The notes beneath the pieces were generated by a model. That model saw only the letters and a program-made list of their open reading frames with translations, was not told where the DNA came from and searched no databases. The position numbers and the translations under genes are program-made. 64,000 bases of DNA from Sphingobium phenoxybenzoativorans (GTDB lineage: Bacteria > Pseudomonadota > Alphaproteobacteria > Sphingomonadales > Sphingomonadaceae): NCBI RefSeq assembly GCF_001757355.1, contig NZ_MINO01000013.1, forward strand, positions 1 to 64,000, read 5' to 3'. This document shows positions 1-64,000 of this stretch, in pieces. The first letter of the stretch is position 1. Every line of letters starts with the position of its first letter.

Positions 1-990
1 TCATAAATTCCGCCTGCACGCCTTTGCGGGCAGGGCAAAGCGCGGATCGGTGAGGAATTTCTGGTCCGTCAGGCTTTCCATGAACGCGATCATGTCCGCC
101 ATCTGCGCGCCGGTAAGCGAAACGCGATGCATATGGATCGCCTCGGCCATCGTGCTTGTCGATCCATCATGCATATAGGGGGCAGTGACAGCCACATTGC
201 GCAGCGATGGCGTACGGAATCGGCCCTTGTCCGCTATATCGCCCGTTTTCTCGAACAGGCCCAGGTCCGGCGTCGGGCTCACCGGCAATGCGTGCAGGCT
301 GTCGTTGGTAAGGTCCTGCCCTTGATGGCAATTCCGGCAGCCCGCCGCATTGAATAGCTGTAACCCCCTGCGCGCCGCCGGGCTTAGCGCCGACATGCTG
401 CCAGCCAGAAAGCGGTCATAGGGGCTGTCGAAGGATGTCAGGGTGCGCTGGAACGCGCTTAGCGCGGCCGCGACATTCGCAAGATCGATCCGGCCACTGG
501 TTTCGGGGAAAGCGCGAACAAACATGGCGCGGTAACAGGCGTCCTTGCCAAGCCTGCGGCCGATTTCCGCCTCCTGACCCTTCATGCCGAGTTCGATGGG
601 ATGATCGCCGAGCAAGGGGACGGCCACCTGTGCTTCAAGCTGGTTCAGGCCCGTGTCCGCCCAGGTGAGATGTCGCCGCCATGCGACATTCGCCAGGCCC
701 GGCACATTGCGACGGCCGGGATCGCCGTGCACTCCCGGCCTTGTGCGATTGCCATCGGCGAAGCCGCGCTTCTGCTCATGGCAGGTCGCGCAGGCCATGG
801 TTCCGTTGATCGACAGGTCCGCTTCATAGAATAACCGCCGCCCCAGTTCGACCTTTGCGGCGCTCATCGGATTGTTCGCCGGAACGGGGGGCGGGGCTGT
901 TCCGCGCGGGATGCGCCATTGCCAGCTATGGGGAACGGTTGCCGCCAGCGTCAGGCCGACAAGGGCAATGGCGAATAGCCTGCCTTTCAC
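1..990 (-). CDS. Di-heme cytochrome c peroxidase-family protein (MbnH/CcpA-like)
   Basis: Exported di-heme c-type cytochrome of about 329 residues. Two heme-binding CxxCH motifs are visible, CATCH (about residues 67-71) and CRNCH (about 218-222), the layout of bacterial di-heme peroxidases and of MbnH-type enzymes. A hydrophobic signal segment follows the start. The open frame extends further upstream, but I chose the GTG at 988-990. It opens directly with the signal sequence and overlaps the stop of the preceding gene by four bases (GTGA), which indicates translational coupling. The stop lies at the window edge, so the gene is complete. Family members oxidise substrates with peroxide or modify a partner protein in the periplasm. 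The co-transcribed small exported protein is a candidate partner (inference). Confidence 0.85.
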   Translation of the reverse strand: MKGRLFAIALVGLTLAATVPHSWQWRIPRGTAPPPVPANNPMSAAKVELGRRLFYEADLSINGTMACATCHEQKRGFADGNRTRPGVHGDPGRRNVPGLANVAWRRHLTWADTGLNQLEAQVAVPLLGDHPIELGMKGQEAEIGRRLGKDACYRAMFVRAFPETSGRIDLANVAAALSAFQRTLTSFDSPYDRFLAGSMSALSPAARRGLQLFNAAGCRNCHQGQDLTNDSLHALPVSPTPDLGLFEKTGDIADKGRFRTPSLRNVAVTAPYMHDGSTSTMAEAIHMHRVSLTGAQMADMIAFMESLTDQKFLTDPRFALPAKACRRNL

Positions 991-1517
991 GGCACCCGGA
1001 TGATCATCAGCGGCAAGGTCGCATCGCCATTGGCGGCGATCTGCAGGACATGGCGGCCGGGCTTCAGGGGGAAATCCACCATCTTGCGAATGCCCGAACA
1101 TTCCGGTCCATGTACGTGTGCGGTCGACTGGATAGCGCTCTTGCCTTCCAGCACGTCGATCCACGCGCCGGACCCAAGCGCCACGCGATATGTGCCCGCT
1201 TCCTTCACGGTAAAACGGAACAAGCCGCCATGGCTCACCGAACCGCCGGGCTTTTCCGGGCGCGCGATGTAGCTGATTTCAGGGGTGTTCTGCAGATTTG
1301 CCCGCGCCGCCTGCCCAATGCTTATTTCTGCGGCGGCCAATCCCTTTGCATTGCTGGCCGCGTCAATTGAGACGGGCTGCGTCCATCCCTTCAATTCAGG
1401 GGGAAGCGCCACCGACTGCGCACATTGCGCCGCATGCGCATGATCCATCTGATCCATTGTCTGAGCGTGGAGTGGCGTCGCCGCGAAGGCGAGGGCGATC
1501 AGAAATTTGCGCGGCAC
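987..1517 (-). CDS. Small exported His-containing protein of unknown function
   Basis: Predicted 176-residue protein with a signal peptide (hydrophobic segment ending LHAQ), then a His/Met-rich mature N-terminus (MDQMDHAHAAQC) and a compact beta-type domain with HVHGPECSGIRKMVDFPL. I recall similar short sphingomonad proteins being labelled homogentisate dioxygenase, but nothing here supports that enzyme: it is far too short. The GTG start at 1515-1517 has GGAGA about 9 bases upstream, whereas the longer upstream frame has no such support. It is coupled by a 4-base overlap to the di-heme cytochrome gene and is divergent from a TonB receptor. A metal-binding or cytochrome-partner role is possible but unproven. 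Confidence 0.75.
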   Translation of the reverse strand: MPRKFLIALAFAATPLHAQTMDQMDHAHAAQCAQSVALPPELKGWTQPVSIDAASNAKGLAAAEISIGQAARANLQNTPEISYIARPEKPGGSVSHGGLFRFTVKEAGTYRVALGSGAWIDVLEGKSAIQSTAHVHGPECSGIRKMVDFPLKPGRHVLQIAANGDATLPLMIIRVP

Positions 1518-1608
1518 GGCTTTTCTCCAAGCGTTTGAACTATATACGGCCATATACAGCGAATCATGCCGTACAAGCAGTTTCGAATATGAAGGGGAAC
1601 AGGGTTTC
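1518..1608. promoter_or_regulatory. Divergent promoter region with TATA-rich near-palindrome
   Basis: This 91-base gap separates the start of the small exported protein/cytochrome operon from the divergent TonB receptor, so both promoters must lie here. Positions 1543-1556 read TATACGGCCATATA, a 14-base palindrome with one mismatched pair. It could be an operator controlling both directions. No regulator gene is adjacent, so its identity is unknown. Confidence 0.35.
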
Positions 1609-3744
1609 ATGCGTATTTCAACCAGCATGGCCGCGGGCATAGCGATGGTCATTGCATCACGGGTCACGCAGGCCGCCGAGGCCGGTGATCAGGCGAGCGG
1701 CGCGTTCACCCTGGGGCAGATCATCGTCACAGCGCCGCGGCCGGACAATTTGACGATCAACGGCTCTGCTCTGTCCGCAGAAGCGATTTACACCTTCAAC
1801 CGCAACACGCTTGATGAAGCGGTGAACCTGATGCCCGGCGTTTCCTCGTCGAACAGCGGCGGTTCGCGCAACGAGCGGCTTATCTTTGTGCGCGGCTTTG
1901 ACCGGTTTCAGGTGCCGCTCTCTCTCGACGGCATTCGCGTCTACCTGCCAGCCGACAACCGGCTCGATTTTGGCCGCTTTCTGACCCCGGACATTGCGGA
2001 GATCCAGATAGCGAAAAGCTATGCTTCGGTCCTTGACGGTCCGGGGGCCATGGGCGGCGCAATCAATCTTGTCACCCGCAAGCCGACCAAGGAGATTGAG
2101 GGGGAGGCGCGGGGAACGCTCAATCTGGACAGCGATGCCGATTATGGCGGTTATAACGTCTTTGCCCTGCTCGGGACGAAGCAGGAGCTGTGGTATGCGC
2201 AGGCATCCTATACGCGCAATGTGGTTGATCACTGGGACCTTCCGGGCGGCTATAATCCGGCTCCGGGATCGGCGGAAAATGGCGGCGCGCGCGATTTTTC
2301 CGACACGCGCGACTGGCGCGTGAACGCAAAGATCGGCTTCACCCCCAACGCCACCGACGAATATGCGATCAGCTATACGCGGCAGGAGGGCAGCAAGAAT
2401 GCGCCGCTCCACATAACCGATCCTATCTCGACGCCGCTTCCCGCCGGCGCGCCAAATCCGCGTTTCTGGTCCTGGCCCTATTGGAACATCGAGAATATCT
2501 ATTTCCTGTCGACCACGGCGCTGGGCGACAAGGCCACGTTAAAGACCCGCGCCTATCGCAACAGGTTCGACAATCTGCTGCGGTCTTTCGATAACGCCAC
2601 CCAATCGACGCAGACCTTGGGCCGCGCGTTCAACAGCTATTATGCGGATGAGGCATGGGGCGGATCGGCGCAGTTGGACGTGGATCTCAGTGATGCCTAT
2701 CGCTTCAGCATCGCGGCCCATTACCGGCGCGATAAGCATGTGGAATGGCAGCAATCCTTCCGCACGGCCGCGCCGCTGACCTATACCGAGCCGAAACAGG
2801 CCACGGTTGAGGACACATACAGCATCGCGGCGGAAAACCGCTTCACGCTCTCGCCTGCGCTCACGCTGACGGCTGGCGTCAGCTATGATTGGCGCGACAC
2901 CCAGAAAGCGGAGGAATTTACCGGCGTTGTCGGCCTCTCATCGGCCACCTTCTTCCGCTATCCGGTGAAGAATGTGGACGCTGTCAATGCGCAGGGGCGG
3001 GTTGACTGGATGCCGGATGCAGGCACCAGCCTTCATGCCAGCGTCTCATCGCGCGCGCGCTTCCCGACCATCTTCGAACGGTTCAGCACGCAGTTCGGCA
3101 ATGCGGCCTCCAATCCCGGCCTTAACCCGGAACGCGCGACCAATTTTGAGCTTGGCGGATCGCGCCAGTTCGGCCCCGCGCGGATCGAGGGCGCGCTGTT
3201 CTACAGCCATATTAGCGACGCCATCGTCTCCGTGCGGCCGGACAATTTCCCGGCCAATACCAGCCAGCGCCGGAACCTCGGTTCGGCCGATTATTATGGG
3301 GTGGAACTGGCGCTCAGCGCGCACCTGACGCCTTCGGTCGAATTCGGGGCCAACTATACCTATACGCATCGTTCTTTCGATATTGGCGCCGATCCGCAGG
3401 TCACAGCGAACGTGCCCATATTCCGCCTGACGGACGTGCCATCGCACAAGGGCTTCGTCTATCTATCCTGGGCGCCCATTGAGCAGCTCAAAATCGTGCC
3501 GAATGTGGATGTCGCTTCGGATCGCACGACGCTCGACACTTATAATGTCGCGGCGCCGGCGGTGACCCGCTACTACCGGACGGGCAGCTATGCGATCGCC
3601 AATATCCGTGTGGATTTCGCGGTAACGGAGGGCATCGATATCGGTGTTGGCGCGCGCAATCTGTTCAACGATTATTATGTTCTTAGCGATGGCTTCCCGG
3701 AGCAGGGCCGCAGCTTCTTCGCCAGCCTGCGCGCGCGATATTGA
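1609..3744 (+). CDS. TonB-dependent outer-membrane receptor
   Basis: About 711 residues. A signal peptide (MRISTSMAAGIAMVIAS...) is followed by a TonB-box-like segment (FTLGQIIVTAPRP), a plug domain (to about residue 150, with the typical ..GGAINLVTRKP) and a long C-terminal beta-barrel ending in aromatic Tyr (RARY). I start at ATG 1609, which opens with the signal peptide and has purine-rich GGGGAAC upstream. The 34-codon extension to 1507 overlaps the divergent gene. Such receptors import metal chelates, vitamins or oligosaccharides using TonB energy. The divergent cytochrome and His-rich protein suggest a metal-related substrate (inference). The sequence itself does not tell the ligand. 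Confidence 0.92.
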   Translation: MRISTSMAAGIAMVIASRVTQAAEAGDQASGAFTLGQIIVTAPRPDNLTINGSALSAEAIYTFNRNTLDEAVNLMPGVSSSNSGGSRNERLIFVRGFDRFQVPLSLDGIRVYLPADNRLDFGRFLTPDIAEIQIAKSYASVLDGPGAMGGAINLVTRKPTKEIEGEARGTLNLDSDADYGGYNVFALLGTKQELWYAQASYTRNVVDHWDLPGGYNPAPGSAENGGARDFSDTRDWRVNAKIGFTPNATDEYAISYTRQEGSKNAPLHITDPISTPLPAGAPNPRFWSWPYWNIENIYFLSTTALGDKATLKTRAYRNRFDNLLRSFDNATQSTQTLGRAFNSYYADEAWGGSAQLDVDLSDAYRFSIAAHYRRDKHVEWQQSFRTAAPLTYTEPKQATVEDTYSIAAENRFTLSPALTLTAGVSYDWRDTQKAEEFTGVVGLSSATFFRYPVKNVDAVNAQGRVDWMPDAGTSLHASVSSRARFPTIFERFSTQFGNAASNPGLNPERATNFELGGSRQFGPARIEGALFYSHISDAIVSVRPDNFPANTSQRRNLGSADYYGVELALSAHLTPSVEFGANYTYTHRSFDIGADPQVTANVPIFRLTDVPSHKGFVYLSWAPIEQLKIVPNVDVASDRTTLDTYNVAAPAVTRYYRTGSYAIANIRVDFAVTEGIDIGVGARNLFNDYYVLSDGFPEQGRSFFASLRARY

Positions 3745-3772
3745 GGCGGTTCGCCAGCGGCATATGCACCGT

Positions 3773-3843
3773 GCTCCTGCGAAAGCAGGAGCCCCGGACC
3801 GACCTCTGAACTGGACTCCTGCTTTCGCAGGAGTCCAGTTCAG
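3773..3843. repeat. Paired REP-like hairpins behind the TonB receptor
   Basis: Two perfect hairpins in mutually inverted sense. The first is GCTCCTGC-GAAA-GCAGGAGC (3773-3792). The second has a 17-bp stem and a 4-base loop (3806-3843) and carries the same TCCTGC/GCAGGA core in the opposite arrangement. This twin, inverted organisation resembles REP/BIME-type intergenic repeats. It probably also acts as a transcription barrier between the receptor and the convergent downstream gene, but there is no T-tract. Confidence 0.7.
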
Positions 3844-3868
3844 CGAGCGTTATCGTCAGGGTTTCAAG

Positions 3869-4084
3869 CTATTTTCCTGTCGCGTCGTCCACCGCGCCGC
3901 CGATCTTGTCGGCGGTCTGGCCGACCGACTGGGCGGCGCCTTCAACCGCTGCATCCTTGCTGTTTTCCTGTGCTACCAGGAAATAGGCGGCGACCGCGAC
4001 AATGACGACGAGCAGAAGGGCGATCAGCAGGGCCGCCCCTCCGCCGCGCTTCTCAACGATGATCCGTTCCTGCGTTTCGGCCAT
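3869..4084 (-). CDS. Small single-pass membrane protein, unknown function
   Basis: 71 residues: a short charged N-terminus (MAETQERIIVEKRGGG), one strong transmembrane segment (about 17-36), then an Ala/Asp/Gly-rich soluble tail. The ATG at 4082-4084 has a good AGGAG Shine-Dalgarno about 7 bases upstream. The longer frame running into map is therefore not used. It lies just downstream of map on the same strand and may be co-transcribed. No known family recognised. Confidence 0.65.
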   Translation of the reverse strand: MAETQERIIVEKRGGGAALLIALLLVVIVAVAAYFLVAQENSKDAAVEGAAQSVGQTADKIGGAVDDATGK

Positions 4085-4164
4085 AATCCTTCTCCTCTTT
4101 GGGGGAAGGAAATCGCCGGGCGTCACGAAGGTTCCGGCGCGGCGGCACCCGGTGGCCAATACGC

Positions 4165-4992
4165 CTATTTGTAGGGCGGGCAGTCCCGGCCGGTCAGGCT
4201 TTTGGTGAAGATCTCGCATCCCGTCTCGGTGATGCCGATGCTGTGCTCGAACTGGGCGGATAGCGACCGGTCGCGGGTGACGGCCGTCCAGCCATCCTCC
4301 ATCATCTTCACGCCGGGCTTGCCGGTGTTGATCATCGGTTCGATGGTGAAGAACATGCCAGGCCGCAGTTCCGGCCCGGTGCCCGGCCGCCCGATATGCA
4401 CGACCTCCGGCGAGTCATGGAATACGCGGCCAAGGCCATGGCCGCAGAAATCGCGGACCACGCCATAGCGGTGGCGCTCGGCATAACGCTGGATGGCGTG
4501 TCCAATGTCGCCCAGGGTATTTCCAGGCTTGGCCTGCTCAATACCCAGCATCAGGCATTCATAGGTTATCTCGACCAGCCTGCGCGCCTTCACTGGCGCA
4601 TCCCCGGCAATATACATGCGGCTGGTGTCGCCATGCCATCCGTCCACGATCGGCGTGACATCGATATTGACGATATCGCCTTCCCGCAATTCGCGATCGC
4701 CGGGGATGCCGTGACAGATCACATTGTTGATCGACGTGCAGCAGCTATGCGTGAAGCCGCGATAACCAAGCGTCGCGGGAACCCCGCCACCCTCCAGCGT
4801 CATGCGGCGAACAATGTCGTCCAGCTCTCCGGTTGTCACGCCGGGGACGACATGAGGGGCCAGCGCATCCAGGATCTCGGCCGCCAGCCGGCCCGCCTTT
4901 CGCATCCCAGCAAAGCCGGCTTCGTCATATAGTTTGATAGCGGTCGAGCGCGACACGGGCGCGTCGGCGGTCATCGTCATATATTGGGTCAT
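4165..4992 (-). CDS. map: Type I methionine aminopeptidase
   Basis: 275 residues. Removes the initiator methionine from nascent proteins in the cytoplasm. The metal-binding residues of the pita-bread fold are all visible: Asp in NIDVTPIVDGWHGDTSRM (two Asp), His in GHGLGRVFHDSPEVVH, Glu in FTIEPMI and Glu in QFEHSIGIT. The N-terminal GTLGYRGFTHSCCTSIN-like region is also typical (here ATLGYRGFTHSCC). I start at ATG 4990-4992 (MTQYMTMTADAP), as in related alphaproteobacterial proteins. The upstream extension contains no domain. It is divergent from the CinA-like gene. Confidence 0.95.
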   Translation of the reverse strand: MTQYMTMTADAPVSRSTAIKLYDEAGFAGMRKAGRLAAEILDALAPHVVPGVTTGELDDIVRRMTLEGGGVPATLGYRGFTHSCCTSINNVICHGIPGDRELREGDIVNIDVTPIVDGWHGDTSRMYIAGDAPVKARRLVEITYECLMLGIEQAKPGNTLGDIGHAIQRYAERHRYGVVRDFCGHGLGRVFHDSPEVVHIGRPGTGPELRPGMFFTIEPMINTGKPGVKMMEDGWTAVTRDRSLSAQFEHSIGITETGCEIFTKSLTGRDCPPYK

Positions 4993-5085
4993 TGGCTCTT
5001 TATAGGGCGAAAAGGCCGGAATTGCGAGTGCCGGATTTTCCCATGCGGCCAGATAGCTCACTATGCAGGCCTGTCCTCAGCCGCT

Positions 5086-5862
5086 ATGGCGCAGCCCATG
5101 ACCGCCGACGCCGCCCGCATCTGGACCGCCGCCCTGATCATTATCGGCGACGAGATACTGTCCGGGCGGACTCAGGACCGCAATGTGTCGCAGATCGCGG
5201 CATGGCTGAATGTCCAAGGCATCCGCCTCCGGGAAGTGCGGGTTGTCGCGGACGATACCGACGCCATCGTGGAAGCCGTCAACATCCTGCGCGCCCGCAA
5301 CGATTATCTGTTCACCACCGGCGGCATCGGTCCGACGCATGACGACATAACCGTGGACGCCATTGCGGTTGCCCTGGGCGTGGGAGTCGAAATCCATCCG
5401 ACGGCGCGGGCGGTGCTCGCGGAATATTATGAGACGCGCGGCGGCCTGACCGAAGCGCGGCTGCGCATGGCGCGCGTCCCGGCGGGCGCGAGCCTGATCG
5501 AAAATCGCATGTCCGGGGCGCCAGGCATCCGCCATGGCAACATCTTCATCATGGCCGGCGTGCCGCACATCACTGCGATGATGCTGGAAAGCCTCAGCGG
5601 TCAATTGGAAGGGGGGCTACCCCTGCTGTCCGCGCAGATTGGCTGCTGGGTGCCGGAAAGCGAAGTGGCCGAACTGCTGCGTGAGACAGAACGCACGCAT
5701 GAGGGCTGCCAGATCGGCAGCTACCCTTTCTTCCGGGAGGGAAAGGTCGGCGCGAATTTCGTGATCCGGTCAACTGACCGGAAGTCCCTGGACGCTTGCA
5801 TGGCGGCTTTGACAGCCGGACTGGAAGCGGCGGGATGGCCAGTGACGCAAGACGGCATCTGA
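5086..5862 (+). CDS. CinA-like molybdopterin-binding domain protein
   Basis: 258 residues consisting of the MoCF-binding (MogA/CinA N-terminal) fold: ALIIIGDEILSGRTQDRN near the start, FTTGGIGPTHDDIT in the middle and MAGVPHI later. The C-terminal nicotinamide-nucleotide amidase domain of full CinA is absent, as in the shorter family members common in alphaproteobacteria. These proteins have been linked to pyrophosphatase activity on ADP-ribose-type nucleotides. The substrate here is unknown. Start chosen at ATG 5086 (MAQPMTADAARIW). A second ATG at 5098 is possible. Confidence 0.85.
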   Translation: MAQPMTADAARIWTAALIIIGDEILSGRTQDRNVSQIAAWLNVQGIRLREVRVVADDTDAIVEAVNILRARNDYLFTTGGIGPTHDDITVDAIAVALGVGVEIHPTARAVLAEYYETRGGLTEARLRMARVPAGASLIENRMSGAPGIRHGNIFIMAGVPHITAMMLESLSGQLEGGLPLLSAQIGCWVPESEVAELLRETERTHEGCQIGSYPFFREGKVGANFVIRSTDRKSLDACMAALTAGLEAAGWPVTQDGI

Positions 5863-5908
5863 CCGGAAACGGGCGGTCCGAAAGCTGGACCGCCCATCTC
5901 GGGGGTTA

Positions 5909-6280
5909 TCAGTGTCCGCGCGAAGCGACGACGAGATAGCCGTTCGCAGCAGTTTGTACGGCGCGGGGATCGCTCATTGCGCCAGCCTTTGCTTCGTCGA
6001 AGCAGGCATAATAGTCGCGCGGCTGCCGCAGGCCATAGCTGCCATTATAATCGCACACCGCCTTGGCGGCGAAAGTGACGCGGCGTTCCAGCCTCTCGCG
6101 GCCCTGAGCGGTGCCGAGGTTGATATCCGAAATATCGACCTTCATGGTACGTGTGATGGAGCCAGCGTCGGCGGTCGGTTCAACCACCAGGTCCGACTGG
6201 GCATAAGCTGCCGTAGCGGAACCCAGAGTGGCGAGGGCGAGAAGGCCCAAGGCTCCGGCGGAGCGGCGAGAAATAGTCAT
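5909..6280 (-). CDS. UrcA-family exported protein
   Basis: 123 residues with an Arg-rich signal peptide (MTISRRSAGALGLLALATLG...AYAQ) and the UrcA pattern: a V-D-I-S-D-[IL]-N-L segment (MKVDISDINLGTAQGRERLE), then R-R-V...A-A-K-A-V-C and Y-x-x-C-F-D. Function in the family is unknown. The start is decided by the ribosome binding site. AGGAGG abuts the first ATG (6284-6286) with no spacing but lies 6 bases before the second (6278-6280), so the second is used. Confidence 0.88.
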   Translation of the reverse strand: MTISRRSAGALGLLALATLGSATAAYAQSDLVVEPTADAGSITRTMKVDISDINLGTAQGRERLERRVTFAAKAVCDYNGSYGLRQPRDYYACFDEAKAGAMSDPRAVQTAANGYLVVASRGH

Positions 6281-7122
6281 TGGCATCCTCCTGACAGGGT
6301 TCGCCCTTTGGACAATACCCCAAGTGAAATAGCGTTACGGACGCCCGGAGGGACCGGGCATGGCCTTTATTGGGCGTTCCGCCGCAGTTTTTCAAGCGTT
6401 CCACATGTTTCCAAACGCTGGATTCCGTAGAGGATGTGGCGCCGCTCGCTGAACATTGTGCAACTGCACACGCAAATTTCATTTGCGTGACAACGAATCA
6501 TGTGTCAGCTTTCGCATAAGCACAAAATGCTCAATTGAATGGTAATGGTTTGGAAAGTTGAGATGCTTTCCAAAGCATGCGGTGATTTGCAAATTTTTTA
6601 TGCGATATTCAGTGTAAATCTGAATATAAAAATTTGAATTTTCTTGAATAACTTCAAAATTATCTCTGCTTGTTCTGTCTATGTGCGGAACGGGTGAGAG
6701 GAATCGTGTAAAAATTTACCTGCAATATTCAAGTGTGTTCGGGTTTTTAATGAAACCATTTGAAGCCGATTTTCATGGGTGGGTTTTGCGCAGGGGTTCC
6801 GTGCTGTTCAGGCCGGGCCGCCGCCTGGGCTTTTCGCGTGCGCGAGGCGCTTTTCGTTGCTCTGCCGCGCGCGGCCATTTTTTTTCATCCGTAAAATTTT
6901 TTTCTTCCGCAGCCCATTTTTTATGGCGGGATTGCGCGCAGCCTTCGTTGAAACCGCAAGACCATTTCGCAATGCGCCGCAAATGGGAGGGAAGAAAGCG
7001 GATCATTGGGCATCGCAGGACGGTACGAAAACCGGCGCTGCAGAGGGATTTTTAAACAGGGCAAACAAAAAATAAGGTGATCAGGGAGAGGCTCCAACAA
7101 CGGTAAAAAACAGGGGGCCAAA
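6281..7122. other. Long non-coding leader upstream of a TonB receptor
   Basis: About 840 bases without a convincing gene. It is markedly AT-rich between roughly 6480 and 6760 and carries T/A homopolymer runs at 6880-6930, unlike the rest of the window. It contains TGTGCA-AC-TGCACA (6457-6470) and, directly after, a perfect 9-bp inverted repeat with a 3-base loop (6469-6489, CACGCAAAT/ATTTGCGTG). The promoter and probably a long 5' leader of the 7123 receptor lie here. Short frames inside lack coding character or a ribosome site. Confidence 0.6.
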
Positions 7123-9819
7123 ATGAAATTCGTGGGTCTAATTTCCAGTGGCGCGATGGCAGTCGCGCTATGCAGCGCCGTTCCGGCGGTTGCGCAGGAG
7201 AGCGCCTCTCCGCAGGCGGCAGACAATGAAGCCGGCGCGGCTATCATCGTCACCGGCACGCGCCGTACCGACCGTACAGTTCTCGACTCGCCGACGCCGA
7301 TCGACGTCTACAGCGGCGAGGAACTGACCAAGCAGGGTTCGGCCGACATGAATCAGGTCATCCAGAACCTGGTTCCCTCCTTCTCCGTGGCGCGTTACGC
7401 CATTGGTGACGGCTCCTCCTTCGTCCGTCCTCCCAACCTTCGCGGCCTCGCGCCTGACCAGACGCTGGTGCTGATCAACGGCAAGCGCATGCATCGCTCC
7501 GCGCTGGTGCAGATCGGCGCGAACGCACAGTCGGCTGGCGCCCATTCCGCTGACCTTGCGCAGGTTCCGGCGATCGCGATCAAGCAAGTCGACGTTCTGC
7601 GCGACGGCGCGTCGGCGCAATATGGTTCCGACGCTATCGCGGGCGTTATCAACATGTCGCTCAAGGACGGAAGTGACGGGTTTTCCGGCTACGCCCGTTA
7701 CGGCCAATTCTATGAAGGCGACGGCAAGGATTATCAGGTCGCCCTCAATGGCGGCTTCAAGCTGGGTGAGGTTGGCTTCATCAACATCAGCGGCGAATAT
7801 GTGAACTCCGGCAAGACCAGCCGTGGCGTCACCCGCCCAGGCGCTTTGGAGTTGTCACAAGAGCAGCCCACCATCAATGTTCCGGCGCTGGCACAACGCT
7901 ATGGCAATCCCAAGCTTGAATCCTACCGTTTCTTCGTCAACGGCGGCTTCGATCTGGGCGACGACAGCAGCGTCTATTTCTTCGGCAATTATGGACACAG
8001 CTTCCAGGAAGAAAGCTTCAACTACCGCCAGTCGGTTAATTCGACCAACTTCGGCAAGAATGGCATCTTCAACGACTATTTCACCGACTTCGACAATACG
8101 CTGCCTGGCATCCAAAGCGGCGCGGCGGGCGGCAACGTCTATGCTCCAAACGGATACAGCCCGATCACGCGTGACTATACGCAGGTTTCGACCTGTTCGG
8201 ATCCGCTGGTTCAGAACTGGAGCTGCGTCTACTCCGGCGGCTTCACGCCGATCTTCTTCGGCAAGATCGACGACATCTCCGGCACGGCGGGCTACAAGGG
8301 CACGCTCGGCTTTGGCCTGAACTATGATATTTCGGGCAGCTACGGACAGTCGACGCTGAAATATACGATGAACGGCACGATGAACCCTTCGCTGGGCATC
8401 ACGTCGCCGACGTCCTTCTATCTCGGCAAGCTGGAACAGCGCGAAACGCTGTTCAACGCGGACTTCAGCTATCCCTGGGAAGTCGGCTTCGCCAGCCCGA
8501 TCAACATCGCGTTCGGCGGCCAGTATTTCCGGGAGTCCTATGAACTGGGCCTCGGCGACCCGGCCTCCTATGCGATCGGACCCTATACCGGCAATCTGGT
8601 CTTCCATCAGGACGGCACGCCGGTTCTGAATGCTGACGGCAGCCAGCTTTCCGTTGCCCTGCCGGTCGGCGCTAACGGCTTCCCAGGCTATGGTCCGGCG
8701 ATCGCGGGTGAGAGCAGCCGCAACTCGAAGGGCCTCTACATCGACGTGGAAGCCGATATCACCGAACAGTTCAACCTGGGCATTGCGGGCCGTTACGAAC
8801 ATCTGTCGGACTTCGGCAGTTCGACGGTCGGCAAGGTGCGGGCGCGCTATGCGGTCATTCCTGACGTGCTCGCCCTGCGCGGCACGGTCGGCACGGGTTT
8901 CCGCGCGCCGACGCCGGGCCAGATCAACACCAGCAGCATCGCGACCACGTTCAATCCGGGTAACCCGAACGCGATCGAGTTCATGACGCTGCCGGTGGCC
9001 AGCCCGGTCGCCCAATATCTGGGCGCCATCCCGCTGACGCCGGAAGAGTCGGTCAGCTTCTCCGGCGGTGGTGTGTTCACGCCGGCGCCGGGCGTCTCGC
9101 TGAGCATCGACTATTACAACATCAAGGTGAAGGACCGCATCGGGACGACCGGCTCTCGCGTTATCGAGGATGCCGACCGCCCGACGCTGCAGTCTCTAGG
9201 TCTGGCCAACTACGCCACGGTGAACGAGGTGCAGTTCCTGACCAACGCCTTCGATACCCGCACGCAGGGTGTCGACGTGGTGGGCAACTATCGTCTGGTC
9301 ACGGACAGCCTGGGCACGTTCAGCACAACGGTCGCCTTCAACTATAACAAGACGAAGGTGATCCGCGTTGGCGTCGACCCGATTTCGGGTGGTCAGGTGA
9401 TCAGCGACACCCGCATCCAGCAATTGGAAGGCACGCTGCCCAAGACGCGCGTTGTGCTGACGGAAAACTGGTCCAGCGGCCCGTTCTCGGTGCTCGGCCG
9501 CATGAACTGGTACGGCAAATACAAGCTCTATGATGATGGCGCTGGCCTTAATGGCGCAACCTTCGTCGAGCAGAGCTTCAGCAGCGAATTCGTGTTCGAC
9601 TTCGAAGTGAGCTATTCGTTCAACGACATGTTCACGCTGACTGCCGGTGCGCAGAACATCTTCGACAACTATCCGGACAAGTTCGACAACCGGGCCGGTG
9701 GCCTGGGTCCGGTCTATGCCACCACTGGCGGCCGCTTCACCGGCGACGTCTATCCGGATGCTTCGCCGTTCGGCTTCAACGGCGGCTTCTGGTACCTGAA
9801 GGCCGGCTTCAAGTTCTGA
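7123..9819 (+). CDS. TonB-dependent outer-membrane receptor (large)
   Basis: 898 residues. Signal peptide (VGLISSGAMAVALCSAVPAVAQE), TonB-box/plug start IIVTGTRRTDRTVLDSPTPI, plug residues including LRGLAPDQTLVLINGKRMH and AIKQVDVLRDGASAQYGSDA, then a long Asn/Tyr/Gly-rich barrel ending in Phe (KAGFKF). The ligand is unknown. The plug resembles large sphingomonad receptors often tied to organic nutrients rather than siderophores (family impression, not proof). ATG 7123 is preceded by a G-run (CAGGGGGCC). It stands alone as a transcription unit with a long leader and a strong terminator. Confidence 0.93.
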   Translation: MKFVGLISSGAMAVALCSAVPAVAQESASPQAADNEAGAAIIVTGTRRTDRTVLDSPTPIDVYSGEELTKQGSADMNQVIQNLVPSFSVARYAIGDGSSFVRPPNLRGLAPDQTLVLINGKRMHRSALVQIGANAQSAGAHSADLAQVPAIAIKQVDVLRDGASAQYGSDAIAGVINMSLKDGSDGFSGYARYGQFYEGDGKDYQVALNGGFKLGEVGFINISGEYVNSGKTSRGVTRPGALELSQEQPTINVPALAQRYGNPKLESYRFFVNGGFDLGDDSSVYFFGNYGHSFQEESFNYRQSVNSTNFGKNGIFNDYFTDFDNTLPGIQSGAAGGNVYAPNGYSPITRDYTQVSTCSDPLVQNWSCVYSGGFTPIFFGKIDDISGTAGYKGTLGFGLNYDISGSYGQSTLKYTMNGTMNPSLGITSPTSFYLGKLEQRETLFNADFSYPWEVGFASPINIAFGGQYFRESYELGLGDPASYAIGPYTGNLVFHQDGTPVLNADGSQLSVALPVGANGFPGYGPAIAGESSRNSKGLYIDVEADITEQFNLGIAGRYEHLSDFGSSTVGKVRARYAVIPDVLALRGTVGTGFRAPTPGQINTSSIATTFNPGNPNAIEFMTLPVASPVAQYLGAIPLTPEESVSFSGGGVFTPAPGVSLSIDYYNIKVKDRIGTTGSRVIEDADRPTLQSLGLANYATVNEVQFLTNAFDTRTQGVDVVGNYRLVTDSLGTFSTTVAFNYNKTKVIRVGVDPISGGQVISDTRIQQLEGTLPKTRVVLTENWSSGPFSVLGRMNWYGKYKLYDDGAGLNGATFVEQSFSSEFVFDFEVSYSFNDMFTLTAGAQNIFDNYPDKFDNRAGGLGPVYATTGGRFTGDVYPDASPFGFNGGFWYLKAGFKF

Positions 9820-9836
9820 TCGGACTATATTATGGG

Positions 9837-9870
9837 GGAGGGCGGCCCTGCGGGGCCGCCCTCCTTTTTT
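9837..9870 (+). terminator. Rho-independent terminator of the 7123 receptor
   Basis: Perfect 12-bp GC-rich stem (9837-9848 with 9853-9864), loop TGCG, followed by six T (9865-9870), only 17 bases after the stop codon. A further 7-bp hairpin (TATGCCG/CGGCATA, 9873-9891) lies between it and the next gene. Confidence 0.92.
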
Positions 9871-9905
9871 GTTATGCCGCGTAACGGCATAGGGCCGGGG
9901 TCAAG

Positions 9906-10463
9906 ATGACCGATGATATGGCTTCTCCCCATGAGGCGTTCACGCATCGTACGGCCACGCGCGGGGATATAGCCGCCCTCTCCACCGTTATTGACGCCGC
10001 GATCGGTGATTTGCAGAAATCTTTCCTGACGCCCGGTCAGATCGTCGCCAGCCGCCAGATCATGGGGCTGGACACCCGGTTGATCGACGACGGCACCTAT
10101 TTCATCATTGAACTGCATGGCGCGATCGCCGGCTGCGGTGGCTGGAGCCGCCGTGCGACGCCCTATGGCCACAACGCTTCCGCAAAGCGCGATGACCGCC
10201 TTCTCGATCCCAGGACCGAGCCTGCCAAAATCCGCGCCATGTATACGCATCCGGCCTATGTACGGCGGGGCATTGGCAGGATGATCCTTGCCTTATGCGA
10301 GGAGGGGGCTCGAAAGGAGGGCTTCTCGCGGTTGGAACTGACCTCGACGCTGGCCGGGGCGCCCCTCTACCACGCTTGCGGGTTTCAGGACGTCGCTCGT
10401 CTAACTGATAGTGGCGTGCCGATCATCCTCATGCAGAAAATCATCGAGCCAAAAGGGTTTTAG
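9906..10463 (+). CDS. GNAT-family N-acetyltransferase
   Basis: 185 residues. The acetyl-CoA-binding motif A of the GNAT fold is clear: IRAMYTHPAYVRRGIGRMIL (R-x-x-G-x-G/A pattern in RRGIGR), followed by a helix and LELTSTLAGAPLYHACGF, the usual Y-x-x-x-G-F motif. The family transfers an acetyl group from acetyl-CoA to an amine. The substrate cannot be read from the sequence. ATG 9906 follows the terminator of the TonB receptor, so it has its own promoter or depends on read-through. Confidence 0.88.
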   Translation: MTDDMASPHEAFTHRTATRGDIAALSTVIDAAIGDLQKSFLTPGQIVASRQIMGLDTRLIDDGTYFIIELHGAIAGCGGWSRRATPYGHNASAKRDDRLLDPRTEPAKIRAMYTHPAYVRRGIGRMILALCEEGARKEGFSRLELTSTLAGAPLYHACGFQDVARLTDSGVPIILMQKIIEPKGF

Positions 10464-10568
10464 TCTAATGCTTCAATCGGGAAGGGCGCGCGCAATCATG
10501 TCGCGGAGCGCCAGTCGCAGCGTTGTTGGATATCGGACCTGTCGGGTTCGCGCCGGGGGTCAGTTCTG

Positions 10569-11402
10569 ATGGATATGGCGCATCTTTCTACGGTATTGAT
10601 CCCGCTGGCCGCTATGCTCGGAGCCGGACTCTTCGCCGGTTTCGCCGCTGGCATATTCGGCATCGGCGGCGGTTTTGTTGTCGTGCCTGCGCTGTTCGTG
10701 GTGTTGCCGTTGCTTGGCGGCACGCCTGAAGCGATCGCGCACGTTGCAATCGGCACTTCGGCGGCCACGATCATCGTCACTTCCATTCGCTCATTGCTTG
10801 CGCACGCAAAGCGCGGCGCGGTGGAGTTTGAGATATTGCGCGCCTGGGCACCGTGGATTGTCGTGGGCGACGGCATAGGCGTTTTGCTGGCGGGGCGGGT
10901 CGATGGCCATGTGCTCACTATGATCTTCGCCGTTGGCGTGTTCCTGATGTCGCTCAATTTCCTTTTGCCGAAGATTGGCGGCAAGGTGATCAGTCAGGAT
11001 ATGCCGTCGGGTGTCGCGCGCATGGGTATTGCGGGCGGGCTTGGCACCTTTTCTGCCCTGCTCGGCATTGGCGGCGGCACCATCGCCATCATGGTGATGA
11101 CCCTGTGCGGCCGTTCCATTCACCGCGCCATCGCTACAGCTTCGGGTATCGGCACTCTGATCGCCATTCCCAGCGCCATAGGATTTGCGATCATCGGGTT
11201 GAAGGAAGGGGGACTTCCCTGGGGTTCGCTGGGCTATGTGAATATTCCGGCAGTGATCGCCATTTCCTGCATGTCGATCATCACCGCGCCGTGGGGCGTC
11301 GCCGCGGCCCACAGCCTGCCTGCTCCCCTGTTGAAGCGGGTGTTCGGCGTCTACCTGATATTCATCGCCTTCGTGATGTTCCGTAACGCACTCAAGATGT
11401 GA
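10569..11402 (+). CDS. TauE/SafE-family anion transporter
   Basis: 277-residue integral membrane protein with about eight hydrophobic segments and the duplicated glycine-rich signature of the family: GIFGIGGGFVVVPAL near residue 35 and ALLGIGGGTIAIMVM near 165. Members export or import sulfite, sulfoacetate or other small anions across the inner membrane. The substrate is not determinable here. Start ATG 10569 (MDMAHLSTVLIPLAAM). It is separate from the sulfate assimilation operon, which lies 18 kb away. Confidence 0.9.
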   Translation: MDMAHLSTVLIPLAAMLGAGLFAGFAAGIFGIGGGFVVVPALFVVLPLLGGTPEAIAHVAIGTSAATIIVTSIRSLLAHAKRGAVEFEILRAWAPWIVVGDGIGVLLAGRVDGHVLTMIFAVGVFLMSLNFLLPKIGGKVISQDMPSGVARMGIAGGLGTFSALLGIGGGTIAIMVMTLCGRSIHRAIATASGIGTLIAIPSAIGFAIIGLKEGGLPWGSLGYVNIPAVIAISCMSIITAPWGVAAAHSLPAPLLKRVFGVYLIFIAFVMFRNALKM

Positions 11403-11447
11403 TCGATCTTATCCCAGGTTAAACGTGCTTTAATGTTCCCTGTTCGT

Positions 11448-11477
11448 GCTCCGTTCGTCTCGCCTGGCGAACGGAGC
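11448..11477. terminator. Stem-loop after the TauE/SafE gene
   Basis: Perfect 10-bp stem GCTCCGTTCG / CGAACGGAGC with a 10-base loop, 45 bases downstream of the carrier gene stop. No T-tract follows, so it may be a weak terminator, an RNA 3'-end stabiliser or a lone REP unit. The rest of the 228-base gap to the next gene shows nothing else. Confidence 0.4.
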
Positions 11478-11630
11478 GCCAGCTTTCGAGCTATTTCTGC
11501 GGCAAAGACGCCGCGGGCGGCTTTTCTTTACATCAAATCTGGTCCCTTGAAGGCTTAGAAATGAGCAGACGCGCCGCCGCAACAGAGCGGCGTCCGTCCA
11601 GCATCATTCGGGTCGCTATACGGGGATATT

Positions 11631-12809
11631 ATGCGTTTCATGAAAGTATCGGGCCTGCCTCTGGTGGCCATCATGCTCAGCCTTTCGGCCTGCGGCGGCG
11701 ATGATGGCGGCGCTGTGCAGGTCGCGCCAATGGGCGCGTCGTCAGAGAAGGTGGCGATCGCCGCGCCGGCGCCCTCCGTCGCGCCGTCCAGCACGGTTGT
11801 TTCCGATGACGCCGCTGCAACCGTGGCATCCGCAGCCGCTGCGGCCACGGCGGTCTATCCCATGCTGCGGGGGATCAATATCGCGGGCGCCGAGTTCGGC
11901 AGCAATGCGCCTGGACGGATGAACACTGATTATATTTATCCGACAAAGGCGGAGATCGACTATTACGCCAATCTCGGCTTCAAGATCATTCGTGTGCCCT
12001 TCAAGTGGGAACGCATCCAGCCGACATTGAATGGCGCGTTGTCCGTCGCGGATCAGCAGGCGATCCGCACGGTCATCACAAATGCGACGGCGCGCGGCAC
12101 GATCGTCGTGCTGGACATGCATAATTATGGCCAGCGGGCGACAGGCTCCAACTATCAGACGATGGCCAATGTCGGCACCACACAGGTTCCAGGCTCTGCG
12201 CTTGCCGACGCATGGATCAAACTGGCCTATGAATATCGCTACAATGGCAGTGTGTGGCTGGGTCTGATGAACGAGCCGCACACGATGAACGCAGCGACCT
12301 GGTGGCCGATCGTCAAGAAACTCGTCGTCGATATTCGCGCTGCGGGGCTGTGGAACAAGCTGCTGGTGCCGGGCACGGCGTGGACCGGCGCGCATTCATG
12401 GGTTTCGTCGGGAAATGCGGCGAATTATAACGGCTTCACCGACCCTGCGAACAATTTCGCGCTGGAGGTTCACCAATATCTTGATGCGGACTCCAGCGGC
12501 ACCTCTGCAACCTGTGTGGCCGGTTCGGGCGCCCGCGTGGCGGAAGTCATCAACTGGTCCAAGTCAAAGGGCGGCGTGAAGTTGTTCATGGGGGAGATGG
12601 GCGCGACCTCCGGCACCCAGTGCGGCATCGAATATCGCGATATGCTGAACCGGATGGAGGCATCCGGCGTGTTCCGGGGCTGGACCGCATGGGGCGGAGG
12701 CTCGTGGTGGCCTTCCAGCTATATTTTCCGCACGCTTCCGCTGGCATGGCCGAACACGGCGACGCCGACGCCGCATATGAAATATCTGCTTGAATATGTG
12801 AACAAGTAG
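11631..12809 (+). CDS. Glycoside hydrolase family 5 lipoprotein (endoglucanase-like)
   Basis: 392 residues. Lipoprotein signal with lipobox LSAC (Cys21), an Ala/Pro-rich linker to about residue 75, then a GH5 (beta/alpha)8 domain. Catalytic acid/base Glu215 in GLMNEPH and nucleophile Glu322 in FMGEMGATSG, plus conserved HNYGQ and HQYLD segments. The family hydrolyses beta-glucans and related polymers. It sits at the edge of the polysaccharide region and is paralogous to the GH5 at 19581, sharing the unusual N-terminal GINxAGxxF...TDYIYP block. It probably acts outside the inner membrane on the local polysaccharide (inference). Confidence 0.9.
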   Translation: MRFMKVSGLPLVAIMLSLSACGGDDGGAVQVAPMGASSEKVAIAAPAPSVAPSSTVVSDDAAATVASAAAAATAVYPMLRGINIAGAEFGSNAPGRMNTDYIYPTKAEIDYYANLGFKIIRVPFKWERIQPTLNGALSVADQQAIRTVITNATARGTIVVLDMHNYGQRATGSNYQTMANVGTTQVPGSALADAWIKLAYEYRYNGSVWLGLMNEPHTMNAATWWPIVKKLVVDIRAAGLWNKLLVPGTAWTGAHSWVSSGNAANYNGFTDPANNFALEVHQYLDADSSGTSATCVAGSGARVAEVINWSKSKGGVKLFMGEMGATSGTQCGIEYRDMLNRMEASGVFRGWTAWGGGSWWPSSYIFRTLPLAWPNTATPTPHMKYLLEYVNK

Positions 12810-12840
12810 GACGCGCAGAGATGTGCCTGGCGAAATCCGG

Positions 12841-13977
12841 TCAGCGCGCCAGCTTTGCTGTCACCATTTCAGCGATCGCCAGGCTTGATGTCAGCCCGGG
12901 GCTTTCAATCCCGAACAGATTGACCAGACCCGGAATGCCATGGTCGCCAGGTCCTTCGACGAGGAAGTCGGCGACCGGCGCCCCGTCCCGCGACACGATT
13001 TTGGGACGGACGCCGGCATAGCCCGGCTCCAGCGCTCCGTCGGGCAGGCCGGGCCAATATTTGCGGATGCCGTCATAGAATTTTTCGGCCCGCGCCGGAT
13101 CGACTTCATATTCCGGTTGCGCAACCGGTTCGGAATCCGGTCCAAACTTGCCGCGGCCGTCCAGATCAATGGTGATATGGAGCGAGTGCCCGCCTTGATG
13201 CAGCGAGGTGCCGCCCTGGTGCAGAGGGTAGATCGGCCGGGTGAAAGGCGTCTTGCCGGTCAGGGTGAAGTAGTTGCCTTTCACGAAGCGCGCTTCCGGC
13301 ACCAGATGCGCAGGATAGCCCTGCGTCCGCGCCGCCAGCGCGCAGGCTGAAAGCCCAGCCGAATTGATGAACAGGTTTGCCTTCAACTCGATCGGATCGC
13401 TCCCGCCGATCGACACCAGATGCCCATCTTCGCCCAAAATGACGTGTTCGACGGGCGAATGCAGCACCAGTGAGGCGCCTTCCGCCTCCGCATCGCCCAA
13501 CAGGGCGGTCATATAGCCGTGCGCGTCGATGACGCCGGTGGACGGCGACATGACGGCGGCGGCGCAGCGCAGGTTCGGCTCCAGCGCCTTCGCTTCCTCC
13601 GCAGTCAGGCGATAGAGCGCGGCCTCTGGCTCCAACCCCTGTTTCGATGCCGCATCCTCGATCCAGTCGAGCTGCGGCAGGTCCTCCGGATCGGTCGCGA
13701 CGATCAGCTTGCCGGTTTTCTTGTGATCGATGTGCCGCTCCTCGCAATAGCGATAAAGAAGCTGGCGACCCCGCACGCAGAGCGAGGATTTGAGCATGCC
13801 CGGCGCATTAAATACGCCAGCATGGATTACCTCACTGTTGCGGGATGAGGTCCCCTGACCGAATGCGCCCTCGCTTTCGAGGATCAGCACCTCGCGCCCC
13901 GCCATCGCCAGCGCGCGGGCGACGGCAAGGCCGACCACGCCGGCCCCGGCAATGATGACATCCACTTTTTCGGTCAT
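12841..13977 (-). CDS. FAD-dependent oxidoreductase, L-2-hydroxyglutarate oxidase-like
   Basis: 378 residues of the DAO/LhgO family. The Rossmann FAD motif IIAGAGVVGLAVARALA lies at the N-terminus, followed by GTSSRNSEVIHAGV as in L-2-hydroxyglutarate dehydrogenases, and a C-terminal GYAGVRPK...GIESPGLTSSLAIAE. The best guess is oxidation of a 2-hydroxy acid with transfer of electrons to oxygen or quinone. It lies 134 bases downstream of the SAF-domain gene, on the same strand but across a REP-like repeat, so membership in the sugar operon is uncertain. ATG at 13975-13977. Confidence 0.82.
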   Translation of the reverse strand: MTEKVDVIIAGAGVVGLAVARALAMAGREVLILESEGAFGQGTSSRNSEVIHAGVFNAPGMLKSSLCVRGRQLLYRYCEERHIDHKKTGKLIVATDPEDLPQLDWIEDAASKQGLEPEAALYRLTAEEAKALEPNLRCAAAVMSPSTGVIDAHGYMTALLGDAEAEGASLVLHSPVEHVILGEDGHLVSIGGSDPIELKANLFINSAGLSACALAARTQGYPAHLVPEARFVKGNYFTLTGKTPFTRPIYPLHQGGTSLHQGGHSLHITIDLDGRGKFGPDSEPVAQPEYEVDPARAEKFYDGIRKYWPGLPDGALEPGYAGVRPKIVSRDGAPVADFLVEGPGDHGIPGLVNLFGIESPGLTSSLAIAEMVTAKLAR

Positions 13978-14012
13978 TGAGCAACGGCCACGAAATACAG
14001 CTTTTCAAATAG

Positions 14013-14089
14013 CCGTTCGTCCTGAGCTTGTCGAAGGACTGCCCCTCCTTGGAAGAAGGACAAGGCTTCGACAAGCTCAGCCCGAACGG
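14013..14089. repeat. REP-like inverted repeat (ccgttcg/cgaacgg family)
   Basis: Inverted repeat with 24-base arms (14013-14036 and 14066-14089) matching at 22 positions. The left arm begins CCGTTCGTCCTGAG and continues CTTGTCGAAG. The loop is about 29 bases. The same element occurs at 62446-62540, so this is a dispersed chromosomal repeat, probably mobilised or maintained like REP elements. Confidence 0.85.
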
Positions 14090-14111
14090 TATAGTGGAAG
14101 GCGCTTAAGCC

Positions 14112-15425
14112 TTACTCCGCCGGAACCGGCTGGCCCAGGCCGAACAGTTTGGCCTGTTCCTCACGCAGACGGTCGATGGTCCGGCCTTCCGGCAGGATCA
14201 CATCGTCATAGGTGAGCACCTTGTCCTTCGGCACCGCATGCTTGAGGACGCAGTTTACCGCGACGCCCATCGGCAGCAGATTTTCCTGCGCCGTGACATC
14301 GGCCCGCTCGCACTGGCCATAGGTGGTGTAGCCGCCCAGATCGTCGATCGTCTCACCTGCTTCCAGATCGCGCTTGGCGGTGGCGACCACCTCGACCAGC
14401 GGCGCGCCGAGCGGCTGGAGCACCGGATCGCGCAGCAGCACGACGCGGGCGACCGACAGCGGCACCTCGAAATGGCAGAGATGATAGGGGGTGTAGAAGC
14501 TGTAGAGCGGGCCTTCACCCAGCTTATACAGGTTCAGATAATGCTTCTGCTTGGGGTCGTCATGCGTCGCGAGGACATAGACGCCCGGTCCCGGCTTGGT
14601 GCCGACGACATAATCGACCGCGCCGCCGACAGCCTTCAGCGCCTCAATGTCGTACATGCTGGTCAGTTCATCGACATGACCGCGATGGTCGTATCCGGTC
14701 ATGCCGCGCTTCAGGATCGACATGCCGGTGCCGTTGGCGACGATCGCCTGCTCGAAGCTGATCTTCGTGCCGTCGGCGAAGCTGGTCACCATATAGGGGT
14801 CCTGGCCCCACTGCTTGGCGAAGCCTTCCTGCGTGGTCGGGTTGCGATAGGGATCCTGCAGGCCCTTGATGTTGCCGCACATCAGCGGGGTGAGGCCGAT
14901 CGACTTGACGAAGCGATAGAGGTTCATCTCCACGCCCGGCTGGTCGCCGTCGGTGGCGGTGAAGATGACACCGGCCTCGTCCGCCTTCTTCTTCAGCAGG
15001 CAGCCGACCGTCGCGTCCAGTTCCGCGTTCATGGTCACCATGTCACGGCCATGCGCAATCGCGCCCAGCGTGATGTCGGCGCCATATTCGACCGCGCCGG
15101 TGGCGTCGATCAGGCAGTCCAGATCGTCGCTTTCATAGAGGATCGCGGGATCGCTGGTGATGGCGGGCTTGCCGTCCTTGATCGCCTGCGCCAGCTCCTT
15201 GACGGAGCTGACCTCGACCCACTCCTGGCCAGCCTGCTCATAGGCGGCCTTCGCCTTGTCGAGATTGCGGTTGCAGATCACCGCCAGCACCATGCCGGGC
15301 ACGGAGTGCGCGATCTGATTGACGATGCCCTTGGCCATGAAGCCCGCGCCGTACATGCCGACCTTGATCGGACGGCCCTCGGCTTCGCGCTCCTTCAGCA
15401 GCCTGTCGGTGACTACATTACCCAT
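14112..15425 (-). CDS. SAF-domain homoserine dehydrogenase-like NAD(P) oxidoreductase
   Basis: 437 residues. N-terminal NAD(P)-binding fold (KVGMYGAGFMAKGI, about 21-34), a middle catalytic region, and a C-terminal SAF-type domain (about 345-430; ARVVLLRDPVLQPLGAPLVEVVATAKRDLEAGETID overall) as in COG4091 'predicted homoserine dehydrogenase'. Proteins of this kind often lie in surface-polysaccharide clusters, where they may act on a nucleotide-linked branched or rearranged sugar. True homoserine metabolism is unlikely in this context (inference). It is 16 bases downstream of the epimerase gene in a tight operon. Confidence 0.82.
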   Translation of the reverse strand: MGNVVTDRLLKEREAEGRPIKVGMYGAGFMAKGIVNQIAHSVPGMVLAVICNRNLDKAKAAYEQAGQEWVEVSSVKELAQAIKDGKPAITSDPAILYESDDLDCLIDATGAVEYGADITLGAIAHGRDMVTMNAELDATVGCLLKKKADEAGVIFTATDGDQPGVEMNLYRFVKSIGLTPLMCGNIKGLQDPYRNPTTQEGFAKQWGQDPYMVTSFADGTKISFEQAIVANGTGMSILKRGMTGYDHRGHVDELTSMYDIEALKAVGGAVDYVVGTKPGPGVYVLATHDDPKQKHYLNLYKLGEGPLYSFYTPYHLCHFEVPLSVARVVLLRDPVLQPLGAPLVEVVATAKRDLEAGETIDDLGGYTTYGQCERADVTAQENLLPMGVAVNCVLKHAVPKDKVLTYDDVILPEGRTIDRLREEQAKLFGLGQPVPAE

Positions 15426-15441
15426 AAGTACCTCCCTTGCG

Positions 15442-16005
15442 TCAGAGCCCCTTCATCAGCTCCACGCCGTGATATTCCTGGTTGAAATCCTGCCAATTGG
15501 CATCCTTCTCCGAAATGATCGCGCCATCCAGCGGCCAGGTGATGCCGATCTTCGGATCATTCCAGCGCAGCCCGCGCTCGGCCTGCGGATTGTAGAATTC
15601 GCTGGCGAGGTAGAGCGTTTCCGTGTCCGGCTCCAGCGTGACGAAACCGTGGGCGAAGCCGCGCGGCACATAATAGGCCAGCCGGTTTTCCGCCGTCAGT
15701 TCGACGCCATGCCACTTGAGATAAGTGGGCGACGTCGGCCGCAGATCGACGATCACGTCCCACAGCGCGCCCTTGATGCAGCGGACGATCTTCACCTCTG
15801 GCGAGGGGGGAAGCTGATAGTGCAGCCCCCGCAGGGTCCCCGCCTCCGCATTGAAGGAATTGTTGGCCTGAACGAAGCGGGTTTCAAGGCCCGCCTCCGC
15901 CATTTCCTTCTCGCAGAAGATGCGCTGGAACCAGCCGCGGGAATCCCCGCGCTGTTCCGGCTCGATCACATAGACGCCATTCAGCGGCGTTTCGTGGAAC
16001 TTCAT
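15442..16005 (-). CDS. dTDP-4-dehydrorhamnose 3,5-epimerase-like sugar epimerase
   Basis: 187 residues, the normal RmlC length, cupin fold. All the residues important in RmlC align: His62 (LRGLHYQ), Lys72 (VKIVRC), Tyr132 (TLYLAS) and Asp168 (SEKD), so an active 3- and/or 5-epimerase acting on a 4-keto nucleotide sugar is expected. It overlaps the upstream SDR gene by four bases (ATGA). With a cytidylyltransferase in the operon rather than RmlA, the substrate is more likely a CDP- than a dTDP-sugar (inference). Confidence 0.88.
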   Translation of the reverse strand: MKFHETPLNGVYVIEPEQRGDSRGWFQRIFCEKEMAEAGLETRFVQANNSFNAEAGTLRGLHYQLPPSPEVKIVRCIKGALWDVIVDLRPTSPTYLKWHGVELTAENRLAYYVPRGFAHGFVTLEPDTETLYLASEFYNPQAERGLRWNDPKIGITWPLDGAIISEKDANWQDFNQEYHGVELMKGL

Positions 16006-17048
16006 GCAGCCAGCCTCAGGTCAGGGGCCAGAACGCCCTCATCGCACAGACCGTTGAGGATCTTCAGGCGGATGAAGTTGGACTGGCGGAAATTGGCGTC
16101 GTTGAAGCCGGCCTTGACGAAATTGTCGCGCAGTTCGGCGATCGTGCCTTCCAGCGTTTCGAGCGGCTGATGGTCGGGCGCCAGCTTCTCAAATAGCGAG
16201 AAGTCGACGCGATACGACCGGTTATCGGCGGGCGGCGAGGTCGCGATTGTGACCTTGGCGCTGGGGATCATCTTGCCCACGGCGTTGGCGAGGTCGCGGA
16301 CCTGGACGTTCCACCGCTCGGAACCGGCGTTGATCTTCAGGAACTGGCCGCCCTCTTCCTTGTCGCGGATGATCGCCCATTCGATCGCGCGGCACATGTC
16401 GCGGACGTGGATGAGCGGGCGCCAGGGCGTGCCGTCCGACAGCACGTCGACGGTGTTGCTGGCGACGGCGCCGGCGACGAAGTCGTTCAGCACCAGGTCG
16501 AGGCGCAGGCGGGGCGAGGCGCCGCAGGCGGTCGCGAAGCGCAGCGCCGTCACGGTCATGTCGCCTTCGAGCTGGGCCAGGCCCTTCTCCGTGTCGATCT
16601 TCGAATGGGCATAGGCAGTCAACGGCGCGACCTGGCTGCTTTCCGTGCGGGGCTGACCGTCGGCGGCTGCGCCGTAGATCGAGCAGCTCGATGCGAAGAC
16701 GAAGCGGTCAACGCCGGCCTCTGAGGCGAGCTTCGCAGTCGAGAGGACCGCCTTGCAATTGATCTCGTCGGTGACGAGTTCGAAGCGCTTGCCCATAGCG
16801 TCGTTGGAGATAGCCGCAAGGGCGACCACGGCGTCGAAACCCTTCAGGTCCTCGACGGTCAGGTCGCGGACATCCTTGAACCACTGCTGGTCGAGGACGG
16901 CTTCCGGCAGGCGCGACGGATCGGACAGGCAGCTTGCGAACCAGCCGCGATCGACGCCGACCAGGAAAGAGTCGGGAAAGCGCTTGCGCAGGTGCTGGGC
17001 AAGGACCGGGCCGATATAGCCCATGTTTCCGGTGATCAGGATACGCAT
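16002..17048 (-). CDS. NAD-dependent extended SDR, nucleotide-sugar epimerase/dehydrogenase
   Basis: 348 residues. Rossmann motif GNMGYIG (7-13) and catalytic YxxxK (Tyr146, Lys150 in TAYAHSK). The 'SS' strand reads SSCSIYG (120-126). It therefore lacks the Asp-Glu pair that sugar 4,6-dehydratases carry at this place, favouring epimerase or 4-dehydrogenase chemistry. It lies between the cytidylyltransferase (6 bases upstream) and the 3,5-epimerase (4-base overlap). Probably oxidises C4 of the CDP-hexose for the following epimerase. Substrate unknown. Confidence 0.85.
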   Translation of the reverse strand: MRILITGNMGYIGPVLAQHLRKRFPDSFLVGVDRGWFASCLSDPSRLPEAVLDQQWFKDVRDLTVEDLKGFDAVVALAAISNDAMGKRFELVTDEINCKAVLSTAKLASEAGVDRFVFASSCSIYGAAADGQPRTESSQVAPLTAYAHSKIDTEKGLAQLEGDMTVTALRFATACGASPRLRLDLVLNDFVAGAVASNTVDVLSDGTPWRPLIHVRDMCRAIEWAIIRDKEEGGQFLKINAGSERWNVQVRDLANAVGKMIPSAKVTIATSPPADNRSYRVDFSLFEKLAPDHQPLETLEGTIAELRDNFVKAGFNDANFRQSNFIRLKILNGLCDEGVLAPDLRLAA

Positions 17049-17054
17049 TCTATC

Positions 17055-17828
17055 TTACTCCCACACGCGCCAGGGCGCTTGTTTCTTGTTCCACAAACCT
17101 TCGAGGTAATTCTTGTCGCGCAGCGTATCCATCGGCTGCCAGAAGCCGTCATGCTGGTACACGCTCATCTGGCCCTGGGCGACCAGGGTCTCCAGCGGAC
17201 CTTCTTCCCAAACCGTCGTATCGTCAGTGATCGTCTCGACCACTTTGGGGCTGCAGACGAAGAAGCCGCCGTTGATGAGGCCGTCGCCGCCCTTGGCCTT
17301 CTCGCGGAAGCCGGTGACCTGATTATTCTCGATATGCAGGTTGCCGAAGCGGCCCGGAGGCTGAACGGCGGTGACGGTCGCCAGGCGGCCTTCCTTCTTG
17401 TGGAGCGCCAGCAAAGCGGGAATGTCGATGTCGGCAACGCCGTCGCCATAGGTCAGGCAGAAGGCTTCCTCATCCTTGATATAGGGATAGACGCGCTTCA
17501 GGCGGCCGCCGGTCATCGTGTCGGGACCGGTGTCGACCAGCGTCACCTTCCACGGTTCGGCGCGGTTGGAATGGAGCGTTGTCGTGTTGTTCGACAGGTC
17601 CACCGTCATATCGGACAGCATCGTGTGATAATTTACGAAGAAGTCCTTGATGACCTCGCCCTTGTAACCGAGGCAGATCACGAAATCGTTGATCCCGTAA
17701 TGGGAATAGATTTTGAGGATGTGCCAGAGGATGGGGCGGCCCGCGACCTCCACCATGGGCTTTGGACGCACAGACGTTTCCTCGGAAATCCGGGTGCCAA
17801 GGCCGCCGGCAAAAATGACTGCTTTCAC
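17055..17828 (-). CDS. rfbF: Glucose-1-phosphate cytidylyltransferase
   Basis: 257 residues, the family length. Makes CDP-glucose from CTP and glucose-1-phosphate. Signature N-terminus KAVIFAGGLGTRISEETSVR, followed by PKPMVEVAGRPILWHILK, and LTYGDGVADID near residue 130. The start is GTG (17826-17828), with AGGAAAG about 7 bases upstream. First gene of the sugar cassette rfbF-SDR-epimerase-SAF. The usual partner CDP-glucose 4,6-dehydratase is absent from the operon, so the product is unlikely to be an ordinary CDP-3,6-dideoxyhexose unless that enzyme lies elsewhere. Confidence 0.93.
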   Translation of the reverse strand: MKAVIFAGGLGTRISEETSVRPKPMVEVAGRPILWHILKIYSHYGINDFVICLGYKGEVIKDFFVNYHTMLSDMTVDLSNNTTTLHSNRAEPWKVTLVDTGPDTMTGGRLKRVYPYIKDEEAFCLTYGDGVADIDIPALLALHKKEGRLATVTAVQPPGRFGNLHIENNQVTGFREKAKGGDGLINGGFFVCSPKVVETITDDTTVWEEGPLETLVAQGQMSVYQHDGFWQPMDTLRDKNYLEGLWNKKQAPWRVWE

Positions 17829-18011
17829 TACGCTTTCCTCAATCTTGAATCGACTTCATTCGGGCTGGGCTTTTCCACCCATGATCCAAATTCATCAGGG
17901 AGCATAACGGCCCGGCTTTTGCCGTTTCCGATTCGCTGCGTCTGTTCTCCCGCGCTAACCCGAAGACGTTTATTTTTTGCGATAGCGAAACGGCCATGCG
18001 TGCGTCGGCTC

Positions 18012-19205
18012 TTATCCAAGCGCCATCTGGCTGCGTTGTGTTGTCGGATTCCCGATCGATTTTTCCGCTGCAAGGGCGATCGACGCCATCTTGTCCAACC
18101 GGCTTTCCAGTTCCACCGTGTGCTCCAGCCCCAGCGTATCGAGAATCAGCGCCCAGCGATGCGCCCAGTCATGCCGTTTCAAACATTGCGCCGCGTTGGT
18201 GACCCGCGCTAGCGCCATGCGTTCCGTTTGCGCGTCGAGATCGGACAGGAAGCCGCGCAGGTCGGCAACATCCTCCGGAAGGTCGATCACCGCATCTTCC
18301 CAGTCGAAATATTCGCCAAACTCCTGACAGCCGGGGGCCGAACCCAGGACCACGGAGCCGCCAGCCGCACCCTCGAAATAGCGGGTGGACAGCGCCTGTT
18401 CCTTGAAATTCTTGCTCTCGCTGCTGGGGTCCACCACCGCATGATTATAGGCGATGAAATATTTGCTGCGCTTGATCGTGTTGGCGGTCATCAAACGATG
18501 CTCATGCCAGTTGGTGATCGCGCCCTGCTTGCTGGTGTCATGCGAATACATGAAGCTGTTGTCGGCTCCCGCCAACGCGACCAGCTTCTCATGGATGGGC
18601 ACCGACCTGCGTCCCATGCTGAACACATCGACAAAGCGTTCCGGGTTTTCCGGGAAAGGCGTGGAAAGGAGGCAATCAGTCGCCGTCGACAGAAACGAAA
18701 TCGGGACAGTCACATATTTGCGCAGGTTCGGGATGCTTTCCCGGTTCAGCACAAACACATGATCGAACTGGTTCAACAGAGCCAGTTCGGTCTTGGTCGA
18801 CTCATGCACATGCGACCATGTTTCCAGAATGAAGGCCACAGCCTTGCCGCACCGCTTGCGCCAGTTTTCGATCCGGCCGAGCGCGGTCAGTTCCACCGGG
18901 AACTGGCACATGAACATAAACAGATCATAGTCGCGATCGACATGCACGGGCTGCATGTTCGACTGCCCCGCCTTGCCGAGCTTTCGCAACAATTGAGACT
19001 GCGACCGGTAGAATAATTCTCCAAACAGATAGGAGAAACTGGGCCGAATGGCGCGGCCAGCCGTATATTTGGCGCCGGGAGGGGCGAGCACGTCGGCATT
19101 TTCGACACCCGCTACGACGTTCAAAAACGCATAGCATTGACCGTTGAATACCTCAGGCCAGGCGTTGTAATTTGACGACAGCAAAACAGATCGCGCAGTC
19201 ACCAC
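18012..19205 (-). CDS. Glycosyltransferase (CgeB-like, GT-B type)
   Basis: 397 residues. The C-terminal half has the CgeB/Glyco_trans_1_2 pattern RYFEGAAGGSVVLGSAPG...EYFDWEDAVIDLP, the nucleotide-sugar-binding part of a GT-B enzyme, and the N-terminal half looks like an acceptor domain. It probably adds a sugar in assembly of the surface polysaccharide, possibly the CDP-derived one. Start GTG at 19203-19205 with AAGGGA upstream; a second GTG follows directly. It is 183 bases upstream of rfbF on the same strand, so it may head that operon. Confidence 0.75.
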   Translation of the reverse strand: MVTARSVLLSSNYNAWPEVFNGQCYAFLNVVAGVENADVLAPPGAKYTAGRAIRPSFSYLFGELFYRSQSQLLRKLGKAGQSNMQPVHVDRDYDLFMFMCQFPVELTALGRIENWRKRCGKAVAFILETWSHVHESTKTELALLNQFDHVFVLNRESIPNLRKYVTVPISFLSTATDCLLSTPFPENPERFVDVFSMGRRSVPIHEKLVALAGADNSFMYSHDTSKQGAITNWHEHRLMTANTIKRSKYFIAYNHAVVDPSSESKNFKEQALSTRYFEGAAGGSVVLGSAPGCQEFGEYFDWEDAVIDLPEDVADLRGFLSDLDAQTERMALARVTNAAQCLKRHDWAHRWALILDTLGLEHTVELESRLDKMASIALAAEKSIGNPTTQRSQMALG

Positions 19206-19580
19206 ACCGTCCCTTCAGACCCACCGCTAACCCAGCGGCTTGTTGCAGGCGCGATGCGCCAGACGTCCTTTCCCGGCGTCAACCGGGGCTTACAAGCCGG
19301 GGGATAGGGCCGTGGCGACCTTGGTGCCCAAAACCAGCTTCACAAAACCGCCCCCCGGTCGAAAATTGTGAAGAATATAAAATATCACGCTTGGATCATT
19401 CATCTGTCCAATGCTGCAAATGCTAAATCGTCGCAGGATGCGGGTCAACGGCATTTACTGGTTTACGGCAGGGTTACGCTGTCCTGAATCTAGACATAGC
19501 CGGGTGTTGATTGACGGGTTGCGCTGGGAGCGGACGAAGGACAGAATAAAGGCATTTCTAAGCTGTTGGAACGGAAGAAA
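19206..19580. other. Intergenic region between glycosyltransferase and GH5
   Basis: About 375 bases between divergent genes. A modest AT-rich patch around 19360-19420 could hold promoters. I see no gene or clear hairpin. The GH5 frame extends upstream to a TTG at 19566, but the ATG at 19581 has GGAAG just before it and is preferred. Confidence 0.5.
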
Positions 19581-20678
19581 ATGCCTGGAAAATCAGCGGG
19601 AAGACGCCCTCCCGGCACATGGAGCTTTGTTGATCGGCGGCACTACGCCATCGGGCTTGGCCTGGCCGTCGTCACGTCATGCCTTGTCGCCGCGAGCACC
19701 ATCGCGACTTCGCCTGGCGTCACTGCTCCGCCGGGTTCCGCGAAGCAACCGCTTTACGGCATCAACCTTGCCGGAGGGTCATTCGCGCCGGAGAAGCTGC
19801 CCGGCCGTCTCGGCACGGACTATATCTATCCCGACAGAGCGGAGGCCGAACTGTTTACGGCGCAGGGATTCGATATGCTCCGGCTGCCGGTATTGTGGGA
19901 GCGCATTCAGCCTGAGCCGTTCAAGCCGCTTTCCGAACAGGAAATGGCGGCAGTCGACGAAAGCATAAGAAGCGCCGAAGGCTTCAAGACCATCCTGTTC
20001 GACGTTCATAATTATGCCCGATATCGGGGCAAGCGGCTGGATCAGGCAGAGGATGGCGGCGCGATGCTTGCCGATCTTTGGACCCGCCTTGCAGAGCATT
20101 ACAAGGGGTCGCCAAAAATCGCCTTTGGCATCATGAATGAGCCGTTCGACATTGACGCGCCGACATGGAGAAAGATCAACGATCAGGCCGTCGCCGCCAT
20201 AAGGAAAACCGGAGCAACCAATATGCTCCTGATTTCCGGCACGCGCTGGACCGGCGCGCATAGCTGGACAGAGGGCGGATCGGGTTCCAACGCCGCGGCG
20301 TTCGAGGATTTCCAGGATCCGGGCAATAATTATCTGTTTGAAATGCACCAATATCTCGACCCCGACAGCTCCGGCACGCAGGACAAATGCCTGGATGCCG
20401 AAGCGGGGAGCCGCAGGCTGGAGGAGGCGACCCAATGGCTGCGGGCGCACAAGGCGCGCGCCTTGCTTGGCGAATTCGGCGCGACCTCAAGCCCTGTTTG
20501 CCTCAAGGCGCTTGAGAATATGATGACCTACATCAACGCCAATACGGATGTATGGGCGGGATGGAGCTATTGGGCGGCGGGCGCATGGTGGGGCGGATAC
20601 CCGATGAGCATTCAGCCCGGCGATGACGGTCGGCAGAAGCCGCAAATGGCGGTGCTGCAACGCTACATGCAACGCTAG
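19581..20678 (+). CDS. Glycoside hydrolase family 5 enzyme, membrane-anchored or secreted
   Basis: 365 residues. Basic N-terminus, then a hydrophobic segment (about 22-42) acting as signal anchor or signal peptide, then a GH5 domain. Catalytic residues Glu187 (IMNEPFD) and Glu298 (LLGEFGATSS). HNYAR and HQYLDPDSSGT are shared with the first GH5 protein at 11631, of which it is a clear paralogue. Being convergent with the polymerase gene and next to the glycosyltransferase suggests processing or turnover of the exported polysaccharide (inference). Confidence 0.88.
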   Translation: MPGKSAGRRPPGTWSFVDRRHYAIGLGLAVVTSCLVAASTIATSPGVTAPPGSAKQPLYGINLAGGSFAPEKLPGRLGTDYIYPDRAEAELFTAQGFDMLRLPVLWERIQPEPFKPLSEQEMAAVDESIRSAEGFKTILFDVHNYARYRGKRLDQAEDGGAMLADLWTRLAEHYKGSPKIAFGIMNEPFDIDAPTWRKINDQAVAAIRKTGATNMLLISGTRWTGAHSWTEGGSGSNAAAFEDFQDPGNNYLFEMHQYLDPDSSGTQDKCLDAEAGSRRLEEATQWLRAHKARALLGEFGATSSPVCLKALENMMTYINANTDVWAGWSYWAAGAWWGGYPMSIQPGDDGRQKPQMAVLQRYMQR

Positions 20679-20717
20679 ACCTTGTTCGATTTTGATTGAA
20701 TCAAAATCTCGGTCTAG
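20675..20717. terminator. Compound hairpin between convergent GH5 and polymerase genes
   Basis: Inner perfect 8-bp stem GATTTTGA / TCAAAATC with a 5-base loop, enclosed by an outer 7-bp stem CTAGACC / GGTCTAG that includes the GH5 stop codon. A second imperfect hairpin follows at about 20730-20775. Probably a bidirectional terminator or a dispersed repeat. The T content of the tail is low. Confidence 0.5.
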
Positions 20718-20797
20718 TCCTTTGTTATCTCGTGATTTCCGAGCCGCGAAATGTTCCATTTCACTCGAAATCACTCGAGGCGTCGCACGGGATCAGG

Positions 20798-22150
20798 CTA
20801 TCGCAACATGCCGGCGATCGCCGGACGTCTGGGCGTCAAAGGCATAGGCATGGGGGTTGGGGTCCCTTGCTCTGTAACTTCCTGTCCCGGCTCAACTTCA
20901 TCCCTTTGCGAGCGCATGAAGCCCGCCAGGAACCACAGCATGCTCGCGACCTTGATCGTGAAGATAGACGTGCCTGCGACCACGAGCGAACAGGCGATAA
21001 ACAGGCCCGCCGAATATGCGAAGCGTTTCTGGGATGCTGTGCTCTGCGGGAGATAGAAAGAGATGAACATCCATAGCAGAATGAGGCCGGGCAGGGTCGC
21101 GGCGTAGATGAAATAGGGATAGCCGCTGTCCACAAAAGCATAAGATTCCATGATCTTCTGGCCGAGCGCGCCTTCCAGATCCAGTTTCTGCAGCGTTCGA
21201 ATCGTCAGAGAGAGGCGACCTGCAAAGTCGTCCGCATATGGCCTGTTCGGGTCCTCGATGAACCAGGCCACTGCGATCAACAGGGGCGCGATCATGACGT
21301 TCAGATAGCGCGGCATGCGCGGATACAGAAAATATCCGGCAGGTGCGATCACCGCGAGGATCAGGGACGTGCGGGTGTTGTTCGTGACCAGAATCGCCAC
21401 AATCACGGCGATGAAGAAAATTTTCCGCCACGCCGCGAGCTTGGGCCAGAGGCTCATCAGATAGACTGTGAGGAAGGCCGCGAAATTCGCCATCGACACC
21501 TGTTCCAGGAAGATGGACGAGGTGCGGTGCGCGGTCAGGCCAAAGCTGAATCGTTCCTTGAAACCCAGTGCATTGCCGAAAAGGCCGCTCTTGTCCCAAT
21601 CGGGAATCTCAAGCCCACGAGTCTTGAAGAAATATTGCGCCGGTTCGAACAGTTGGACGTACAGCGGCGTGTCCACAATTTCGATGACAAGCACGACTGC
21701 CGTCAGGATCGTCGTAACCAGCACCGCCATGTTCAGTGTGCTTAGCCGCGCCCGCAATCCCAGCATCGTGAAAAGGGCGATAATCGCCATATTCCGCATG
21801 GTGTCGGGGAAAAACACCTCGTTGATCGCGGACAGATAGATCGTGATCGCCAGAAAGGAAAAAGCCAGCAATAGACTCGGCAAATCATCTCTGGTGAAGC
21901 TGATCCGCAGAATGGCGAGCAGGGCGGACGCCAGAATGACTGGTTCTATGATCAGCACGGAGGTCGCGCTGATCGGCAGTCCCGCAGCGCCAGCCATGGC
22001 AAGCAGGCCGTTATAAAAAACGGCCATCACGGCGAGCGCGCCAAGAATGAACTGATATCGTGTATCCCGCGCCGCCGCTGCTGCGGTGTTGAGCGGGGAT
22101 ACCGGCTGTTCCGAAAAGCGGATGATCGGCGGTTGAGTGGAGCGCCGCAT
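20798..22150 (-). CDS. O-antigen ligase/Wzy-like polysaccharide polymerase
   Basis: 450 residues with roughly ten to twelve hydrophobic segments and a large periplasmic loop (about 150-220 and again near 300-345), the Wzy/WaaL-type architecture. It lies 27 bases downstream of the kinase-like gene and ends the export operon. The likely job is polymerisation of lipid-linked repeat units on the periplasmic side of the inner membrane. Ligase and polymerase cannot be separated by sequence, but the absence of lipid A genes nearby favours polymerase. ATG at 22148-22150. Confidence 0.78.
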   Translation of the reverse strand: MRRSTQPPIIRFSEQPVSPLNTAAAAARDTRYQFILGALAVMAVFYNGLLAMAGAAGLPISATSVLIIEPVILASALLAILRISFTRDDLPSLLLAFSFLAITIYLSAINEVFFPDTMRNMAIIALFTMLGLRARLSTLNMAVLVTTILTAVVLVIEIVDTPLYVQLFEPAQYFFKTRGLEIPDWDKSGLFGNALGFKERFSFGLTAHRTSSIFLEQVSMANFAAFLTVYLMSLWPKLAAWRKIFFIAVIVAILVTNNTRTSLILAVIAPAGYFLYPRMPRYLNVMIAPLLIAVAWFIEDPNRPYADDFAGRLSLTIRTLQKLDLEGALGQKIMESYAFVDSGYPYFIYAATLPGLILLWMFISFYLPQSTASQKRFAYSAGLFIACSLVVAGTSIFTIKVASMLWFLAGFMRSQRDEVEPGQEVTEQGTPTPMPMPLTPRRPAIAGMLR

Positions 22151-22177
22151 TATATCATTGCCTCCCGAAGCGCCTGA

Positions 22178-23071
22178 TCAGGACATCATCACCACGGACG
22201 TCTGCGGAACGCCCTTCAGGGTGATCATGTCGACCAGCGCGCGCAAATCATTCATCGACGACTCATGCTCGCGGACGGCCAGCATCGCGCCATGGACGCC
22301 GATCGCCGCACGGGCCACGAGTGGTGCGAGCAGCGATCCGCATTCGATGATCACTGCGTCAAAATCCTCCATCGCGGGAAGCAGGCGATGAACGAGCTGC
22401 TCACGTTCCAGCAGGGCGGACGCGTCAGGGCGGGACGGACCAGCGGGAATGACCCACAGATTGTCGATCGCCGTCTGCATGGCCAAGCGGAGCGGCGCGT
22501 CCGTCGACGCCAGCAGGGTGCTTACGCCGCTGCGGTTGTTGATACGGAACAGATGGTTGTGCACCGGCTGATCCAGATTGGCGTCGACCAGCAATGTGCG
22601 GGTGCCGCCCTGTGCGCAGACGACGGCCAGGTTGGCGGCAACGAGCGCGGATTCGCGGGCCGCCTCGACGCCGGACACCAATACGATCTTCGCCGCGCCC
22701 TGGGTGCTCAGCATGATGCCCAGGTTGAGCAGCATGACCTTGATGCGCTCGACAAATTCATGATGCGGGTCGAAGGCCGCGATAACCCGGTGATCGACCG
22801 ACTCATCATCCGGCGAGAGAACCTTCACGCCATGTTGACGCTCCTGCGCAATGCGGAGCATCGCAGGCGTGACGAGGCCCATTTCAACCGATGCTTCGCC
22901 GAACAGCTTGCCGGTGTTGGACTGGTGATCAAGGATCGATTCCACCTGATCGTCCCGCAGGGCGCCCAGGCCGACAAGGACTTCGCCCAGGCGGCGCCAG
23001 TCCTTCCGGGACTGACGGCCGACCTCAAGATTGTTCGGCAGGTTGTTGCTGGCGGAAGAACGAAGACGCAT
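22178..23071 (-). CDS. MshEN-like plus degenerate tyrosine-autokinase-like protein
   Basis: 297 residues. Residues about 25-80 resemble the GspE/MshE N-terminal domain (RRLGEVLVGLGALRDDQVE, then a second LFGEASVEMGLVT unit). Residues about 105-290 follow the CpsD/BY-kinase (ParA-like) fold, with FVERIKVMLLNLG and the Walker A' strand LLVDANLDQP (160-169). The P-loop, however, reads SGVEAARESA (133-142) with no Gly-Lys-Ser/Thr, so ATP hydrolysis is unlikely, and there is no C-terminal Tyr cluster. MshEN domains can bind cyclic di-GMP. A nucleotide-sensing, non-catalytic partner of the Wzz protein is suggested. The start overlaps the wzz stop by one base. Confidence 0.75.
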   Translation of the reverse strand: MRLRSSASNNLPNNLEVGRQSRKDWRRLGEVLVGLGALRDDQVESILDHQSNTGKLFGEASVEMGLVTPAMLRIAQERQHGVKVLSPDDESVDHRVIAAFDPHHEFVERIKVMLLNLGIMLSTQGAAKIVLVSGVEAARESALVAANLAVVCAQGGTRTLLVDANLDQPVHNHLFRINNRSGVSTLLASTDAPLRLAMQTAIDNLWVIPAGPSRPDASALLEREQLVHRLLPAMEDFDAVIIECGSLLAPLVARAAIGVHGAMLAVREHESSMNDLRALVDMITLKGVPQTSVVMMS

Positions 23072-24459
23072 CAGTTTGCACTCGCATCGGTGAGCATACG
23101 GGGAGTCTCGCGGGGCAGGGAGAGACGGGCGACGACGGGCACGCCGATCAGTTTCTCCACATTCGCGAGCGTCCGTACCCTCGGATTGAGATATTCGAGC
23201 AGGATGGCGACACCAGCGCCGATCGCAAGGCCCATCATGACGGCGAGCATCGACAGCAGGCCAACTTTCGGGCTGGTCGGGCGGTCGGGCGCTTTTGCCG
23301 TGTCGAGCTGCGATACGTTGGCCAATGGCAGGGCGCCACGAAGCTGCATCTGCGAGGCGCGGCTGCTCAGGTCATTATATCGCTGCTGGGCGGTCGCAAG
23401 GTCCTGCTGCAACGTGGCGAATTTGCCAAGGTTGCTCGACATTTCAACCAGTTGCGACCGCTGTGCGTTTGCTGCGCTCTGCAACTGACCCGCGCGGGCG
23501 GCGGCGGCGGCGCTTTCAGCCGCGATGGCCGCCTGGCGAGACCGGACAAAGGCGTCCGTGGCGCTCCGGCGTTCGGCATTGAGGCGCGCCTTGATCGTCG
23601 CCAGCTCAGCTTCAGCCGCCTGCAGTGTCGGGTGATTGGGGCCGAGCGTGGCCTCATACTGGCTGACTTGCGCCGCCTTGGTGGCATATTCAGTGCTCAG
23701 GCGCTGAACCGTCTCCGTATTCTGCGCATCGGCGACGCCCTGGGCATCCGATCCGCCCATATTGGCGGCGCCGGCGGCGGCGGCTTGGGAGCCGGCCAAT
23801 TGCGACACGGTGGCGGCGAGCGCGCCAGCGCTGGCCTGCGTATCACCGGAGATGCCGGTCGCCTTCACGAAGCTGCTGAGCGCGCCCTCGGCCCGCTCCA
23901 CATCCTTGCGCGCTGCGGACATATTGCCGGACAGGAATTTGGCGTAGGCCTGGGCCGGGCCAGTGCTCAACTCGCGCTGCGCATCAACATATCCGGTCGC
24001 GAAACGGTTGGCGAGTTCGGCCGCCTTGTCCGGCTCAGCGGCGACAGCATTGATCGCCAGAACCTTGGTATCCGCCTGCGTCGTCACGGAGATCGCCGAC
24101 AGCAGCTTGGCGCGGAGCCAGTCGTCAAAAGGCTGACCGCTTTTGCTCTGGCTGCCCCATTTCGCTTCATATTCCTTGCGCTCAGCCGCAGGAATGGACT
24201 GGACGACGCGCTGCACGACCTTCGAGCTGCGAATGACTTCCGCCTCGGTTGCGAGACGATTGTCCTGCTGCTGGCCATTATTCTCGCTTTTCAGCGGATC
24301 GGGCGCGGACTTGTCGAAATAGAGGCTGGCCGACGCCTGATAGGTGCGCGGCGCAAAAATCAGATATACCGCCATCAATGCGACGATGACGGCGGTGATG
24401 ATCGCCACCACCTTCCGCCGGAACCATACGACCTCGAACCAATCCGTTAAACTTCTCAT
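23071..24459 (-). CDS. Wzz/GumC-type polysaccharide chain-length and export protein
   Basis: 462 residues. An N-terminal transmembrane helix (about 13-33) leads into a Wzz domain, a long Ala/Gln-rich coiled-coil periplasmic region (about 150-390) and a C-terminal helix (about 402-425) preceded by PTSPKVG. The short cytoplasmic tail normally contacts the tyrosine kinase. Sets polymer length and connects to the outer-membrane Wza-like channel. It overlaps the AAA+ gene by four bases (ATGA) and the kinase-like gene by one, so the three are translationally coupled. Confidence 0.9.
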   Translation of the reverse strand: MRSLTDWFEVVWFRRKVVAIITAVIVALMAVYLIFAPRTYQASASLYFDKSAPDPLKSENNGQQQDNRLATEAEVIRSSKVVQRVVQSIPAAERKEYEAKWGSQSKSGQPFDDWLRAKLLSAISVTTQADTKVLAINAVAAEPDKAAELANRFATGYVDAQRELSTGPAQAYAKFLSGNMSAARKDVERAEGALSSFVKATGISGDTQASAGALAATVSQLAGSQAAAAGAANMGGSDAQGVADAQNTETVQRLSTEYATKAAQVSQYEATLGPNHPTLQAAEAELATIKARLNAERRSATDAFVRSRQAAIAAESAAAAARAGQLQSAANAQRSQLVEMSSNLGKFATLQQDLATAQQRYNDLSSRASQMQLRGALPLANVSQLDTAKAPDRPTSPKVGLLSMLAVMMGLAIGAGVAILLEYLNPRVRTLANVEKLIGVPVVARLSLPRETPRMLTDASAN

Positions 24460-25835
24460 GCTTGTTCCCTCGCATAGGACGGCATGGTTCCCTGGGGCTG
24501 AGTCAACTCAAGCGCGACTAGCAGGAACTGTGGTGCCAGGCTGTCTTTGAATACCACGAGGTCGCCCTCGCTCGTTATGGCCGAACTCAGCCGCGCCGCA
24601 GCGGTCGAAAGGTCCCGTACGGAACCGGACGCCGCTTCCGACATCACCAATTCCTTGATGTCGCTGACGTCCAACCCCCGGCGATGCGCCGCTTTCCGCG
24701 CGAAATCGGCCAGGCTTTCCGGATGGTCCGCCTCTGCCTGGGCCAGTTGCTTGAACAGGTCGGCGTCGTCGGTGTTGAACTCATTCCATTCGGCGAACGC
24801 GGCCTCGATACCGCCCAGGACAGCGCCGACCGTAACGGTGGCGACATTATCGTCCAGCGCGACGCAGGCGGCGTGCATCCCGAAAAGACGGGCGTGGTAG
24901 GGCGACCCGCAGGCAAGCTCGGCGATTTTCTTCTTGGCGTCGGTCGTGAACACTAATCCGCTGATATTCGCGCAGATGTCCAGGATCGTGCAGACTTCCT
25001 CGTCCGTCAGAGGCTCGATGGACACCGGTGTAACGTGACGGCGGAGCGAAGGGTGAGCGTCGATCAGGGCCGGCACGTCGGACGCAATGCCCACCAGCAG
25101 GAACGACACCGGTAAACGCGCATCCGAACTCAGCTTCAGCAGCGACGCCACCTCCGACCGGGTCTCCATATTCTCGATCCGGTCAAATTCGTCGAGGATG
25201 AAGATTACGCGGGAATATTTGATTTCAGCGAGATAATTGACGAGATTTCGGGCGCTGCAGTTCGTCCGCGCCTGATCGATCGCATCTTCGAGCAGTTGCT
25301 GGTCCCTGGGGTCGAAACAGGTTTTCGGGATCTGTTCGACATAGGGAAGCATCAGTTCCGGGAAAGTGATGCTGCCGATGCTGGCCATGTAGAGAACGAC
25401 TGCGCCTTCTTCATCGGCATAATCGCCAAATACGCGCGCCAGAGAGGTTTTGCCCGAACCGCGAGGGCCGTAAATGAAGGCGTGGTTGCCGCCATAGAGC
25501 GTGCCGCTGAGCAGCGCGGTCAGCTTCGAATCGCGGCCGCGCAGGGCGTCTCGCGAACTGACGGGCTGAGACACGTCGAAGGCCAGCGAAACGCGCTGGC
25601 GCTTACGCGCCGATTCCAGCGGGCTTGTGCGCGTGATCTCGGTAGGTTCCGGCACGAAAGGCGCCGGAAATTCCGTGACCTTCGCGCCTGCGCCCAGCTT
25701 GAATTCGGGAAAAGCGGGAGGGCTGTCGGCTGTGGTCGACGCTTCATCCTCCGTCGTTTCCGCGGCTTCGGCGGGGACTTCCTCCTCAAAACGGGAGGAT
25801 TTCTTGCGGCTGAAGAGATCGGAGAACCAGCTCAT
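24456..25835 (-). CDS. AAA+ ATPase (ExeA/ORC-like) of the export operon
   Basis: 459 residues. A charged, low-complexity N-terminus (to about 75) is followed by a P-loop ATPase: Walker A GPRGSGKT (123-130) and Walker B FILDEFDRI (about 212-220). A winged-helix-like C-terminal part follows. It resembles ExeA-type or ORC/Cdc6-like ATPases and the ATPases found in some exosortase-linked polysaccharide loci, though no exosortase is present here. Since the neighbouring kinase-like protein has lost its P-loop, this may be the energy-using component (inference). It is coupled to wzz and to the small upstream gene. Confidence 0.82.
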   Translation of the reverse strand: MSWFSDLFSRKKSSRFEEEVPAEAAETTEDEASTTADSPPAFPEFKLGAGAKVTEFPAPFVPEPTEITRTSPLESARKRQRVSLAFDVSQPVSSRDALRGRDSKLTALLSGTLYGGNHAFIYGPRGSGKTSLARVFGDYADEEGAVVLYMASIGSITFPELMLPYVEQIPKTCFDPRDQQLLEDAIDQARTNCSARNLVNYLAEIKYSRVIFILDEFDRIENMETRSEVASLLKLSSDARLPVSFLLVGIASDVPALIDAHPSLRRHVTPVSIEPLTDEEVCTILDICANISGLVFTTDAKKKIAELACGSPYHARLFGMHAACVALDDNVATVTVGAVLGGIEAAFAEWNEFNTDDADLFKQLAQAEADHPESLADFARKAAHRRGLDVSDIKELVMSEAASGSVRDLSTAAARLSSAITSEGDLVVFKDSLAPQFLLVALELTQPQGTMPSYAREQA

Positions 25836-26038
25836 GATTGATACAGGCCTTTTACTATCCAGCGTTCGAAACCCACCGGCGCACCACTGATCGGCGTGGC
25901 GCGCCCGGAATACCCAGAAAACAGCGGAAACATCTCACGGCTCCCGTCAGTGCGGAAGTCCGAATCGCTGAAATGTCCATGCGACGGATGATAACTGCCG
26001 CTTTCAGTCTTCTTGGTATTCACACTTGTCGCAGCCAT
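25832..26038 (-). CDS. Small hypothetical protein heading the export operon
   Basis: 68 residues, hydrophilic, no signal peptide or membrane segment, and no family recognised. The case for it being real is positional. Its stop overlaps the AAA+ start by four bases (ATGA), the same coupling seen twice further down the operon. AGGA lies about 11 bases upstream of the ATG (26036-26038). Confidence 0.5.
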   Translation of the reverse strand: MAATSVNTKKTESGSYHPSHGHFSDSDFRTDGSREMFPLFSGYSGRATPISGAPVGFERWIVKGLYQS

Positions 26039-26110
26039 CGACTGACAATTCCTAAACGAAAGGCATTCTTCTCCGCGTGCGACCGGTTATCATAGCTTTG
26101 CCCGAAACAG

Positions 26111-26134
26111 AAAAAGGGGCCGTCTGCGCGGCCC
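26111..26134 (-). terminator. Rho-independent terminator (minus strand)
   Basis: Read on the minus strand: GGGCCG stem (26129-26134 pairing with 26117-26122), loop of six, an extra C and then five T. It lies just after the outer-membrane stub gene (stop at 26144-26146), so that short gene is terminated before the export operon begins. Confidence 0.8.
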
Positions 26135-26143
26135 TCAATTCCC

Positions 26144-26392
26144 TTAGAGCCGTCCGACCAGATTCACGCCGAATTCAAATTGGGGCAGGACGGTGAGAGC
26201 GCCAAGCGGAATGCTGCTGGCCTGAAATTCGGGGCGATACCGTTCGGATACGCTGACGCGTTCGCTGGGATAGTCGCTAGGCAGGACCGGGATGGGATTC
26301 GTCATCACCTGCGCCCAGGCGGGTACCGGCACCAGCGCCGCACCAGCAATCGCTAGGTTGCTGACTTTCTCCGAAAACTTCATAGTTGCCAT
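26144..26392 (-). pseudogene. N-terminal stub of an outer-membrane beta-barrel protein
   Basis: 82 residues: signal peptide (KFSEKVSNLAIAGAALVPVPAWAQ), then SVSERYRPEFQASSIPLGALTVLPQFEFG. This matches the mature start of large outer-membrane barrel proteins found in sphingomonad polysaccharide loci, but the frame stops where the first strands begin. A terminator follows directly, as if the barrel had been deleted and the 3' end kept. It may still encode a short exported peptide: a G-rich ribosome site precedes ATG 26392 (MATMKFSEK). The family link is from memory, not a search. Confidence 0.5.
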
Positions 26393-26656
26393 CTGGCCCC
26401 CCAATATTATGGCCCTATTACAATATAGCAGCCTTGCCATATTTGTGCACTGCACATTTGGCTCCGGTCATGCAATAGTCGCCTCATGCCCGAACAAGAT
26501 ACGGGTGTATAGCTGAACACGCCAGATTGAGGGTCATGTTCAGGAATGACACATGTCCCTGCTACCTAGCGCATCGCGCCGCAATCTATTGCACCGCATG
26601 ATAACGCAGTGCAATAAGGATGCTGCTGTAGCAAATATCGGGAATGGGTAAATCAA
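26393..26656. promoter_or_regulatory. Divergent regulatory region with TGTGCA/ATTGCAC palindromes
   Basis: 264 bases between the barrel stub and the Wza-like gene. It holds a perfect 13-base palindrome TGTGCACTGCACA (26444-26456) and a spaced inverted repeat ATTGCAC-N14-GTGCAAT (26588-26594, 26609-26615). A TGTGCA-N2-TGCACA site also occurs at 6457-6470 in another leader, so a common regulator is possible. Which protein would bind is unknown. Confidence 0.4.
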
Positions 26657-27259
26657 ATGCTTAAAGCGACATCGAAACAGGCGGGGAGTGTTTACTGGAG
26701 AGCCGGAACCGTGGTCTTGCTGGCTGCGATTTGTTCCGCTTGTGTATCAGGTACTCTGCCACCATCCTCGACAACAGAAGTGACTGCAGGGTCCATGCAG
26801 CAATATAAGCTGGGCGCTGGCGACAAGCTGCGAGTCATCACATTCGGCCATACGGATCTGAGCGCCGAGTTCCTGGTTTCCGACAGCGGCGTCATCGCGT
26901 TCCCGCTGGTTGGGCAGGTGAAGGCGGCTGGCCTGACGCTTGATCAATTCCAGCAGAATCTTGCGGCGCAGCTCAAAAATGGCGGCTATGTCGTCAATCC
27001 GAACGTCAGCGCCGAAGTCATCGAGTACCGGCCATTCTACATTCTGGGCGAAGTTCAGAAGCCGGGCGCATATCCCTATCAGGCCGGGCTTACCGCTGTA
27101 AGCGCGATTGCGACTGCGGGCGGCCTTACCTATCGCGCCAATCAGCGCAAGATTTTCGTACGCCGGGCGGGCACCGCCACCGAAGTCGAGATTTCGGTCA
27201 CCGCCGCGACGCCGATTTTCCCTGGCGACACCGTGCGTATCGGCGAACGCATTTTCTGA
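26657..27259 (+). CDS. Wza-like polysaccharide export lipoprotein
   Basis: 200 residues, the short form of the outer-membrane polysaccharide exporter. Lipobox CSAC (about 27-30), a polysaccharide export domain (YKLGAGDKLRVITFGHTDLSAEF overall), and one SLBB repeat (YILGEVQKPGAYPYQAG) with LTAVSAIATAGG. Forms the outer-membrane channel that works with the Wzz protein encoded divergently. It is transcribed alone and ends at a hairpin terminator. Confidence 0.92.
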   Translation: MLKATSKQAGSVYWRAGTVVLLAAICSACVSGTLPPSSTTEVTAGSMQQYKLGAGDKLRVITFGHTDLSAEFLVSDSGVIAFPLVGQVKAAGLTLDQFQQNLAAQLKNGGYVVNPNVSAEVIEYRPFYILGEVQKPGAYPYQAGLTAVSAIATAGGLTYRANQRKIFVRRAGTATEVEISVTAATPIFPGDTVRIGERIF

Positions 27260-27276
27260 TTAATCTATGATGAAAT

Positions 27277-27302
27277 GGCCCGCGCTGGATAAGGCGCGGG
27301 CC
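27277..27302 (+). terminator. Terminator of the Wza-like gene
   Basis: Perfect 9-bp stem GGCCCGCGC / GCGCGGGCC with an 8-base loop, starting 18 bases after the stop and followed by the pyrimidine-rich GTTTCCTTT. The remaining gap to 27510 shows no gene. Confidence 0.65.
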
Positions 27303-27510
27303 GTTTCCTTTGCCGGCATCGCTCGATCGGGGAGGATGGTTTCCTTCCACGCGGTTACCATGCCCGTGTCGGATTGCATTGCCGCAAAAACTCTCCATAT
27401 CCGTAGTATCTTACGGGCGATGAATATCGCAGTTCGCGGTCTTTCCGGTGTCCGAGCCGAGTCCGGCTTTGGGGCATCCCCGTTTTGCAGACCTTGAGGA
27501 AAAGGCAGAG

Positions 27511-28689
27511 ATGGAACCAATCTACATTGTTTCGGGCGTTCGCACGGCCATTGGCGACTTTGGCGGCAGCCTCAAGGATTTTGCTCCAGCGGACCTCGGC
27601 GCGAAGGTGATTGCGGAGGCGGTCAACCGCGCCGGCGTTCAACCAACCGACGTTCAGCATGTCGTCATGGGTCAGGTCATTCCCACCGTTCCCCAGGACG
27701 CCTACATGTCGCGGGTCGCAGCCATCAAGGCCGGGATTCCTGTGGAAGCGCCTGCGCTCACGCTCAATCGCCTGTGCGGTTCGGGGGTTCAGGCAATCAT
27801 ATCTTCGGCGCAAATGGTCGCTCTGGGAGAGGCGGATATTGCGGTCGCCGGTGGCGCGGAGGTGATGAGCCGTTCGCCTCATTACGTCTCGGCCGCGCGT
27901 TTTGGCCAGAAAATGGGCGCCATCGAGATGGTGGACGCCCTGATTGCGACGCTCAGCGATCCGTTCGAAGGGTTCCATATGGGGATCACCGCGGAAAATG
28001 TGGCGGCGGAATATGATATCAGTCGTGAGGCGCAGGATGTGGCCGCCGCAGACAGTCATGCCCGCGCCGCGCGCGCTCAGGCGGAGGGCCGTTTTGCCGA
28101 TCAGATCCTTCCGGTTGAGATCAAGGAGCGCAAGGGCGTTCGTCTGTTTGATGCGGATGAGCATGTTCGCGCGGAAACGACGGCCGAGAGCCTGGCTGGC
28201 CTCCGCCCGGCCTTCAAAAAGGATGGCTCGGTAACGGCGGGCAACGCCAGCGGCATCAACGATGGCGCGGCTGCGGTGGTGCTCGCGTCCGGCAAGGCAG
28301 TGAAAGAACGGGGCCTTAAGCCGATGGCTCGCATCCTTGGCTGGGGCCATGCGGGTGTCGATCCCCATGTGATGGGAATCGGTCCCATAAAGGCGGTGCC
28401 GATCGCGCTTGAGCGGGCGGGTCTGTCACTGTCTGATATGGACGTTATTGAATCGAATGAGGCTTTCGCTGCCCAGGCCTGCGCCGTGTCCAAGACGCTG
28501 GGTTTTGATCCTGAAAAGGTCAATCCGAACGGATCGGGCATCTCGCTGGGGCACCCGGTTGGCGCCACGGGAGCTATCCTGACCGTGAAGGCGGCTTATG
28601 AACTTGCCCGCACGGGCGGCCGTTATGGTCTGATCACCATGTGCATCGGGGGCGGCCAGGGTATTGCGATGGTGATCGAGCGCGTTTGA
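27511..28689 (+). CDS. Acetyl-CoA C-acyltransferase (thiolase)
   Basis: 392 residues, the normal thiolase length. Catalytic Cys89 (LNRLCGSG), His348 (LGHPVGATGA) and Cys378 (MCIGGGQG) are all present, along with NEAFAAQA. It condenses two acetyl-CoA or cleaves 3-ketoacyl-CoA in the cytoplasm. PhaA-like versus degradative use cannot be decided because no fatty acid or PHB genes adjoin it. I start at ATG 27511 (MEPIYIVSG), with GAGGAAAAGG upstream. The in-frame extension to 27448 has no homologous content. Confidence 0.92.
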   Translation: MEPIYIVSGVRTAIGDFGGSLKDFAPADLGAKVIAEAVNRAGVQPTDVQHVVMGQVIPTVPQDAYMSRVAAIKAGIPVEAPALTLNRLCGSGVQAIISSAQMVALGEADIAVAGGAEVMSRSPHYVSAARFGQKMGAIEMVDALIATLSDPFEGFHMGITAENVAAEYDISREAQDVAAADSHARAARAQAEGRFADQILPVEIKERKGVRLFDADEHVRAETTAESLAGLRPAFKKDGSVTAGNASGINDGAAAVVLASGKAVKERGLKPMARILGWGHAGVDPHVMGIGPIKAVPIALERAGLSLSDMDVIESNEAFAAQACAVSKTLGFDPEKVNPNGSGISLGHPVGATGAILTVKAAYELARTGGRYGLITMCIGGGQGIAMVIERV

Positions 28690-28722
28690 TCATTGGTCTG
28701 GCAAGCGTCACCGGCCCGCCAG

Positions 28723-29463
28723 TCAGGCGGCCGGGGCGCTGACCAGTTCCAGAACCCGATCGGCCCATTCCTTTCTGCAGATCAGAAGGTCGGGCATATA
28801 CACGTCTTCCTGATTGTAGATCAGCGGCGATCCATCGACGCGGGATATATGCAGGCCGTGAGCGGCAGCCACGGCGGCAGGCGCACAGCTATCCCACTCA
28901 TATTGGCCGCCCGTGTGCAGATAGATTTCCGCTTCGCCCCGCACAACGCTCATGGCTTTTGCGCCAGCCGACCCCATCGGGATCAATTCCGCGCCCAGCG
29001 CCTCGGCCACTGCAAGGGCTTCTTGTGCAGGCCGGGTGCGTGACACGACCATACGCGGCGGGTGCGCGCCAGCCGGCAACGCCCTTTGCCGATCCGTTCT
29101 CAGCACAATCCCGCCGTCAAGGCCGGGCAGGGCGACCGCGCCGATGACGGGTTTGCCATCCACCGCCAGCGCCACATGCACGGCCCAATCGGATCGCGCC
29201 TCCCCATATTCGCGTGTCCCGTCGATAGGATCGATGATCCACACCCGCGATTTGGAAAGGCGGGAGCCGTCGCATTTGCTCTCCTCGGACAGCAGGCCGT
29301 CATCCGGGCGCGCTTCCCTGATCGCTGCCACAAGGAACTGGTTTGCGGTCAGGTCCCCCGCCTTGCCCAGCGCCTTGGGGCTGAAGATGCCCGATGCGCG
29401 GACTTCCATCAGGATGCGGCCAGCGGTCTCCGCAAGATGGGCCGCTAGTTCTGCGTCGCCCAT
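28723..29463 (-). CDS. cysQ: 3'(2'),5'-bisphosphate nucleotidase
   Basis: 246 residues of the inositol monophosphatase-like family. The metal-binding motif DPIDGTREYGE and the second motif EWDSCAPAAVAAAHG are intact. Converts PAP (left after PAPS reduction or sulfate transfer) to AMP. It is the last gene of cysD-cysNC-cysQ. I start at ATG 29461-29463 (MGDAELAAHLAE), three bases after the cysNC stop codon region. A start at 29484 overlapping cysNC is possible. Confidence 0.9.
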   Translation of the reverse strand: MGDAELAAHLAETAGRILMEVRASGIFSPKALGKAGDLTANQFLVAAIREARPDDGLLSEESKCDGSRLSKSRVWIIDPIDGTREYGEARSDWAVHVALAVDGKPVIGAVALPGLDGGIVLRTDRQRALPAGAHPPRMVVSRTRPAQEALAVAEALGAELIPMGSAGAKAMSVVRGEAEIYLHTGGQYEWDSCAPAAVAAAHGLHISRVDGSPLIYNQEDVYMPDLLICRKEWADRVLELVSAPAA

Positions 29464-29465
29464 GC

Positions 29466-31400
29466 TCAAAGGTCGGGACTCCATATCCCGATGACGCGCT
29501 CCACGATCAGGTCGGCGGCGGCTTCGGCATCCAGCTTGCTCGTGTCGATACGGATTTCGGGCTTTTCGGGCACCTCATAGGGGCTGTCTATGCCGGTGAA
29601 ATTCTTGAGCTGTCCTGCCCGCGCCTTTGCATAAAGACCCTTCACGTCCCGTTTTTCCGCTTCGGCGAGGCTGGTGTCGATATGCACCTCCACAAACTCG
29701 CCCACCGGCAACATCTGCCGCACCATCTCGCGCTCCGAGCGGAAGGGGGAGATGAAGGCTGTGATGACGATAAGGCCCGCGTCGGTCATCAGCTTGGCGA
29801 CCTCGCCAACGCGGCGGATATTTTCCACCCGGTCGGCGTCGGTGAAGCCCAGATCCTTGTTAAGCCCATGACGCACATTGTCGCCATCGAGCAGGAAGGT
29901 GTGGCGGCCAAGCGCATGGAGCTTCTTTTCAACGATATTGGCGATTGTCGACTTGCCCGACCCGGACAGCCCCGTGAACCAGAGCAGCTTGGGCGACTGC
30001 CCCTTCTGCGCGGCGTGCGCCTCCCTGGTAATGTCCACCGCTTGCCAATGGATATTGTCGGCGCGGCGCAGGGAGAAGTGGAGCATGCCCGCCGCGACTG
30101 TGGCATTGGTCATCTTGTCGATCAGGATGAACCCGCCAAGATCGCGATTATCGGCATAGGCTTCGAAAGGGATCGGCCGGTCCGTCGACAGATTGGCGAC
30201 ACCGATGGCGTTCAGGTCCAAAGTCCTTGCCGCCAACTGCTCCATCGTGTTGACGTTGACTTGATATTTGGGCTGCTGGACCGTCGCGGTCACGGTCTGT
30301 GCGCCGATCTTCATCCAATAGGGGCGGCCGGGCAGCATCTCCGCCTCGTCCATCCAAACAATCGTCGCCTCGAACTGGTCTGCGACCTGCGGCGGGCTAT
30401 CGGCGCTGGCAATGACGTCTCCGCGGGAACAATCCACTTCGTCGGCCAGCGTCAGGGTAACGGACTGCCCCGCAATCGCATGGTCCAGATCAGCGCCGAG
30501 CGTCACGATCCGCTTGACCGTGCTCGTCTTGCCGGACGGCAGGATGCGCACGGCATCGCCAGGGCGGATCGATCCGCTGGCGATCAGGCCGGAAAATCCC
30601 CGGAAGTCCAGGTTCGGCCGGTTCACCCATTGGACCGCCATGCGGAATGGCTTGCGCGCATCGATGGTGGCGTCGACCTCCACCGTTTCCAGGTGCTGCA
30701 TAAGCGAGGGCCCGGAATACCAGGGCGTATTTGCGCTCAGGCCGGTTATATTGTCGCCCTTGAATCCGGAGATCGGCATGGCGACAAAACTGGAAATGCC
30801 GATCGAGCGGGCAAATTCGGTATAGTCCTTCAAAATCCCGTCGAAAACAGCCTGATCATAATCGACCAGATCCATCTTGTTCACCGCCAGGACAATGTTG
30901 CGGATGCCAATCTGGTGCGCGAGGAAGCTGTGCCTACGGGTCTGGGTCAAAACGCCTTTGCGCGCATCGATCAGGATAATGGCGAGGTCGGCAGTCGAAG
31001 CGCCGGTCACCATGTTGCGGGTATATTGTTCATGTCCCGGCGTGTCGGCGACGATGAACTTGCGTTTCTCCGTCGCGAAGAAGCGGTAGGCGACATCGAT
31101 GGTGATGCCCTGTTCCCGTTCGGCGGCGAGGCCATCCACCAGGAGGGCGAAATCAATCTCCTGCCCCTGCGTACCCACGCGCTTGCTGTCCGCCTCCAGC
31201 GCGGCGAGCTGATCCTCGAAGATCATCTTGCTGTCATAGAGAAGGCGCCCGATCAGCGTCGATTTGCCGTCGTCCACTGACCCGCAGGTGATGAAGCGCA
31301 GCATCGTCTTGTGCTGGTGCACGTCCAGATAGGCGTCGATGTCCGCTGCGATCAGCGCATCCGTCTGGTAGATTGGCTCAGGCGTGAGGGTCTCGCTCAT
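29466..31400 (-). CDS. cysNC: Bifunctional sulfate adenylyltransferase subunit 1/APS kinase
   Basis: 644 residues. An N-terminal EF-Tu-like GTPase ([17 protein letters not shown] near 40; [16 protein letters not shown]) forms the CysN part. From about residue 440 a second P-loop ([11 protein letters not shown]) begins the APS kinase CysC, with [15 protein letters not shown]. The fused enzyme drives ATP sulfurylation with GTP hydrolysis and then phosphorylates APS to PAPS. The start overlaps the cysD stop by one base. The fused form is common in proteobacteria. Confidence 0.96.
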
Positions 31401-32329
31401 CAGAAATACCCCTCCTGCTTCTTTTTCTCCATGCTGGCGTCCCCGGCGTCGCGGTCGATAGCGCGGCCCTGCCGTTCCGATGTGGTGGTCAGCAGCATTT
31501 CCTGGATCACTTCCGGCAGGGTTTTCGCCTCGCTCTCGACAGCGCCGGTCAGCGGATAACAGCCCAGCGTGCGGAAGCGGATCGAGCGTTCCACCGGCAC
31601 TTCGCCTTCCTTCAGGCGGAAGCGGTCATCATCAACCATCAGCAACATGCCGTCCCGTTCGACCGTGGGGCGCGGCGCGGAGAAATAGAGCGGAACGATC
31701 TCGATCCCCTCCAGATGAATATATTGCCAGATGTCCAGTTCGGTCCAGTTGGAGATGGGGAATACCCGCATGCTCTCGCCCTTGGATTTCCGGGCGTTGT
31801 AGAGATGCCATAGCTCCGGCCGCTGCGCCTTGGGATCCCAACGGTGCGACGCGGTCCGGAAGGAGAAGATGCGTTCTTTCGCCCGGCTCTTTTCCTCGTC
31901 CCGCCGCGCGCCGCCAAAGGCCGCATCGAAGCCATATTTGTCCAGCGCCTGCTTCAGCCCTTCGGTTTTCCACATATCGGTGTGAAGCGGACCATGGTCG
32001 AAGGGGTTGATGCCTTTCTCCAATGCTTCCGGGTTCTGATAGACCAGAAGCTCCATGCCCGCCGCAGCGGCCGCCTTGTTGCGGAGCGCGTACATGTCGC
32101 GGAATTTCCAGGTCGTATCGACATGAAGCAGGGGGAAGGGCGGGGGTGAGGGATAGAAGGCCTTCTTCGCCAGATGCAGCATCACGGCGCTGTCCTTCCC
32201 CACGGAGTAGAGCATGACTGGCCGCTCGGCCTCCGCCACGACTTCCCGCATGATGTGGATCGCCTCTGATTCCAGCCGCTGCAGGTGAGTCAGCGACGAG
32301 GGAGACGGGACGGCGGAAACGGAATTCAT
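31400..32329 (-). CDS. cysD: Sulfate adenylyltransferase subunit 2
   Basis: 309 residues. PP-loop ATPase motif [11 protein letters not shown], then the CysD features [12 protein letters not shown] and [15 protein letters not shown]. Partner of CysN in making adenosine 5'-phosphosulfate. I start at ATG 32327-32329 (MNSVSAVP). It has AGAAGG nine bases upstream, while the TTG three codons earlier would abut that site. First gene of the operon. The 215-base gap to the divergent FkbM-type gene must hold both promoters. Confidence 0.95.
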
Positions 32330-32544
32330 GAGCGGCAACCTTCTGGGAAACTGTCAGCGGCCACTATCAGGATCGTCTTACAAACATCTAATAAGAAAAA
32401 CTTTGGCCAACTGTTACTATCCTAGCCGTGACCTAAGTTGATACAGATGCCGCAGAAGGGCGGCATCAAAACGCTTTCGAAACGCCGCCGGATTCCGCAT
32501 GAGCGGGTCATCATTTCCTGACCTGCTTATGGAAAGCCCGGCCG

Positions 32545-33327
32545 ATGCTCCGTCAAGCCCGCAATTTCATGCTCGAAAAAGGGTTCTGGTCCGAGCGTAC
32601 GGCCGAACTTGGCGAAGTGGCGGCGCTCGTCCGGCGCATGCGGCCGATGCAATCATCCATTCCCTTGCGCCGCCTTGGCGGTGCGAATGGCGGCGGATAT
32701 CTGATCCCGGATGATCTGGAAGGCATAAAGGCATGCATTTCGCCGGGCGTATGGATCGAATGCACCTTTGACGAAGCCGTTGCCGACCTGGGGCTGGACG
32801 TGCTCATCGCCGATGCGGCGGCGGATGGCCCACCCGCCCGGCACGATCGCTTTACCTTCACCAAGAAATCGGTCGATTCCTTCACGGGTGATGATCGCAT
32901 CACCATGGACGACCTCTGCCGTGACATCCGCCCTGGCGAGGACCTGCTGCTCGATATGGATATTGAGGGGGCGGAATACCGTGTATTAAGCGCTATCTCC
33001 GATGATCTATTATCCCGCTTCCGGATCATGACGATCGAATTTCATCATCTGGGGAACATGCATACGCCCTTCGGTCTCAGCGAGATTGGCGGCGTGTTCG
33101 ACCGGCTGCTGAGAACGCACCATATCGTTCACATCCACCCCAACAATTCACTGACCGCAGTCAGCCGCGGCGGGATCGCCATCCCGCCGGTCATGGAGTT
33201 TACCTTTCTGCGCAGGGATCGGGGCAGCTTTACCCCTTCAACGGGGCCTTTCCCGCATCCTCTGGACGCAACCACAGAGCCGCATCTGCCAGAAGTCGTC
33301 CTTCCGGCATGCTGGTACGCGAATTGA
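32545..33327 (+). CDS. FkbM-family methyltransferase-like protein
   Basis: 260 residues. The central LLLDMDIEGAEYRVL is the hallmark of FkbM-type SAM-dependent methyltransferases, followed by a strand-rich half (IMTIEFHHLGNMH). The classic glycine-rich SAM loop at the N-terminal side is not obvious, so activity is uncertain. Such enzymes often O-methylate sugars. A role in modifying surface glycans is possible given the region upstream. Start may be 32545 or the ATG at 32569. Confidence 0.65.
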   Translation: MLRQARNFMLEKGFWSERTAELGEVAALVRRMRPMQSSIPLRRLGGANGGGYLIPDDLEGIKACISPGVWIECTFDEAVADLGLDVLIADAAADGPPARHDRFTFTKKSVDSFTGDDRITMDDLCRDIRPGEDLLLDMDIEGAEYRVLSAISDDLLSRFRIMTIEFHHLGNMHTPFGLSEIGGVFDRLLRTHHIVHIHPNNSLTAVSRGGIAIPPVMEFTFLRRDRGSFTPSTGPFPHPLDATTEPHLPEVVLPACWYAN

Positions 33328-33354
33328 GGCTAATGCGGCGGGGCTGCGGCCCGT

Positions 33355-33798
33355 CTATTTCACTTTGGCCAGGTTGGCTGTCATGCGCTTTGCGGCAAAG
33401 GGCGGCAGCTTCACTGCCTTGGCTTTCGTGAGGTCAGCCGGCGTGGCTGAGCCAACCTGTATCAGCGCGACCATGCCCATCGCATAATGCGGCAGGCATT
33501 TGATGCCATACAGGCCGGGCTTGGTGACCTTCAGCACTGCCTCCTTGTTCATCATGCCCTTCATCGGCGCGGCCCCAGCGGGCAGCATGTCCGGCATTGT
33601 TTCGGCATTGTGCGATGGGTCAGTGGGGAGAAAATGGATGACGTCGCCAACGGCGGCCTTCACGAATGACGGTTCGAAAACCATCACTCCATCCGCGCCC
33701 TGATTCTTCATCTGGACGTTTATGTCCTTGGCGAAAGCGGGGCTGGCGCCAGCCAGAAGCATTATAGCGCTCGCGATCCCCAATGATGAAATTCGCAT
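33355..33798 (-). CDS. Pseudoazurin (type 1 copper protein)
   Basis: 147 residues with a 23-residue signal peptide ending AFA. After its removal the copper ligands fall exactly at the pseudoazurin positions: precursor His63, Cys101, His104, Met109 equal mature His40, Cys78, His81, Met86, with the KCLPHYAMGM loop. It carries electrons in the periplasm, typically to nitrite or nitrous oxide reductase, or from dehydrogenases. No denitrification gene lies in the window, so its partner is unknown. Confidence 0.93.
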   Translation of the reverse strand: MRISSLGIASAIMLLAGASPAFAKDINVQMKNQGADGVMVFEPSFVKAAVGDVIHFLPTDPSHNAETMPDMLPAGAAPMKGMMNKEAVLKVTKPGLYGIKCLPHYAMGMVALIQVGSATPADLTKAKAVKLPPFAAKRMTANLAKVK

Positions 33799-34294
33799 TT
33801 ATCTCTCCTGTTGCCAGCCGACGAATCTGGCTGTGCGGATTTCTTCCACCCTAGCAGATGAACAGGCCATGTCCGCCGGGACAAGCAGGATTTGGCAGGT
33901 TACAGCTTTGCATTAATCGGAATATTGGGAAGCCGGAAATGGCTTCGCCGCCATGAGGAAAAGTCCTATATGGATAATACACTATATAAAATTTATCCGA
34001 ATATATCTGTTTCCGGTTCTGGTTATTTTTAACCCACTGAAGGTGTGGACAACATAAGAGCCTATATGGTGCAACAGCATATCTGTGCCGCCTTGGTTAT
34101 TCGCATGAGATTGTTCGATAATGGGCATCGGCTCTTTGGACTGCGCATCAGGAGCGTGACCATAAGGCAGCGGTTCTGCAGATAAGCGAGGTTCGACAGC
34201 CGTCGGCCTTGAGCTTTGTCAGATGCGGCGGACCAGTTGCGCTAACCTGCTGCAGCGCTGCTCAATCGAGAGACTGACACACCCTTATGCGGGC
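33799..34294. other. Gene-free AT-rich stretch
   Basis: About 500 bases between the pseudoazurin start and the 3' end of the DUF11 operon. The part 33960-34060 is AT-rich and contains the 9-mer CCTATATGG twice (about 33968 and 34052). The pseudoazurin promoter should be at the left end. No hairpin terminator or small gene is convincing. Confidence 0.5.
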
Positions 34295-37200
34295 TTACCG
34301 GTTTGCTCCGGTCACCATTCTCGACGCAGCGCGCAGCGAGAGTTGATCCAACTTCATGCGCATGGTCACATAGGGTCCCTGGCGGGTGTAGCGGTCGGCT
34401 TCGAAATCGCGGTCGCGATAGCCGCTGATATTATAGCCTGCGGTTATCCAGACATTCTGCGCCGGGGAAACGCCGGCCGACGGGCCGAAGCTGAACGATT
34501 TCGCGCCGTCCTTCCAGGCGTGTTGCATGCTGCCAGAGAAGCCGACATCGAAATGCTTGCCGATATCCTTGCGGATTTCCGTTCCGATCACGTCGATGAA
34601 GCCATCATAGACATCATCGGCATAGCGTCCCCGGACATATTTCGCGCCATAATAGAGGCTGACCTCCAGCCCGTGCCCAGCGCCTTCGTCGCCGGAACGA
34701 TAGTTTATGGCGATGTTGTTGATCGCCCTTGTGGTCGTCTGGTCACCGTCAGCGAAGGAGGGTACGCCAAGCGCATTATTATTGGAGATGCCAGCGTCGG
34801 CGCGGTCGTGACGGAGTTCAAAACGCTCCAACAGCGACCAGCGGCTGTCCAGCGGGCGATAGGCAATGGCGATGTCGGCGGAGGCGAAGGAGGCAACGGC
34901 CCCGTCCTTGTCCTTCACCTTATACATGCGCAGTCCGGCGGCGATTGTCTTGCCCTCGCCCAATGTGCGCAGGACATTGGTGGTGACGCCCCAACGATCG
35001 GATTCGCTGCCGGTGCGATATTCCAGGCGGCCATTCCAGGACCAGCGGTCTGCGCGGTAAGTGCCGCCGATCGTGGCGGACTGATAATCGCCGTTGATCT
35101 GTTCCTGGCCGAGCGATCCGCCCGATGCGGCGGGGTGGAAAGGATTGATGATATCGCCGGTCGGAATGCGCCCCTTCACCGTCTTGCTGGCGTCCAGCGT
35201 TGCGTCGATGGTCCAGCTCTTGCCGATCGGCAGCGACTGGCTGAGGCCATATTGCGCAAAGGTGCGCGGGCCATTCTCGCCAATGGCTTCCTGATTGAGC
35301 GTGCTGAGCAGCTTCGCGCCGGTCCAGGGGGCGACATCGAAGCCGAAGCGCGTGCTGTGCGCCTTGAACTTGTCGCCCTCCGCGATCTCATGCTCGGCCA
35401 GTATGCGGATGCCGTTGCGGATTTCATAGGCCGCGCCGACCGTGTGGCGAACGGGGAAATCAACGCTGTCATCTGCGCCGCCAAGGGCAAACTGGGTCTC
35501 GCCCTTGATCTCCAGCTTCTGGCCGAAGAAGCGCTGGGTTGCGCCCAGCATCAGCAATTTTGACTCGCGTTTCTCGCCAGACAGGGTGGTGTCGGACGCA
35601 ATCTGCGCGCCGGCGTAGAGCAGCCCTTTGTCCCGGCGATATTCGGCGCGGACGTCTCCTGCGGTGCGGCTGCCCGCATCCTCCAGATTGTCCTGATGCC
35701 AGGCCGATCCAGCGATGCTGATCCGGTCTGACAGGCGAGCGCGGCCATCGACACCGAATTTCCGGGTGCCGGTCTCGCCGCCATTCTGCTGGCCAACGCC
35801 GAAAGTCTCGCCCTGCTGCCGGACATAGGCGGTGCCGTCTATCACGCGGCCATGATGCTCCACCTCGGCCAGCCAGGCGCGGCCCTCGCCGATGCCGCCG
35901 CCACCGCCCGACGCCGCCTCTGCGCGGATTTCCGTGTTGGGGGTGACGCGCGCCTTGATGTCGACGCCGCCGACTGTCGCGCTGCCGATGGTTTCGTCGC
36001 GGATCAGGCTGGCGCCGACCTCCACCTTGCCATCGGCAAAGCGGGTGGCGACGCGGCCGCCAGCGGCGAATTTGCGCGAGCGGCCGCCATAGGTTTCATA
36101 GTCAACGACGATGAAAATGGGGTTGAGATCAGCGTCGCGGCTGAGGATCGGTTCGCGGAAACGGATCGTGCCCGCGTCGGCATCGATGTCATAATCGATG
36201 TGGCGGGTGAGCTGCTTGCTGTCGATGATCCGTTCGGACCGGAAGCGGTCGCGCACCTCGATGCGGATCTTGTCCGTGTTGGGCACGATGGCGCGGCCGG
36301 AGAGGCGGTAGGGGCCGGACAGGCCGTTGCCCTGAATTTCATCGCGCCCATAGAGCTGGTCGCTATTGGCGGCGAAGCCGTTGAAGGTGATCCGCTTGCC
36401 CTGATATTCGGCCTTCACGCCGTTCAGCGTCCGGCTGTAACGGGTCAGTTTGGTGTCGACCAAGCCGGTTTCGAAATCGCCGAACAGGGCGTAAAATTCC
36501 CGGCGCTCCAGCCGCAGGTAGAGTTTGCGACGGGTGGCCGCGTCAAACATCTGGCGGCTGCCGTCGCCATAGACAGTATAGTAGCGATCAGGATCGATCG
36601 TGCCCAGCAGGCCGCGGTCGGGATCATATTTCTTGTCGCTGTCATAGGCGATGGTGAGCAGCCAGGAGCCCTTAACCTGACCCTTGGCGTAGAAAGAGAG
36701 TTGTCCGTCCGTCACAACTTGGTTGCGTTCGCCCTTGGGTAGAGCGCTGGAGCGGGACTTGAGCATGTCATAGCCGACCGTGCCCTTGCCGAAGCCGACA
36801 ATGACCCAATCCTGCATCGATGCGGCCAGCCAGGGGCGGAACTCGCTGGTCTGGGTGATGCCCTGATCCTGCAGCGTGACAGTGACATGGGCTGCGCCTG
36901 CCTGGGTGGTGGGTTCCAGCGCGATGAAGGCGATGCCCTCATCCCCAACCACGCGGGCGGTGGCGCTCGTCTTTTCGCGACCGGCGAGTTGGCGGCCCTG
37001 CTGCAATTCAGCCTCTTGCGCGGCGGTGTAGGGCTGGTCGACCGAGAAGGGGGCCATCGTGCCCGCGCGAACGGGTTTGCCGTCGCGGTCGGTCAGGCGC
37101 ACGGCGATCAGCGGGCGGGTAAGGCCGTCAGCAACCAAGCGAGACTTTTCCGGCACGAAGGTCGCCCGGACCGCCTGATTGGCGTAATGGATAGTCCGCT

Positions 37201-39301
37201 GGAGCGTCTGAACCACCGCGCCGGAGGCGTCCAGCACCTGCGCATCGAGCACATTGTCACGCTCGCCAAGCGGCAGGCCGGTCCAGACCGACACGGCGAC
37301 GCCGGTCGCGTCGTTGGTGTCCGTGCCGTCGAAGGTCAGCGGATCGACGATAGCGCCGTTGAGGCGCAGCGCAACGCGCTGGCCGGGCAGATGCTTGATG
37401 ACGGCGCGCAGGGCGGGCGCGCGCGGGTTGTGATCTGCCAGCGGGAACAGCCAGTCGATGCCCGGCGTCTGCCCAGCGAGCCAATCGGGTTTGTTCCCGG
37501 CGGCATCGGCATCGGCAAGCGCCTCGATGGGGAGGGCGCTCAGCTTCGGGTCCGCAGCCTTGCCCGTCCGGCGAAGCTGGAAACCGACGCGATTGAGGCT
37601 GCCGCCGCCCGCATCGACAAAACGGGAGATGGCGCTGCCTGCCTGACGCGTGTCGCTGTCGCAGGCGACGGCCTCATGCGTGGCGGGGATGCTGCGCTGG
37701 TCGATCTGGACAACATGGGTGCCGGGCCGTACGCCCTCGACATGGTAGAGGCCATCCCGGTCGGTGATCACGAAGGTGCCGTCCTCCATGATCAGGCGTA
37801 TGCCGGGAACGCCCTTGCGGTCTTTCAGCGGATCGCCGCAATCCCCTTCAGTAACCCTTCCGATGATCGTCAGGGCGTCCGTGAACAGCAGCGACTTGAT
37901 GCGGACAGACGCGCTCGCTTCGTTGCTGGCTGCGCCATTGCTGATGGCGACCGCGCGATTGAGCGCTTCCCCCGCGGGCGCGCCCGGCGCGATCTCGACA
38001 ACATAGCGGATGTCGCGCGCTTCACCGGCGGGAAGGTCTGCACCGGCAAAATGCAGCGTTCGGCCGTCGCTTGACACCTCCGGCTCCGCAGAGCCGCGTG
38101 TTGAACCGCGTTTGTAGCGGAGTCCCCTGGGCAGGGTATCGTCAATGGCTGGCGCATAGGCAACGCTCGCTGAGCTGCGGTTTGTCATGCGCAGGCGATA
38201 TTGCACAAAATCGCCAGGCGACGCCTGACGAACCGATGCGGTTTTCTCTAGGGTTATTTCTGAACCGGTTGGCCGGTCGAGCGGTATGTCGATCCTGACC
38301 GGATCGGGGTCTTTCAATTCAAAGGAGCCTCCATAGGAGGCATTGACAATGATGAAGGCGCCTTCCGGTCCCTGGAGAGACGCAATTTCCTCCGGTTTCA
38401 CCACCGAAGGAGCAGTATAACCAGCCGGAGGCTCGATTTTTAACCTATAATGTCCAGGCGGCGCGAGCGGGAAGCGGAATGTGCCTTTTTCGAAATAATA
38501 GTTCCACCCGCCGGCGTCCGTTACCATCGATCCAGTGACCACCCGGTTCGGATAGGTGCTGACGCCATCGTCGCCATAAACCTGTGCGGCGGGAAGGCCG
38601 GTTGCATCGTCGATCAGCGTTACGATGGCGCCGTCGATCAGCGCGGCGGTACGGGAATCGAAAACATGCCCTTCGGGATCGATCAACAGCGAGCCGGAGG
38701 AGGCCAAGCTGTCCTCGTCGCCCGGATAATAGACGGTGAGCTGAGATTTCTTGCCCTGCGTGATGTCGCATTCGTTGGCGATGCCCGTGCGACGGCTGTT
38801 CGGCGGCATCGCTCCGGCAAATATGCCGGTGTCGTTGCCCGTCTCCATCAGGACGATCTGGCTCTGGCGGGAGCCGCTTTCCGCGATCACCGTCGATGTC
38901 TCGCGCGCGGCCGGATTGTGATTATCGCCCTTGTTTTCGAGGACGATCACTAGGGGATTGTCGATGTCCAGCGATTTCAGGGGGGATGCGCTGGCCAACT
39001 GGTCCGCATCGAGGCTGTTCGGCGTGAACCGCAGAGGATCCTTTTCGCACTTTAGCGTGGGATAATTGATCTGATATCCCGCCGGAAGACGGCGGAAGCT
39101 CAATTTGGTTGGATATTTGGTACGCGGAAGTTCCAAAGAGGTACGATTGGACTGAATGCTTTTCTGACCCCCAGACGTGCCGAAGCTTAGCGTCGCCACA
39201 TTCTCGATCCGCGTCTGCGCGAACGCGCTCCCCGTGATGAGGAGCGCGGCCAGGCCCATCAGGGCAGCGACGACGCGGAGAAGATGGAGGAGTTTTCGCA
39301 T
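34295..39301 (-). CDS. Giant DUF11 protein with predicted outer-membrane beta-barrel
   Basis: 1668 residues. Signal peptide (1-28), a short leader module IENVATLSFG, Ig-like regions, a DUF11 repeat (about 345-470; LEKTASVRQASPGDFVQYRL, then LPRGLRYKRGSTRG), and a Cna-B/SdrD-like regulatory fold (about 478-535; GVPGIRLIMEDGTFVITDRDGLYHVEGV overall). More beta domains follow, and from about 950 to the end there is a long alternating-strand region rich in Tyr/Arg/Gly that looks like an outer-membrane barrel. I start at ATG 39301, which opens with the signal peptide and has GGAG upstream. Homologues occur widely in sphingomonads, but I know no function. Last gene of a four-gene operon. Confidence 0.8.
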   Translation of the reverse strand: MRKLLHLLRVVAALMGLAALLITGSAFAQTRIENVATLSFGTSGGQKSIQSNRTSLELPRTKYPTKLSFRRLPAGYQINYPTLKCEKDPLRFTPNSLDADQLASASPLKSLDIDNPLVIVLENKGDNHNPAARETSTVIAESGSRQSQIVLMETGNDTGIFAGAMPPNSRRTGIANECDITQGKKSQLTVYYPGDEDSLASSGSLLIDPEGHVFDSRTAALIDGAIVTLIDDATGLPAAQVYGDDGVSTYPNRVVTGSMVTDAGGWNYYFEKGTFRFPLAPPGHYRLKIEPPAGYTAPSVVKPEEIASLQGPEGAFIIVNASYGGSFELKDPDPVRIDIPLDRPTGSEITLEKTASVRQASPGDFVQYRLRMTNRSSASVAYAPAIDDTLPRGLRYKRGSTRGSAEPEVSSDGRTLHFAGADLPAGEARDIRYVVEIAPGAPAGEALNRAVAISNGAASNEASASVRIKSLLFTDALTIIGRVTEGDCGDPLKDRKGVPGIRLIMEDGTFVITDRDGLYHVEGVRPGTHVVQIDQRSIPATHEAVACDSDTRQAGSAISRFVDAGGGSLNRVGFQLRRTGKAADPKLSALPIEALADADAAGNKPDWLAGQTPGIDWLFPLADHNPRAPALRAVIKHLPGQRVALRLNGAIVDPLTFDGTDTNDATGVAVSVWTGLPLGERDNVLDAQVLDASGAVVQTLQRTIHYANQAVRATFVPEKSRLVADGLTRPLIAVRLTDRDGKPVRAGTMAPFSVDQPYTAAQEAELQQGRQLAGREKTSATARVVGDEGIAFIALEPTTQAGAAHVTVTLQDQGITQTSEFRPWLAASMQDWVIVGFGKGTVGYDMLKSRSSALPKGERNQVVTDGQLSFYAKGQVKGSWLLTIAYDSDKKYDPDRGLLGTIDPDRYYTVYGDGSRQMFDAATRRKLYLRLERREFYALFGDFETGLVDTKLTRYSRTLNGVKAEYQGKRITFNGFAANSDQLYGRDEIQGNGLSGPYRLSGRAIVPNTDKIRIEVRDRFRSERIIDSKQLTRHIDYDIDADAGTIRFREPILSRDADLNPIFIVVDYETYGGRSRKFAAGGRVATRFADGKVEVGASLIRDETIGSATVGGVDIKARVTPNTEIRAEAASGGGGGIGEGRAWLAEVEHHGRVIDGTAYVRQQGETFGVGQQNGGETGTRKFGVDGRARLSDRISIAGSAWHQDNLEDAGSRTAGDVRAEYRRDKGLLYAGAQIASDTTLSGEKRESKLLMLGATQRFFGQKLEIKGETQFALGGADDSVDFPVRHTVGAAYEIRNGIRILAEHEIAEGDKFKAHSTRFGFDVAPWTGAKLLSTLNQEAIGENGPRTFAQYGLSQSLPIGKSWTIDATLDASKTVKGRIPTGDIINPFHPAASGGSLGQEQINGDYQSATIGGTYRADRWSWNGRLEYRTGSESDRWGVTTNVLRTLGEGKTIAAGLRMYKVKDKDGAVASFASADIAIAYRPLDSRWSLLERFELRHDRADAGISNNNALGVPSFADGDQTTTRAINNIAINYRSGDEGAGHGLEVSLYYGAKYVRGRYADDVYDGFIDVIGTEIRKDIGKHFDVGFSGSMQHAWKDGAKSFSFGPSAGVSPAQNVWITAGYNISGYRDRDFEADRYTRQGPYVTMRMKLDQLSLRAASRMVTGANR

Positions 39302-39365
39302 TATCCGCTCCGTCCCCGGCGCATCGTCGAATGCGCCGGGGACCAGACCATGCCTTTGCGATTCG

Positions 39366-40463
39366 TCAGTTGACGGTGACGCGGAAGGAGGCGGCGAGCG
39401 GCACATTCACGCTGAGCGTCGGAATGTTCGCCTTGACCGTGGTTCCGTCGAACGACCCGCCATAGGGATCGCTCTCGTCAGCGCCGCTGGTGTCGTCATC
39501 CTCCGTCGTGCCGAGCAGTGTGCAGGCGCCCGCGATACCCGGCGTTCCGACCGTCAGCGAATTGGAGATGTAGGTGGTCCCGGAGGGCACGGCGTCGGCC
39601 AGAACCACGCCGGTTCCGGTGCCGGGACCGGCATTGCTGACGGTAAGGCAATATTCGATCACTGCGCCGGGGATCGCCTTCGGATTGATGCCGAGATTCA
39701 ACGGATCGCTGACAACCGTTGCCGTCTTGGTCATGGAAATGGCGGCGGTCGCGATCTTGTAGCTGTCGAAGGCGCGGCCTTTGCCGTCGCGCGCCGGATC
39801 AATGTAGGGACCGGCGGCATCGGCGAAGACAATGTCGACAGTGGTCGGCGAATCTGCGGTCAGCAGGGATGTCGCAGTCAACGCGGCGCCCTGAGTCCCG
39901 CCCTGACCGCCCGCCGCCGCCTGTGCGACGAGTGAGACGATCGCAACGTCCGCACCGGGCGTGTTCGGGATATTGGCGACGATGAAGACGGTTACCGAGG
40001 CGTCCGGTGCAAGTTCGTCCACGTAGGTCGCGGTGTCGACGCCTGCATCATAGGTGCCGTTGCCGTTCGAATCGACGAACACGCGCATGTTGGTGACGTC
40101 GAAATTGTCGGTCCCCAGCATCGGGATGGAGATGACCTGCTGCTCCGCCGTCAGGATGAAATCCTGCACGGCGTTGGTGAGGTTGGTGACCTGAAACGTG
40201 GTGACCTGATCCGTTGCGCCGATCGCAGTAGAGGTCGCCGTGCCGCCGACTTCCGTAACCGTCAGGTTGACCTTGCGGTCGACCAGGAAAGTTGCGGTGT
40301 TTGATTGCGCCGTCTGGGTGGAGCCACCGACGGTATAGGTGACGCTCGCTGTATTCGCGATGCTGGTGCCGGCAGTCGTGCCGGCCGCCTGTGCTGCGCC
40401 GCTCCAGGCCGAAATGGCGGCCGCCGCTGACAGCATTGCAATCTGTGTGATTGCCTTGAACAC
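39366..40463 (-). CDS. Exported DUF11-domain protein with Ca-loop-like motif
   Basis: 365 residues. Signal peptide (VFKAITQIAMLSAAAAISAW..AQA), leader module SIANTASVTYTVGG, a middle domain with VFVDSNGNGTYDAG (an EF-hand/dockerin-like D-x-N-x-N-G-x-Y-D loop), and a C-terminal DUF11 domain (ISMTKTATVV; VPSGTTYISNSL). The start is decided by a perfect AGGAGG five bases before GTG 40461-40463. The longer frame to 40532, which overlaps the previous stop, has an unnatural N-terminus. Role unknown. Probably a cell-surface or extracellular structural protein (inference). Confidence 0.78.
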   Translation of the reverse strand: MFKAITQIAMLSAAAAISAWSGAAQAAGTTAGTSIANTASVTYTVGGSTQTAQSNTATFLVDRKVNLTVTEVGGTATSTAIGATDQVTTFQVTNLTNAVQDFILTAEQQVISIPMLGTDNFDVTNMRVFVDSNGNGTYDAGVDTATYVDELAPDASVTVFIVANIPNTPGADVAIVSLVAQAAAGGQGGTQGAALTATSLLTADSPTTVDIVFADAAGPYIDPARDGKGRAFDSYKIATAAISMTKTATVVSDPLNLGINPKAIPGAVIEYCLTVSNAGPGTGTGVVLADAVPSGTTYISNSLTVGTPGIAGACTLLGTTEDDDTSGADESDPYGGSFDGTTVKANIPTLSVNVPLAASFRVTVN

Positions 40464-40528
40464 TGAAACCTCCTGATTCACAATCGATGCGACGCTACGT
40501 GGTTGGGATGTGGGGAAGACCCGTTCGG

Positions 40529-41020
40529 TCATTTCAGAACGGCTTCGAAAGCGACTTTGCCGGCCGCGCCTGCGGGCAGGGCGTTGGCGATGCGCCAGCG
40601 GACATGGGTGACATCTTCCGGCCGCGCAGCGTGCCAGGCGCCGTCTGCGCCGCGCACTTTAAGCGTCGCGAGAGGGCCGTAGGTCTTGCCGTCTACCGAT
40701 ACTTCGGGCGCGGGCGATCCCTGCGCCGGGCCGCGATAGGTCAGCGCATCCGGTAGTGGATTGTTGAGGGTCAAGCCCTCGATCGGCTGCGCCCCGCCAT
40801 TGCGGTAAGCGAGTTGATAGACAACGCGGTCGCCCGGCGTGACCCGTGTGGCGGGGGTCAGTGCGATCTTCGTCGTGCCGTCGGGGGCGGTCGATCGCTG
40901 CTGCGAGAAAACGGTGTTGGTAACGGTCAGTCCGGCGCCAAAGGCCGGGGCTGTCGCCGTCAGTGCGGCGAGCGCCGTGCACAGGCCAATTGGAAAGCGC
41001 ATGATGGATATCCTGTTCAT
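40529..41020 (-). CDS. Small exported single-DUF11 protein
   Basis: 163 residues: signal peptide then essentially one DUF11 domain (VTNTVFSQQ; TPATRVTPGDRVVYQLAYRN; LPDALTYRGPA). The annotated ATG at 41018-41020 overlaps the upstream stop (ATGA). An alternative ATG at 41000-41002 has AGGA eight bases before it and also leaves a good signal peptide. It is the only member of the operon lacking the I-x-N-x-A leader module. Confidence 0.75.
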   Translation of the reverse strand: MNRISIMRFPIGLCTALAALTATAPAFGAGLTVTNTVFSQQRSTAPDGTTKIALTPATRVTPGDRVVYQLAYRNGGAQPIEGLTLNNPLPDALTYRGPAQGSPAPEVSVDGKTYGPLATLKVRGADGAWHAARPEDVTHVRWRIANALPAGAAGKVAFEAVLK

Positions 41021-41991
41021 TGGATTTTCACTTGGAATGTCACGACGCGGGTCGTGGGCTGATCAATGTCGCCAAGGGCAACAAGGATGGAGGAGCCGTC
41101 GAAACGGCCATTGTCGGCATCGGCGGCGTCACTGAGCGCTGCGCCGTCAATGCTGAGCGATCCGGGCAGATAGGTTGTGCCTGCAGGAATGGGGTCGGAC
41201 AGTTGCGCCGCAGTCAGCCGCGCTGCGGAACGGGTAATGACTTCCAGCCGATAGGTGATCGTCGCGCCCGACACGGGGGAGGAGGTTCCATCGGGCGCGA
41301 CGACCTGCTGCGACTTGACGACGCTGGCGTCGGCTTCGGTCGCAGTGAAAGGGGTTTCCGCTGTGGCGGCCGCAGACGTCGATCCGACAACTGCGTCAGT
41401 GCCATTGTCGCCACGCCCGGCGAAGGTCGTGCCGGGTGCGCCGGTGCCCGTGGCGGACTGGGCGTGAAGCGAGATGACCCCCGCACCGGCCTGATTCGAC
41501 GCGGGGATGATGACGAGAAGTTGCAGGGTTGCGCCGGGGCCAATGCCCGGCGTTGTTCCACCAGCGCCAATGGCCGTATCGATCGCCGGATCGAATTCGC
41601 CGTTGCGGTCGGCATCGATGAACAAAGTGCTGGCGGGCAATGCCGCGCCGCCCGCCGTGGCGCTCAGGACAAAGGCTTCGTTGCCATTGCCGCTGTTGGT
41701 GAGCAGGAAGGGAATGCCGCGATCCGCCTCCCCGGTCGATACCTCAACCGTGCCGGTGCCCAGCGCCTGCAGTCTGACATCCAATATCTCGCCAACGCGC
41801 GTGGCGACCAGATTTGAGGAAATGCTGGCGTTCTCGCCATCCACGGCGAAATGGAGCGATGCGACATTGGTGATCTGGGCGCCGGCCGATGCCTGTGCGT
41901 GGAGCGGGGACGCGGCGCACAGCAAAAAGGCCGCGCAGAATGCCGAAGCATGCGCCCTTTGCCGCCATTTCCCTGTTATAACCGCCCGCAT
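41017..41991 (-). CDS. Exported DUF11-domain protein, first gene of the operon
   Basis: 324 residues. Signal peptide (RQRAHASAFCAAFLLCAASPLHAQ), leader module QITNVASLHFAVDG, a middle domain with FIDADRNGEFDPAID (D-x-D-x-N-G-x-F-D Ca-binding-like loop), and a C-terminal DUF11 domain (ADASVVKSQQVV; IPAGTTYLPGSLSIDG). Its plan is the same as that of the 39366 protein, so the two are paralogues. The ATG at 41989-41991 has GGAACATT upstream. It is 125 bases downstream of the Hpt gene on the same strand, and that gap probably holds the operon promoter. Confidence 0.78.
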   Translation of the reverse strand: MRAVITGKWRQRAHASAFCAAFLLCAASPLHAQASAGAQITNVASLHFAVDGENASISSNLVATRVGEILDVRLQALGTGTVEVSTGEADRGIPFLLTNSGNGNEAFVLSATAGGAALPASTLFIDADRNGEFDPAIDTAIGAGGTTPGIGPGATLQLLVIIPASNQAGAGVISLHAQSATGTGAPGTTFAGRGDNGTDAVVGSTSAAATAETPFTATEADASVVKSQQVVAPDGTSSPVSGATITYRLEVITRSAARLTAAQLSDPIPAGTTYLPGSLSIDGAALSDAADADNGRFDGSSILVALGDIDQPTTRVVTFQVKIQ

Positions 41992-42116
41992 TCAATGTTC
42001 CCGCTGGAATACCGGGGAATGAAGGGGCTTTCGGAGTTAACAAATTCAGCAACAATTGGAACAAAAAGGGTACAGTTCGACTAACGTCTAGTTCGCTGCT
42101 CCTTTTTTACAGGGGA

Positions 42117-42776
42117 TTACGCGTTCCGGTTGAGGCTTTCGAGCACTTTGCGAGCGGCTTCATGGGCGGCCGGAAGGGCCGACAAATCTCCATGATCGAC
42201 CGTGGACCATTGTTTGCTTAGCGCGGCAAATCCCATGGTGCCCGCCATGCCCGCAATATTATGCGCGATACGCCCGATATTCTGTCCCTCGTCCAGAGCA
42301 TTCAACGCTTCCGTAAGCGAGCGGGCGAAACCGGCAAACAGCGAAGCGGCGCGCTTCCGTCCAGCCAGCCGGACCATCCGATATTGCGGGTTTTCGGCAT
42401 CCCGGAAGGCATGGTCCGCCACTGGCCCGCTCCAATTTTCCAGCATGGTCATGAACCGGGCCTGGTCCAACGGTGGATCGATCCGATCGTTCAGGCCGCC
42501 CACAGGCTCAAAATCGGCCTCCGCATACAAAATGGCGGGTATTCCAGCAGCGAAACCTGGCAATGCGCGTATTTCGGTGATCGCAGCGGCTATGGTTTTT
42601 GCGCCTGCAGCGCCGTCCAGCAGGATGATCGCCGCGCCGTCCTTTGCATGGGCCGCCGCAACCTCCCTATTCGAAGCCTGCAAGCACGACCATCCGAAAG
42701 GCGCCAATACGCCAGTAATCCACTGCTGCAGTGTGTCGTCATGGCTCAAGACGGTAAGCGCGCTTTGATGGCTCAT
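42117..42776 (-). CDS. Histidine phosphotransfer (Hpt) protein with receiver-like N-terminus
   Basis: 219 residues. The C-terminal part has the Hpt signature IAHNIAGMAGTMGF, with His172 the likely phosphoacceptor. The N-terminal half has a receiver-like fold (LTVLSHDDTLQQWITGVL, IILLDGAAGA, PAILYAEA), but the usual acidic pocket and phospho-Asp context are degenerate. It is divergent from a response regulator and hybrid kinase, so it most likely shuttles phosphate between the kinase receiver and a regulator. ATG at 42774-42776. Confidence 0.75.
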   Translation of the reverse strand: MSHQSALTVLSHDDTLQQWITGVLAPFGWSCLQASNREVAAAHAKDGAAIILLDGAAGAKTIAAAITEIRALPGFAAGIPAILYAEADFEPVGGLNDRIDPPLDQARFMTMLENWSGPVADHAFRDAENPQYRMVRLAGRKRAASLFAGFARSLTEALNALDEGQNIGRIAHNIAGMAGTMGFAALSKQWSTVDHGDLSALPAAHEAARKVLESLNRNA

Positions 42777-42899
42777 TGTCGCCTCAAAATCACCAGTAGT
42801 GCCATTCTGGTTCGATCTGCTTGATTAATCCTCGACAGGCGTTCGTCAAGGGAGCATGTTTTTGAAAAAGCGGCACTACCTGCTGAGGCGGTCAAAAAT

Positions 42900-43544
42900 A
42901 TGGTGCGTGAGGGGCGAATATTGTTGGCGGATGATCATCCGCTGGTCCGCGAAGGATTGCAGATAGCAATTCGTGCGCGCTTTCCGGGCATGATTGTCGA
43001 TGCGGTCGACAGCATAGAGGCGGCGGAAAGCGCGGTACGCGCGCACAAAGCCTATCGATTGATGCTGCTGGATTACCGGTTGCCTGACAGTGACGGCTTT
43101 TCCGGCTTCTTCCGGATGCAGCATGTATTGGGCACGACGCCCATCGCCATCATTTCCGCCCATGATGAGGAGGCGATTGTCACTGCCGCGCGCGCTATCG
43201 GCGCCGCCGGCTTTCTTTCCAAAACCCAGCCGCTCGATGAATTGGCGCGATCCATCGAAACCCTTTTGAATGGGAAGATCGTTTTCCCTGCGAATCTTGG
43301 GACGACAGGGGACCTCACAAAGCTGAAGGAACGGATTGAGAGCCTTACCACCGCCCAGATGCGCGTGCTTTCAGCGCTCGCGCGCGGGCATCTCAACAAA
43401 CAGATTGCGGGCGACCTGGATCTTTCCGAAGCAACCATAAAGGCACATTTGACTGCAATATTCAGGAAGCTAGAGGTTAATAACCGGCTTCAGGCGATGT
43501 TGGCGGTTCGAGCCTTCTTCAATCCGGAGGACAAGGGCACGTGA
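42900..43544 (+). CDS. NarL/FixJ-type response regulator
   Basis: 214 residues. Receiver domain with acidic pair Asp11-Asp12 (LLADDHPLV), phosphoacceptor Asp58 (LMLLDYRLPDSDG) and Lys in LSKTQPL, then a LuxR-type HTH (about 148-205; TTAQMRVLSALARGHLNKQIA, SEATIKAHLTAIFRKL). Transcription factor, presumably the output of the adjacent hybrid kinase. Its stop overlaps the kinase start by four bases. Confidence 0.92.
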   Translation: MVREGRILLADDHPLVREGLQIAIRARFPGMIVDAVDSIEAAESAVRAHKAYRLMLLDYRLPDSDGFSGFFRMQHVLGTTPIAIISAHDEEAIVTAARAIGAAGFLSKTQPLDELARSIETLLNGKIVFPANLGTTGDLTKLKERIESLTTAQMRVLSALARGHLNKQIAGDLDLSEATIKAHLTAIFRKLEVNNRLQAMLAVRAFFNPEDKGT

Positions 43545-46033
43545 TGATGGCCGGTGGAACGCCTAATCTCTGGCGTAATCTGCTTGTGGCCGCTCTTATC
43601 TCGATTGCACTCGTTTCGACTGCGTTATGGTTTGGCACTGAATATCGGCGCACAGCGGATACGACCGCTGCCGTCAATCTGTCCTTCCGGCAGCGGCTGG
43701 CGATTGAATCGGTCTTTTCGGAAATGAAGGACGGAGAAACCGGTCAGCGCGGCTATGTCATCACCGGCAATCCCGATTTCCTGCAGCCCTATAATAAGGC
43801 GCTCCGCGAAATGGACGGCACGCTGGCCAACCTCAGCCAATTACTGAAAAACGAGCCGGGAACGGCGCGAGATCTCCAGATATTGCGCCAATTGATCGAC
43901 CAGAAATTTGTCGAGATGAAGCGGGTCATCGACGTCAGGCAGCGGCAGGGGCTAAATGCTGCGGCGAGCGTGGTCATGGATGGCCGCGGCAAGCAGCTTA
44001 TGGACGCGCTGCGTACGCATGTGTCCAAGATGGTGATGGCAAGGAATGCGGCGCTTGCGCAGGATCTGGAATCGGAAAGCAACCGGACGGTCCACACCCT
44101 TGAAATCATATGGGGTGGCGTGGCGCTTGCCTCATTGGCTGCCTTCATCATCGCCTATATGCTGTGGGCAAGCCGCCGGGACAGCTATACCGCGCAGCGG
44201 CAAGCGATGGATCACCTGACCCGCCAGACCGCGATCTTCAAGAATACGCCAAGCCCGGTGATATTGATCAATCCCAGCGGCAGCATGGAAATCCTCAATC
44301 CAGCGGCTGAACATCTGTTCGGTTATCCCTCCACGGACCTTTTGCGCAGGGATATCTCCATCATCGCCAATATCGCGCCGGGAGAGGGGGCCTTTCTGGA
44401 CCGGCTGGGCGTTACCGGCGATCATATAGCCGAACCCTCCCGCCCGAATGTCGGGGCGCGCAGAAGCGATGGCAGCGTCGTGCCTGTGGATATCACGTTG
44501 GGCGTCATGCCTCTGGAGGATGGCATCCATATCGTCACATCGTTCAGCGATATTTCCGAGCGAGAGAAAATCGAACGGATGAAGGACCAGTTCCTGTCCA
44601 CAGTAAGCCATGAACTTCGCACGCCGCTTACGTCCATTGTCGGCTCTTTGGGGCTGCTGCGCGGCGGTGTCGCGGAGGAGCTTGCGCCAGGCGCGCAGCG
44701 ATTGGTGGTCATTGCGGAGAGCAATGCGAACCGGCTTATCCGCATCGTGAACGATCTGCTGGATGTTGAGAAACTGCAGTCCGGCCAGATGACGTTCGAT
44801 TTCCAGCCGCTTGATCTTCGGACGATCGTGGAGAAGGCGGCGGATGCGATGCGCGGTCTATCGGCCACGCGGAATATTCGCATAGAGATTGGCGATAACG
44901 ATGCTCCCGTCATCGTTCGCGGCGATGGCGATCGTCTTATACAGGTTGTTACCAATCTGGTGTCCAATGCCGTAAAATTTTCTCCGGAAGGGTCCACTGT
45001 CTCGGTGCTCTGCGGAACGCAGGGAAGCCATGCAAACATCAGGGTCGCGGATCAGGGACCTGGCATTGAACCCGGTCTCAGGGAGCGTTTGTTTACCCGC
45101 TTCGCTCAGGGGCTGGGCTCCTCGACCTCCGCCACGCAGGGTACGGGCCTTGGCCTGGCGATTTCGCGTGAGATTGTGCGGAATCATGGCGGCGACATCT
45201 GGCTGGAGGATGCGGCTGGCGGAGGAAGCGTCTTTGCCTTCAACATTCCTCTATGGAATGTTCTGACCGGGCAGGAGGACCTGAACGGTGCTCCCCGCCT
45301 GCTGGTCTATGCCGATGCGGTTGGCGCAGAAACGATAAGCGCTGGTTTCGCCGAGCGCGCGATCCGCGCGGATGCCGTCAGTTCACCGGAGGCTGCGCTG
45401 GCGGCGATTGAGGGCCGGTCCTACGTCGCGATGGTCCTGGATTTTCAGTTTGCCGCTGATGACGCATTGCCCCTTTTGGGAGTGATACGGTCGCATCCCC
45501 GCGCCCGGAATTTGCCGGTCATCGCGATCTCCAGTGAAGATCCGCCGCTGGAGGCGGCGCAGACAGCCTCGCTCGACATTATCGACTGGATAGAAAAGCC
45601 GATACAATCCGCGCGCCTGAGTGACGCGATCGAGTCCGCCATCAAACGTACCTCCGGGCATATCCCCCTGGTGCTGCATGTGGATGATGACAGCGATCTG
45701 CTGGAAATCACCGCCAAGGCGCTGAGCGGCCTTGCGCGGATAGCCCAGGCGACCGACGTGGCCTCCGCCCGTGCATTTCTTGCGGAGCACCGGGTGGACA
45801 TAGCGATCATAGATTTGGCTCTGCCGGATGGATCGGGTCATGATATATTGGCTGATCTGAACGCGCGGCAGGGGCCTGCGACGCCCGTCATCATCTATTC
45901 CGCACAGGATGGTGGATTGGCGCTGGCGCGGGATGTTGAGGCGGTGCTGACGAAATCCAAACGCTCGTTGCCAAATCTTGTCGAAACTGTGCTGTCTATC
46001 GTGGAGCGTCGGAAGGGAGAGGAGGGCCTATGA
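43541..46033 (+). CDS. CHASE3-PAS hybrid histidine kinase with two receivers
   Basis: 830 residues. Transmembrane helix (about 13-31), periplasmic CHASE3 sensor (about 35-180; ETGQRGYVITGNPDFLQPYN region), second helix (about 188-210), PAS (about 228-345), HisKA with His357 (STVSHELRTPL), and HATPase (VTNLVSNAVKFSPEG; GTGLGLAISREIV). Two receivers follow. The first (about 595-700) is weakly conserved, with Asp in LDFQFA, and the second (about 705-820) is canonical (HVDDDSDLLE, IIDLALPDGSG). GTG 43541 overlaps the regulator stop; ATG 43544 is equally possible. The sensed signal is unknown. Confidence 0.92.
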   Translation: MMMAGGTPNLWRNLLVAALISIALVSTALWFGTEYRRTADTTAAVNLSFRQRLAIESVFSEMKDGETGQRGYVITGNPDFLQPYNKALREMDGTLANLSQLLKNEPGTARDLQILRQLIDQKFVEMKRVIDVRQRQGLNAAASVVMDGRGKQLMDALRTHVSKMVMARNAALAQDLESESNRTVHTLEIIWGGVALASLAAFIIAYMLWASRRDSYTAQRQAMDHLTRQTAIFKNTPSPVILINPSGSMEILNPAAEHLFGYPSTDLLRRDISIIANIAPGEGAFLDRLGVTGDHIAEPSRPNVGARRSDGSVVPVDITLGVMPLEDGIHIVTSFSDISEREKIERMKDQFLSTVSHELRTPLTSIVGSLGLLRGGVAEELAPGAQRLVVIAESNANRLIRIVNDLLDVEKLQSGQMTFDFQPLDLRTIVEKAADAMRGLSATRNIRIEIGDNDAPVIVRGDGDRLIQVVTNLVSNAVKFSPEGSTVSVLCGTQGSHANIRVADQGPGIEPGLRERLFTRFAQGLGSSTSATQGTGLGLAISREIVRNHGGDIWLEDAAGGGSVFAFNIPLWNVLTGQEDLNGAPRLLVYADAVGAETISAGFAERAIRADAVSSPEAALAAIEGRSYVAMVLDFQFAADDALPLLGVIRSHPRARNLPVIAISSEDPPLEAAQTASLDIIDWIEKPIQSARLSDAIESAIKRTSGHIPLVLHVDDDSDLLEITAKALSGLARIAQATDVASARAFLAEHRVDIAIIDLALPDGSGHDILADLNARQGPATPVIIYSAQDGGLALARDVEAVLTKSKRSLPNLVETVLSIVERRKGEEGL

Positions 46034-46413
46034 CTGAACGGCTGAAAATCCTCTATGTGGATGATGAACCGGATATCAGGATCATCGTGGAAATGGCGCT
46101 GGGGCTGGATGAGGCCATGGACGTCAAACTGGCCGAATCCGGGTATGAGGGGCTTGAACTGCTTGGTCGCGATGGCTGGATTCCCGACATTGCGCTGATC
46201 GACATGATGATGCCCGGCATGTCCGGCATGGATATGCTCGGCGCGATGCGGGCGCGGGAGGATGTTCGCGCCGTACCCGTTGTTTTCGTGACGGCAAGCG
46301 CGCGGCAGGACGACATGAACCGCTATGTCGATGCCGGTGCGATCGGTGTGATAAGCAAGCCCTTTGACCCTATGAGCTTGGCAAGGACCGTGCGGGAATA
46401 TTCCGAGCGGTAG
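46030..46413 (+). CDS. Single-domain response regulator
   Basis: 127 residues, receiver only: acidic pair in YVDDEPD, phosphoacceptor Asp58 (ALIDMMMPGMSG), Thr in VFVTASA and Lys in ISKPFDP. It overlaps the hybrid kinase stop by four bases. With no output domain it probably works by protein contact, or as a phosphate sink or shuttle with the Hpt protein. Confidence 0.92.
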   Translation: MTERLKILYVDDEPDIRIIVEMALGLDEAMDVKLAESGYEGLELLGRDGWIPDIALIDMMMPGMSGMDMLGAMRAREDVRAVPVVFVTASARQDDMNRYVDAGAIGVISKPFDPMSLARTVREYSER

Positions 46414-46560
46414 CAATTGGGCGCTGCCCGTGCCCGAATGAGCGGGTCGCCGACCGGCTTCATGACCCAAGGAACAATATGGCGTTTGGAGGCAGTGTCC
46501 TATCGACGGGCGCTGCCTTCGTTCGTAAGGGGGAGGGCCAGGGGAGGAGCAGTAAGGATA

Positions 46561-48591
46561 ATGATGAAACCGGCCGATAGTTTGCCAGCAATTCTCTGCC
46601 TGTTTTCAGGCTTTGCCGTTTCTTGCTCCGCAATGGCTCAGGAGCCGGTCGATACAAGCTCGGACATCGTGGTGCTTGGCCAGGGCCTGCCTCTGCCCCC
46701 CGGCACGCCCGCCTATGGGTCAGTGACGATAGATCGTGATCGATTGACCAATTCCGCATCCGGCCGGATTGAAAGCGTGCTGGGCGATGTTGCGGGCTTC
46801 CAGCAGTTTCGCCGTTCGGACAGCCGTTCGGCCAACCCGTCGGCGCAGGGCGCGACCTTGCGCGCCCTTGGAGGCAATGCGTCCAGCCGTACCCTGGTGA
46901 TTCTGGACGGTGTTCCGATGGCCGATCCTTTCTTCGGCTATATCCCGTTCAGCGCGTTGGTCCCTGACCGGCTTTCCATGGTGCGGGTGACGCGCGGTGG
47001 TGGTGTCGGCGCATTCGGCGCCGGGGCGGTTGCCGGATCGATCGAGCTGGCGAGCGCCACGCGGGAGGAGCTTCCCACGGTATCCGGCAGCGCCTTCTAC
47101 GGCAGCAAGGACGCGACCGAAGTTTCGGCAAGCTTCACGCCCGATGTCGGCAACGGCTTCATCTCGCTGTCGGGCCGGTGGGACCGCGGCGATGGCTTCC
47201 TGACAACACCGCGCGATCAGCGCGTCGCCGCCACCGCGCCCGCTGCCTATGATGGCTGGTCGGTCGGCCTGCGCGCCGTCGCGCCACTCGCCCCCGACAT
47301 GGAGGTTCAGTTTCGAGGTCTAGTTTTTCATGACGACCGTACACTGCGCTTCGCAGGCGCGGACAGCATGAGCCAGGGCCAGGATGGCAGCATCCGCTTC
47401 GTCGCGCGTGGGCCGTGGAAGGTGGATGCCCTAGCCTATATCCAGGCGCGTAATTTCAGTAACATCGTCATCAGCTCGTCAACTTTCCGTAAGTCGCTCG
47501 ACCAGCGCAACACGCCTTCGACGGGTCTGGGCGGCAAGATTGAAATCCGGCCGCCCATCGGGGATGCGCATGTCCTGCGGGTGGGCGTCGATACGCGCCT
47601 GTCGAACGGCGATATGTATGAGGTCGCCTATAACGCCAATCTCGCGGCCAATCCGGTGACGGCGCGTCGCCATGCGGGCGGAAAGCAGAGCACCACCGGC
47701 TTCTTCGTCGAGGATGACTGGACGATCGGCCGCCTGATCCTGACCGGCGGTGCGCGCGCCGACCGATGGACGATCACTGACGGCTTCTTCGAAACGCGCA
47801 ACCCGGCCGGAACCGTCACCGGCGATACGCGCTATGCCGACCGCAGCGACTGGCAGTTCAGCGGCCGCGCTGGCGCTCTGCTTCGGCTGAGCGATGCGGT
47901 GGCGCTGCGCGGTGCGGGCTATACCGGCTTCCGGCTGCCGACCCTCAACGAACTCTACCGCCCGTTCACGGTCTTTCCGATCACAACGCGGGCGAACGCA
48001 GCGCTGGTGCCGGAGAAGTTGAAGGGCGTGGAGGCCGGCGTCGACCTGACGCCGGTGAAGGGTGTGAGCCTTGGCGTCACCGCCTTCTATAACCGGCTGG
48101 ACAACGCTATCTCCAACCGGACGATCGACGCTATCACCCGCATCCGCGAGAATGTCGACGCCATCGTCGCCAAGGGCGTGGAGGTGACGGCGAACGCGCA
48201 CCTGACGCCAGCATTGTCTCTGTCGGGCTCCTATGCCTACAGCCACAGCACCGTGAAGGCGCCGGGGCAGTTGTTCAACGGCCTCCGCCCGTCACAGACC
48301 CCGCGCCATGCCGCCAGCGCGACTATCGCCTGGCAATCGGAAACAGGACCGTCTCTCTCAACCACGCTACGCTATGTGGCGAAGCAATATGAGGATGACC
48401 TGCAGACCGACATATTGCCGGATGCATTCACGATGGATGCTGTTGTAAAACTGCCGCTCGGTCATGGCATGACCCTGACGGCGCGGGGAGAGAATCTTTT
48501 CGACGCGACTGTCGTGACGCGCAATGTCGGAGGATCAATGGATCTGGGCACGCCGCGCACATTGTGGATTGGTTTTGGATTTTCTTATTAG
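46561..48591 (+). CDS. TonB-dependent outer-membrane receptor
   Basis: 676 residues. Signal peptide (MMKPADSLPAILCLFSGFAV..AMAQ), plug (DIVVLGQGLPLPPG; LRALGGNASSRTLVILDGVP; VRVTRGGGVGAFGAGAVAGS), and barrel ending in the C-terminal aromatic motif GFGFSY. ATG 46561 follows AAGGATA. The longer frame back to 46417 lacks a signal peptide at its start. The ligand is unknown. It lies after the two-component operon and 20 bases before acetyl-CoA synthetase, so receptor and synthetase may be co-transcribed. Confidence 0.9.
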   Translation: MMKPADSLPAILCLFSGFAVSCSAMAQEPVDTSSDIVVLGQGLPLPPGTPAYGSVTIDRDRLTNSASGRIESVLGDVAGFQQFRRSDSRSANPSAQGATLRALGGNASSRTLVILDGVPMADPFFGYIPFSALVPDRLSMVRVTRGGGVGAFGAGAVAGSIELASATREELPTVSGSAFYGSKDATEVSASFTPDVGNGFISLSGRWDRGDGFLTTPRDQRVAATAPAAYDGWSVGLRAVAPLAPDMEVQFRGLVFHDDRTLRFAGADSMSQGQDGSIRFVARGPWKVDALAYIQARNFSNIVISSSTFRKSLDQRNTPSTGLGGKIEIRPPIGDAHVLRVGVDTRLSNGDMYEVAYNANLAANPVTARRHAGGKQSTTGFFVEDDWTIGRLILTGGARADRWTITDGFFETRNPAGTVTGDTRYADRSDWQFSGRAGALLRLSDAVALRGAGYTGFRLPTLNELYRPFTVFPITTRANAALVPEKLKGVEAGVDLTPVKGVSLGVTAFYNRLDNAISNRTIDAITRIRENVDAIVAKGVEVTANAHLTPALSLSGSYAYSHSTVKAPGQLFNGLRPSQTPRHAASATIAWQSETGPSLSTTLRYVAKQYEDDLQTDILPDAFTMDAVVKLPLGHGMTLTARGENLFDATVVTRNVGGSMDLGTPRTLWIGFGFSY

Positions 48592-48611
48592 GCCAGGAGT
48601 AGCAGCAGCAA

Positions 48612-50555
48612 ATGTCCGAAGATCTTTTTCCAGTGCCCGCAGAATGGTCCTCTGGCACTTCGATGACGAAGGATCGCCGCGCTGCCGATCATGCCCGTTC
48701 GCTTGACGATGGTGAGGGCTATTGGCTGGAGCAGGCGCGCCGTCTCGATTGGGTGACGCCGCCGTCCAGGGCGAATGAGAGCAGCTTTGCCGAGGGCGAT
48801 TTCGGCGTCAAATGGTTCGCCGATGGCGTGCTTAACGTGTCCGCCAATTGCATCGACCGGCATCTGGCGACACGCGCTGATGACGTTGCGATTATCTGGG
48901 AGCCGGATGATCCCAGCGAAACGCCGCGTATCTTCACCTATCGCGAGCTTCATGAAAATGTCTGCCGTTTCGCCAATGTGCTGAAAGGCGCGGGCGCGAA
49001 GAAGGGCGACCGGGTCACCGTCTACATGCCGATGATTCCGGAAGCCGCCTTCGCGCTTCTCGCCTGTGCGCGCATCGGCGCCATACACAGCGTCGTGTTT
49101 GGCGGGTTTTCGCCGGAAGCGCTTGCCGGCCGGATTACGGATTGCGATTCCAATATCGTTATCACCGCCGACGAAGGCCGGCGCGGTGGCAAGAAGGTTC
49201 CGCTGAAAACCAATGTCGACGAGGCGCTGAAGCATTGCAATTCGGTGCGGAAGGTGATCGTCGTGAAGGCGACCGGCGGCGCGATTGTGATGGAGCCGGG
49301 CCGCGACCTATGGCTTGACGAAGAAACCGCAAAGGTTTCTTCTGAATGCCCCGCTGAACCTATGTCCGCCGAGGACCCGCTCTTTATCCTGTATACGTCC
49401 GGTTCGACCGGTAAGCCGAAAGGCGTCCTGCATACGACTGGCGGTTACCTGCTATGGGCTAGCCTGACGCATGAGCTGTGTTTTGATTACAGGCCGGGCG
49501 ACGTCTACTGGTGCGCGGCCGACATCGGCTGGGTGACGGGCCATTCCTATATCGTTTACGGTCCGCTCGCGAATGGCGCGACGACGTTGATGTATGAAGG
49601 GTTGCCGAACTGGCCGACGCCAAGCCGTATCTGGCAAGTCGCCGAACGGCACAAGGCGCATACGGTGTTCACCGCGCCGACCGTGCTGCGCGCGCTTATG
49701 AAAGAGGGCGATGATTTCGTTACCTCGGTGGACCGGTCTTCGATCCGCCTGCTCGGCACGGTGGGCGAACCGATCAACCCCGAAGCCTGGCGCTGGTATC
49801 ATAGCGTTGTGGGTGAGGGGCGCTGCCCGATCATCGACACCTGGTGGCAGACCGAGACAGGCGCAGCGATGATCGCGCCGATGCCCGGCGCGACCGATCT
49901 CAAGCCGGGTAGCGCAACATTGCCCATGCCGGGCGTCGAACCACAGATCGTGGACGGCGATGGCAAGATCCTCGATGGCGCCTGTGAGGGCAACCTCGTC
50001 ATCGCCCGGTCGTGGCCGGGCCAGATGCGGACGGTCTATGGCGATCATGATCGCTTCTTCCAGACCTATTTTTCGACTTTCCCCGGCAAATATACGACCG
50101 GGGACGGCGCGCGGCGCGATGCTGACGGCTATTACTGGATCACCGGGCGGGTCGATGATGTCATCAACGTGTCCGGCCATCGCATGGGCACGGCCGAGGT
50201 GGAAAGCGCGCTGGTGCTTCATGAAACTGTCGCGGAGGCCGCTGTGGTCGGCATGCCGCACGACATTAAGGGGCAGGGCATTTACGCCTATGTGACGCTG
50301 AATGCGAATGAGGAGCCGAGCGAGGAGTTGCGCAAAGCGCTAATCAAATGGGTTCGTACGGAAATTGGCCCAATCGCAACGCCGGATGTCGTGCAGTTCG
50401 CGCCCGGCTTGCCCAAAACCCGTTCCGGCAAGATAATGCGGCGGATATTGCGCAAAATTGCGGAGGGGGAAATCTCTCCGCAAGCGCTTGGCGACACCTC
50501 GACTTTGGCTGATCCGTCGGTTGTCGATAATCTGGTGGCGAACCGCGTAGGTTAG
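48612..50555 (+). CDS. acs: Acetyl-CoA synthetase
   Basis: 647 residues, the full length of Acs. AMP-binding signature [49 protein letters not shown], and the C-terminal [11 protein letters not shown] whose Lys is the catalytic and acetyl-regulated residue. Activates acetate to acetyl-CoA through acetyl-AMP. Good AGGAGT ribosome site 10 or so bases before ATG 48612. The 20-base gap to the upstream TonB receptor suggests shared transcription. Confidence 0.96.
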
Positions 50556-50569
50556 GACATGAAATGAAG

Positions 50570-50596
50570 GTAGCGGCGCCGATTGTGCGCCGCTAC
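50570..50596. terminator. Hairpin between convergent acs and RidA-like genes
   Basis: Perfect 10-bp stem GTAGCGGCGC / GCGCCGCTAC with a 7-base loop, centred between two convergent genes. There is no T-run on either side, so it may be a bidirectional barrier or a Rho-aided terminator. Confidence 0.5.
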
Positions 50597-50638
50597 TCGA
50601 TGTTCCCTGATGTTCTGGGCGCAACTCTCGCCCGCAGA

Positions 50639-51145
50639 CTATTTCCCTTCGGGAGCCTTTGCAGCGATCGCCTCTATCTCGATGAGGAAATAGGGACCAG
50701 CCAGCCCCGCCACTTGAACTGTGGAGCGGGCGGCGAGGTTGGGGTTTTCGGGCGTCCCGAAAAATTCCTTATAGGCGGCGTTGAACCCGGCAAAATCCAT
50801 CTTGCCGCCCAGTTTCGGGTCCCCGGCGACGAACACGGTCAGCTTCACGATGTCGGACATGGAATAGCCGATTTTCGCCAGCGAAGCCTTTATCTTGGTG
50901 AAGGTGTTGACGGCCTGGGTGTGCGTATCGCCGAACGCCTCAAAACTGTCGGTTTTCCCCTCCTCGATGGGGGAAGCAATCGCGCCGCTGAGGATCACGA
51001 TTTCGGAATTGGGTGGAATGGTCACGCCGTCCAGGATGATCGCGGGCGGCGGATTGGTGTGGCGTTCTATGCCCGCGGCTGAGGCTTGGCCCGCGAACGC
51101 CAGTTGGCCGGCCAGTGCCGCTGCAACAATATATGCCTTCTTCAT
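50639..51145 (-). CDS. Exported RidA/YjgF-family protein
   Basis: 168 residues: signal peptide (MKKAYIVAAALAGQLAFAGQASA) followed by a full RidA domain. The catalytic Arg is present (Arg140 in AARSTVQVAGL), as is the C-terminal IEIEAIA. Cytosolic RidA hydrolyses reactive enamines and imines. An exported form would do so in the periplasm. It lies 36 bases downstream of a Tat-exported amine oxidase, whose immediate product is an imine, which makes a joint pathway likely (inference). AAGGAG nine bases before ATG 51145. Confidence 0.88.
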   Translation of the reverse strand: MKKAYIVAAALAGQLAFAGQASAAGIERHTNPPPAIILDGVTIPPNSEIVILSGAIASPIEEGKTDSFEAFGDTHTQAVNTFTKIKASLAKIGYSMSDIVKLTVFVAGDPKLGGKMDFAGFNAAYKEFFGTPENPNLAARSTVQVAGLAGPYFLIEIEAIAAKAPEGK

Positions 51146-51181
51146 CCCAAAAACTCCTTGCCGGGTTTGGGCGGCTCAGCA

Positions 51182-52753
51182 TCATGCTGCCGCCGCGGTT
51201 CCTTTCACATGGCCAGCGATACCGGCGATGGCGCGGTGAGCCGAAAGAATGGCCCCCTCCTGCCATCCGGTGAGGCGGCTTAGCCAGTCCGCCGCGAACC
51301 AGACCCGTCCGTCCGGTTCGTTAAGCTGCGCGTAGGCGCCCTCAGTGCCGGGCAAATCGGTCTGGCCAACGCAGCCCAACTGATATGGAATCTGCGCCCA
51401 GTTGATGTAGATCGGCTTTGTCAGGTCGCCGCCATGGCCGGGGTGGAGAATTTCGACCGAACGGCGAGATTCCGCGAGCTTGCCGTTCATGTCGAGCTTC
51501 CCGAATGGAGTGAGCGAACCGTCATCCTCTCTTTCAAGATTGAATCCGGCAACGATTACGCCCTTGTCAGAGAAAAGCTTCGCGCTGGGATACCAGACCA
51601 GGTCGACCATCTCCTTCAGGAAAGAGATGCCGCCATAGATGTTATTTTCCTTTTCCCAGAAACGCGGCGCTTCCCACGCCACCTTGTAAAGCGCATTCGC
51701 CTTGATCGCAGTGGCGGCGGCGATCGTCTGGCGAGAAAGGCCCTTTACGCTTTTCAGGATCGGCGCGGGCATGGTGCATATGCAGAAATCGGCGTGCAGC
51801 TTCACCGGTTTGCCGCTCTGTGTGCAGGTTACCTCCACACCCCTGGCGGTGTTCCGGATCTCGCTCACCGGGGACTCATAGCGGACGATATCGCCCAGCG
51901 ATGCGGCAAAGGCGTATGGGATGCGGTCCATGCCGCCGACCGGCTGGAACATCGTCGCCTGCCAATCAATATGTTCCTCGTAAAATTCCCCTTTGGTCAT
52001 GTCGGCTTCAAGCAGTTCCGACAAAGGAATAGGCGTGTGGAATTTCTGCTGAACCGGCCCAGCGCCGCGCGCGACCGCATATCCACCGCGCTCTGTGCCC
52101 TTATATTTCATGTCTGCGTCAAGGTCGCCGAAGCCCTTGACCAAATAGCGCAGCTTCTTCAGCTCCTCCGGCGTCATGAGGTCGTCCAGCGTGTGCTGAT
52201 CAATGGCCTTGGCCAGCAACTCCGCAAGATGCCCGCGCGTGTCATGCATCACCCGGCGCTGTTCAACGGGTTTGCCGCCATTCATCGCGGCCGACTGCAT
52301 CAGCGCGGAGCGGGATGTGTTGATCTCGACTTCAAGTTCGACGCCCAGTTCGGAACAATATCCCAGCACATGCTTGTGGATGGACGGCAGGCGGGCCGGG
52401 CCCATGTTGAAATAATGCCCTTCCTCCCACGAACATTCCTGTTTCGTACCGTCGATGAATTCGACCGTCGTGCCTTTGCGCGCTGTCCAGTTGCGTCCGC
52501 CGGGGCGCTTCGCAGCCTCCAGCACGATAGGTTCGAATCCCGCCTTGCGCAGTTCATAGGCAGCGGTCAGGCCCGCTATTCCGCCGCCAGCAATGACGAC
52601 TTTGCGCCCCTTGCCGAAATCGGCGGGCATTGAGGGCAGGGTCGATGCTTCCGCGCGCGGGATCATGCCCAGAGCCTGCATGGCGGAAAAGGTTGCGGCA
52701 TAGCCGCCAGCGATGGCGACCTGGTTCAGGAAATCGCGGCGGGTGATGCTCAT
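51182..52753 (-). CDS. Tat-exported flavin amine oxidase
   Basis: 523 residues. Twin-arginine signal (ITRRDFLNQ), then the FAD motif VVIAGGGIAGLTAAYELRKAG with GGRNWT, and the C-terminal FAD-contacting WLSRLTGWQEGAILSAHRAI of the monoamine/L-amino-acid oxidase family. It folds with FAD in the cytoplasm and is exported. It should oxidise an amine or amino acid to an imine, releasing H2O2 in the periplasm. Substrate unknown. Forms a two-gene operon with the exported RidA homologue. Confidence 0.88.
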   Translation of the reverse strand: MSITRRDFLNQVAIAGGYAATFSAMQALGMIPRAEASTLPSMPADFGKGRKVVIAGGGIAGLTAAYELRKAGFEPIVLEAAKRPGGRNWTARKGTTVEFIDGTKQECSWEEGHYFNMGPARLPSIHKHVLGYCSELGVELEVEINTSRSALMQSAAMNGGKPVEQRRVMHDTRGHLAELLAKAIDQHTLDDLMTPEELKKLRYLVKGFGDLDADMKYKGTERGGYAVARGAGPVQQKFHTPIPLSELLEADMTKGEFYEEHIDWQATMFQPVGGMDRIPYAFAASLGDIVRYESPVSEIRNTARGVEVTCTQSGKPVKLHADFCICTMPAPILKSVKGLSRQTIAAATAIKANALYKVAWEAPRFWEKENNIYGGISFLKEMVDLVWYPSAKLFSDKGVIVAGFNLEREDDGSLTPFGKLDMNGKLAESRRSVEILHPGHGGDLTKPIYINWAQIPYQLGCVGQTDLPGTEGAYAQLNEPDGRVWFAADWLSRLTGWQEGAILSAHRAIAGIAGHVKGTAAAA

Positions 52754-52991
52754 GCGCCCACCCCCCTGAAAAGCTGTTCCGCCTGCTTGCTGGCGACACC
52801 TGTCTGCTTGGATGGAATCATACCCGTTACGCCCCTCGAACCGGTTGATACAGCGAGGCTAGTGCGTGGTTAATGAGCGGTCAAGCAGCAGCGAGAATGG
52901 TGATTTCCTCCTTAAAACATCATGTCCGTAACGGCCGCAACGGCGCAATGAGCGGATCGATTTCGATGCCGGGATTTGTTACGGCCTGCGG

Positions 52992-53453
52992 GTGGATGAT
53001 ATAGAGCAACTCACCGAGAGACAGCGCGACTGCCTGCGTCTGGTCGTTTCCGGGCATAACTCGAAGGGCATTGCTCGCCTGTTGGGCATTTCACCGCTCA
53101 CCGTTGACCAGCATTTGAAAGCAGCGATCAAGACGTTGCGCGTTTCGTCACGGGGTGAGGCCGCGCGAATGCTGGCGGCTTATGAAAATGCGCATCCCCA
53201 GACTTCGGGTAGCCAAGCGGCACCCATTGCCGAACCTCCCCTTTCCCCCATTATGGACCCATCTGCTGGGGGCGAGGGTGGACAGGAATTACGGCGATCG
53301 CCGGTTCCTTTCCTCCCTCCCATAGGGGGAGACCGTCATGACCTGACCATCAACCAGAAAATATTCGCAATACTGCGTGTTGCGGTGATCTCTGCCGGCT
53401 CTGTCGGCGCTCTGGTCGCCGCCGGGTATTGGATCAACTACATGGTTTCTTGA
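52992..53453 (+). CDS. Membrane-tethered LuxR-type HTH protein
   Basis: 153 residues. The N-terminal GerE/LuxR HTH (LTERQRDCLRLVVSGHNSKG, ARLLGISPLTVDQHLKAAIK) occupies the first 65 residues, then a Pro/Gly-rich linker and one C-terminal transmembrane helix (about 125-150). There is no receiver or ligand domain. The plan is that of a membrane-bound one-component regulator with the DNA-binding part in the cytoplasm. Start is GTG 52992 without a strong ribosome site. Next to a small unknown gene and a MarR-like gene on the same strand. Confidence 0.78.
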   Translation: MDDIEQLTERQRDCLRLVVSGHNSKGIARLLGISPLTVDQHLKAAIKTLRVSSRGEAARMLAAYENAHPQTSGSQAAPIAEPPLSPIMDPSAGGEGGQELRRSPVPFLPPIGGDRHDLTINQKIFAILRVAVISAGSVGALVAAGYWINYMVS

Positions 53454-53527
53454 TCCGAAACCCATCCAGACCACCACATCGTCGATCCATTTGACGTGCC
53501 GATGCGTCGGCGCGAGGGAGAATTTGC

Positions 53528-53905
53528 ATGCCTCAGATCCAACGGGCCAATCGTTCGGCCAAGAGCGAACTTCACCTGGATTATCGCCGTGGGAAGGCGC
53601 TGACTGATCAGATCAAGACTATCTACGCAAATCTGGACGCCGCCGTCGTCGAGACCCTCCGGCTGAACGCCAATATGATCGAAACCGCCCGCGACATCGG
53701 ACTTGCGCCCGAAAAGGGGCAGAAGCTTTTCAACGGCCTCAACAAATGCGCGTCGACCATGATCGAAAGCCGCGAGGAGTTTATCACCGCGCATCGCACG
53801 GCGACCGGCATACGCATGCAGACCAATCAGGCGGAAACCGACTGGGGATGCTTGCCCCCGCCGAACAGCCAGGTGAATGAACCGCATCTGCAGGCTGTGG
53901 CATAG
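53528..53905 (+). CDS. Conserved-looking small soluble protein, unknown
   Basis: 125 residues, mostly helical and charged in the first 85, with a polar tail; no signal peptide or membrane segment, and no family recognised. GGGAG lies about 9 bases before the ATG. It follows the membrane-tethered regulator by 74 bases on the same strand, a spacing compatible with one transcript. Confidence 0.65.
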   Translation: MPQIQRANRSAKSELHLDYRRGKALTDQIKTIYANLDAAVVETLRLNANMIETARDIGLAPEKGQKLFNGLNKCASTMIESREEFITAHRTATGIRMQTNQAETDWGCLPPPNSQVNEPHLQAVA

Positions 53906-53953
53906 GGGATAATTCGGCTTGACCGGCTCGGCATATCATGGTCCGGTCAAGCC

Positions 53954-54370
53954 GTGATCGTCCCAATCGCTTTCACCATCGCGGTGGTCGTTTCGTGCCT
54001 CTACGCCGCCCTTTATGGCGGGCGGACGGGACGATGGGGCGGCGGCATCCTGCTGTCGACATGGCCCATGTCCTGGGCGCTCAGCAAATTGATGCCATCC
54101 TACGGCAAGGCCATCCCTGTGCTTTTCCTGGTGGATTTGATGGTATTTATCGGCCTGCTGGTCATAGCTCTCCTGAGCACGAGGCGGTGGCCGATCTGGT
54201 GTGCGGCGTTTCAACTCAACACGGTTGCGGCGCACCTCGCCATCATGCTGTCGCCAGTGGTTCTCGGTCAGGCCTATTACGCGATGATCAGCATATGGGG
54301 CGTACCCATGCTGTTCGTGATGGTGGTCGGCACATTGCTGGACCGTCGCGCCGAACTCAGGCGCGCATAG
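53954..54370 (+). CDS. Small integral membrane protein, unknown
   Basis: 138 residues with four hydrophobic segments (about 1-20, 30-45, 53-75, 105-128) and conserved-looking Trp/Gly/Arg turns. GTG start at 53954. No family recognised. Sits between the small soluble protein and a MarR-like regulator on the same strand. Confidence 0.6.
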   Translation: MIVPIAFTIAVVVSCLYAALYGGRTGRWGGGILLSTWPMSWALSKLMPSYGKAIPVLFLVDLMVFIGLLVIALLSTRRWPIWCAAFQLNTVAAHLAIMLSPVVLGQAYYAMISIWGVPMLFVMVVGTLLDRRAELRRA

Positions 54371-54402
54371 GCCGGGTCGCCAAAGTTTAGAAGGATAATG
54401 AA

Positions 54403-54912
54403 GTGGATATCGGTAATCCCGCGCAAATTGCGCAGGCCAGAGCGCGTCTGCGCAATTTGCTGGACGATATGGACAGCATCTCGCGCGAGGGCGGCGATGG
54501 CGACCGGCGATCGAAAATCTTCACAGATGGCGAGGGCAGCAATCTGGCGCTTGTCGCGCGCCGGTTGCTGAAGGAAAGCGATCTGCGGGGCGCGTTTTTC
54601 GGTCCCGCATCCTTCTCTGATCCGGCCTGGCATATCCTGCTCGACCTTTTCGTCGCCGCGGCCGAAAGGAAACGGGTGTCCGTCAGCAGTCTCTGCGTTG
54701 CCGCGCGGGTGCCCTCCAGCACGGCGCTGCGCTGGATCAAACATCTGACTGACGCGGGATTGATCGGCCGCACTGCCGACCATGAAGACCGCAGGCGCTT
54801 TTTCATCCACATTGAGCCACAGGCATTTGCCGATATGGCTGCCTATCTTGCCCGCATTTCCGGCGGAACTGCGCCAGTCACTCAGGAAATGGCGGCTCCC
54901 CGCCAAGGCTGA
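54403..54912 (+). CDS. MarR-like winged-helix regulator
   Basis: 169 residues. The C-terminal two-thirds form a winged helix (WHILLDLFVAAAERKRVSVS, then VPSSTALRWIKHLTDAGLIG, then a wing with DHEDRRRFFIH), the MarR-type order. The N-terminus is helical and may dimerise. GTG start at 54403 with AAGGAT about 7 bases upstream. Likely represses a neighbouring gene in response to an unknown ligand. Confidence 0.78.
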   Translation: MDIGNPAQIAQARARLRNLLDDMDSISREGGDGDRRSKIFTDGEGSNLALVARRLLKESDLRGAFFGPASFSDPAWHILLDLFVAAAERKRVSVSSLCVAARVPSSTALRWIKHLTDAGLIGRTADHEDRRRFFIHIEPQAFADMAAYLARISGGTAPVTQEMAAPRQG

Positions 54913-55090
54913 TGATCGCGAGGCTCAGATGCGATGCCGCCAGATGTTCGCCCATGCTGTCCAGCATGGCCAGGGCGTCGAGCATCAATGCTATCGCCTC
55001 CGCCCGCCGGGCGATGTCCGCCACTTCCGGCTTCGCGCCGCCTGCGGTGTCGTTCGATATTGCCATCCCCACCATTTGGCGGAACTCCAT
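54878..55090 (-). CDS. Possible small hypothetical protein
   Basis: 70 residues, helical, overlapping the 3' end of the MarR-like gene by 35 bases on the opposite strand. The composition is protein-like and the start is an ATG, but no ribosome site precedes it. Weakly supported. Confidence 0.35.
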   Translation of the reverse strand: MEFRQMVGMAISNDTAGGAKPEVADIARRAEAIALMLDALAMLDSMGEHLAASHLSLAIISLGGEPPFPE

Positions 55091-55546
55091 GGTCGCTGAC
55101 GCCGGATGGGGAAGGCGTTGTGCGCCGGACCGGTTTCCGAGTCATCTTTGGTATCCTTATAGTGCGCAAGAACCATGTCGGCGCGCCGAAAGCAATGAGA
55201 CGATGGTCGACGTCGCAAACTGGGTCACTATTGCCGCCCTGCTTGCGCCGTATGCGTAAGTGAAGGTCTTTAGGAAAGGATAGATGATTGCGTTCCTGAT
55301 CTTGACGCCAGCCAGCGTTTGGACCGGGCGCGGCGGGCGGGTGAAACGGAACAGCTATCTGAACGCGCCAATGCCTGTATAGTCTCTGCCTGACGGCAGC
55401 GTCAGTCGCAGGCGGCATGGCCTTTCATAGTAACACCCATGACCGCCGTCAGAGCCGGATCGGATTGACGAACAGATAAAGCGCATTGCTGACAATAGTT
55501 TAACCAGTATGGTGAGTGCTGCAGGCGAGCGAATGGAGCAACGGCC
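55091..55546. other. Gene-free stretch upstream of the amidohydrolase
   Basis: About 450 bases with no convincing frame, hairpin or repeat. Presumably contains the promoter of the exported amidohydrolase. Confidence 0.45.
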
Positions 55547-56833
55547 ATGACAAAATATCCCATAAAAGCCGTTGTGGCCGCGATGGCGGTAGCCCTGGTT
55601 TGCGGCCCCGCCTTTGCCGAAACACAGTATGTGCGGGCAGGCAGGATGGTCGACACGGAAAAGGGAGAGGTTCTGACCGACCGCCTTATCCGTATTGACG
55701 ATGGCCGTATCGTTTCCGTTACGCCCTATGCGCCTCCGCCTGCAGGGGCGAAGCTTGTCGACTGGTCCGCCTTTACCGTGTTGCCCGGTCTGATCGATAT
55801 GCACACGCATCTTGCCGATTGGGGGCAGACGAACAACGTCGCGGAGCCGTTGCTCCACAGCCAGCAGGAAATCGCCTATGTCGGCGTCCGCAATGCGCGC
55901 GCCACGTTGATGGCGGGCTTTACGACGGTGCATGATGTGGGCTGTTTCCGGGCGTTCAGCGATGTGGAGCTGCGCAACGCGATCAACCGGGGCGACGTAG
56001 TGGGACCGCGAATGAATGTGGTCGGCGCCTATATCACCGTTCCGGGCGGCGGCGGTGAGGTGACTGGTTTCGCCCCGGACGTGAAAATTCCCGACGATAT
56101 GCGCGTGGGTGTCGTTACCAATGCCAATGATACGCGGCTGAAGATCAATTATCTGTTCCGGCATGGCGTTAATTCGATCAAGCTGATCGCCACCGGGGCG
56201 GTTCTTGCGGAAGGAACCGAACCTGGCGTGCAGGAACTGACGGACGAGGAGATGCGCGCGGCCGTTGACGCCACGAGGGCGAATGGCGGCTGGGTTACTG
56301 CCCATGCGCATGGGGCGGAAGGTATCAAGGCCGCCATCCGTGCAGGCGTCCGCGCAATCGAACATGCGTCGCTGATCGACGATGAGGGGATCGCTCTGGC
56401 AAAAGCCAAGGGCGTGTTTCTCGACATGGATGTCTATAATGGCGACTATATCAATGAGATCGGCGCCAAAGAGGGGTGGCCGGAGGATCATCTCCGCAAA
56501 AATCGGGAAACCACCGATGCGCAGCGAGAGGGATTCCGCAAGGCTGTGAAGGCTGGCGTGAAGATCAGCTTCGGCACGGATGCCGGCGTCTATCCGCACG
56601 GCCTGAATGCCCGGCAGTTCAAATATATGGTCCGGTACGGCATGACGCCGATGCAGGCGATCCAGGCGGCGACGGTGGTAGCGGCGGAGCTGCTGGAGTG
56701 GTCCGCCGATGTGGGAGCGATCGCGCCTGGCCGCTATGCCGATATGATTGCCGTCGCCGCCGATCCTTTGGCGGATGTCGGCGCGCTCGAACATGTCGAT
56801 CATGTCATGAAGGGCGGTGAAGTGGTGCGCTGA
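55547..56833 (+). CDS. Exported metal-dependent amidohydrolase
   Basis: 428 residues with a signal peptide (MTKYPIKAVVAAMAVALVCG..AFAE). The binuclear-metal amidohydrolase ligands are visible: HTH (LIDMHTHLA), Lys (SIKLIATG), His (VTAHAHG), His (IEHASLI) and Asp (FGTDAGV). It belongs to the imidazolonepropionase/Xaa-Pro dipeptidase-like group often found exported in sphingomonads. Probably hydrolyses a peptide or cyclic amide in the periplasm. Substrate unknown. Confidence 0.9.
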   Translation: MTKYPIKAVVAAMAVALVCGPAFAETQYVRAGRMVDTEKGEVLTDRLIRIDDGRIVSVTPYAPPPAGAKLVDWSAFTVLPGLIDMHTHLADWGQTNNVAEPLLHSQQEIAYVGVRNARATLMAGFTTVHDVGCFRAFSDVELRNAINRGDVVGPRMNVVGAYITVPGGGGEVTGFAPDVKIPDDMRVGVVTNANDTRLKINYLFRHGVNSIKLIATGAVLAEGTEPGVQELTDEEMRAAVDATRANGGWVTAHAHGAEGIKAAIRAGVRAIEHASLIDDEGIALAKAKGVFLDMDVYNGDYINEIGAKEGWPEDHLRKNRETTDAQREGFRKAVKAGVKISFGTDAGVYPHGLNARQFKYMVRYGMTPMQAIQAATVVAAELLEWSADVGAIAPGRYADMIAVAADPLADVGALEHVDHVMKGGEVVR

Positions 56834-56849
56834 CCGTGGCGGGCAGCCG

Positions 56850-57260
56850 TCAAGAAAAGCGTTTTAACAGGGTGAGCAGGCTGTCGACGCCCTGACGCGA
56901 CCCCGCCTGATGATGCGCCATCGCCTTATCCAGAACCTTTTCGACAAAAGCGGATTCGCCTTCAAAGGCGAGCGCCCAGCCGCCGAACTGCCTTTCATTG
57001 AGAACCCTGACGCTTAACGTCGTCACATTCCTGTGCCGCGCATCATTCCTGATGCTGGCTTGCAGCGCCGAAATGCTGTCGAATGGCCCTTCCAGAAATT
57101 GCACGAACCGCGTCCCGGAAAAGAGCAGTGCTCCTGTGACGTCCAGTGTCGCATTACGCGAACGCGAGACTTTGACGATTGCTTCTATTGCGGAAGGCGT
57201 CTCGCCGAAACTCAAGGTGCTTTCGCTGATATACAGCCATGAATTCAGACCGGTGCGCAT
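56850..57260 (-). CDS. BLUF-domain blue-light photoreceptor
   Basis: 136 residues, a BLUF domain with a short helical cap. The key residues are present: Tyr10 (SWLYISES), Asn36 (SRNATLDVTG), Gln54 (RFVQFLEG) and semi-conserved Trp95 (GGWALAF). The spacing from Asn to Gln to Trp is identical to AppA (45, 63, 104). It should bind FAD and respond to blue light. No output domain, so it must signal through a partner. Start at ATG 57258-57260 (MRTGLNSW). An upstream extension to 57410 would overlap the divergent gene. Confidence 0.87.
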   Translation of the reverse strand: MRTGLNSWLYISESTLSFGETPSAIEAIVKVSRSRNATLDVTGALLFSGTRFVQFLEGPFDSISALQASIRNDARHRNVTTLSVRVLNERQFGGWALAFEGESAFVEKVLDKAMAHHQAGSRQGVDSLLTLLKRFS

Positions 57261-57390
57261 GGCGGCACCATAATAGTCGAGATCAATAAATCCAGATCGG
57301 TCTGCCTTACGACGAATGTCTAATTGCCTCTTTTTTTGCAACGCAGCATTCGCACAATGGTTAACGCCATCGTAACGCGGAAGGGGCGAG

Positions 57391-57867
57391 ATGCGGTTGA
57401 TAAGGGTCATGACAATCGACGATTGCGCCGTCGCCCGGCATATGGTGAAGCTGCTCCTCGCCGATCAGCGCGGCATCGAAGTCGTGGCGGAAGCCGCGTC
57501 CTTCGAGGAGGCTTCCGCCACGCTTGCTGGGAAGCAAATTGATGTCATTACCCTCGACCTCAATTTGCCCGACGCCGCCGGGCTTCCCCTGATCGAGAAA
57601 TTCACATCGGCCGTGCGCGGGATCGTCGTCATTTCGGGAAATGCTGAACAGCATGCGGACGCTCTGAAGCTGGGCGCGGTCGCATGCCTTGAAAAGTCCC
57701 GGATCGTGGATGAGAAGGCGCGGCTGGTGCGCTCCATTCATCAGGCCGCCAAGAAGCGCGGACCAGCAAAGCGGTTTCCCGTCCTTGGACGTCAGGCGGT
57801 GCGGGACGCATTCTCTGGCTGGAATGGTCTGGTTGCGTCTGCAAAAGGCGGCGGCTTGCTGAAATAA
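57391..57867 (+). CDS. Receiver-domain protein (CheB-like N-terminal half)
   Basis: 158 residues. Receiver with TIDDCAVARHMVKLLL (Asp10-Asp11), phosphoacceptor Asp56 (VITLDLNLPDAAGLPLIE), Ser in VVISGNAE and Lys in CLEKSR. The sequence is closest in style to the receiver of chemotaxis CheB, but the methylesterase domain is missing. The tail of about 35 residues is basic. GGAAGGGG precedes ATG 57391. Divergent from the BLUF gene, 130 bases apart. Confidence 0.87.
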   Translation: MRLIRVMTIDDCAVARHMVKLLLADQRGIEVVAEAASFEEASATLAGKQIDVITLDLNLPDAAGLPLIEKFTSAVRGIVVISGNAEQHADALKLGAVACLEKSRIVDEKARLVRSIHQAAKKRGPAKRFPVLGRQAVRDAFSGWNGLVASAKGGGLLK

Positions 57868-58024
57868 TATCCTTTAATCTCCACGACGCATCAGGCGCAC
57901 GTCCCATTCCGTTACGCGCGCCCGGTTCTGTCCCGCCCCATATCTTCCACTATCTGGACAGCCGGTTTCAAAGGCGTATAGCCCCGCCCAACGCACATGC
58001 AGCAGAGCGAGGGATTCCGGCCTT

Positions 58025-59545
58025 ATGACCGTCATCAAGGAAGCCGACCTGATCGAGAGCGTCGCCGACGCGCTTCAGTTCATCTCCTACTATCACCCGA
58101 TGGACTATATCCGGGCGCTGGGTGAGGCCTATGAGGCGGAACAGTCGCCCGCCGCCAAGGACGCCATCGCGCAGATTCTGACCAACAGCCGCATGTGCGC
58201 GGAGGGGCATCGCCCGATCTGTCAGGACACCGGCATCGTCAACGTCTTCGTAAAATGGGGCATGGACTGCCGCATGGACGTGACGTCCAAGTCGCTTCAG
58301 GAGATCGTCGATGAGGGCGTGCGCCGCGCCTATCTCCACCCGGAGAACAAGCTGCGCGCCTCGGTTCTTGCTGACCCGGCCTTCACCCGCCGCAATACGA
58401 AGGATAACACGCCGTCGGTCCTGCATGTCGAGATGGTGCCGGGCTCCAAGGTGACTGTCGATGTCGCGGCCAAGGGCGGCGGGTCGGAGAACAAGTCCAA
58501 GTTCAAGATGATGAACCCCAGCGACTCGATCGTTGACTGGGTGCTGGAGATGATCCCGCAGATGGGCGCAGGCTGGTGCCCGCCCGGCATGTTGGGCATC
58601 GGCATTGGCGGCACGGCCGAACATTGCGTCCACCTCGCCAAAAAGGCGCTGATGGAGCCGATCAATATGGGCCAGCTCAAGCAGCGCGGTCCGCAGAACG
58701 ATATCGAGAAGCTGCGCATCGAGATTTTCGACAAGGTGAACGCGCTCGGCATCGGCGCGCAGGGTCTGGGCGGTCTGTCCACCATTCTCGACGTCAAGAT
58801 CATGGACGCGCCCTGCCATGCGGCGGGCAAGCCGGTCGCAATGATCCCCAACTGCGCCGCCACCCGCCACGCCCATTTCACGCTCGACGGCTCCGGCCCC
58901 GCCTATCTGGAGGCGCCCAAGCTCAGCGAATGGCCGGACGTCAACTGGACGCCGGACAAGGCGGCGATCCGCGTCGATCTCGACACGCTGACGCCGGAAG
59001 TCGTGCAGAGCTGGAAGCATGGCGACCGCCTGCTGCTGAACGGCAAGATGCTCACCGGCCGCGATGCCGCGCACAAGCGGATCAAGGACATGCTGGACGC
59101 GGGCGAGCCGCTGCCGGTCGAGTTCGCCGGGCGCGTCATCTATTATGTTGGCCCGGTCGATCCGGTGGGTGAGGAAGTGGTCGGCCCCGCCGGTCCCACC
59201 ACCGCGACGCGCATGGACAAGTTCACACGCATGATGCTGGAGCAGAACCTCCTCGCCATGGTCGGCAAGGCCGAGCGCGGCCCGATGGCGATTGACGCGA
59301 TCCGCGACCATAAGTCCGCCTATCTGATGGCGGTCGGCGGCGCGGCCTATCTGGTGGCGAAGGCGATCAAGGGCAGCAAGGTCGTCGGCTTCCATGACCT
59401 CGGCATGGAGGCGATCTATGAGTTTGAGGTGCAGGACATGCCCGTCACCGTCGCGGTGGATAGCGCGGGTGAGAGCGTCCACCATCTCGCGCCTCTCGTT
59501 TGGCGGGACAAGATCAAGAAGGAAAAGCTGCTCGAAGGCGCATAA
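58025..59545 (+). CDS. fumA: Class I (iron-sulfur) fumarate hydratase
   Basis: 506 residues, the single-chain class I fumarase combining alpha (TtdA-like) and beta (TtdB-like) parts. Cys ligands of the 4Fe-4S cluster are visible in HRPICQDTG (Cys66), GTAEHCVH and IPNCAATRHAHF. The beta part has GRVIYYVGPVDP and GPTTATRMDKF. Converts fumarate to malate in the TCA cycle; oxygen-sensitive. ATG 58025. The codon choice is strikingly GC-rich, consistent with high expression. The symbol fumA is by family, not orthology. Confidence 0.95.
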   Translation: MTVIKEADLIESVADALQFISYYHPMDYIRALGEAYEAEQSPAAKDAIAQILTNSRMCAEGHRPICQDTGIVNVFVKWGMDCRMDVTSKSLQEIVDEGVRRAYLHPENKLRASVLADPAFTRRNTKDNTPSVLHVEMVPGSKVTVDVAAKGGGSENKSKFKMMNPSDSIVDWVLEMIPQMGAGWCPPGMLGIGIGGTAEHCVHLAKKALMEPINMGQLKQRGPQNDIEKLRIEIFDKVNALGIGAQGLGGLSTILDVKIMDAPCHAAGKPVAMIPNCAATRHAHFTLDGSGPAYLEAPKLSEWPDVNWTPDKAAIRVDLDTLTPEVVQSWKHGDRLLLNGKMLTGRDAAHKRIKDMLDAGEPLPVEFAGRVIYYVGPVDPVGEEVVGPAGPTTATRMDKFTRMMLEQNLLAMVGKAERGPMAIDAIRDHKSAYLMAVGGAAYLVAKAIKGSKVVGFHDLGMEAIYEFEVQDMPVTVAVDSAGESVHHLAPLVWRDKIKKEKLLEGA

Positions 59546-59563
59546 CGCCGGGGCGACCGCCGG

Positions 59564-60487
59564 GTGATCACATCTCCCATCTGGCTGCCCGCCACGCTGT
59601 TCGCTGGGGCGGTGCAGGCGTGGCGGACGGCGCTGCAGAAACGTGTCAGCCAGAATCTGTCCGTCAATGCGGCGGGACTGGTGCGCTATCTATATGGTTT
59701 GCCCTTCGCATTCCTGATGCTTGGCCTATACCAATGGGCGTTCGCGCCCTCCGCCTTCCCAGCGCTTGGGCGGTTGTTCCCGCTCTTTTGCGCCGCCGGC
59801 GGCCTTGCGCAGATTATCGCGACGAATTTGTTGTTGATGGCGTTCAATCATCGCAACTTTGTCGTCGGCACCGCCTATTCCAAGACGGAGGCTGTGCAGG
59901 GCGCGATCCTCTCCTTCCTGCTGCTTGGCGAAACGCTGAGCGCGCTGAGCTGGGTTGGCATCTTGTGCGGCGTTGCAGGCGTGATGATCCTGTCGACCGG
60001 CGGCAAGCGAATGGAGCCGGCTGATTTCGTGCGCGCGCTCGGCAAGCCCTCCGCCCTGTGCGGAATCGCTTCGGGCCTTTTCTTCGCCCTGACAGCCATC
60101 GGCATACGGCGCGCGACGCAGGAGGTGGCCACGCCCGACCATATCCGGGCCGCGCTGATCGTCCTGTGCTGCACCATTACGATGCAGACGGTGATGCAGG
60201 GCGTCTGGCTGTTCTGGCGCGAGAGGGAACAGGTTTCGCGGATATTCCTCACCTGGCGCTCGTCCGGTCAGGTCGGCTTTTTGGCGTCGCTCGGTTCTGC
60301 CTGCTGGTTCACGGGGTTCGCCACAGCGCCTGTCGCGCTGGTGCGGATCGTGGGGCAGGTGGAGGTGATCTTCACCCTCGCTTTCTCGCATTTCTACCTG
60401 CGGGAGAAGATGCGGGGCAGCGAAGTGTCGGGCCTGCTCCTCATCGCAATGGGTGTCATACTGGCGCTTGCCGGAACGATGCCCTGA
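59564..60487 (+). CDS. EamA/DMT-family transporter
   Basis: 307 residues with about ten transmembrane helices arranged as two EamA repeats: AYSKTEAVQGAILSFLLLGE ends the first, and RIVGQVEVIFTLAFSHFYLREK marks the second. Inner-membrane exporter or importer of small metabolites; the substrate is unknown. GTG start at 59564, 18 bases after fumarase, so read-through from that gene is likely. Confidence 0.88.
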   Translation: MITSPIWLPATLFAGAVQAWRTALQKRVSQNLSVNAAGLVRYLYGLPFAFLMLGLYQWAFAPSAFPALGRLFPLFCAAGGLAQIIATNLLLMAFNHRNFVVGTAYSKTEAVQGAILSFLLLGETLSALSWVGILCGVAGVMILSTGGKRMEPADFVRALGKPSALCGIASGLFFALTAIGIRRATQEVATPDHIRAALIVLCCTITMQTVMQGVWLFWREREQVSRIFLTWRSSGQVGFLASLGSACWFTGFATAPVALVRIVGQVEVIFTLAFSHFYLREKMRGSEVSGLLLIAMGVILALAGTMP

Positions 60488-60610
60488 ACCATCTTCCTGT
60501 GTCTGCGCATAATGCTAGGGTTTTGCGCAGAAATGGTCTAAGGGGCCGCATCGCGCGGACCATGTGGTTCGCCGCCCGCTGCTCACGAGCAGCCATATCA
60601 TTGAGAGTTC

Positions 60611-62431
60611 ATGTCTTTTAACAGCCTCCCCACGCTTCTGTCCGAAGCGCTTTCCGCCCGTGGTTATGCCGCGCCCACACCGGTTCAGGCCGCCGTGCTG
60701 GAACCGGAAGCCATCGGCCGCGACCTTATCGTTTCCGCCCAGACCGGGTCGGGCAAGACCGTCGCTTTCGGCCTCGCTTTATCCGGCGAATTGCTCAATG
60801 CGGAGGGGTTCGCAATGCCGACCCGCCTGCCGCTGGCGATCATCATCGCGCCGACCCGCGAACTGGCCTTGCAGGTCAGCCGGGAGTTGATCTGGCTCTA
60901 TGGCCCGACCGGCGCGCGCATCGCCACCTGCGTCGGCGGCATGGATGCTTCCAAGGAGCGCCGCAATCTGGCGCAGGGCGCGCAGATCGTCGTCGGCACG
61001 CCCGGCCGCCTGCGCGACCATCTGGAGCGCGGCGCGCTCGACCTGTCGGAACTGCGCGCGGCCGTGCTCGATGAGGCCGACGAAATGCTCGACATGGGCT
61101 TTCGCGAGGATCTTGAGGAAATATTGGATGCGACGCCGGAGGGGCGGCGCACGTTGCTATTCTCCGCGACCATGCCCAAGCCGATCGTGGCGCTGGCCAA
61201 GCGTTACCAGCAGGATGCGCTGCGCATCTCTACGGTCGGCGAAGACCGGGGCCATGGCGATATCAGCTACCAGGCGGTAACGGTCGCGCCCGCCGACATC
61301 GAAAATGCCGTCGTCAACCTGCTCCGCTTTCATGAAGCGGAGACCGCGATCCTGTTCTGCGCCACCCGCGACAATGTCCGCCACCTGCATGCCGGCCTTA
61401 CCGAGCGTGGTTTCCAAGCTGTTGCCCTGTCCGGCGAGCATAGCCAGAATGAGCGCAACGCCGCGCTCCAGGCTCTGCGCGACCGTCGCGCCCGCGTCTG
61501 CGTCGCCACCGATGTCGCGGCGCGCGGCATCGATCTGCCGACCCTCAGCCTTGTCGTCCATGTTGAGTTGCCGCGCGATGCCGAAACGCTGCAGCATCGC
61601 TCCGGCCGCACCGGCCGCGCAGGCAAGAAGGGGACGGCCGTGCTGCTGGTTCCCTATCCTCGCCGGAAACGCGTCGAGTCCATGCTGCGCGGCGCGAAGA
61701 TCAATGCCGAATGGATTCAGCCGCCCACGGCGGACGATATTCGCCGCAACGATCGTGAGCGTCTGATGGCTGCTCTGCTGGAGCCTGTCGAGGTGGATGA
61801 CGAGGATCGCGCGCTGGCGCAGCGTCTGCTGACCGAGCGCAGCCCGGAGGAGATCGCCGCCGCGCTCGTCCGCGCGCACCGCGCTAGCATGCCGGCGCCG
61901 GAGGAAATGCTGGAAGCCAGCGCCGCCCCCCGCCGGGATGGGCCGCGTCCTGGTTTTGAGGATACCGTCTGGTTCCGCATGAATATCGGTCGCCGCGACA
62001 ATGCCGATCCGCGCTGGATATTGCCGCTGCTCTGCCGCCGCGGCCACATCACGCGTAGCGAGATTGGCGCGATCCGCCTCGCTCAGTCGGAAACGCTGTT
62101 CGAGGTGCCTCGTCAGGTCGCCGCGCGCTTCATGGACGCGGTGAAGCGCACCGTGGCGGATGACCCGGATGGCGAGGGGCTGATCGCCATTGAACCGATC
62201 CAGGGCACGCCGCGCGATGAGGCGAAGCATAATCGCCGCAATGACCGTCGCGCCAATGACGGTCCGCCGCCCAAGCGCTATGACGCCAAGCCTGCGGGGC
62301 GCAAAACGCTGGGCGCCAAGCCCTTCGGCGGCCCGGGCGGCGGCAAGCCCGGCGGTGGGCGGCCGTTCAAGGGCAAACCCGGCGGCGTCAAGCCGTTTGC
62401 GGGCAAGCCTCGGAACAACCGGCCGGGATAA
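60611..62431 (+). CDS. DEAD-box RNA helicase, DbpA-like
   Basis: 606 residues. All core motifs are present: Q-motif PTPVQAAV, Walker A AQTGSGKT, PTRELALQ, TPGR, DEADEMLDMGF, SATMP, ATDVAARGID, HRSGRTGRAG. After the core, about 460-540, is a domain resembling the DbpA RNA-binding domain (VWFRMNIGRRDNADPRWILP). The last ~50 residues are a Gly/Lys/Pro-rich tail typical of RNA chaperone extensions. Likely role in ribosome assembly. Confidence 0.94.
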   Translation: MSFNSLPTLLSEALSARGYAAPTPVQAAVLEPEAIGRDLIVSAQTGSGKTVAFGLALSGELLNAEGFAMPTRLPLAIIIAPTRELALQVSRELIWLYGPTGARIATCVGGMDASKERRNLAQGAQIVVGTPGRLRDHLERGALDLSELRAAVLDEADEMLDMGFREDLEEILDATPEGRRTLLFSATMPKPIVALAKRYQQDALRISTVGEDRGHGDISYQAVTVAPADIENAVVNLLRFHEAETAILFCATRDNVRHLHAGLTERGFQAVALSGEHSQNERNAALQALRDRRARVCVATDVAARGIDLPTLSLVVHVELPRDAETLQHRSGRTGRAGKKGTAVLLVPYPRRKRVESMLRGAKINAEWIQPPTADDIRRNDRERLMAALLEPVEVDDEDRALAQRLLTERSPEEIAAALVRAHRASMPAPEEMLEASAAPRRDGPRPGFEDTVWFRMNIGRRDNADPRWILPLLCRRGHITRSEIGAIRLAQSETLFEVPRQVAARFMDAVKRTVADDPDGEGLIAIEPIQGTPRDEAKHNRRNDRRANDGPPPKRYDAKPAGRKTLGAKPFGGPGGGKPGGGRPFKGKPGGVKPFAGKPRNNRPG

Positions 62432-62445
62432 AAGCATATCCATAA

Positions 62446-62540
62446 CCGTTCGCACTGAGCTTGTCGAAGTGCTAGCCCGAACGCAGTGAGGGACCTCGCC
62501 AAGCTCGGTCAAGCCCTTCGACTTCGCTCAGGGCGAACGG
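62446..62540. repeat. REP-like inverted repeat, second copy
   Basis: The left arm (from 62446) reads CCGTTCGCACTGAG then CTTGTCGAAG, and the right arm ends CTCAGGGCGAACGG at 62540, with further imperfect copies in between (CCCGAACGCAGTGAGG; GCCAAGCTCGG). Same family as 14013-14089, with two base differences over 24 in the left arm. It fills most of the helicase-YaiI gap and may terminate transcription. Confidence 0.8.
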
Positions 62541-62565
62541 TTGGAGGCTAAACTCGGAGCCCATC

Positions 62566-63018
62566 ATGCCCCGCATCCTAGTCGACGCTGACGCCTGCCC
62601 CGTGAAGGAGGAGATCTACAAGGTCGCCTTTCGACACGAGGTGCCCGTCACCATCGTCAGCAACAGCCCGATCCGCGTGCCGCAGCATCCGCTGATTGGC
62701 CGGGTCGTGGTCAGCGACAGTTTTGACGCCGCCGACGACTGGATCGCGGAACAGGCGGCAGGCGATGCCGTGGTCGTCACAGCCGACATCCTGCTCGCCG
62801 ATCGTTGCCTGAAGGCCGGGGCGAAGGTGCTCGGGTCCAACGGCAAACCCTTCACCACCAGCTCGATCGGCAACGCAATCGCCACCCGCGCGATCATGGC
62901 GGACCTGCGCGCGGACGGATCGGCCATCGGCGGTCCGCCGCCTTTCTCAAAGGCGGACCGTTCGCGCTTCCTGTCCGCTCTGGATGAGCTATTGGTGAAG
63001 ATGAAGCGTGCAGGGTGA
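62566..63018 (+). CDS. YaiI/YqxD-family protein (UPF0178)
   Basis: 150 residues with the diagnostic start RILVDADACPVKEEI, VTADILLADRCL and a C-terminal GGPPPFSKADRSRFLSALD. The fold is related to PIN/NYN nucleases, with conserved acidic residues, but the function is not established. ATG 62566. Followed by pgeF after 15 bases. Confidence 0.92.
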   Translation: MPRILVDADACPVKEEIYKVAFRHEVPVTIVSNSPIRVPQHPLIGRVVVSDSFDAADDWIAEQAAGDAVVVTADILLADRCLKAGAKVLGSNGKPFTTSSIGNAIATRAIMADLRADGSAIGGPPPFSKADRSRFLSALDELLVKMKRAG

Positions 63019-63033
63019 TGACAGGGGAAGGCA

Positions 63034-63795
63034 TTGGTTGAACTGTTGAAGGCCCGCGCTCTCGATGGCGTTCCGCACGGCTTCCTCGGCCGGATCGGCG
63101 GCGTGTCGACGGGGCTCTATGCCGGACTCAATGTCGGCCTGGGATCGGACGATGATCGCGACGCCATCCTGCGCAATCGCGACATCGCTCGTGATGCAGT
63201 GCTGCCCGGCAGCATGCTTGTCACCGTGCGGCAGGTGCATTCGCCCGACGTTGTAACCCTAACAGCGCCGGTTGGCGAAGATGAACGTCCGGCTGCCGAT
63301 GCGCTGGTCACCGATCGCCCCGGCCTGTTGCTCGGTATCCTGACCGCCGACTGCGTGCCGGTGCTGTTCGCCGACATATCCGCAGGCGTTGTCGGCGCTG
63401 CGCATGCAGGGTGGAAAGGCGCGATCAACGGGGTTACCGACCGCACGCTTGAAGCGATGGAAGCGCTGGGCGCGGATCGCGCAAACATCGCCTGCGCCAT
63501 CGGTCCCTGCATCGGCCGTGCCTCCTATGAGGTGGGCGAGGATTTCGCTCTGCGCTTTGAAGATGCCGACCCGGACAATGAACGCTTCTTCCTCGCCGGG
63601 CGCGAGGGGCATCGCATGTTCGACATAGAGGCTTATGTCACCCACCGCCTTGCCGCCGCTGGCGTCCAGCGCGTCGAGGCGCTGGGAGAGGATACCTGCA
63701 GCCAGCCCGAACGCTTCTTCAGTTACCGCCGGTCCTGCCTGCGGGGGGAGGAGGGTTATGGGCGGCAGATATCGCTGATCGGCTTGTCCGGCTGA
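63034..63795 (+). CDS. pgeF: Peptidoglycan editing factor (laccase-domain protein)
   Basis: 253 residues of the YfiH/PgeF family. Motifs: VRQVHSPDV (His), LTADCVPVLF (Cys), AAHAGWKGAINGV (His) and GPCIGRASYEVG. These residues form the metal/purine-binding site. The enzyme is reported to remove mis-incorporated Ser at the second position of muropeptides. The start appears to be TTG 63034, with GGGGAAGG about 5 bases upstream, since no ATG fits before the conserved sequence. Confidence 0.92.
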   Translation: MVELLKARALDGVPHGFLGRIGGVSTGLYAGLNVGLGSDDDRDAILRNRDIARDAVLPGSMLVTVRQVHSPDVVTLTAPVGEDERPAADALVTDRPGLLLGILTADCVPVLFADISAGVVGAAHAGWKGAINGVTDRTLEAMEALGADRANIACAIGPCIGRASYEVGEDFALRFEDADPDNERFFLAGREGHRMFDIEAYVTHRLAAAGVQRVEALGEDTCSQPERFFSYRRSCLRGEEGYGRQISLIGLSG

Positions 63796-63814
63796 GGCAT
63801 CACCCTTAGCTTGT

Positions 63815-63851
63815 CCTCATGAGATGCGCCCCAGCGGGCGCACAGATGAGG
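63815..63851 (+). promoter_or_regulatory. 5'-leader stem-loop that sequesters a ribosome binding site
   Basis: Inner stem TGCGCCC / GGGCGCA (63825-63831, 63836-63842; loop CAGC) and outer stem CCTCAT / ATGAGG (63815-63820, 63846-63851). The right outer arm contains the GAGG Shine-Dalgarno of the following ATG at 63858. It may regulate translation, or simply be a hairpin that ends pgeF transcription. Confidence 0.5.
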
Positions 63852-63857
63852 ATAGCC

Positions 63858-64000
63858 ATGACTGACAATAATGAAGCCGACCTGACCGGCACGACCCCGC
63901 GCCGCCGCCCGAAACCGGACATCATGGAGATTGGCGGGCGCAAGCTGAAACCCGCCACGCTGATGATGGGCCACGGCTATGATCCGGCGCTGTCGGAAGG
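63858..64000 (+). CDS. Cystathionine gamma-synthase-family protein (5' part)
   Basis: Only the first 47 codons lie in the window. The visible protein has a Pro/Arg-rich start (TPRRRPKPDIMEIGG) and RKLKPATLMMGHGYDP, recognisable as the N-terminus of PLP-dependent Cys/Met metabolism enzymes annotated as cystathionine gamma-synthase family in sphingomonads. Substrate (homocysteine, O-acyl-homoserine) cannot be told. ATG 63858 has GAGGATAG upstream. Confidence 0.7.
   Translation, partial: MTDNNEADLTGTTPRRRPKPDIMEIGGRKLKPATLMMGHGYDPALSE

Follow-up and report, generated by a model that had tools for sequence, protein, structure and literature searches.

A DUF11 operon of Sphingobium phenoxybenzoativorans as a candidate surface-fibre system with isopeptide domains split between proteins

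Known donor-strand fibres and isopeptide domains

Chaperone-usher pili (type 1, P and archaic) are built from subunits with an N-terminal donor extension and an incomplete Ig-like acceptor, together with an outer-membrane usher barrel of 24 strands. An operon of four genes, here called A, B, C and D, resembles these systems in all three features, and its donor-less acceptor proteins are comparable to tip adhesins. The operon differs, however, in that the donor is a hairpin instead of a single strand, the fold is CnaA-like, a covalent lock is predicted and the barrel is modelled with about 35 strands. Donor-strand complementation between subunits is predicted by modelling for the C-D pair, but membership of the chaperone-usher family was rejected because none of the four proteins has a Pfam match to PapD-like chaperone or usher families at E values up to 1. 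The same search returned no autotransporter barrel family and no DUF560 match, so that type 11 secretion (T11SS), which has a DUF560 outer-membrane protein, was also rejected; the link of a T11SS paper (PMC12282271) to DUF11 stems mainly from the name DUF1194, which starts with the same characters. A plain fibrillar adhesin was considered and likewise rejected.

SpyTag/SpyCatcher, derived from a CnaB domain, is an engineered system, whereas the split in the A-D operon is natural, CnaA-like and would be repeated along the proposed fibre. It is described as a split isopeptide domain reacting in trans (PMC6539128). Archaeal threads seem to carry inter-subunit isopeptide bonds, and the thread protein Saci_0406 and TasA form donor-strand fibres outside the chaperone-usher pathway (PMC9715654); in contrast to the A-D operon, they have another fold, another bond position and no outer-membrane barrel. 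The CLIPPER family (DUF11, PF01345; structure 9IFR) shares its Lys and Asn positions with the operon proteins, and D holds a complete copy. Each CLIPPER copy described so far is an entire domain closed by an intramolecular bond, frequently within an adhesin stalk (PMC12617251), whereas in the A-B-C-D operon the final hairpin with the Asn sits on a separate protein. The CLIPPER Asp lies 34 residues after the Lys by our own count and 33 in the numbering of that paper. No description of a split DUF11/CLIPPER joint or of the A-D operon was found in searches of open-licence papers.

Operon layout and divided DUF11 domains

The window analysed here is a stretch of 64,000 nucleotides of contig NZ_MINO01000013.1 of Sphingobium phenoxybenzoativorans, in which A, B, C and D are successive genes on the minus strand from 41991 to 34295 (Table 1). 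A preliminary description had reported this arrangement and an ATGA overlap between the first two genes; the coordinates bear out both, and the same overlap joins B to C. The true start of C may lie about 25 codons further downstream, and the reading frame of D has no stop from 39406 onwards and so runs across the last part of C. The N-termini of all four proteins, judged by eye, look like signal peptides, as the description had proposed. Its assignment of DUF11-type domains to all four proteins also agrees with the profiles, insofar as A, C and D each pass at least one cut-off and B lies under both. Against TIGR01451 (cut-off 24 bits), A and C score 35.7 and 49.1, with B (22.1) and D (23.6) slightly below; against Pfam DUF11 (cut-off 24.6 bits), C (33.7) and D (26.2) are above and B (20.5) and A (16.7) below.

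Table 1. Coordinates of the operon genes, their domains and neighbouring genes in the window
Feature	Position	Strand	Details
Gene A	41017-41991	-	324 aa; donor hairpin at the N-terminus, then a middle domain and a truncated CLIPPER (DUF11) acceptor at the C-terminus
Donor hairpin of A	41794..41889	-	aa 35-66, Asn42 (codon 41866-41868); Asn in 93/95
Acceptor domain of A	41020..41328	-	aa 222-324, Lys226 and Asp266; stops at column 93/134 of complete CLIPPER
Gene B	40529-41020	-	163 aa: signal peptide and single truncated CLIPPER, without donor hairpin
Gene B reactive sites	40529-41020	-	Lys mostly absent, Asn replacing Asp
Gene C	39366-40532	-	at most 388 aa; donor hairpin followed by a middle domain and a truncated CLIPPER acceptor
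Donor hairpin of C	40275..40379	-	aa 52-86, Asn60 (codon 40353-40355); Asn in 97/98
Acceptor domain of C	39369..39749	-	aa 262-388, Lys269 and Asp313; each in 98/98
Gene D	34295-39301	-	1668 aa; donor hairpin and other N-terminal domains, then a complete CLIPPER, Ig-like domains and a giant barrel (predicted) at the C-terminus
Donor hairpin of D	39122..39217	-	aa 29-60, Asn34 (codon 39200-39202); Asn in 99/101
Complete internal CLIPPER of D	37874..38266	-	aa 346-476, Lys353-Asp388-Asn448
Ig-like domains of D	36857..37504	-	about aa 600-815; AF2; weak Invasin_D3 match
Predicted outer-membrane barrel of D	34355..36496	-	about 35 strands, aa ~936-1649; plug-like insert at about aa 990-1060
Hpt protein	42117-42776	-	Pfam; possible regulator; homologue in 3/100 fetched loci
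LuxR-type response regulator	42900-43544	+	Pfam; possible regulator; homologue in 23/100 fetched loci
CHASE3 hybrid histidine kinase	43541-46033	+	Pfam; possible regulator; homologue in 25/100 fetched loci

The key point, overlooked in the preliminary description, is that the DUF11 domains are divided between proteins. At their C-termini, A, B and C each carry a CLIPPER domain that has the family profile (B under both cut-offs) and, in the predicted C-D composite, the CnaA-like fold, but that ends ahead of the last beta-hairpin of this fold, so that the domain is incomplete within each of the three chains; mature A, C and D, in turn, start with a hairpin of the kind that is lacking. In a profile comparison, A, B and C all terminate at column 93 of 134 of the complete domain of D, in which the Asn occupies column 104, and the Pfam DUF11 alignment to the C-terminal domain of A reaches profile position 84 of 114, the protein itself stopping there. 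Fusing the domain of A to the N-terminal segments of A, C and D raised its DUF11 score from 21.8 to 30.2, 29.6 and 31.3 bits, respectively (23.1 with a control segment), and the domain of C rose from 38.5 to 43.9, 41.3 and 45.0 bits (control 39.4); this test covered A and C, with one control segment apiece.

The hairpins are related to one another. A profile of the A hairpin matches the N-terminus of C in 94/98 proteins, of D in 97/101 and of B in 4/96; the C profile matches A in 93/95 but D only in 62/101, and B in 6/96; the D profile finds A in 93/95, C in 74/98 and B in 14/96. A hairpin profile built from the internal domain of D alone gave near-zero scores in all four proteins, and hhalign comparisons of the hairpins with that domain were not significant, the A and D hairpins falling in the expected register.

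The Lys-Asp-Asn triad is complete in the internal CLIPPER domain of D, where each residue is kept in 98/99 proteins (the D family minus loci L045 and L046), and is divided among chains for A, C and D. Both acceptor residues are also invariant in A (95/95 each), and the donor Asn of D reaches 99/99 once the two exceptions, the distant two-gene relatives L045 and L046, are left out. In the alignment with 9IFR, Asn806 of CLIPPER (PMC12617251) falls on the donor Asn. B, by contrast, has Lys in 6/96 proteins and Asp in 2/96, with Asn at the Asp site in 88/96 and mostly Val at the Lys site. The triad counts are much alike after thinning the families at 90% identity.

Gene order, predicted joint and barrel

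The order A-B-C-D on one strand recurs in 92 of 100 related loci, which upholds the four-gene set claimed at the outset; the remaining loci are L045, L046, L057, L066, L113, L117, L118 and L085, the last with the order A-B-C-C-D. These loci are a non-random sample, comprising 20 chosen stretches (L031-L050) and the best 80 of 480 relatives (L051-L130), and include near-duplicates, distinct sequences numbering 94/95 for A, 92/96 for B, 96/98 for C and 100/101 for D, the last count including the barrel proteins of L045 and L046. D-like matches occur in 77/296 genomes of the order (own genome counted; some matches partial or distant only), a recurrence far beyond chance, and recognisable versions of the operon extend to distant proteobacteria. 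In the three same-genus loci fetched, no A was recognisable. Some relatives carry extra acceptor-only proteins, E and F, of which none was found within the window. The donor motif was found in 0/32 of these genes, some of whose open frames begin too early, so that the scanned N-terminal window is not the mature end. The regular expression for their Lys missed 7/32, most of which have the Lys by eye, and by the same expression Arg occurs in 3 and Glu replaces Asp in 8.

For the joint, a C homologue and residues 1-209 of D were read through as a single chain in AF2, an arrangement that favours docking, since domain and hairpin are contiguous there, just as they are within a normal DUF11 repeat. 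The resulting model (pLDDT 85.4, pTM 0.59) superposes in VIA on 9IFR over 120/123 residues at 2.5 Å (Z 12.1; model range 218..428), a match that spans the C domain and the N-terminal hairpin of D. Among the VIA rows for this model, 29/50 begin at 217-224 and end at 427-431, as judged by alignment end points only. A phmmer search with the joined C domain and D hairpin against PDB sequences found nothing at E up to 5, nor did a profile of C at E up to 1.

The preliminary description had read the C-terminal half of the 1668-residue D as a beta-barrel, and the AF2 model of residues 600-1668 concurs (pLDDT 75.5, pTM 0.59; alignment of 50 rows, of which one is the window and the other 49 come from a set of 80 loci), predicting Ig-like domains followed by about 35 long strands. 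Fold comparison of the predicted barrel by Foldseek and VIA returned chiefly membrane barrels (LptD, TonB receptors, porins, MtrB and SprA, also VDAC and TOM), with Ig-domain and other rows present too. SprA of type 9 secretion, a very large barrel as is predicted for D, is among these rows (Z 12.4 over 392 residues at 10.1 Å), and no sequence relation between it and the operon proteins was found in Pfam or against PDB sequences.

Proposed assembly and alternative readings

Domain division, hairpin homology, residue conservation, gene order and barrel were computed in silico, and from them we infer pairing between chains, a covalent bond, roles for B and D and a surface location. The preferred reading, with a probability of roughly 0.65 from sequence and modelling, is that the operon would encode a self-assembling surface fibre formed by donor-hairpin complementation, locked by spontaneous inter-subunit isopeptide bonds and based on D. 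A and C would be the fibre subunits, the N-terminal hairpin of one completing the C-terminal Ig-like domain of the next. As the hairpin would carry the triad Asn to a pocket with Lys and Asp, an isopeptide bond should form spontaneously and join both chains, making each joint a natural split isopeptide domain. D would form the base in the outer membrane and probably also the pore for export, since it combines a donor hairpin with a giant predicted barrel and lacks an open acceptor. B, an acceptor without a donor and mostly without Lys and Asp, would be limited to reversible hairpin binding, in the role of a chaperone or cap, and the acceptor-only E and F of some relatives would suit the fibre tip. 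The earlier idea of an assembly with an outer-membrane anchor or exporter is favoured by the evidence; B had not been recognised there as an acceptor that has mostly lost its reactive residues. More tentative, at somewhat under even odds, is the picture of a Gram-negative, covalently self-polymerising fibre with naturally split isopeptide joints, in which the dead acceptor B would act as donor-hairpin chaperone and the barrel of D would export the fibre and be bonded to its base.

Donor hairpins might instead complement acceptors without a covalent bond, as in chaperone-usher assembly, with Lys, Asp and Asn retained for packing or hydrogen bonds. The evidence for hairpins and acceptors holds independently of the chemistry, and among distant relatives the donor Asn of D is replaced by Ser in L168 and L172 and the hairpin is unrecognisable in L174, so that the base joint would not always be covalent. 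All three residues are nevertheless near-invariant though they lie on separate chains, and B, with its Lys site mostly Val, has mostly lost the Asp too, which makes a wholly non-covalent fibre unlikely.

It is distinctly improbable that the hairpins of A and C close their own C-terminal domains to give closed adhesin monomers, with D and B separate. The C-D model does show a well-ordered hairpin of C itself (pLDDT 92-95), and the TasA monomer, as well as the thread subunit in some AlphaFold predictions, complements itself in this way (PMC9715654). However, D is a donor without an open acceptor, and B and E/F are acceptors without a recognised donor, so that these proteins would need pairing in trans; the fit of the C-D model to 9IFR passes through the D hairpin; and in the natural fusions L154 and L177, which carry core and then hairpin in cis on one chain, an A/C-like core adjoins the hairpin that leads into D. 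Still less probable is a fibre-less arrangement in which D would be an autotransporter-like or porin-like protein with its own Ig stalk, and A, B and C accessory or periplasmic folding factors. The N-terminal Ig-like region and C-terminal barrel of D would suit it, but classical autotransporters have 12 strands against about 35 in D, the autotransporter search described above drew a blank, and A and C have the architecture of donor/acceptor modules.

Each of the two physical principles, complementation by a donor strand and autocatalytic formation of isopeptide bonds, is already known separately. If the fibre reading is true, the operon would combine them in an assembly route outside the chaperone-usher, type IV, type V and sortase pathways, would be a natural counterpart to engineered protein-glue technology and could be a source of new peptide-protein ligation pairs, and a function could be assigned to a set of DUF11 genes found repeatedly among proteobacteria.

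Operon organisation and distribution

The genes of the operon overlap or almost abut (see table), and DUF11 matches in the genome that carries it are confined to the sites of A, B, C and D (E up to 0.01).

The operon and the regulatory genes adjoining it on the A side
Feature	Position	Strand	Remark
gene A	41017-41991	-	operon member
gene B	40529-41020	-	operon member
gene C	39366-40532	-	operon member
gene D	34295-39301	-	operon member; barrel protein
Hpt, LuxR-type regulator, CHASE3 hybrid histidine kinase	42117-46033		adjoins operon on A side

Of 296 genomes of the order, 77, spread over 29 of 79 genera, match D (own genome included; some matches partial or distant), and 74 match C, the carriers including by name Sphingomonas, Sphingopyxis, Novosphingobium, Parasphingorhabdus, Sphingobium and Asticcacaulis, among others. 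Within the genus, 11 of 94 genomes have a match. D is full-length in seven of these, the own genome and six more at 56%, while the nearest D proteins in the 296 genomes belong to another genus of the same family (62 and 58%). One same-genus genome holds D-like pieces interrupted by internal stops (G715:C1:3808942-3809750), which suggests that the operon has been gained and lost within the genus. Searched with profiles, samples of the class and of the phylum gave matches in 11 of 385 and 57 of 398 genomes, respectively (own included; many matches partial).

Of the 100 loci examined, which were chosen for D and include a few near-duplicates, 92 have the order A-B-C-D on one strand. Several distant loci retain the plan, with A to D plus a gene for an acceptor-only protein (L167; in first place in L169) or with B, a C-like gene, D and an acceptor-only gene (L170). 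A is unrecognised in L178-L180, of which L178 and L179, same-genus operons, carry an acceptor-only gene 3' of D. A related two-gene system occurs in L045 (4813-17759) and L046 (2443-8963), consisting of a DUF11 protein with the N-terminal part of D (2882 or 740 aa), followed by a barrel-type protein (about 1430 aa) that is encoded separately.

A CLIPPER domain divided between proteins

DUF11 has recently been renamed CLIPPER, and PMC12617251 describes a crystal structure, 9IFR, with an isopeptide bond between Lys715 and Asn806 and Asp748 as the presumed catalyst. In the 9IFR alignment Lys and Asn occupy chain positions 10 and 101, a spacing of 91 that matches 715/806, and the Asn falls on Asn448 of D, which has one complete CLIPPER copy; the Asp lies 34 residues after the Lys by our count, the paper's numbering giving one less. 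Aligned to the 134 columns of this complete copy, A, B and C each break off at column 93 in their C-terminal domain, short of the hairpin that bears the Asn (column 104), and a hairpin of the form I-x-N-x-A ... S-N opens mature A, C and D. A profile of the A hairpin matches the N-termini of C (94/98, median 27.4 bits) and D (97/101, median 22.9 bits), the best shuffled scores being 5.3 and 3.7 bits, respectively, and those of B in 4/96 only. The C-hairpin profile matches A in 93/95, D in 62/101 and B in 6/96, and the D-hairpin profile A in 93/95, C in 74/98 and B in 14/96; the D hairpin of L174 is unrecognisable. Joining a hairpin to the C-terminal domain of A raises the Pfam DUF11 score by 7.8 to 9.5 bits against 1.3 with a control segment, and to that of C by 2.8 to 6.5 bits against 0.9.

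The acceptor Lys and Asp are each present in 95/95 A and 98/98 C proteins, and the donor Asn in 93/95 A, 97/98 C and 99/101 D proteins, the two D exceptions being the distant barrel proteins of L045 and L046. Thinning at 90% identity leaves Lys and Asp at 78/78 each and Asn at 76/78 in A, 79/79, 79/79 and 78/79 in C, and the donor Asn of D at 73/75. The triad is thus retained nearly without exception despite its parts lying on separate proteins. Speaking against the split-joint reading are Ser for the donor Asn of D in the distant relatives L168 and L172, L043, with Ser at the donor Asn of A and the internal triad of D absent, the unrecognisable D hairpin of L174 and the lack of a recognised A in L178-L180. 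B, with its Lys site assigned from profile alignment to the complete domain of D, has Val there in 72/96 and Lys in 6/96, and Asn in 88/96 and Asp in 2/96 at the Asp site, and is thus the family in which the triad is mostly lost.

C and D share one frame in 32 of 79 loci. A chain of mature C from L078, its stop read as Gly, and D up to residue 209 offers two hairpins able to fill the C-terminal domain of C, its own and that of D. In the model (60 rows; pLDDT 85.4, pTM 0.59) the linker and the signal peptide of D are disordered, and the D hairpin forms strands with a pLDDT of about 79-89. 9IFR matches it in VIA over 120/123 residues (2.5 A, Z 12.1), from the start of the C domain to the end of the D hairpin (218 to 428), and 29 of 50 VIA rows span from 217-224 to 427-431. 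The D hairpin thus appears to complete the domain in this model, a reading taken from coverage, since VIA prints alignment end points only. The own hairpin of C is likewise ordered (pLDDT 92-95) and same-chain order biases toward a docked answer, so the model counts as support and not as proof.

Barrel, fusions and acceptor-only proteins

AlphaFold2 gives D 600-1668 as Ig-like domains, a poorly predicted conserved stretch and, together with a plug-like insert, about 35 long strands, the strand number being approximate because pTM is 0.59. The stretch, at about 861-935, is highly conserved but left unplaced by AlphaFold2 (pLDDT under 50); it precedes the first predicted barrel strands and is perhaps a gate or additional strands. 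Foldseek places LptD in the first rows, and FecA, the Mtr complex and SprA within the top 50, which also holds Ig-domain, ApoB and axoneme chains. The VIA rows are membrane barrels (Z up to 14.3, 273 residues, 8.4 A), VDAC and TOM included, with SprA at Z 12.4 (392 residues, 10.1 A).

Two natural fusions, L154 (2205 aa) and L177 (2417 aa), carry a subunit-like piece ahead of the D part, with a hairpin placed immediately after the truncated core. In L177 the core match ends at 343 and the hairpin at 348-376 scores 11.5 bits with the D profile and 14.6 with the A profile; that of L154 (R-V-D-N-S-G-R-I ... D-S-N) was recognised by eye and has no match with the hairpin profiles.

Among the fetched loci, 32 open frames of 154 to 855 aa end in a truncated C-type CLIPPER, mostly immediately 3' of D, and none has a donor motif near its called start. 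They comprise small single-domain F proteins (about 155-176 aa) and larger E proteins with an N-terminal region of another kind, neither being found in the window. By eye, we take the N-terminal domain to be P-type-like in L044 4022-5974 and L041 5373-7379, and ice-binding DUF3494-type-like in L167 606-1817. Acceptor-only proteins are alike in logic to tip adhesins, and these three are possible tip adhesins themselves.

Possible regulation and proposed assembly

Homologues of the adjoining candidate regulators occur among the 100 fetched loci (LuxR-type regulator 23, CHASE3 hybrid kinase 25, Hpt 3; E up to 1e-10), and at the same threshold the cysN, cysD, azurin, FkbM, TonB-receptor, acetyl-CoA synthetase and amine-oxidase neighbours have homologues in none. 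In 8 of 100 loci there is a gene whose motifs, read by eye, mark it as GGDEF-EAL-like; in L178 and L179 it stops about 0.2 kb 5' of the B frame, hinting at cyclic-di-GMP control.

Literature searches in open-licence papers found no description of a split CLIPPER joint or of this operon. Related principles are known: donor strands occur together with apparent isopeptide bonds in archaeal threads (PMC9715654), and enzyme-free Lys-Asn cross-links of phage capsid subunits are mentioned in PMC12617251. Computation shows the divided domain, the relatedness of the hairpins, the conserved residues, the gene order and the predicted barrel. In the assembly we propose from this, the hairpin of D would insert into C or A, and those of C and A into the following subunit, the isopeptide bond forming without an enzyme. 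Acceptor-only proteins would terminate the chain, B may bind hairpins reversibly, and D would act as exporter and anchor. The LuxR-type regulator, the CHASE3 kinase and the GGDEF-EAL-like gene would be consistent with control of surface attachment.
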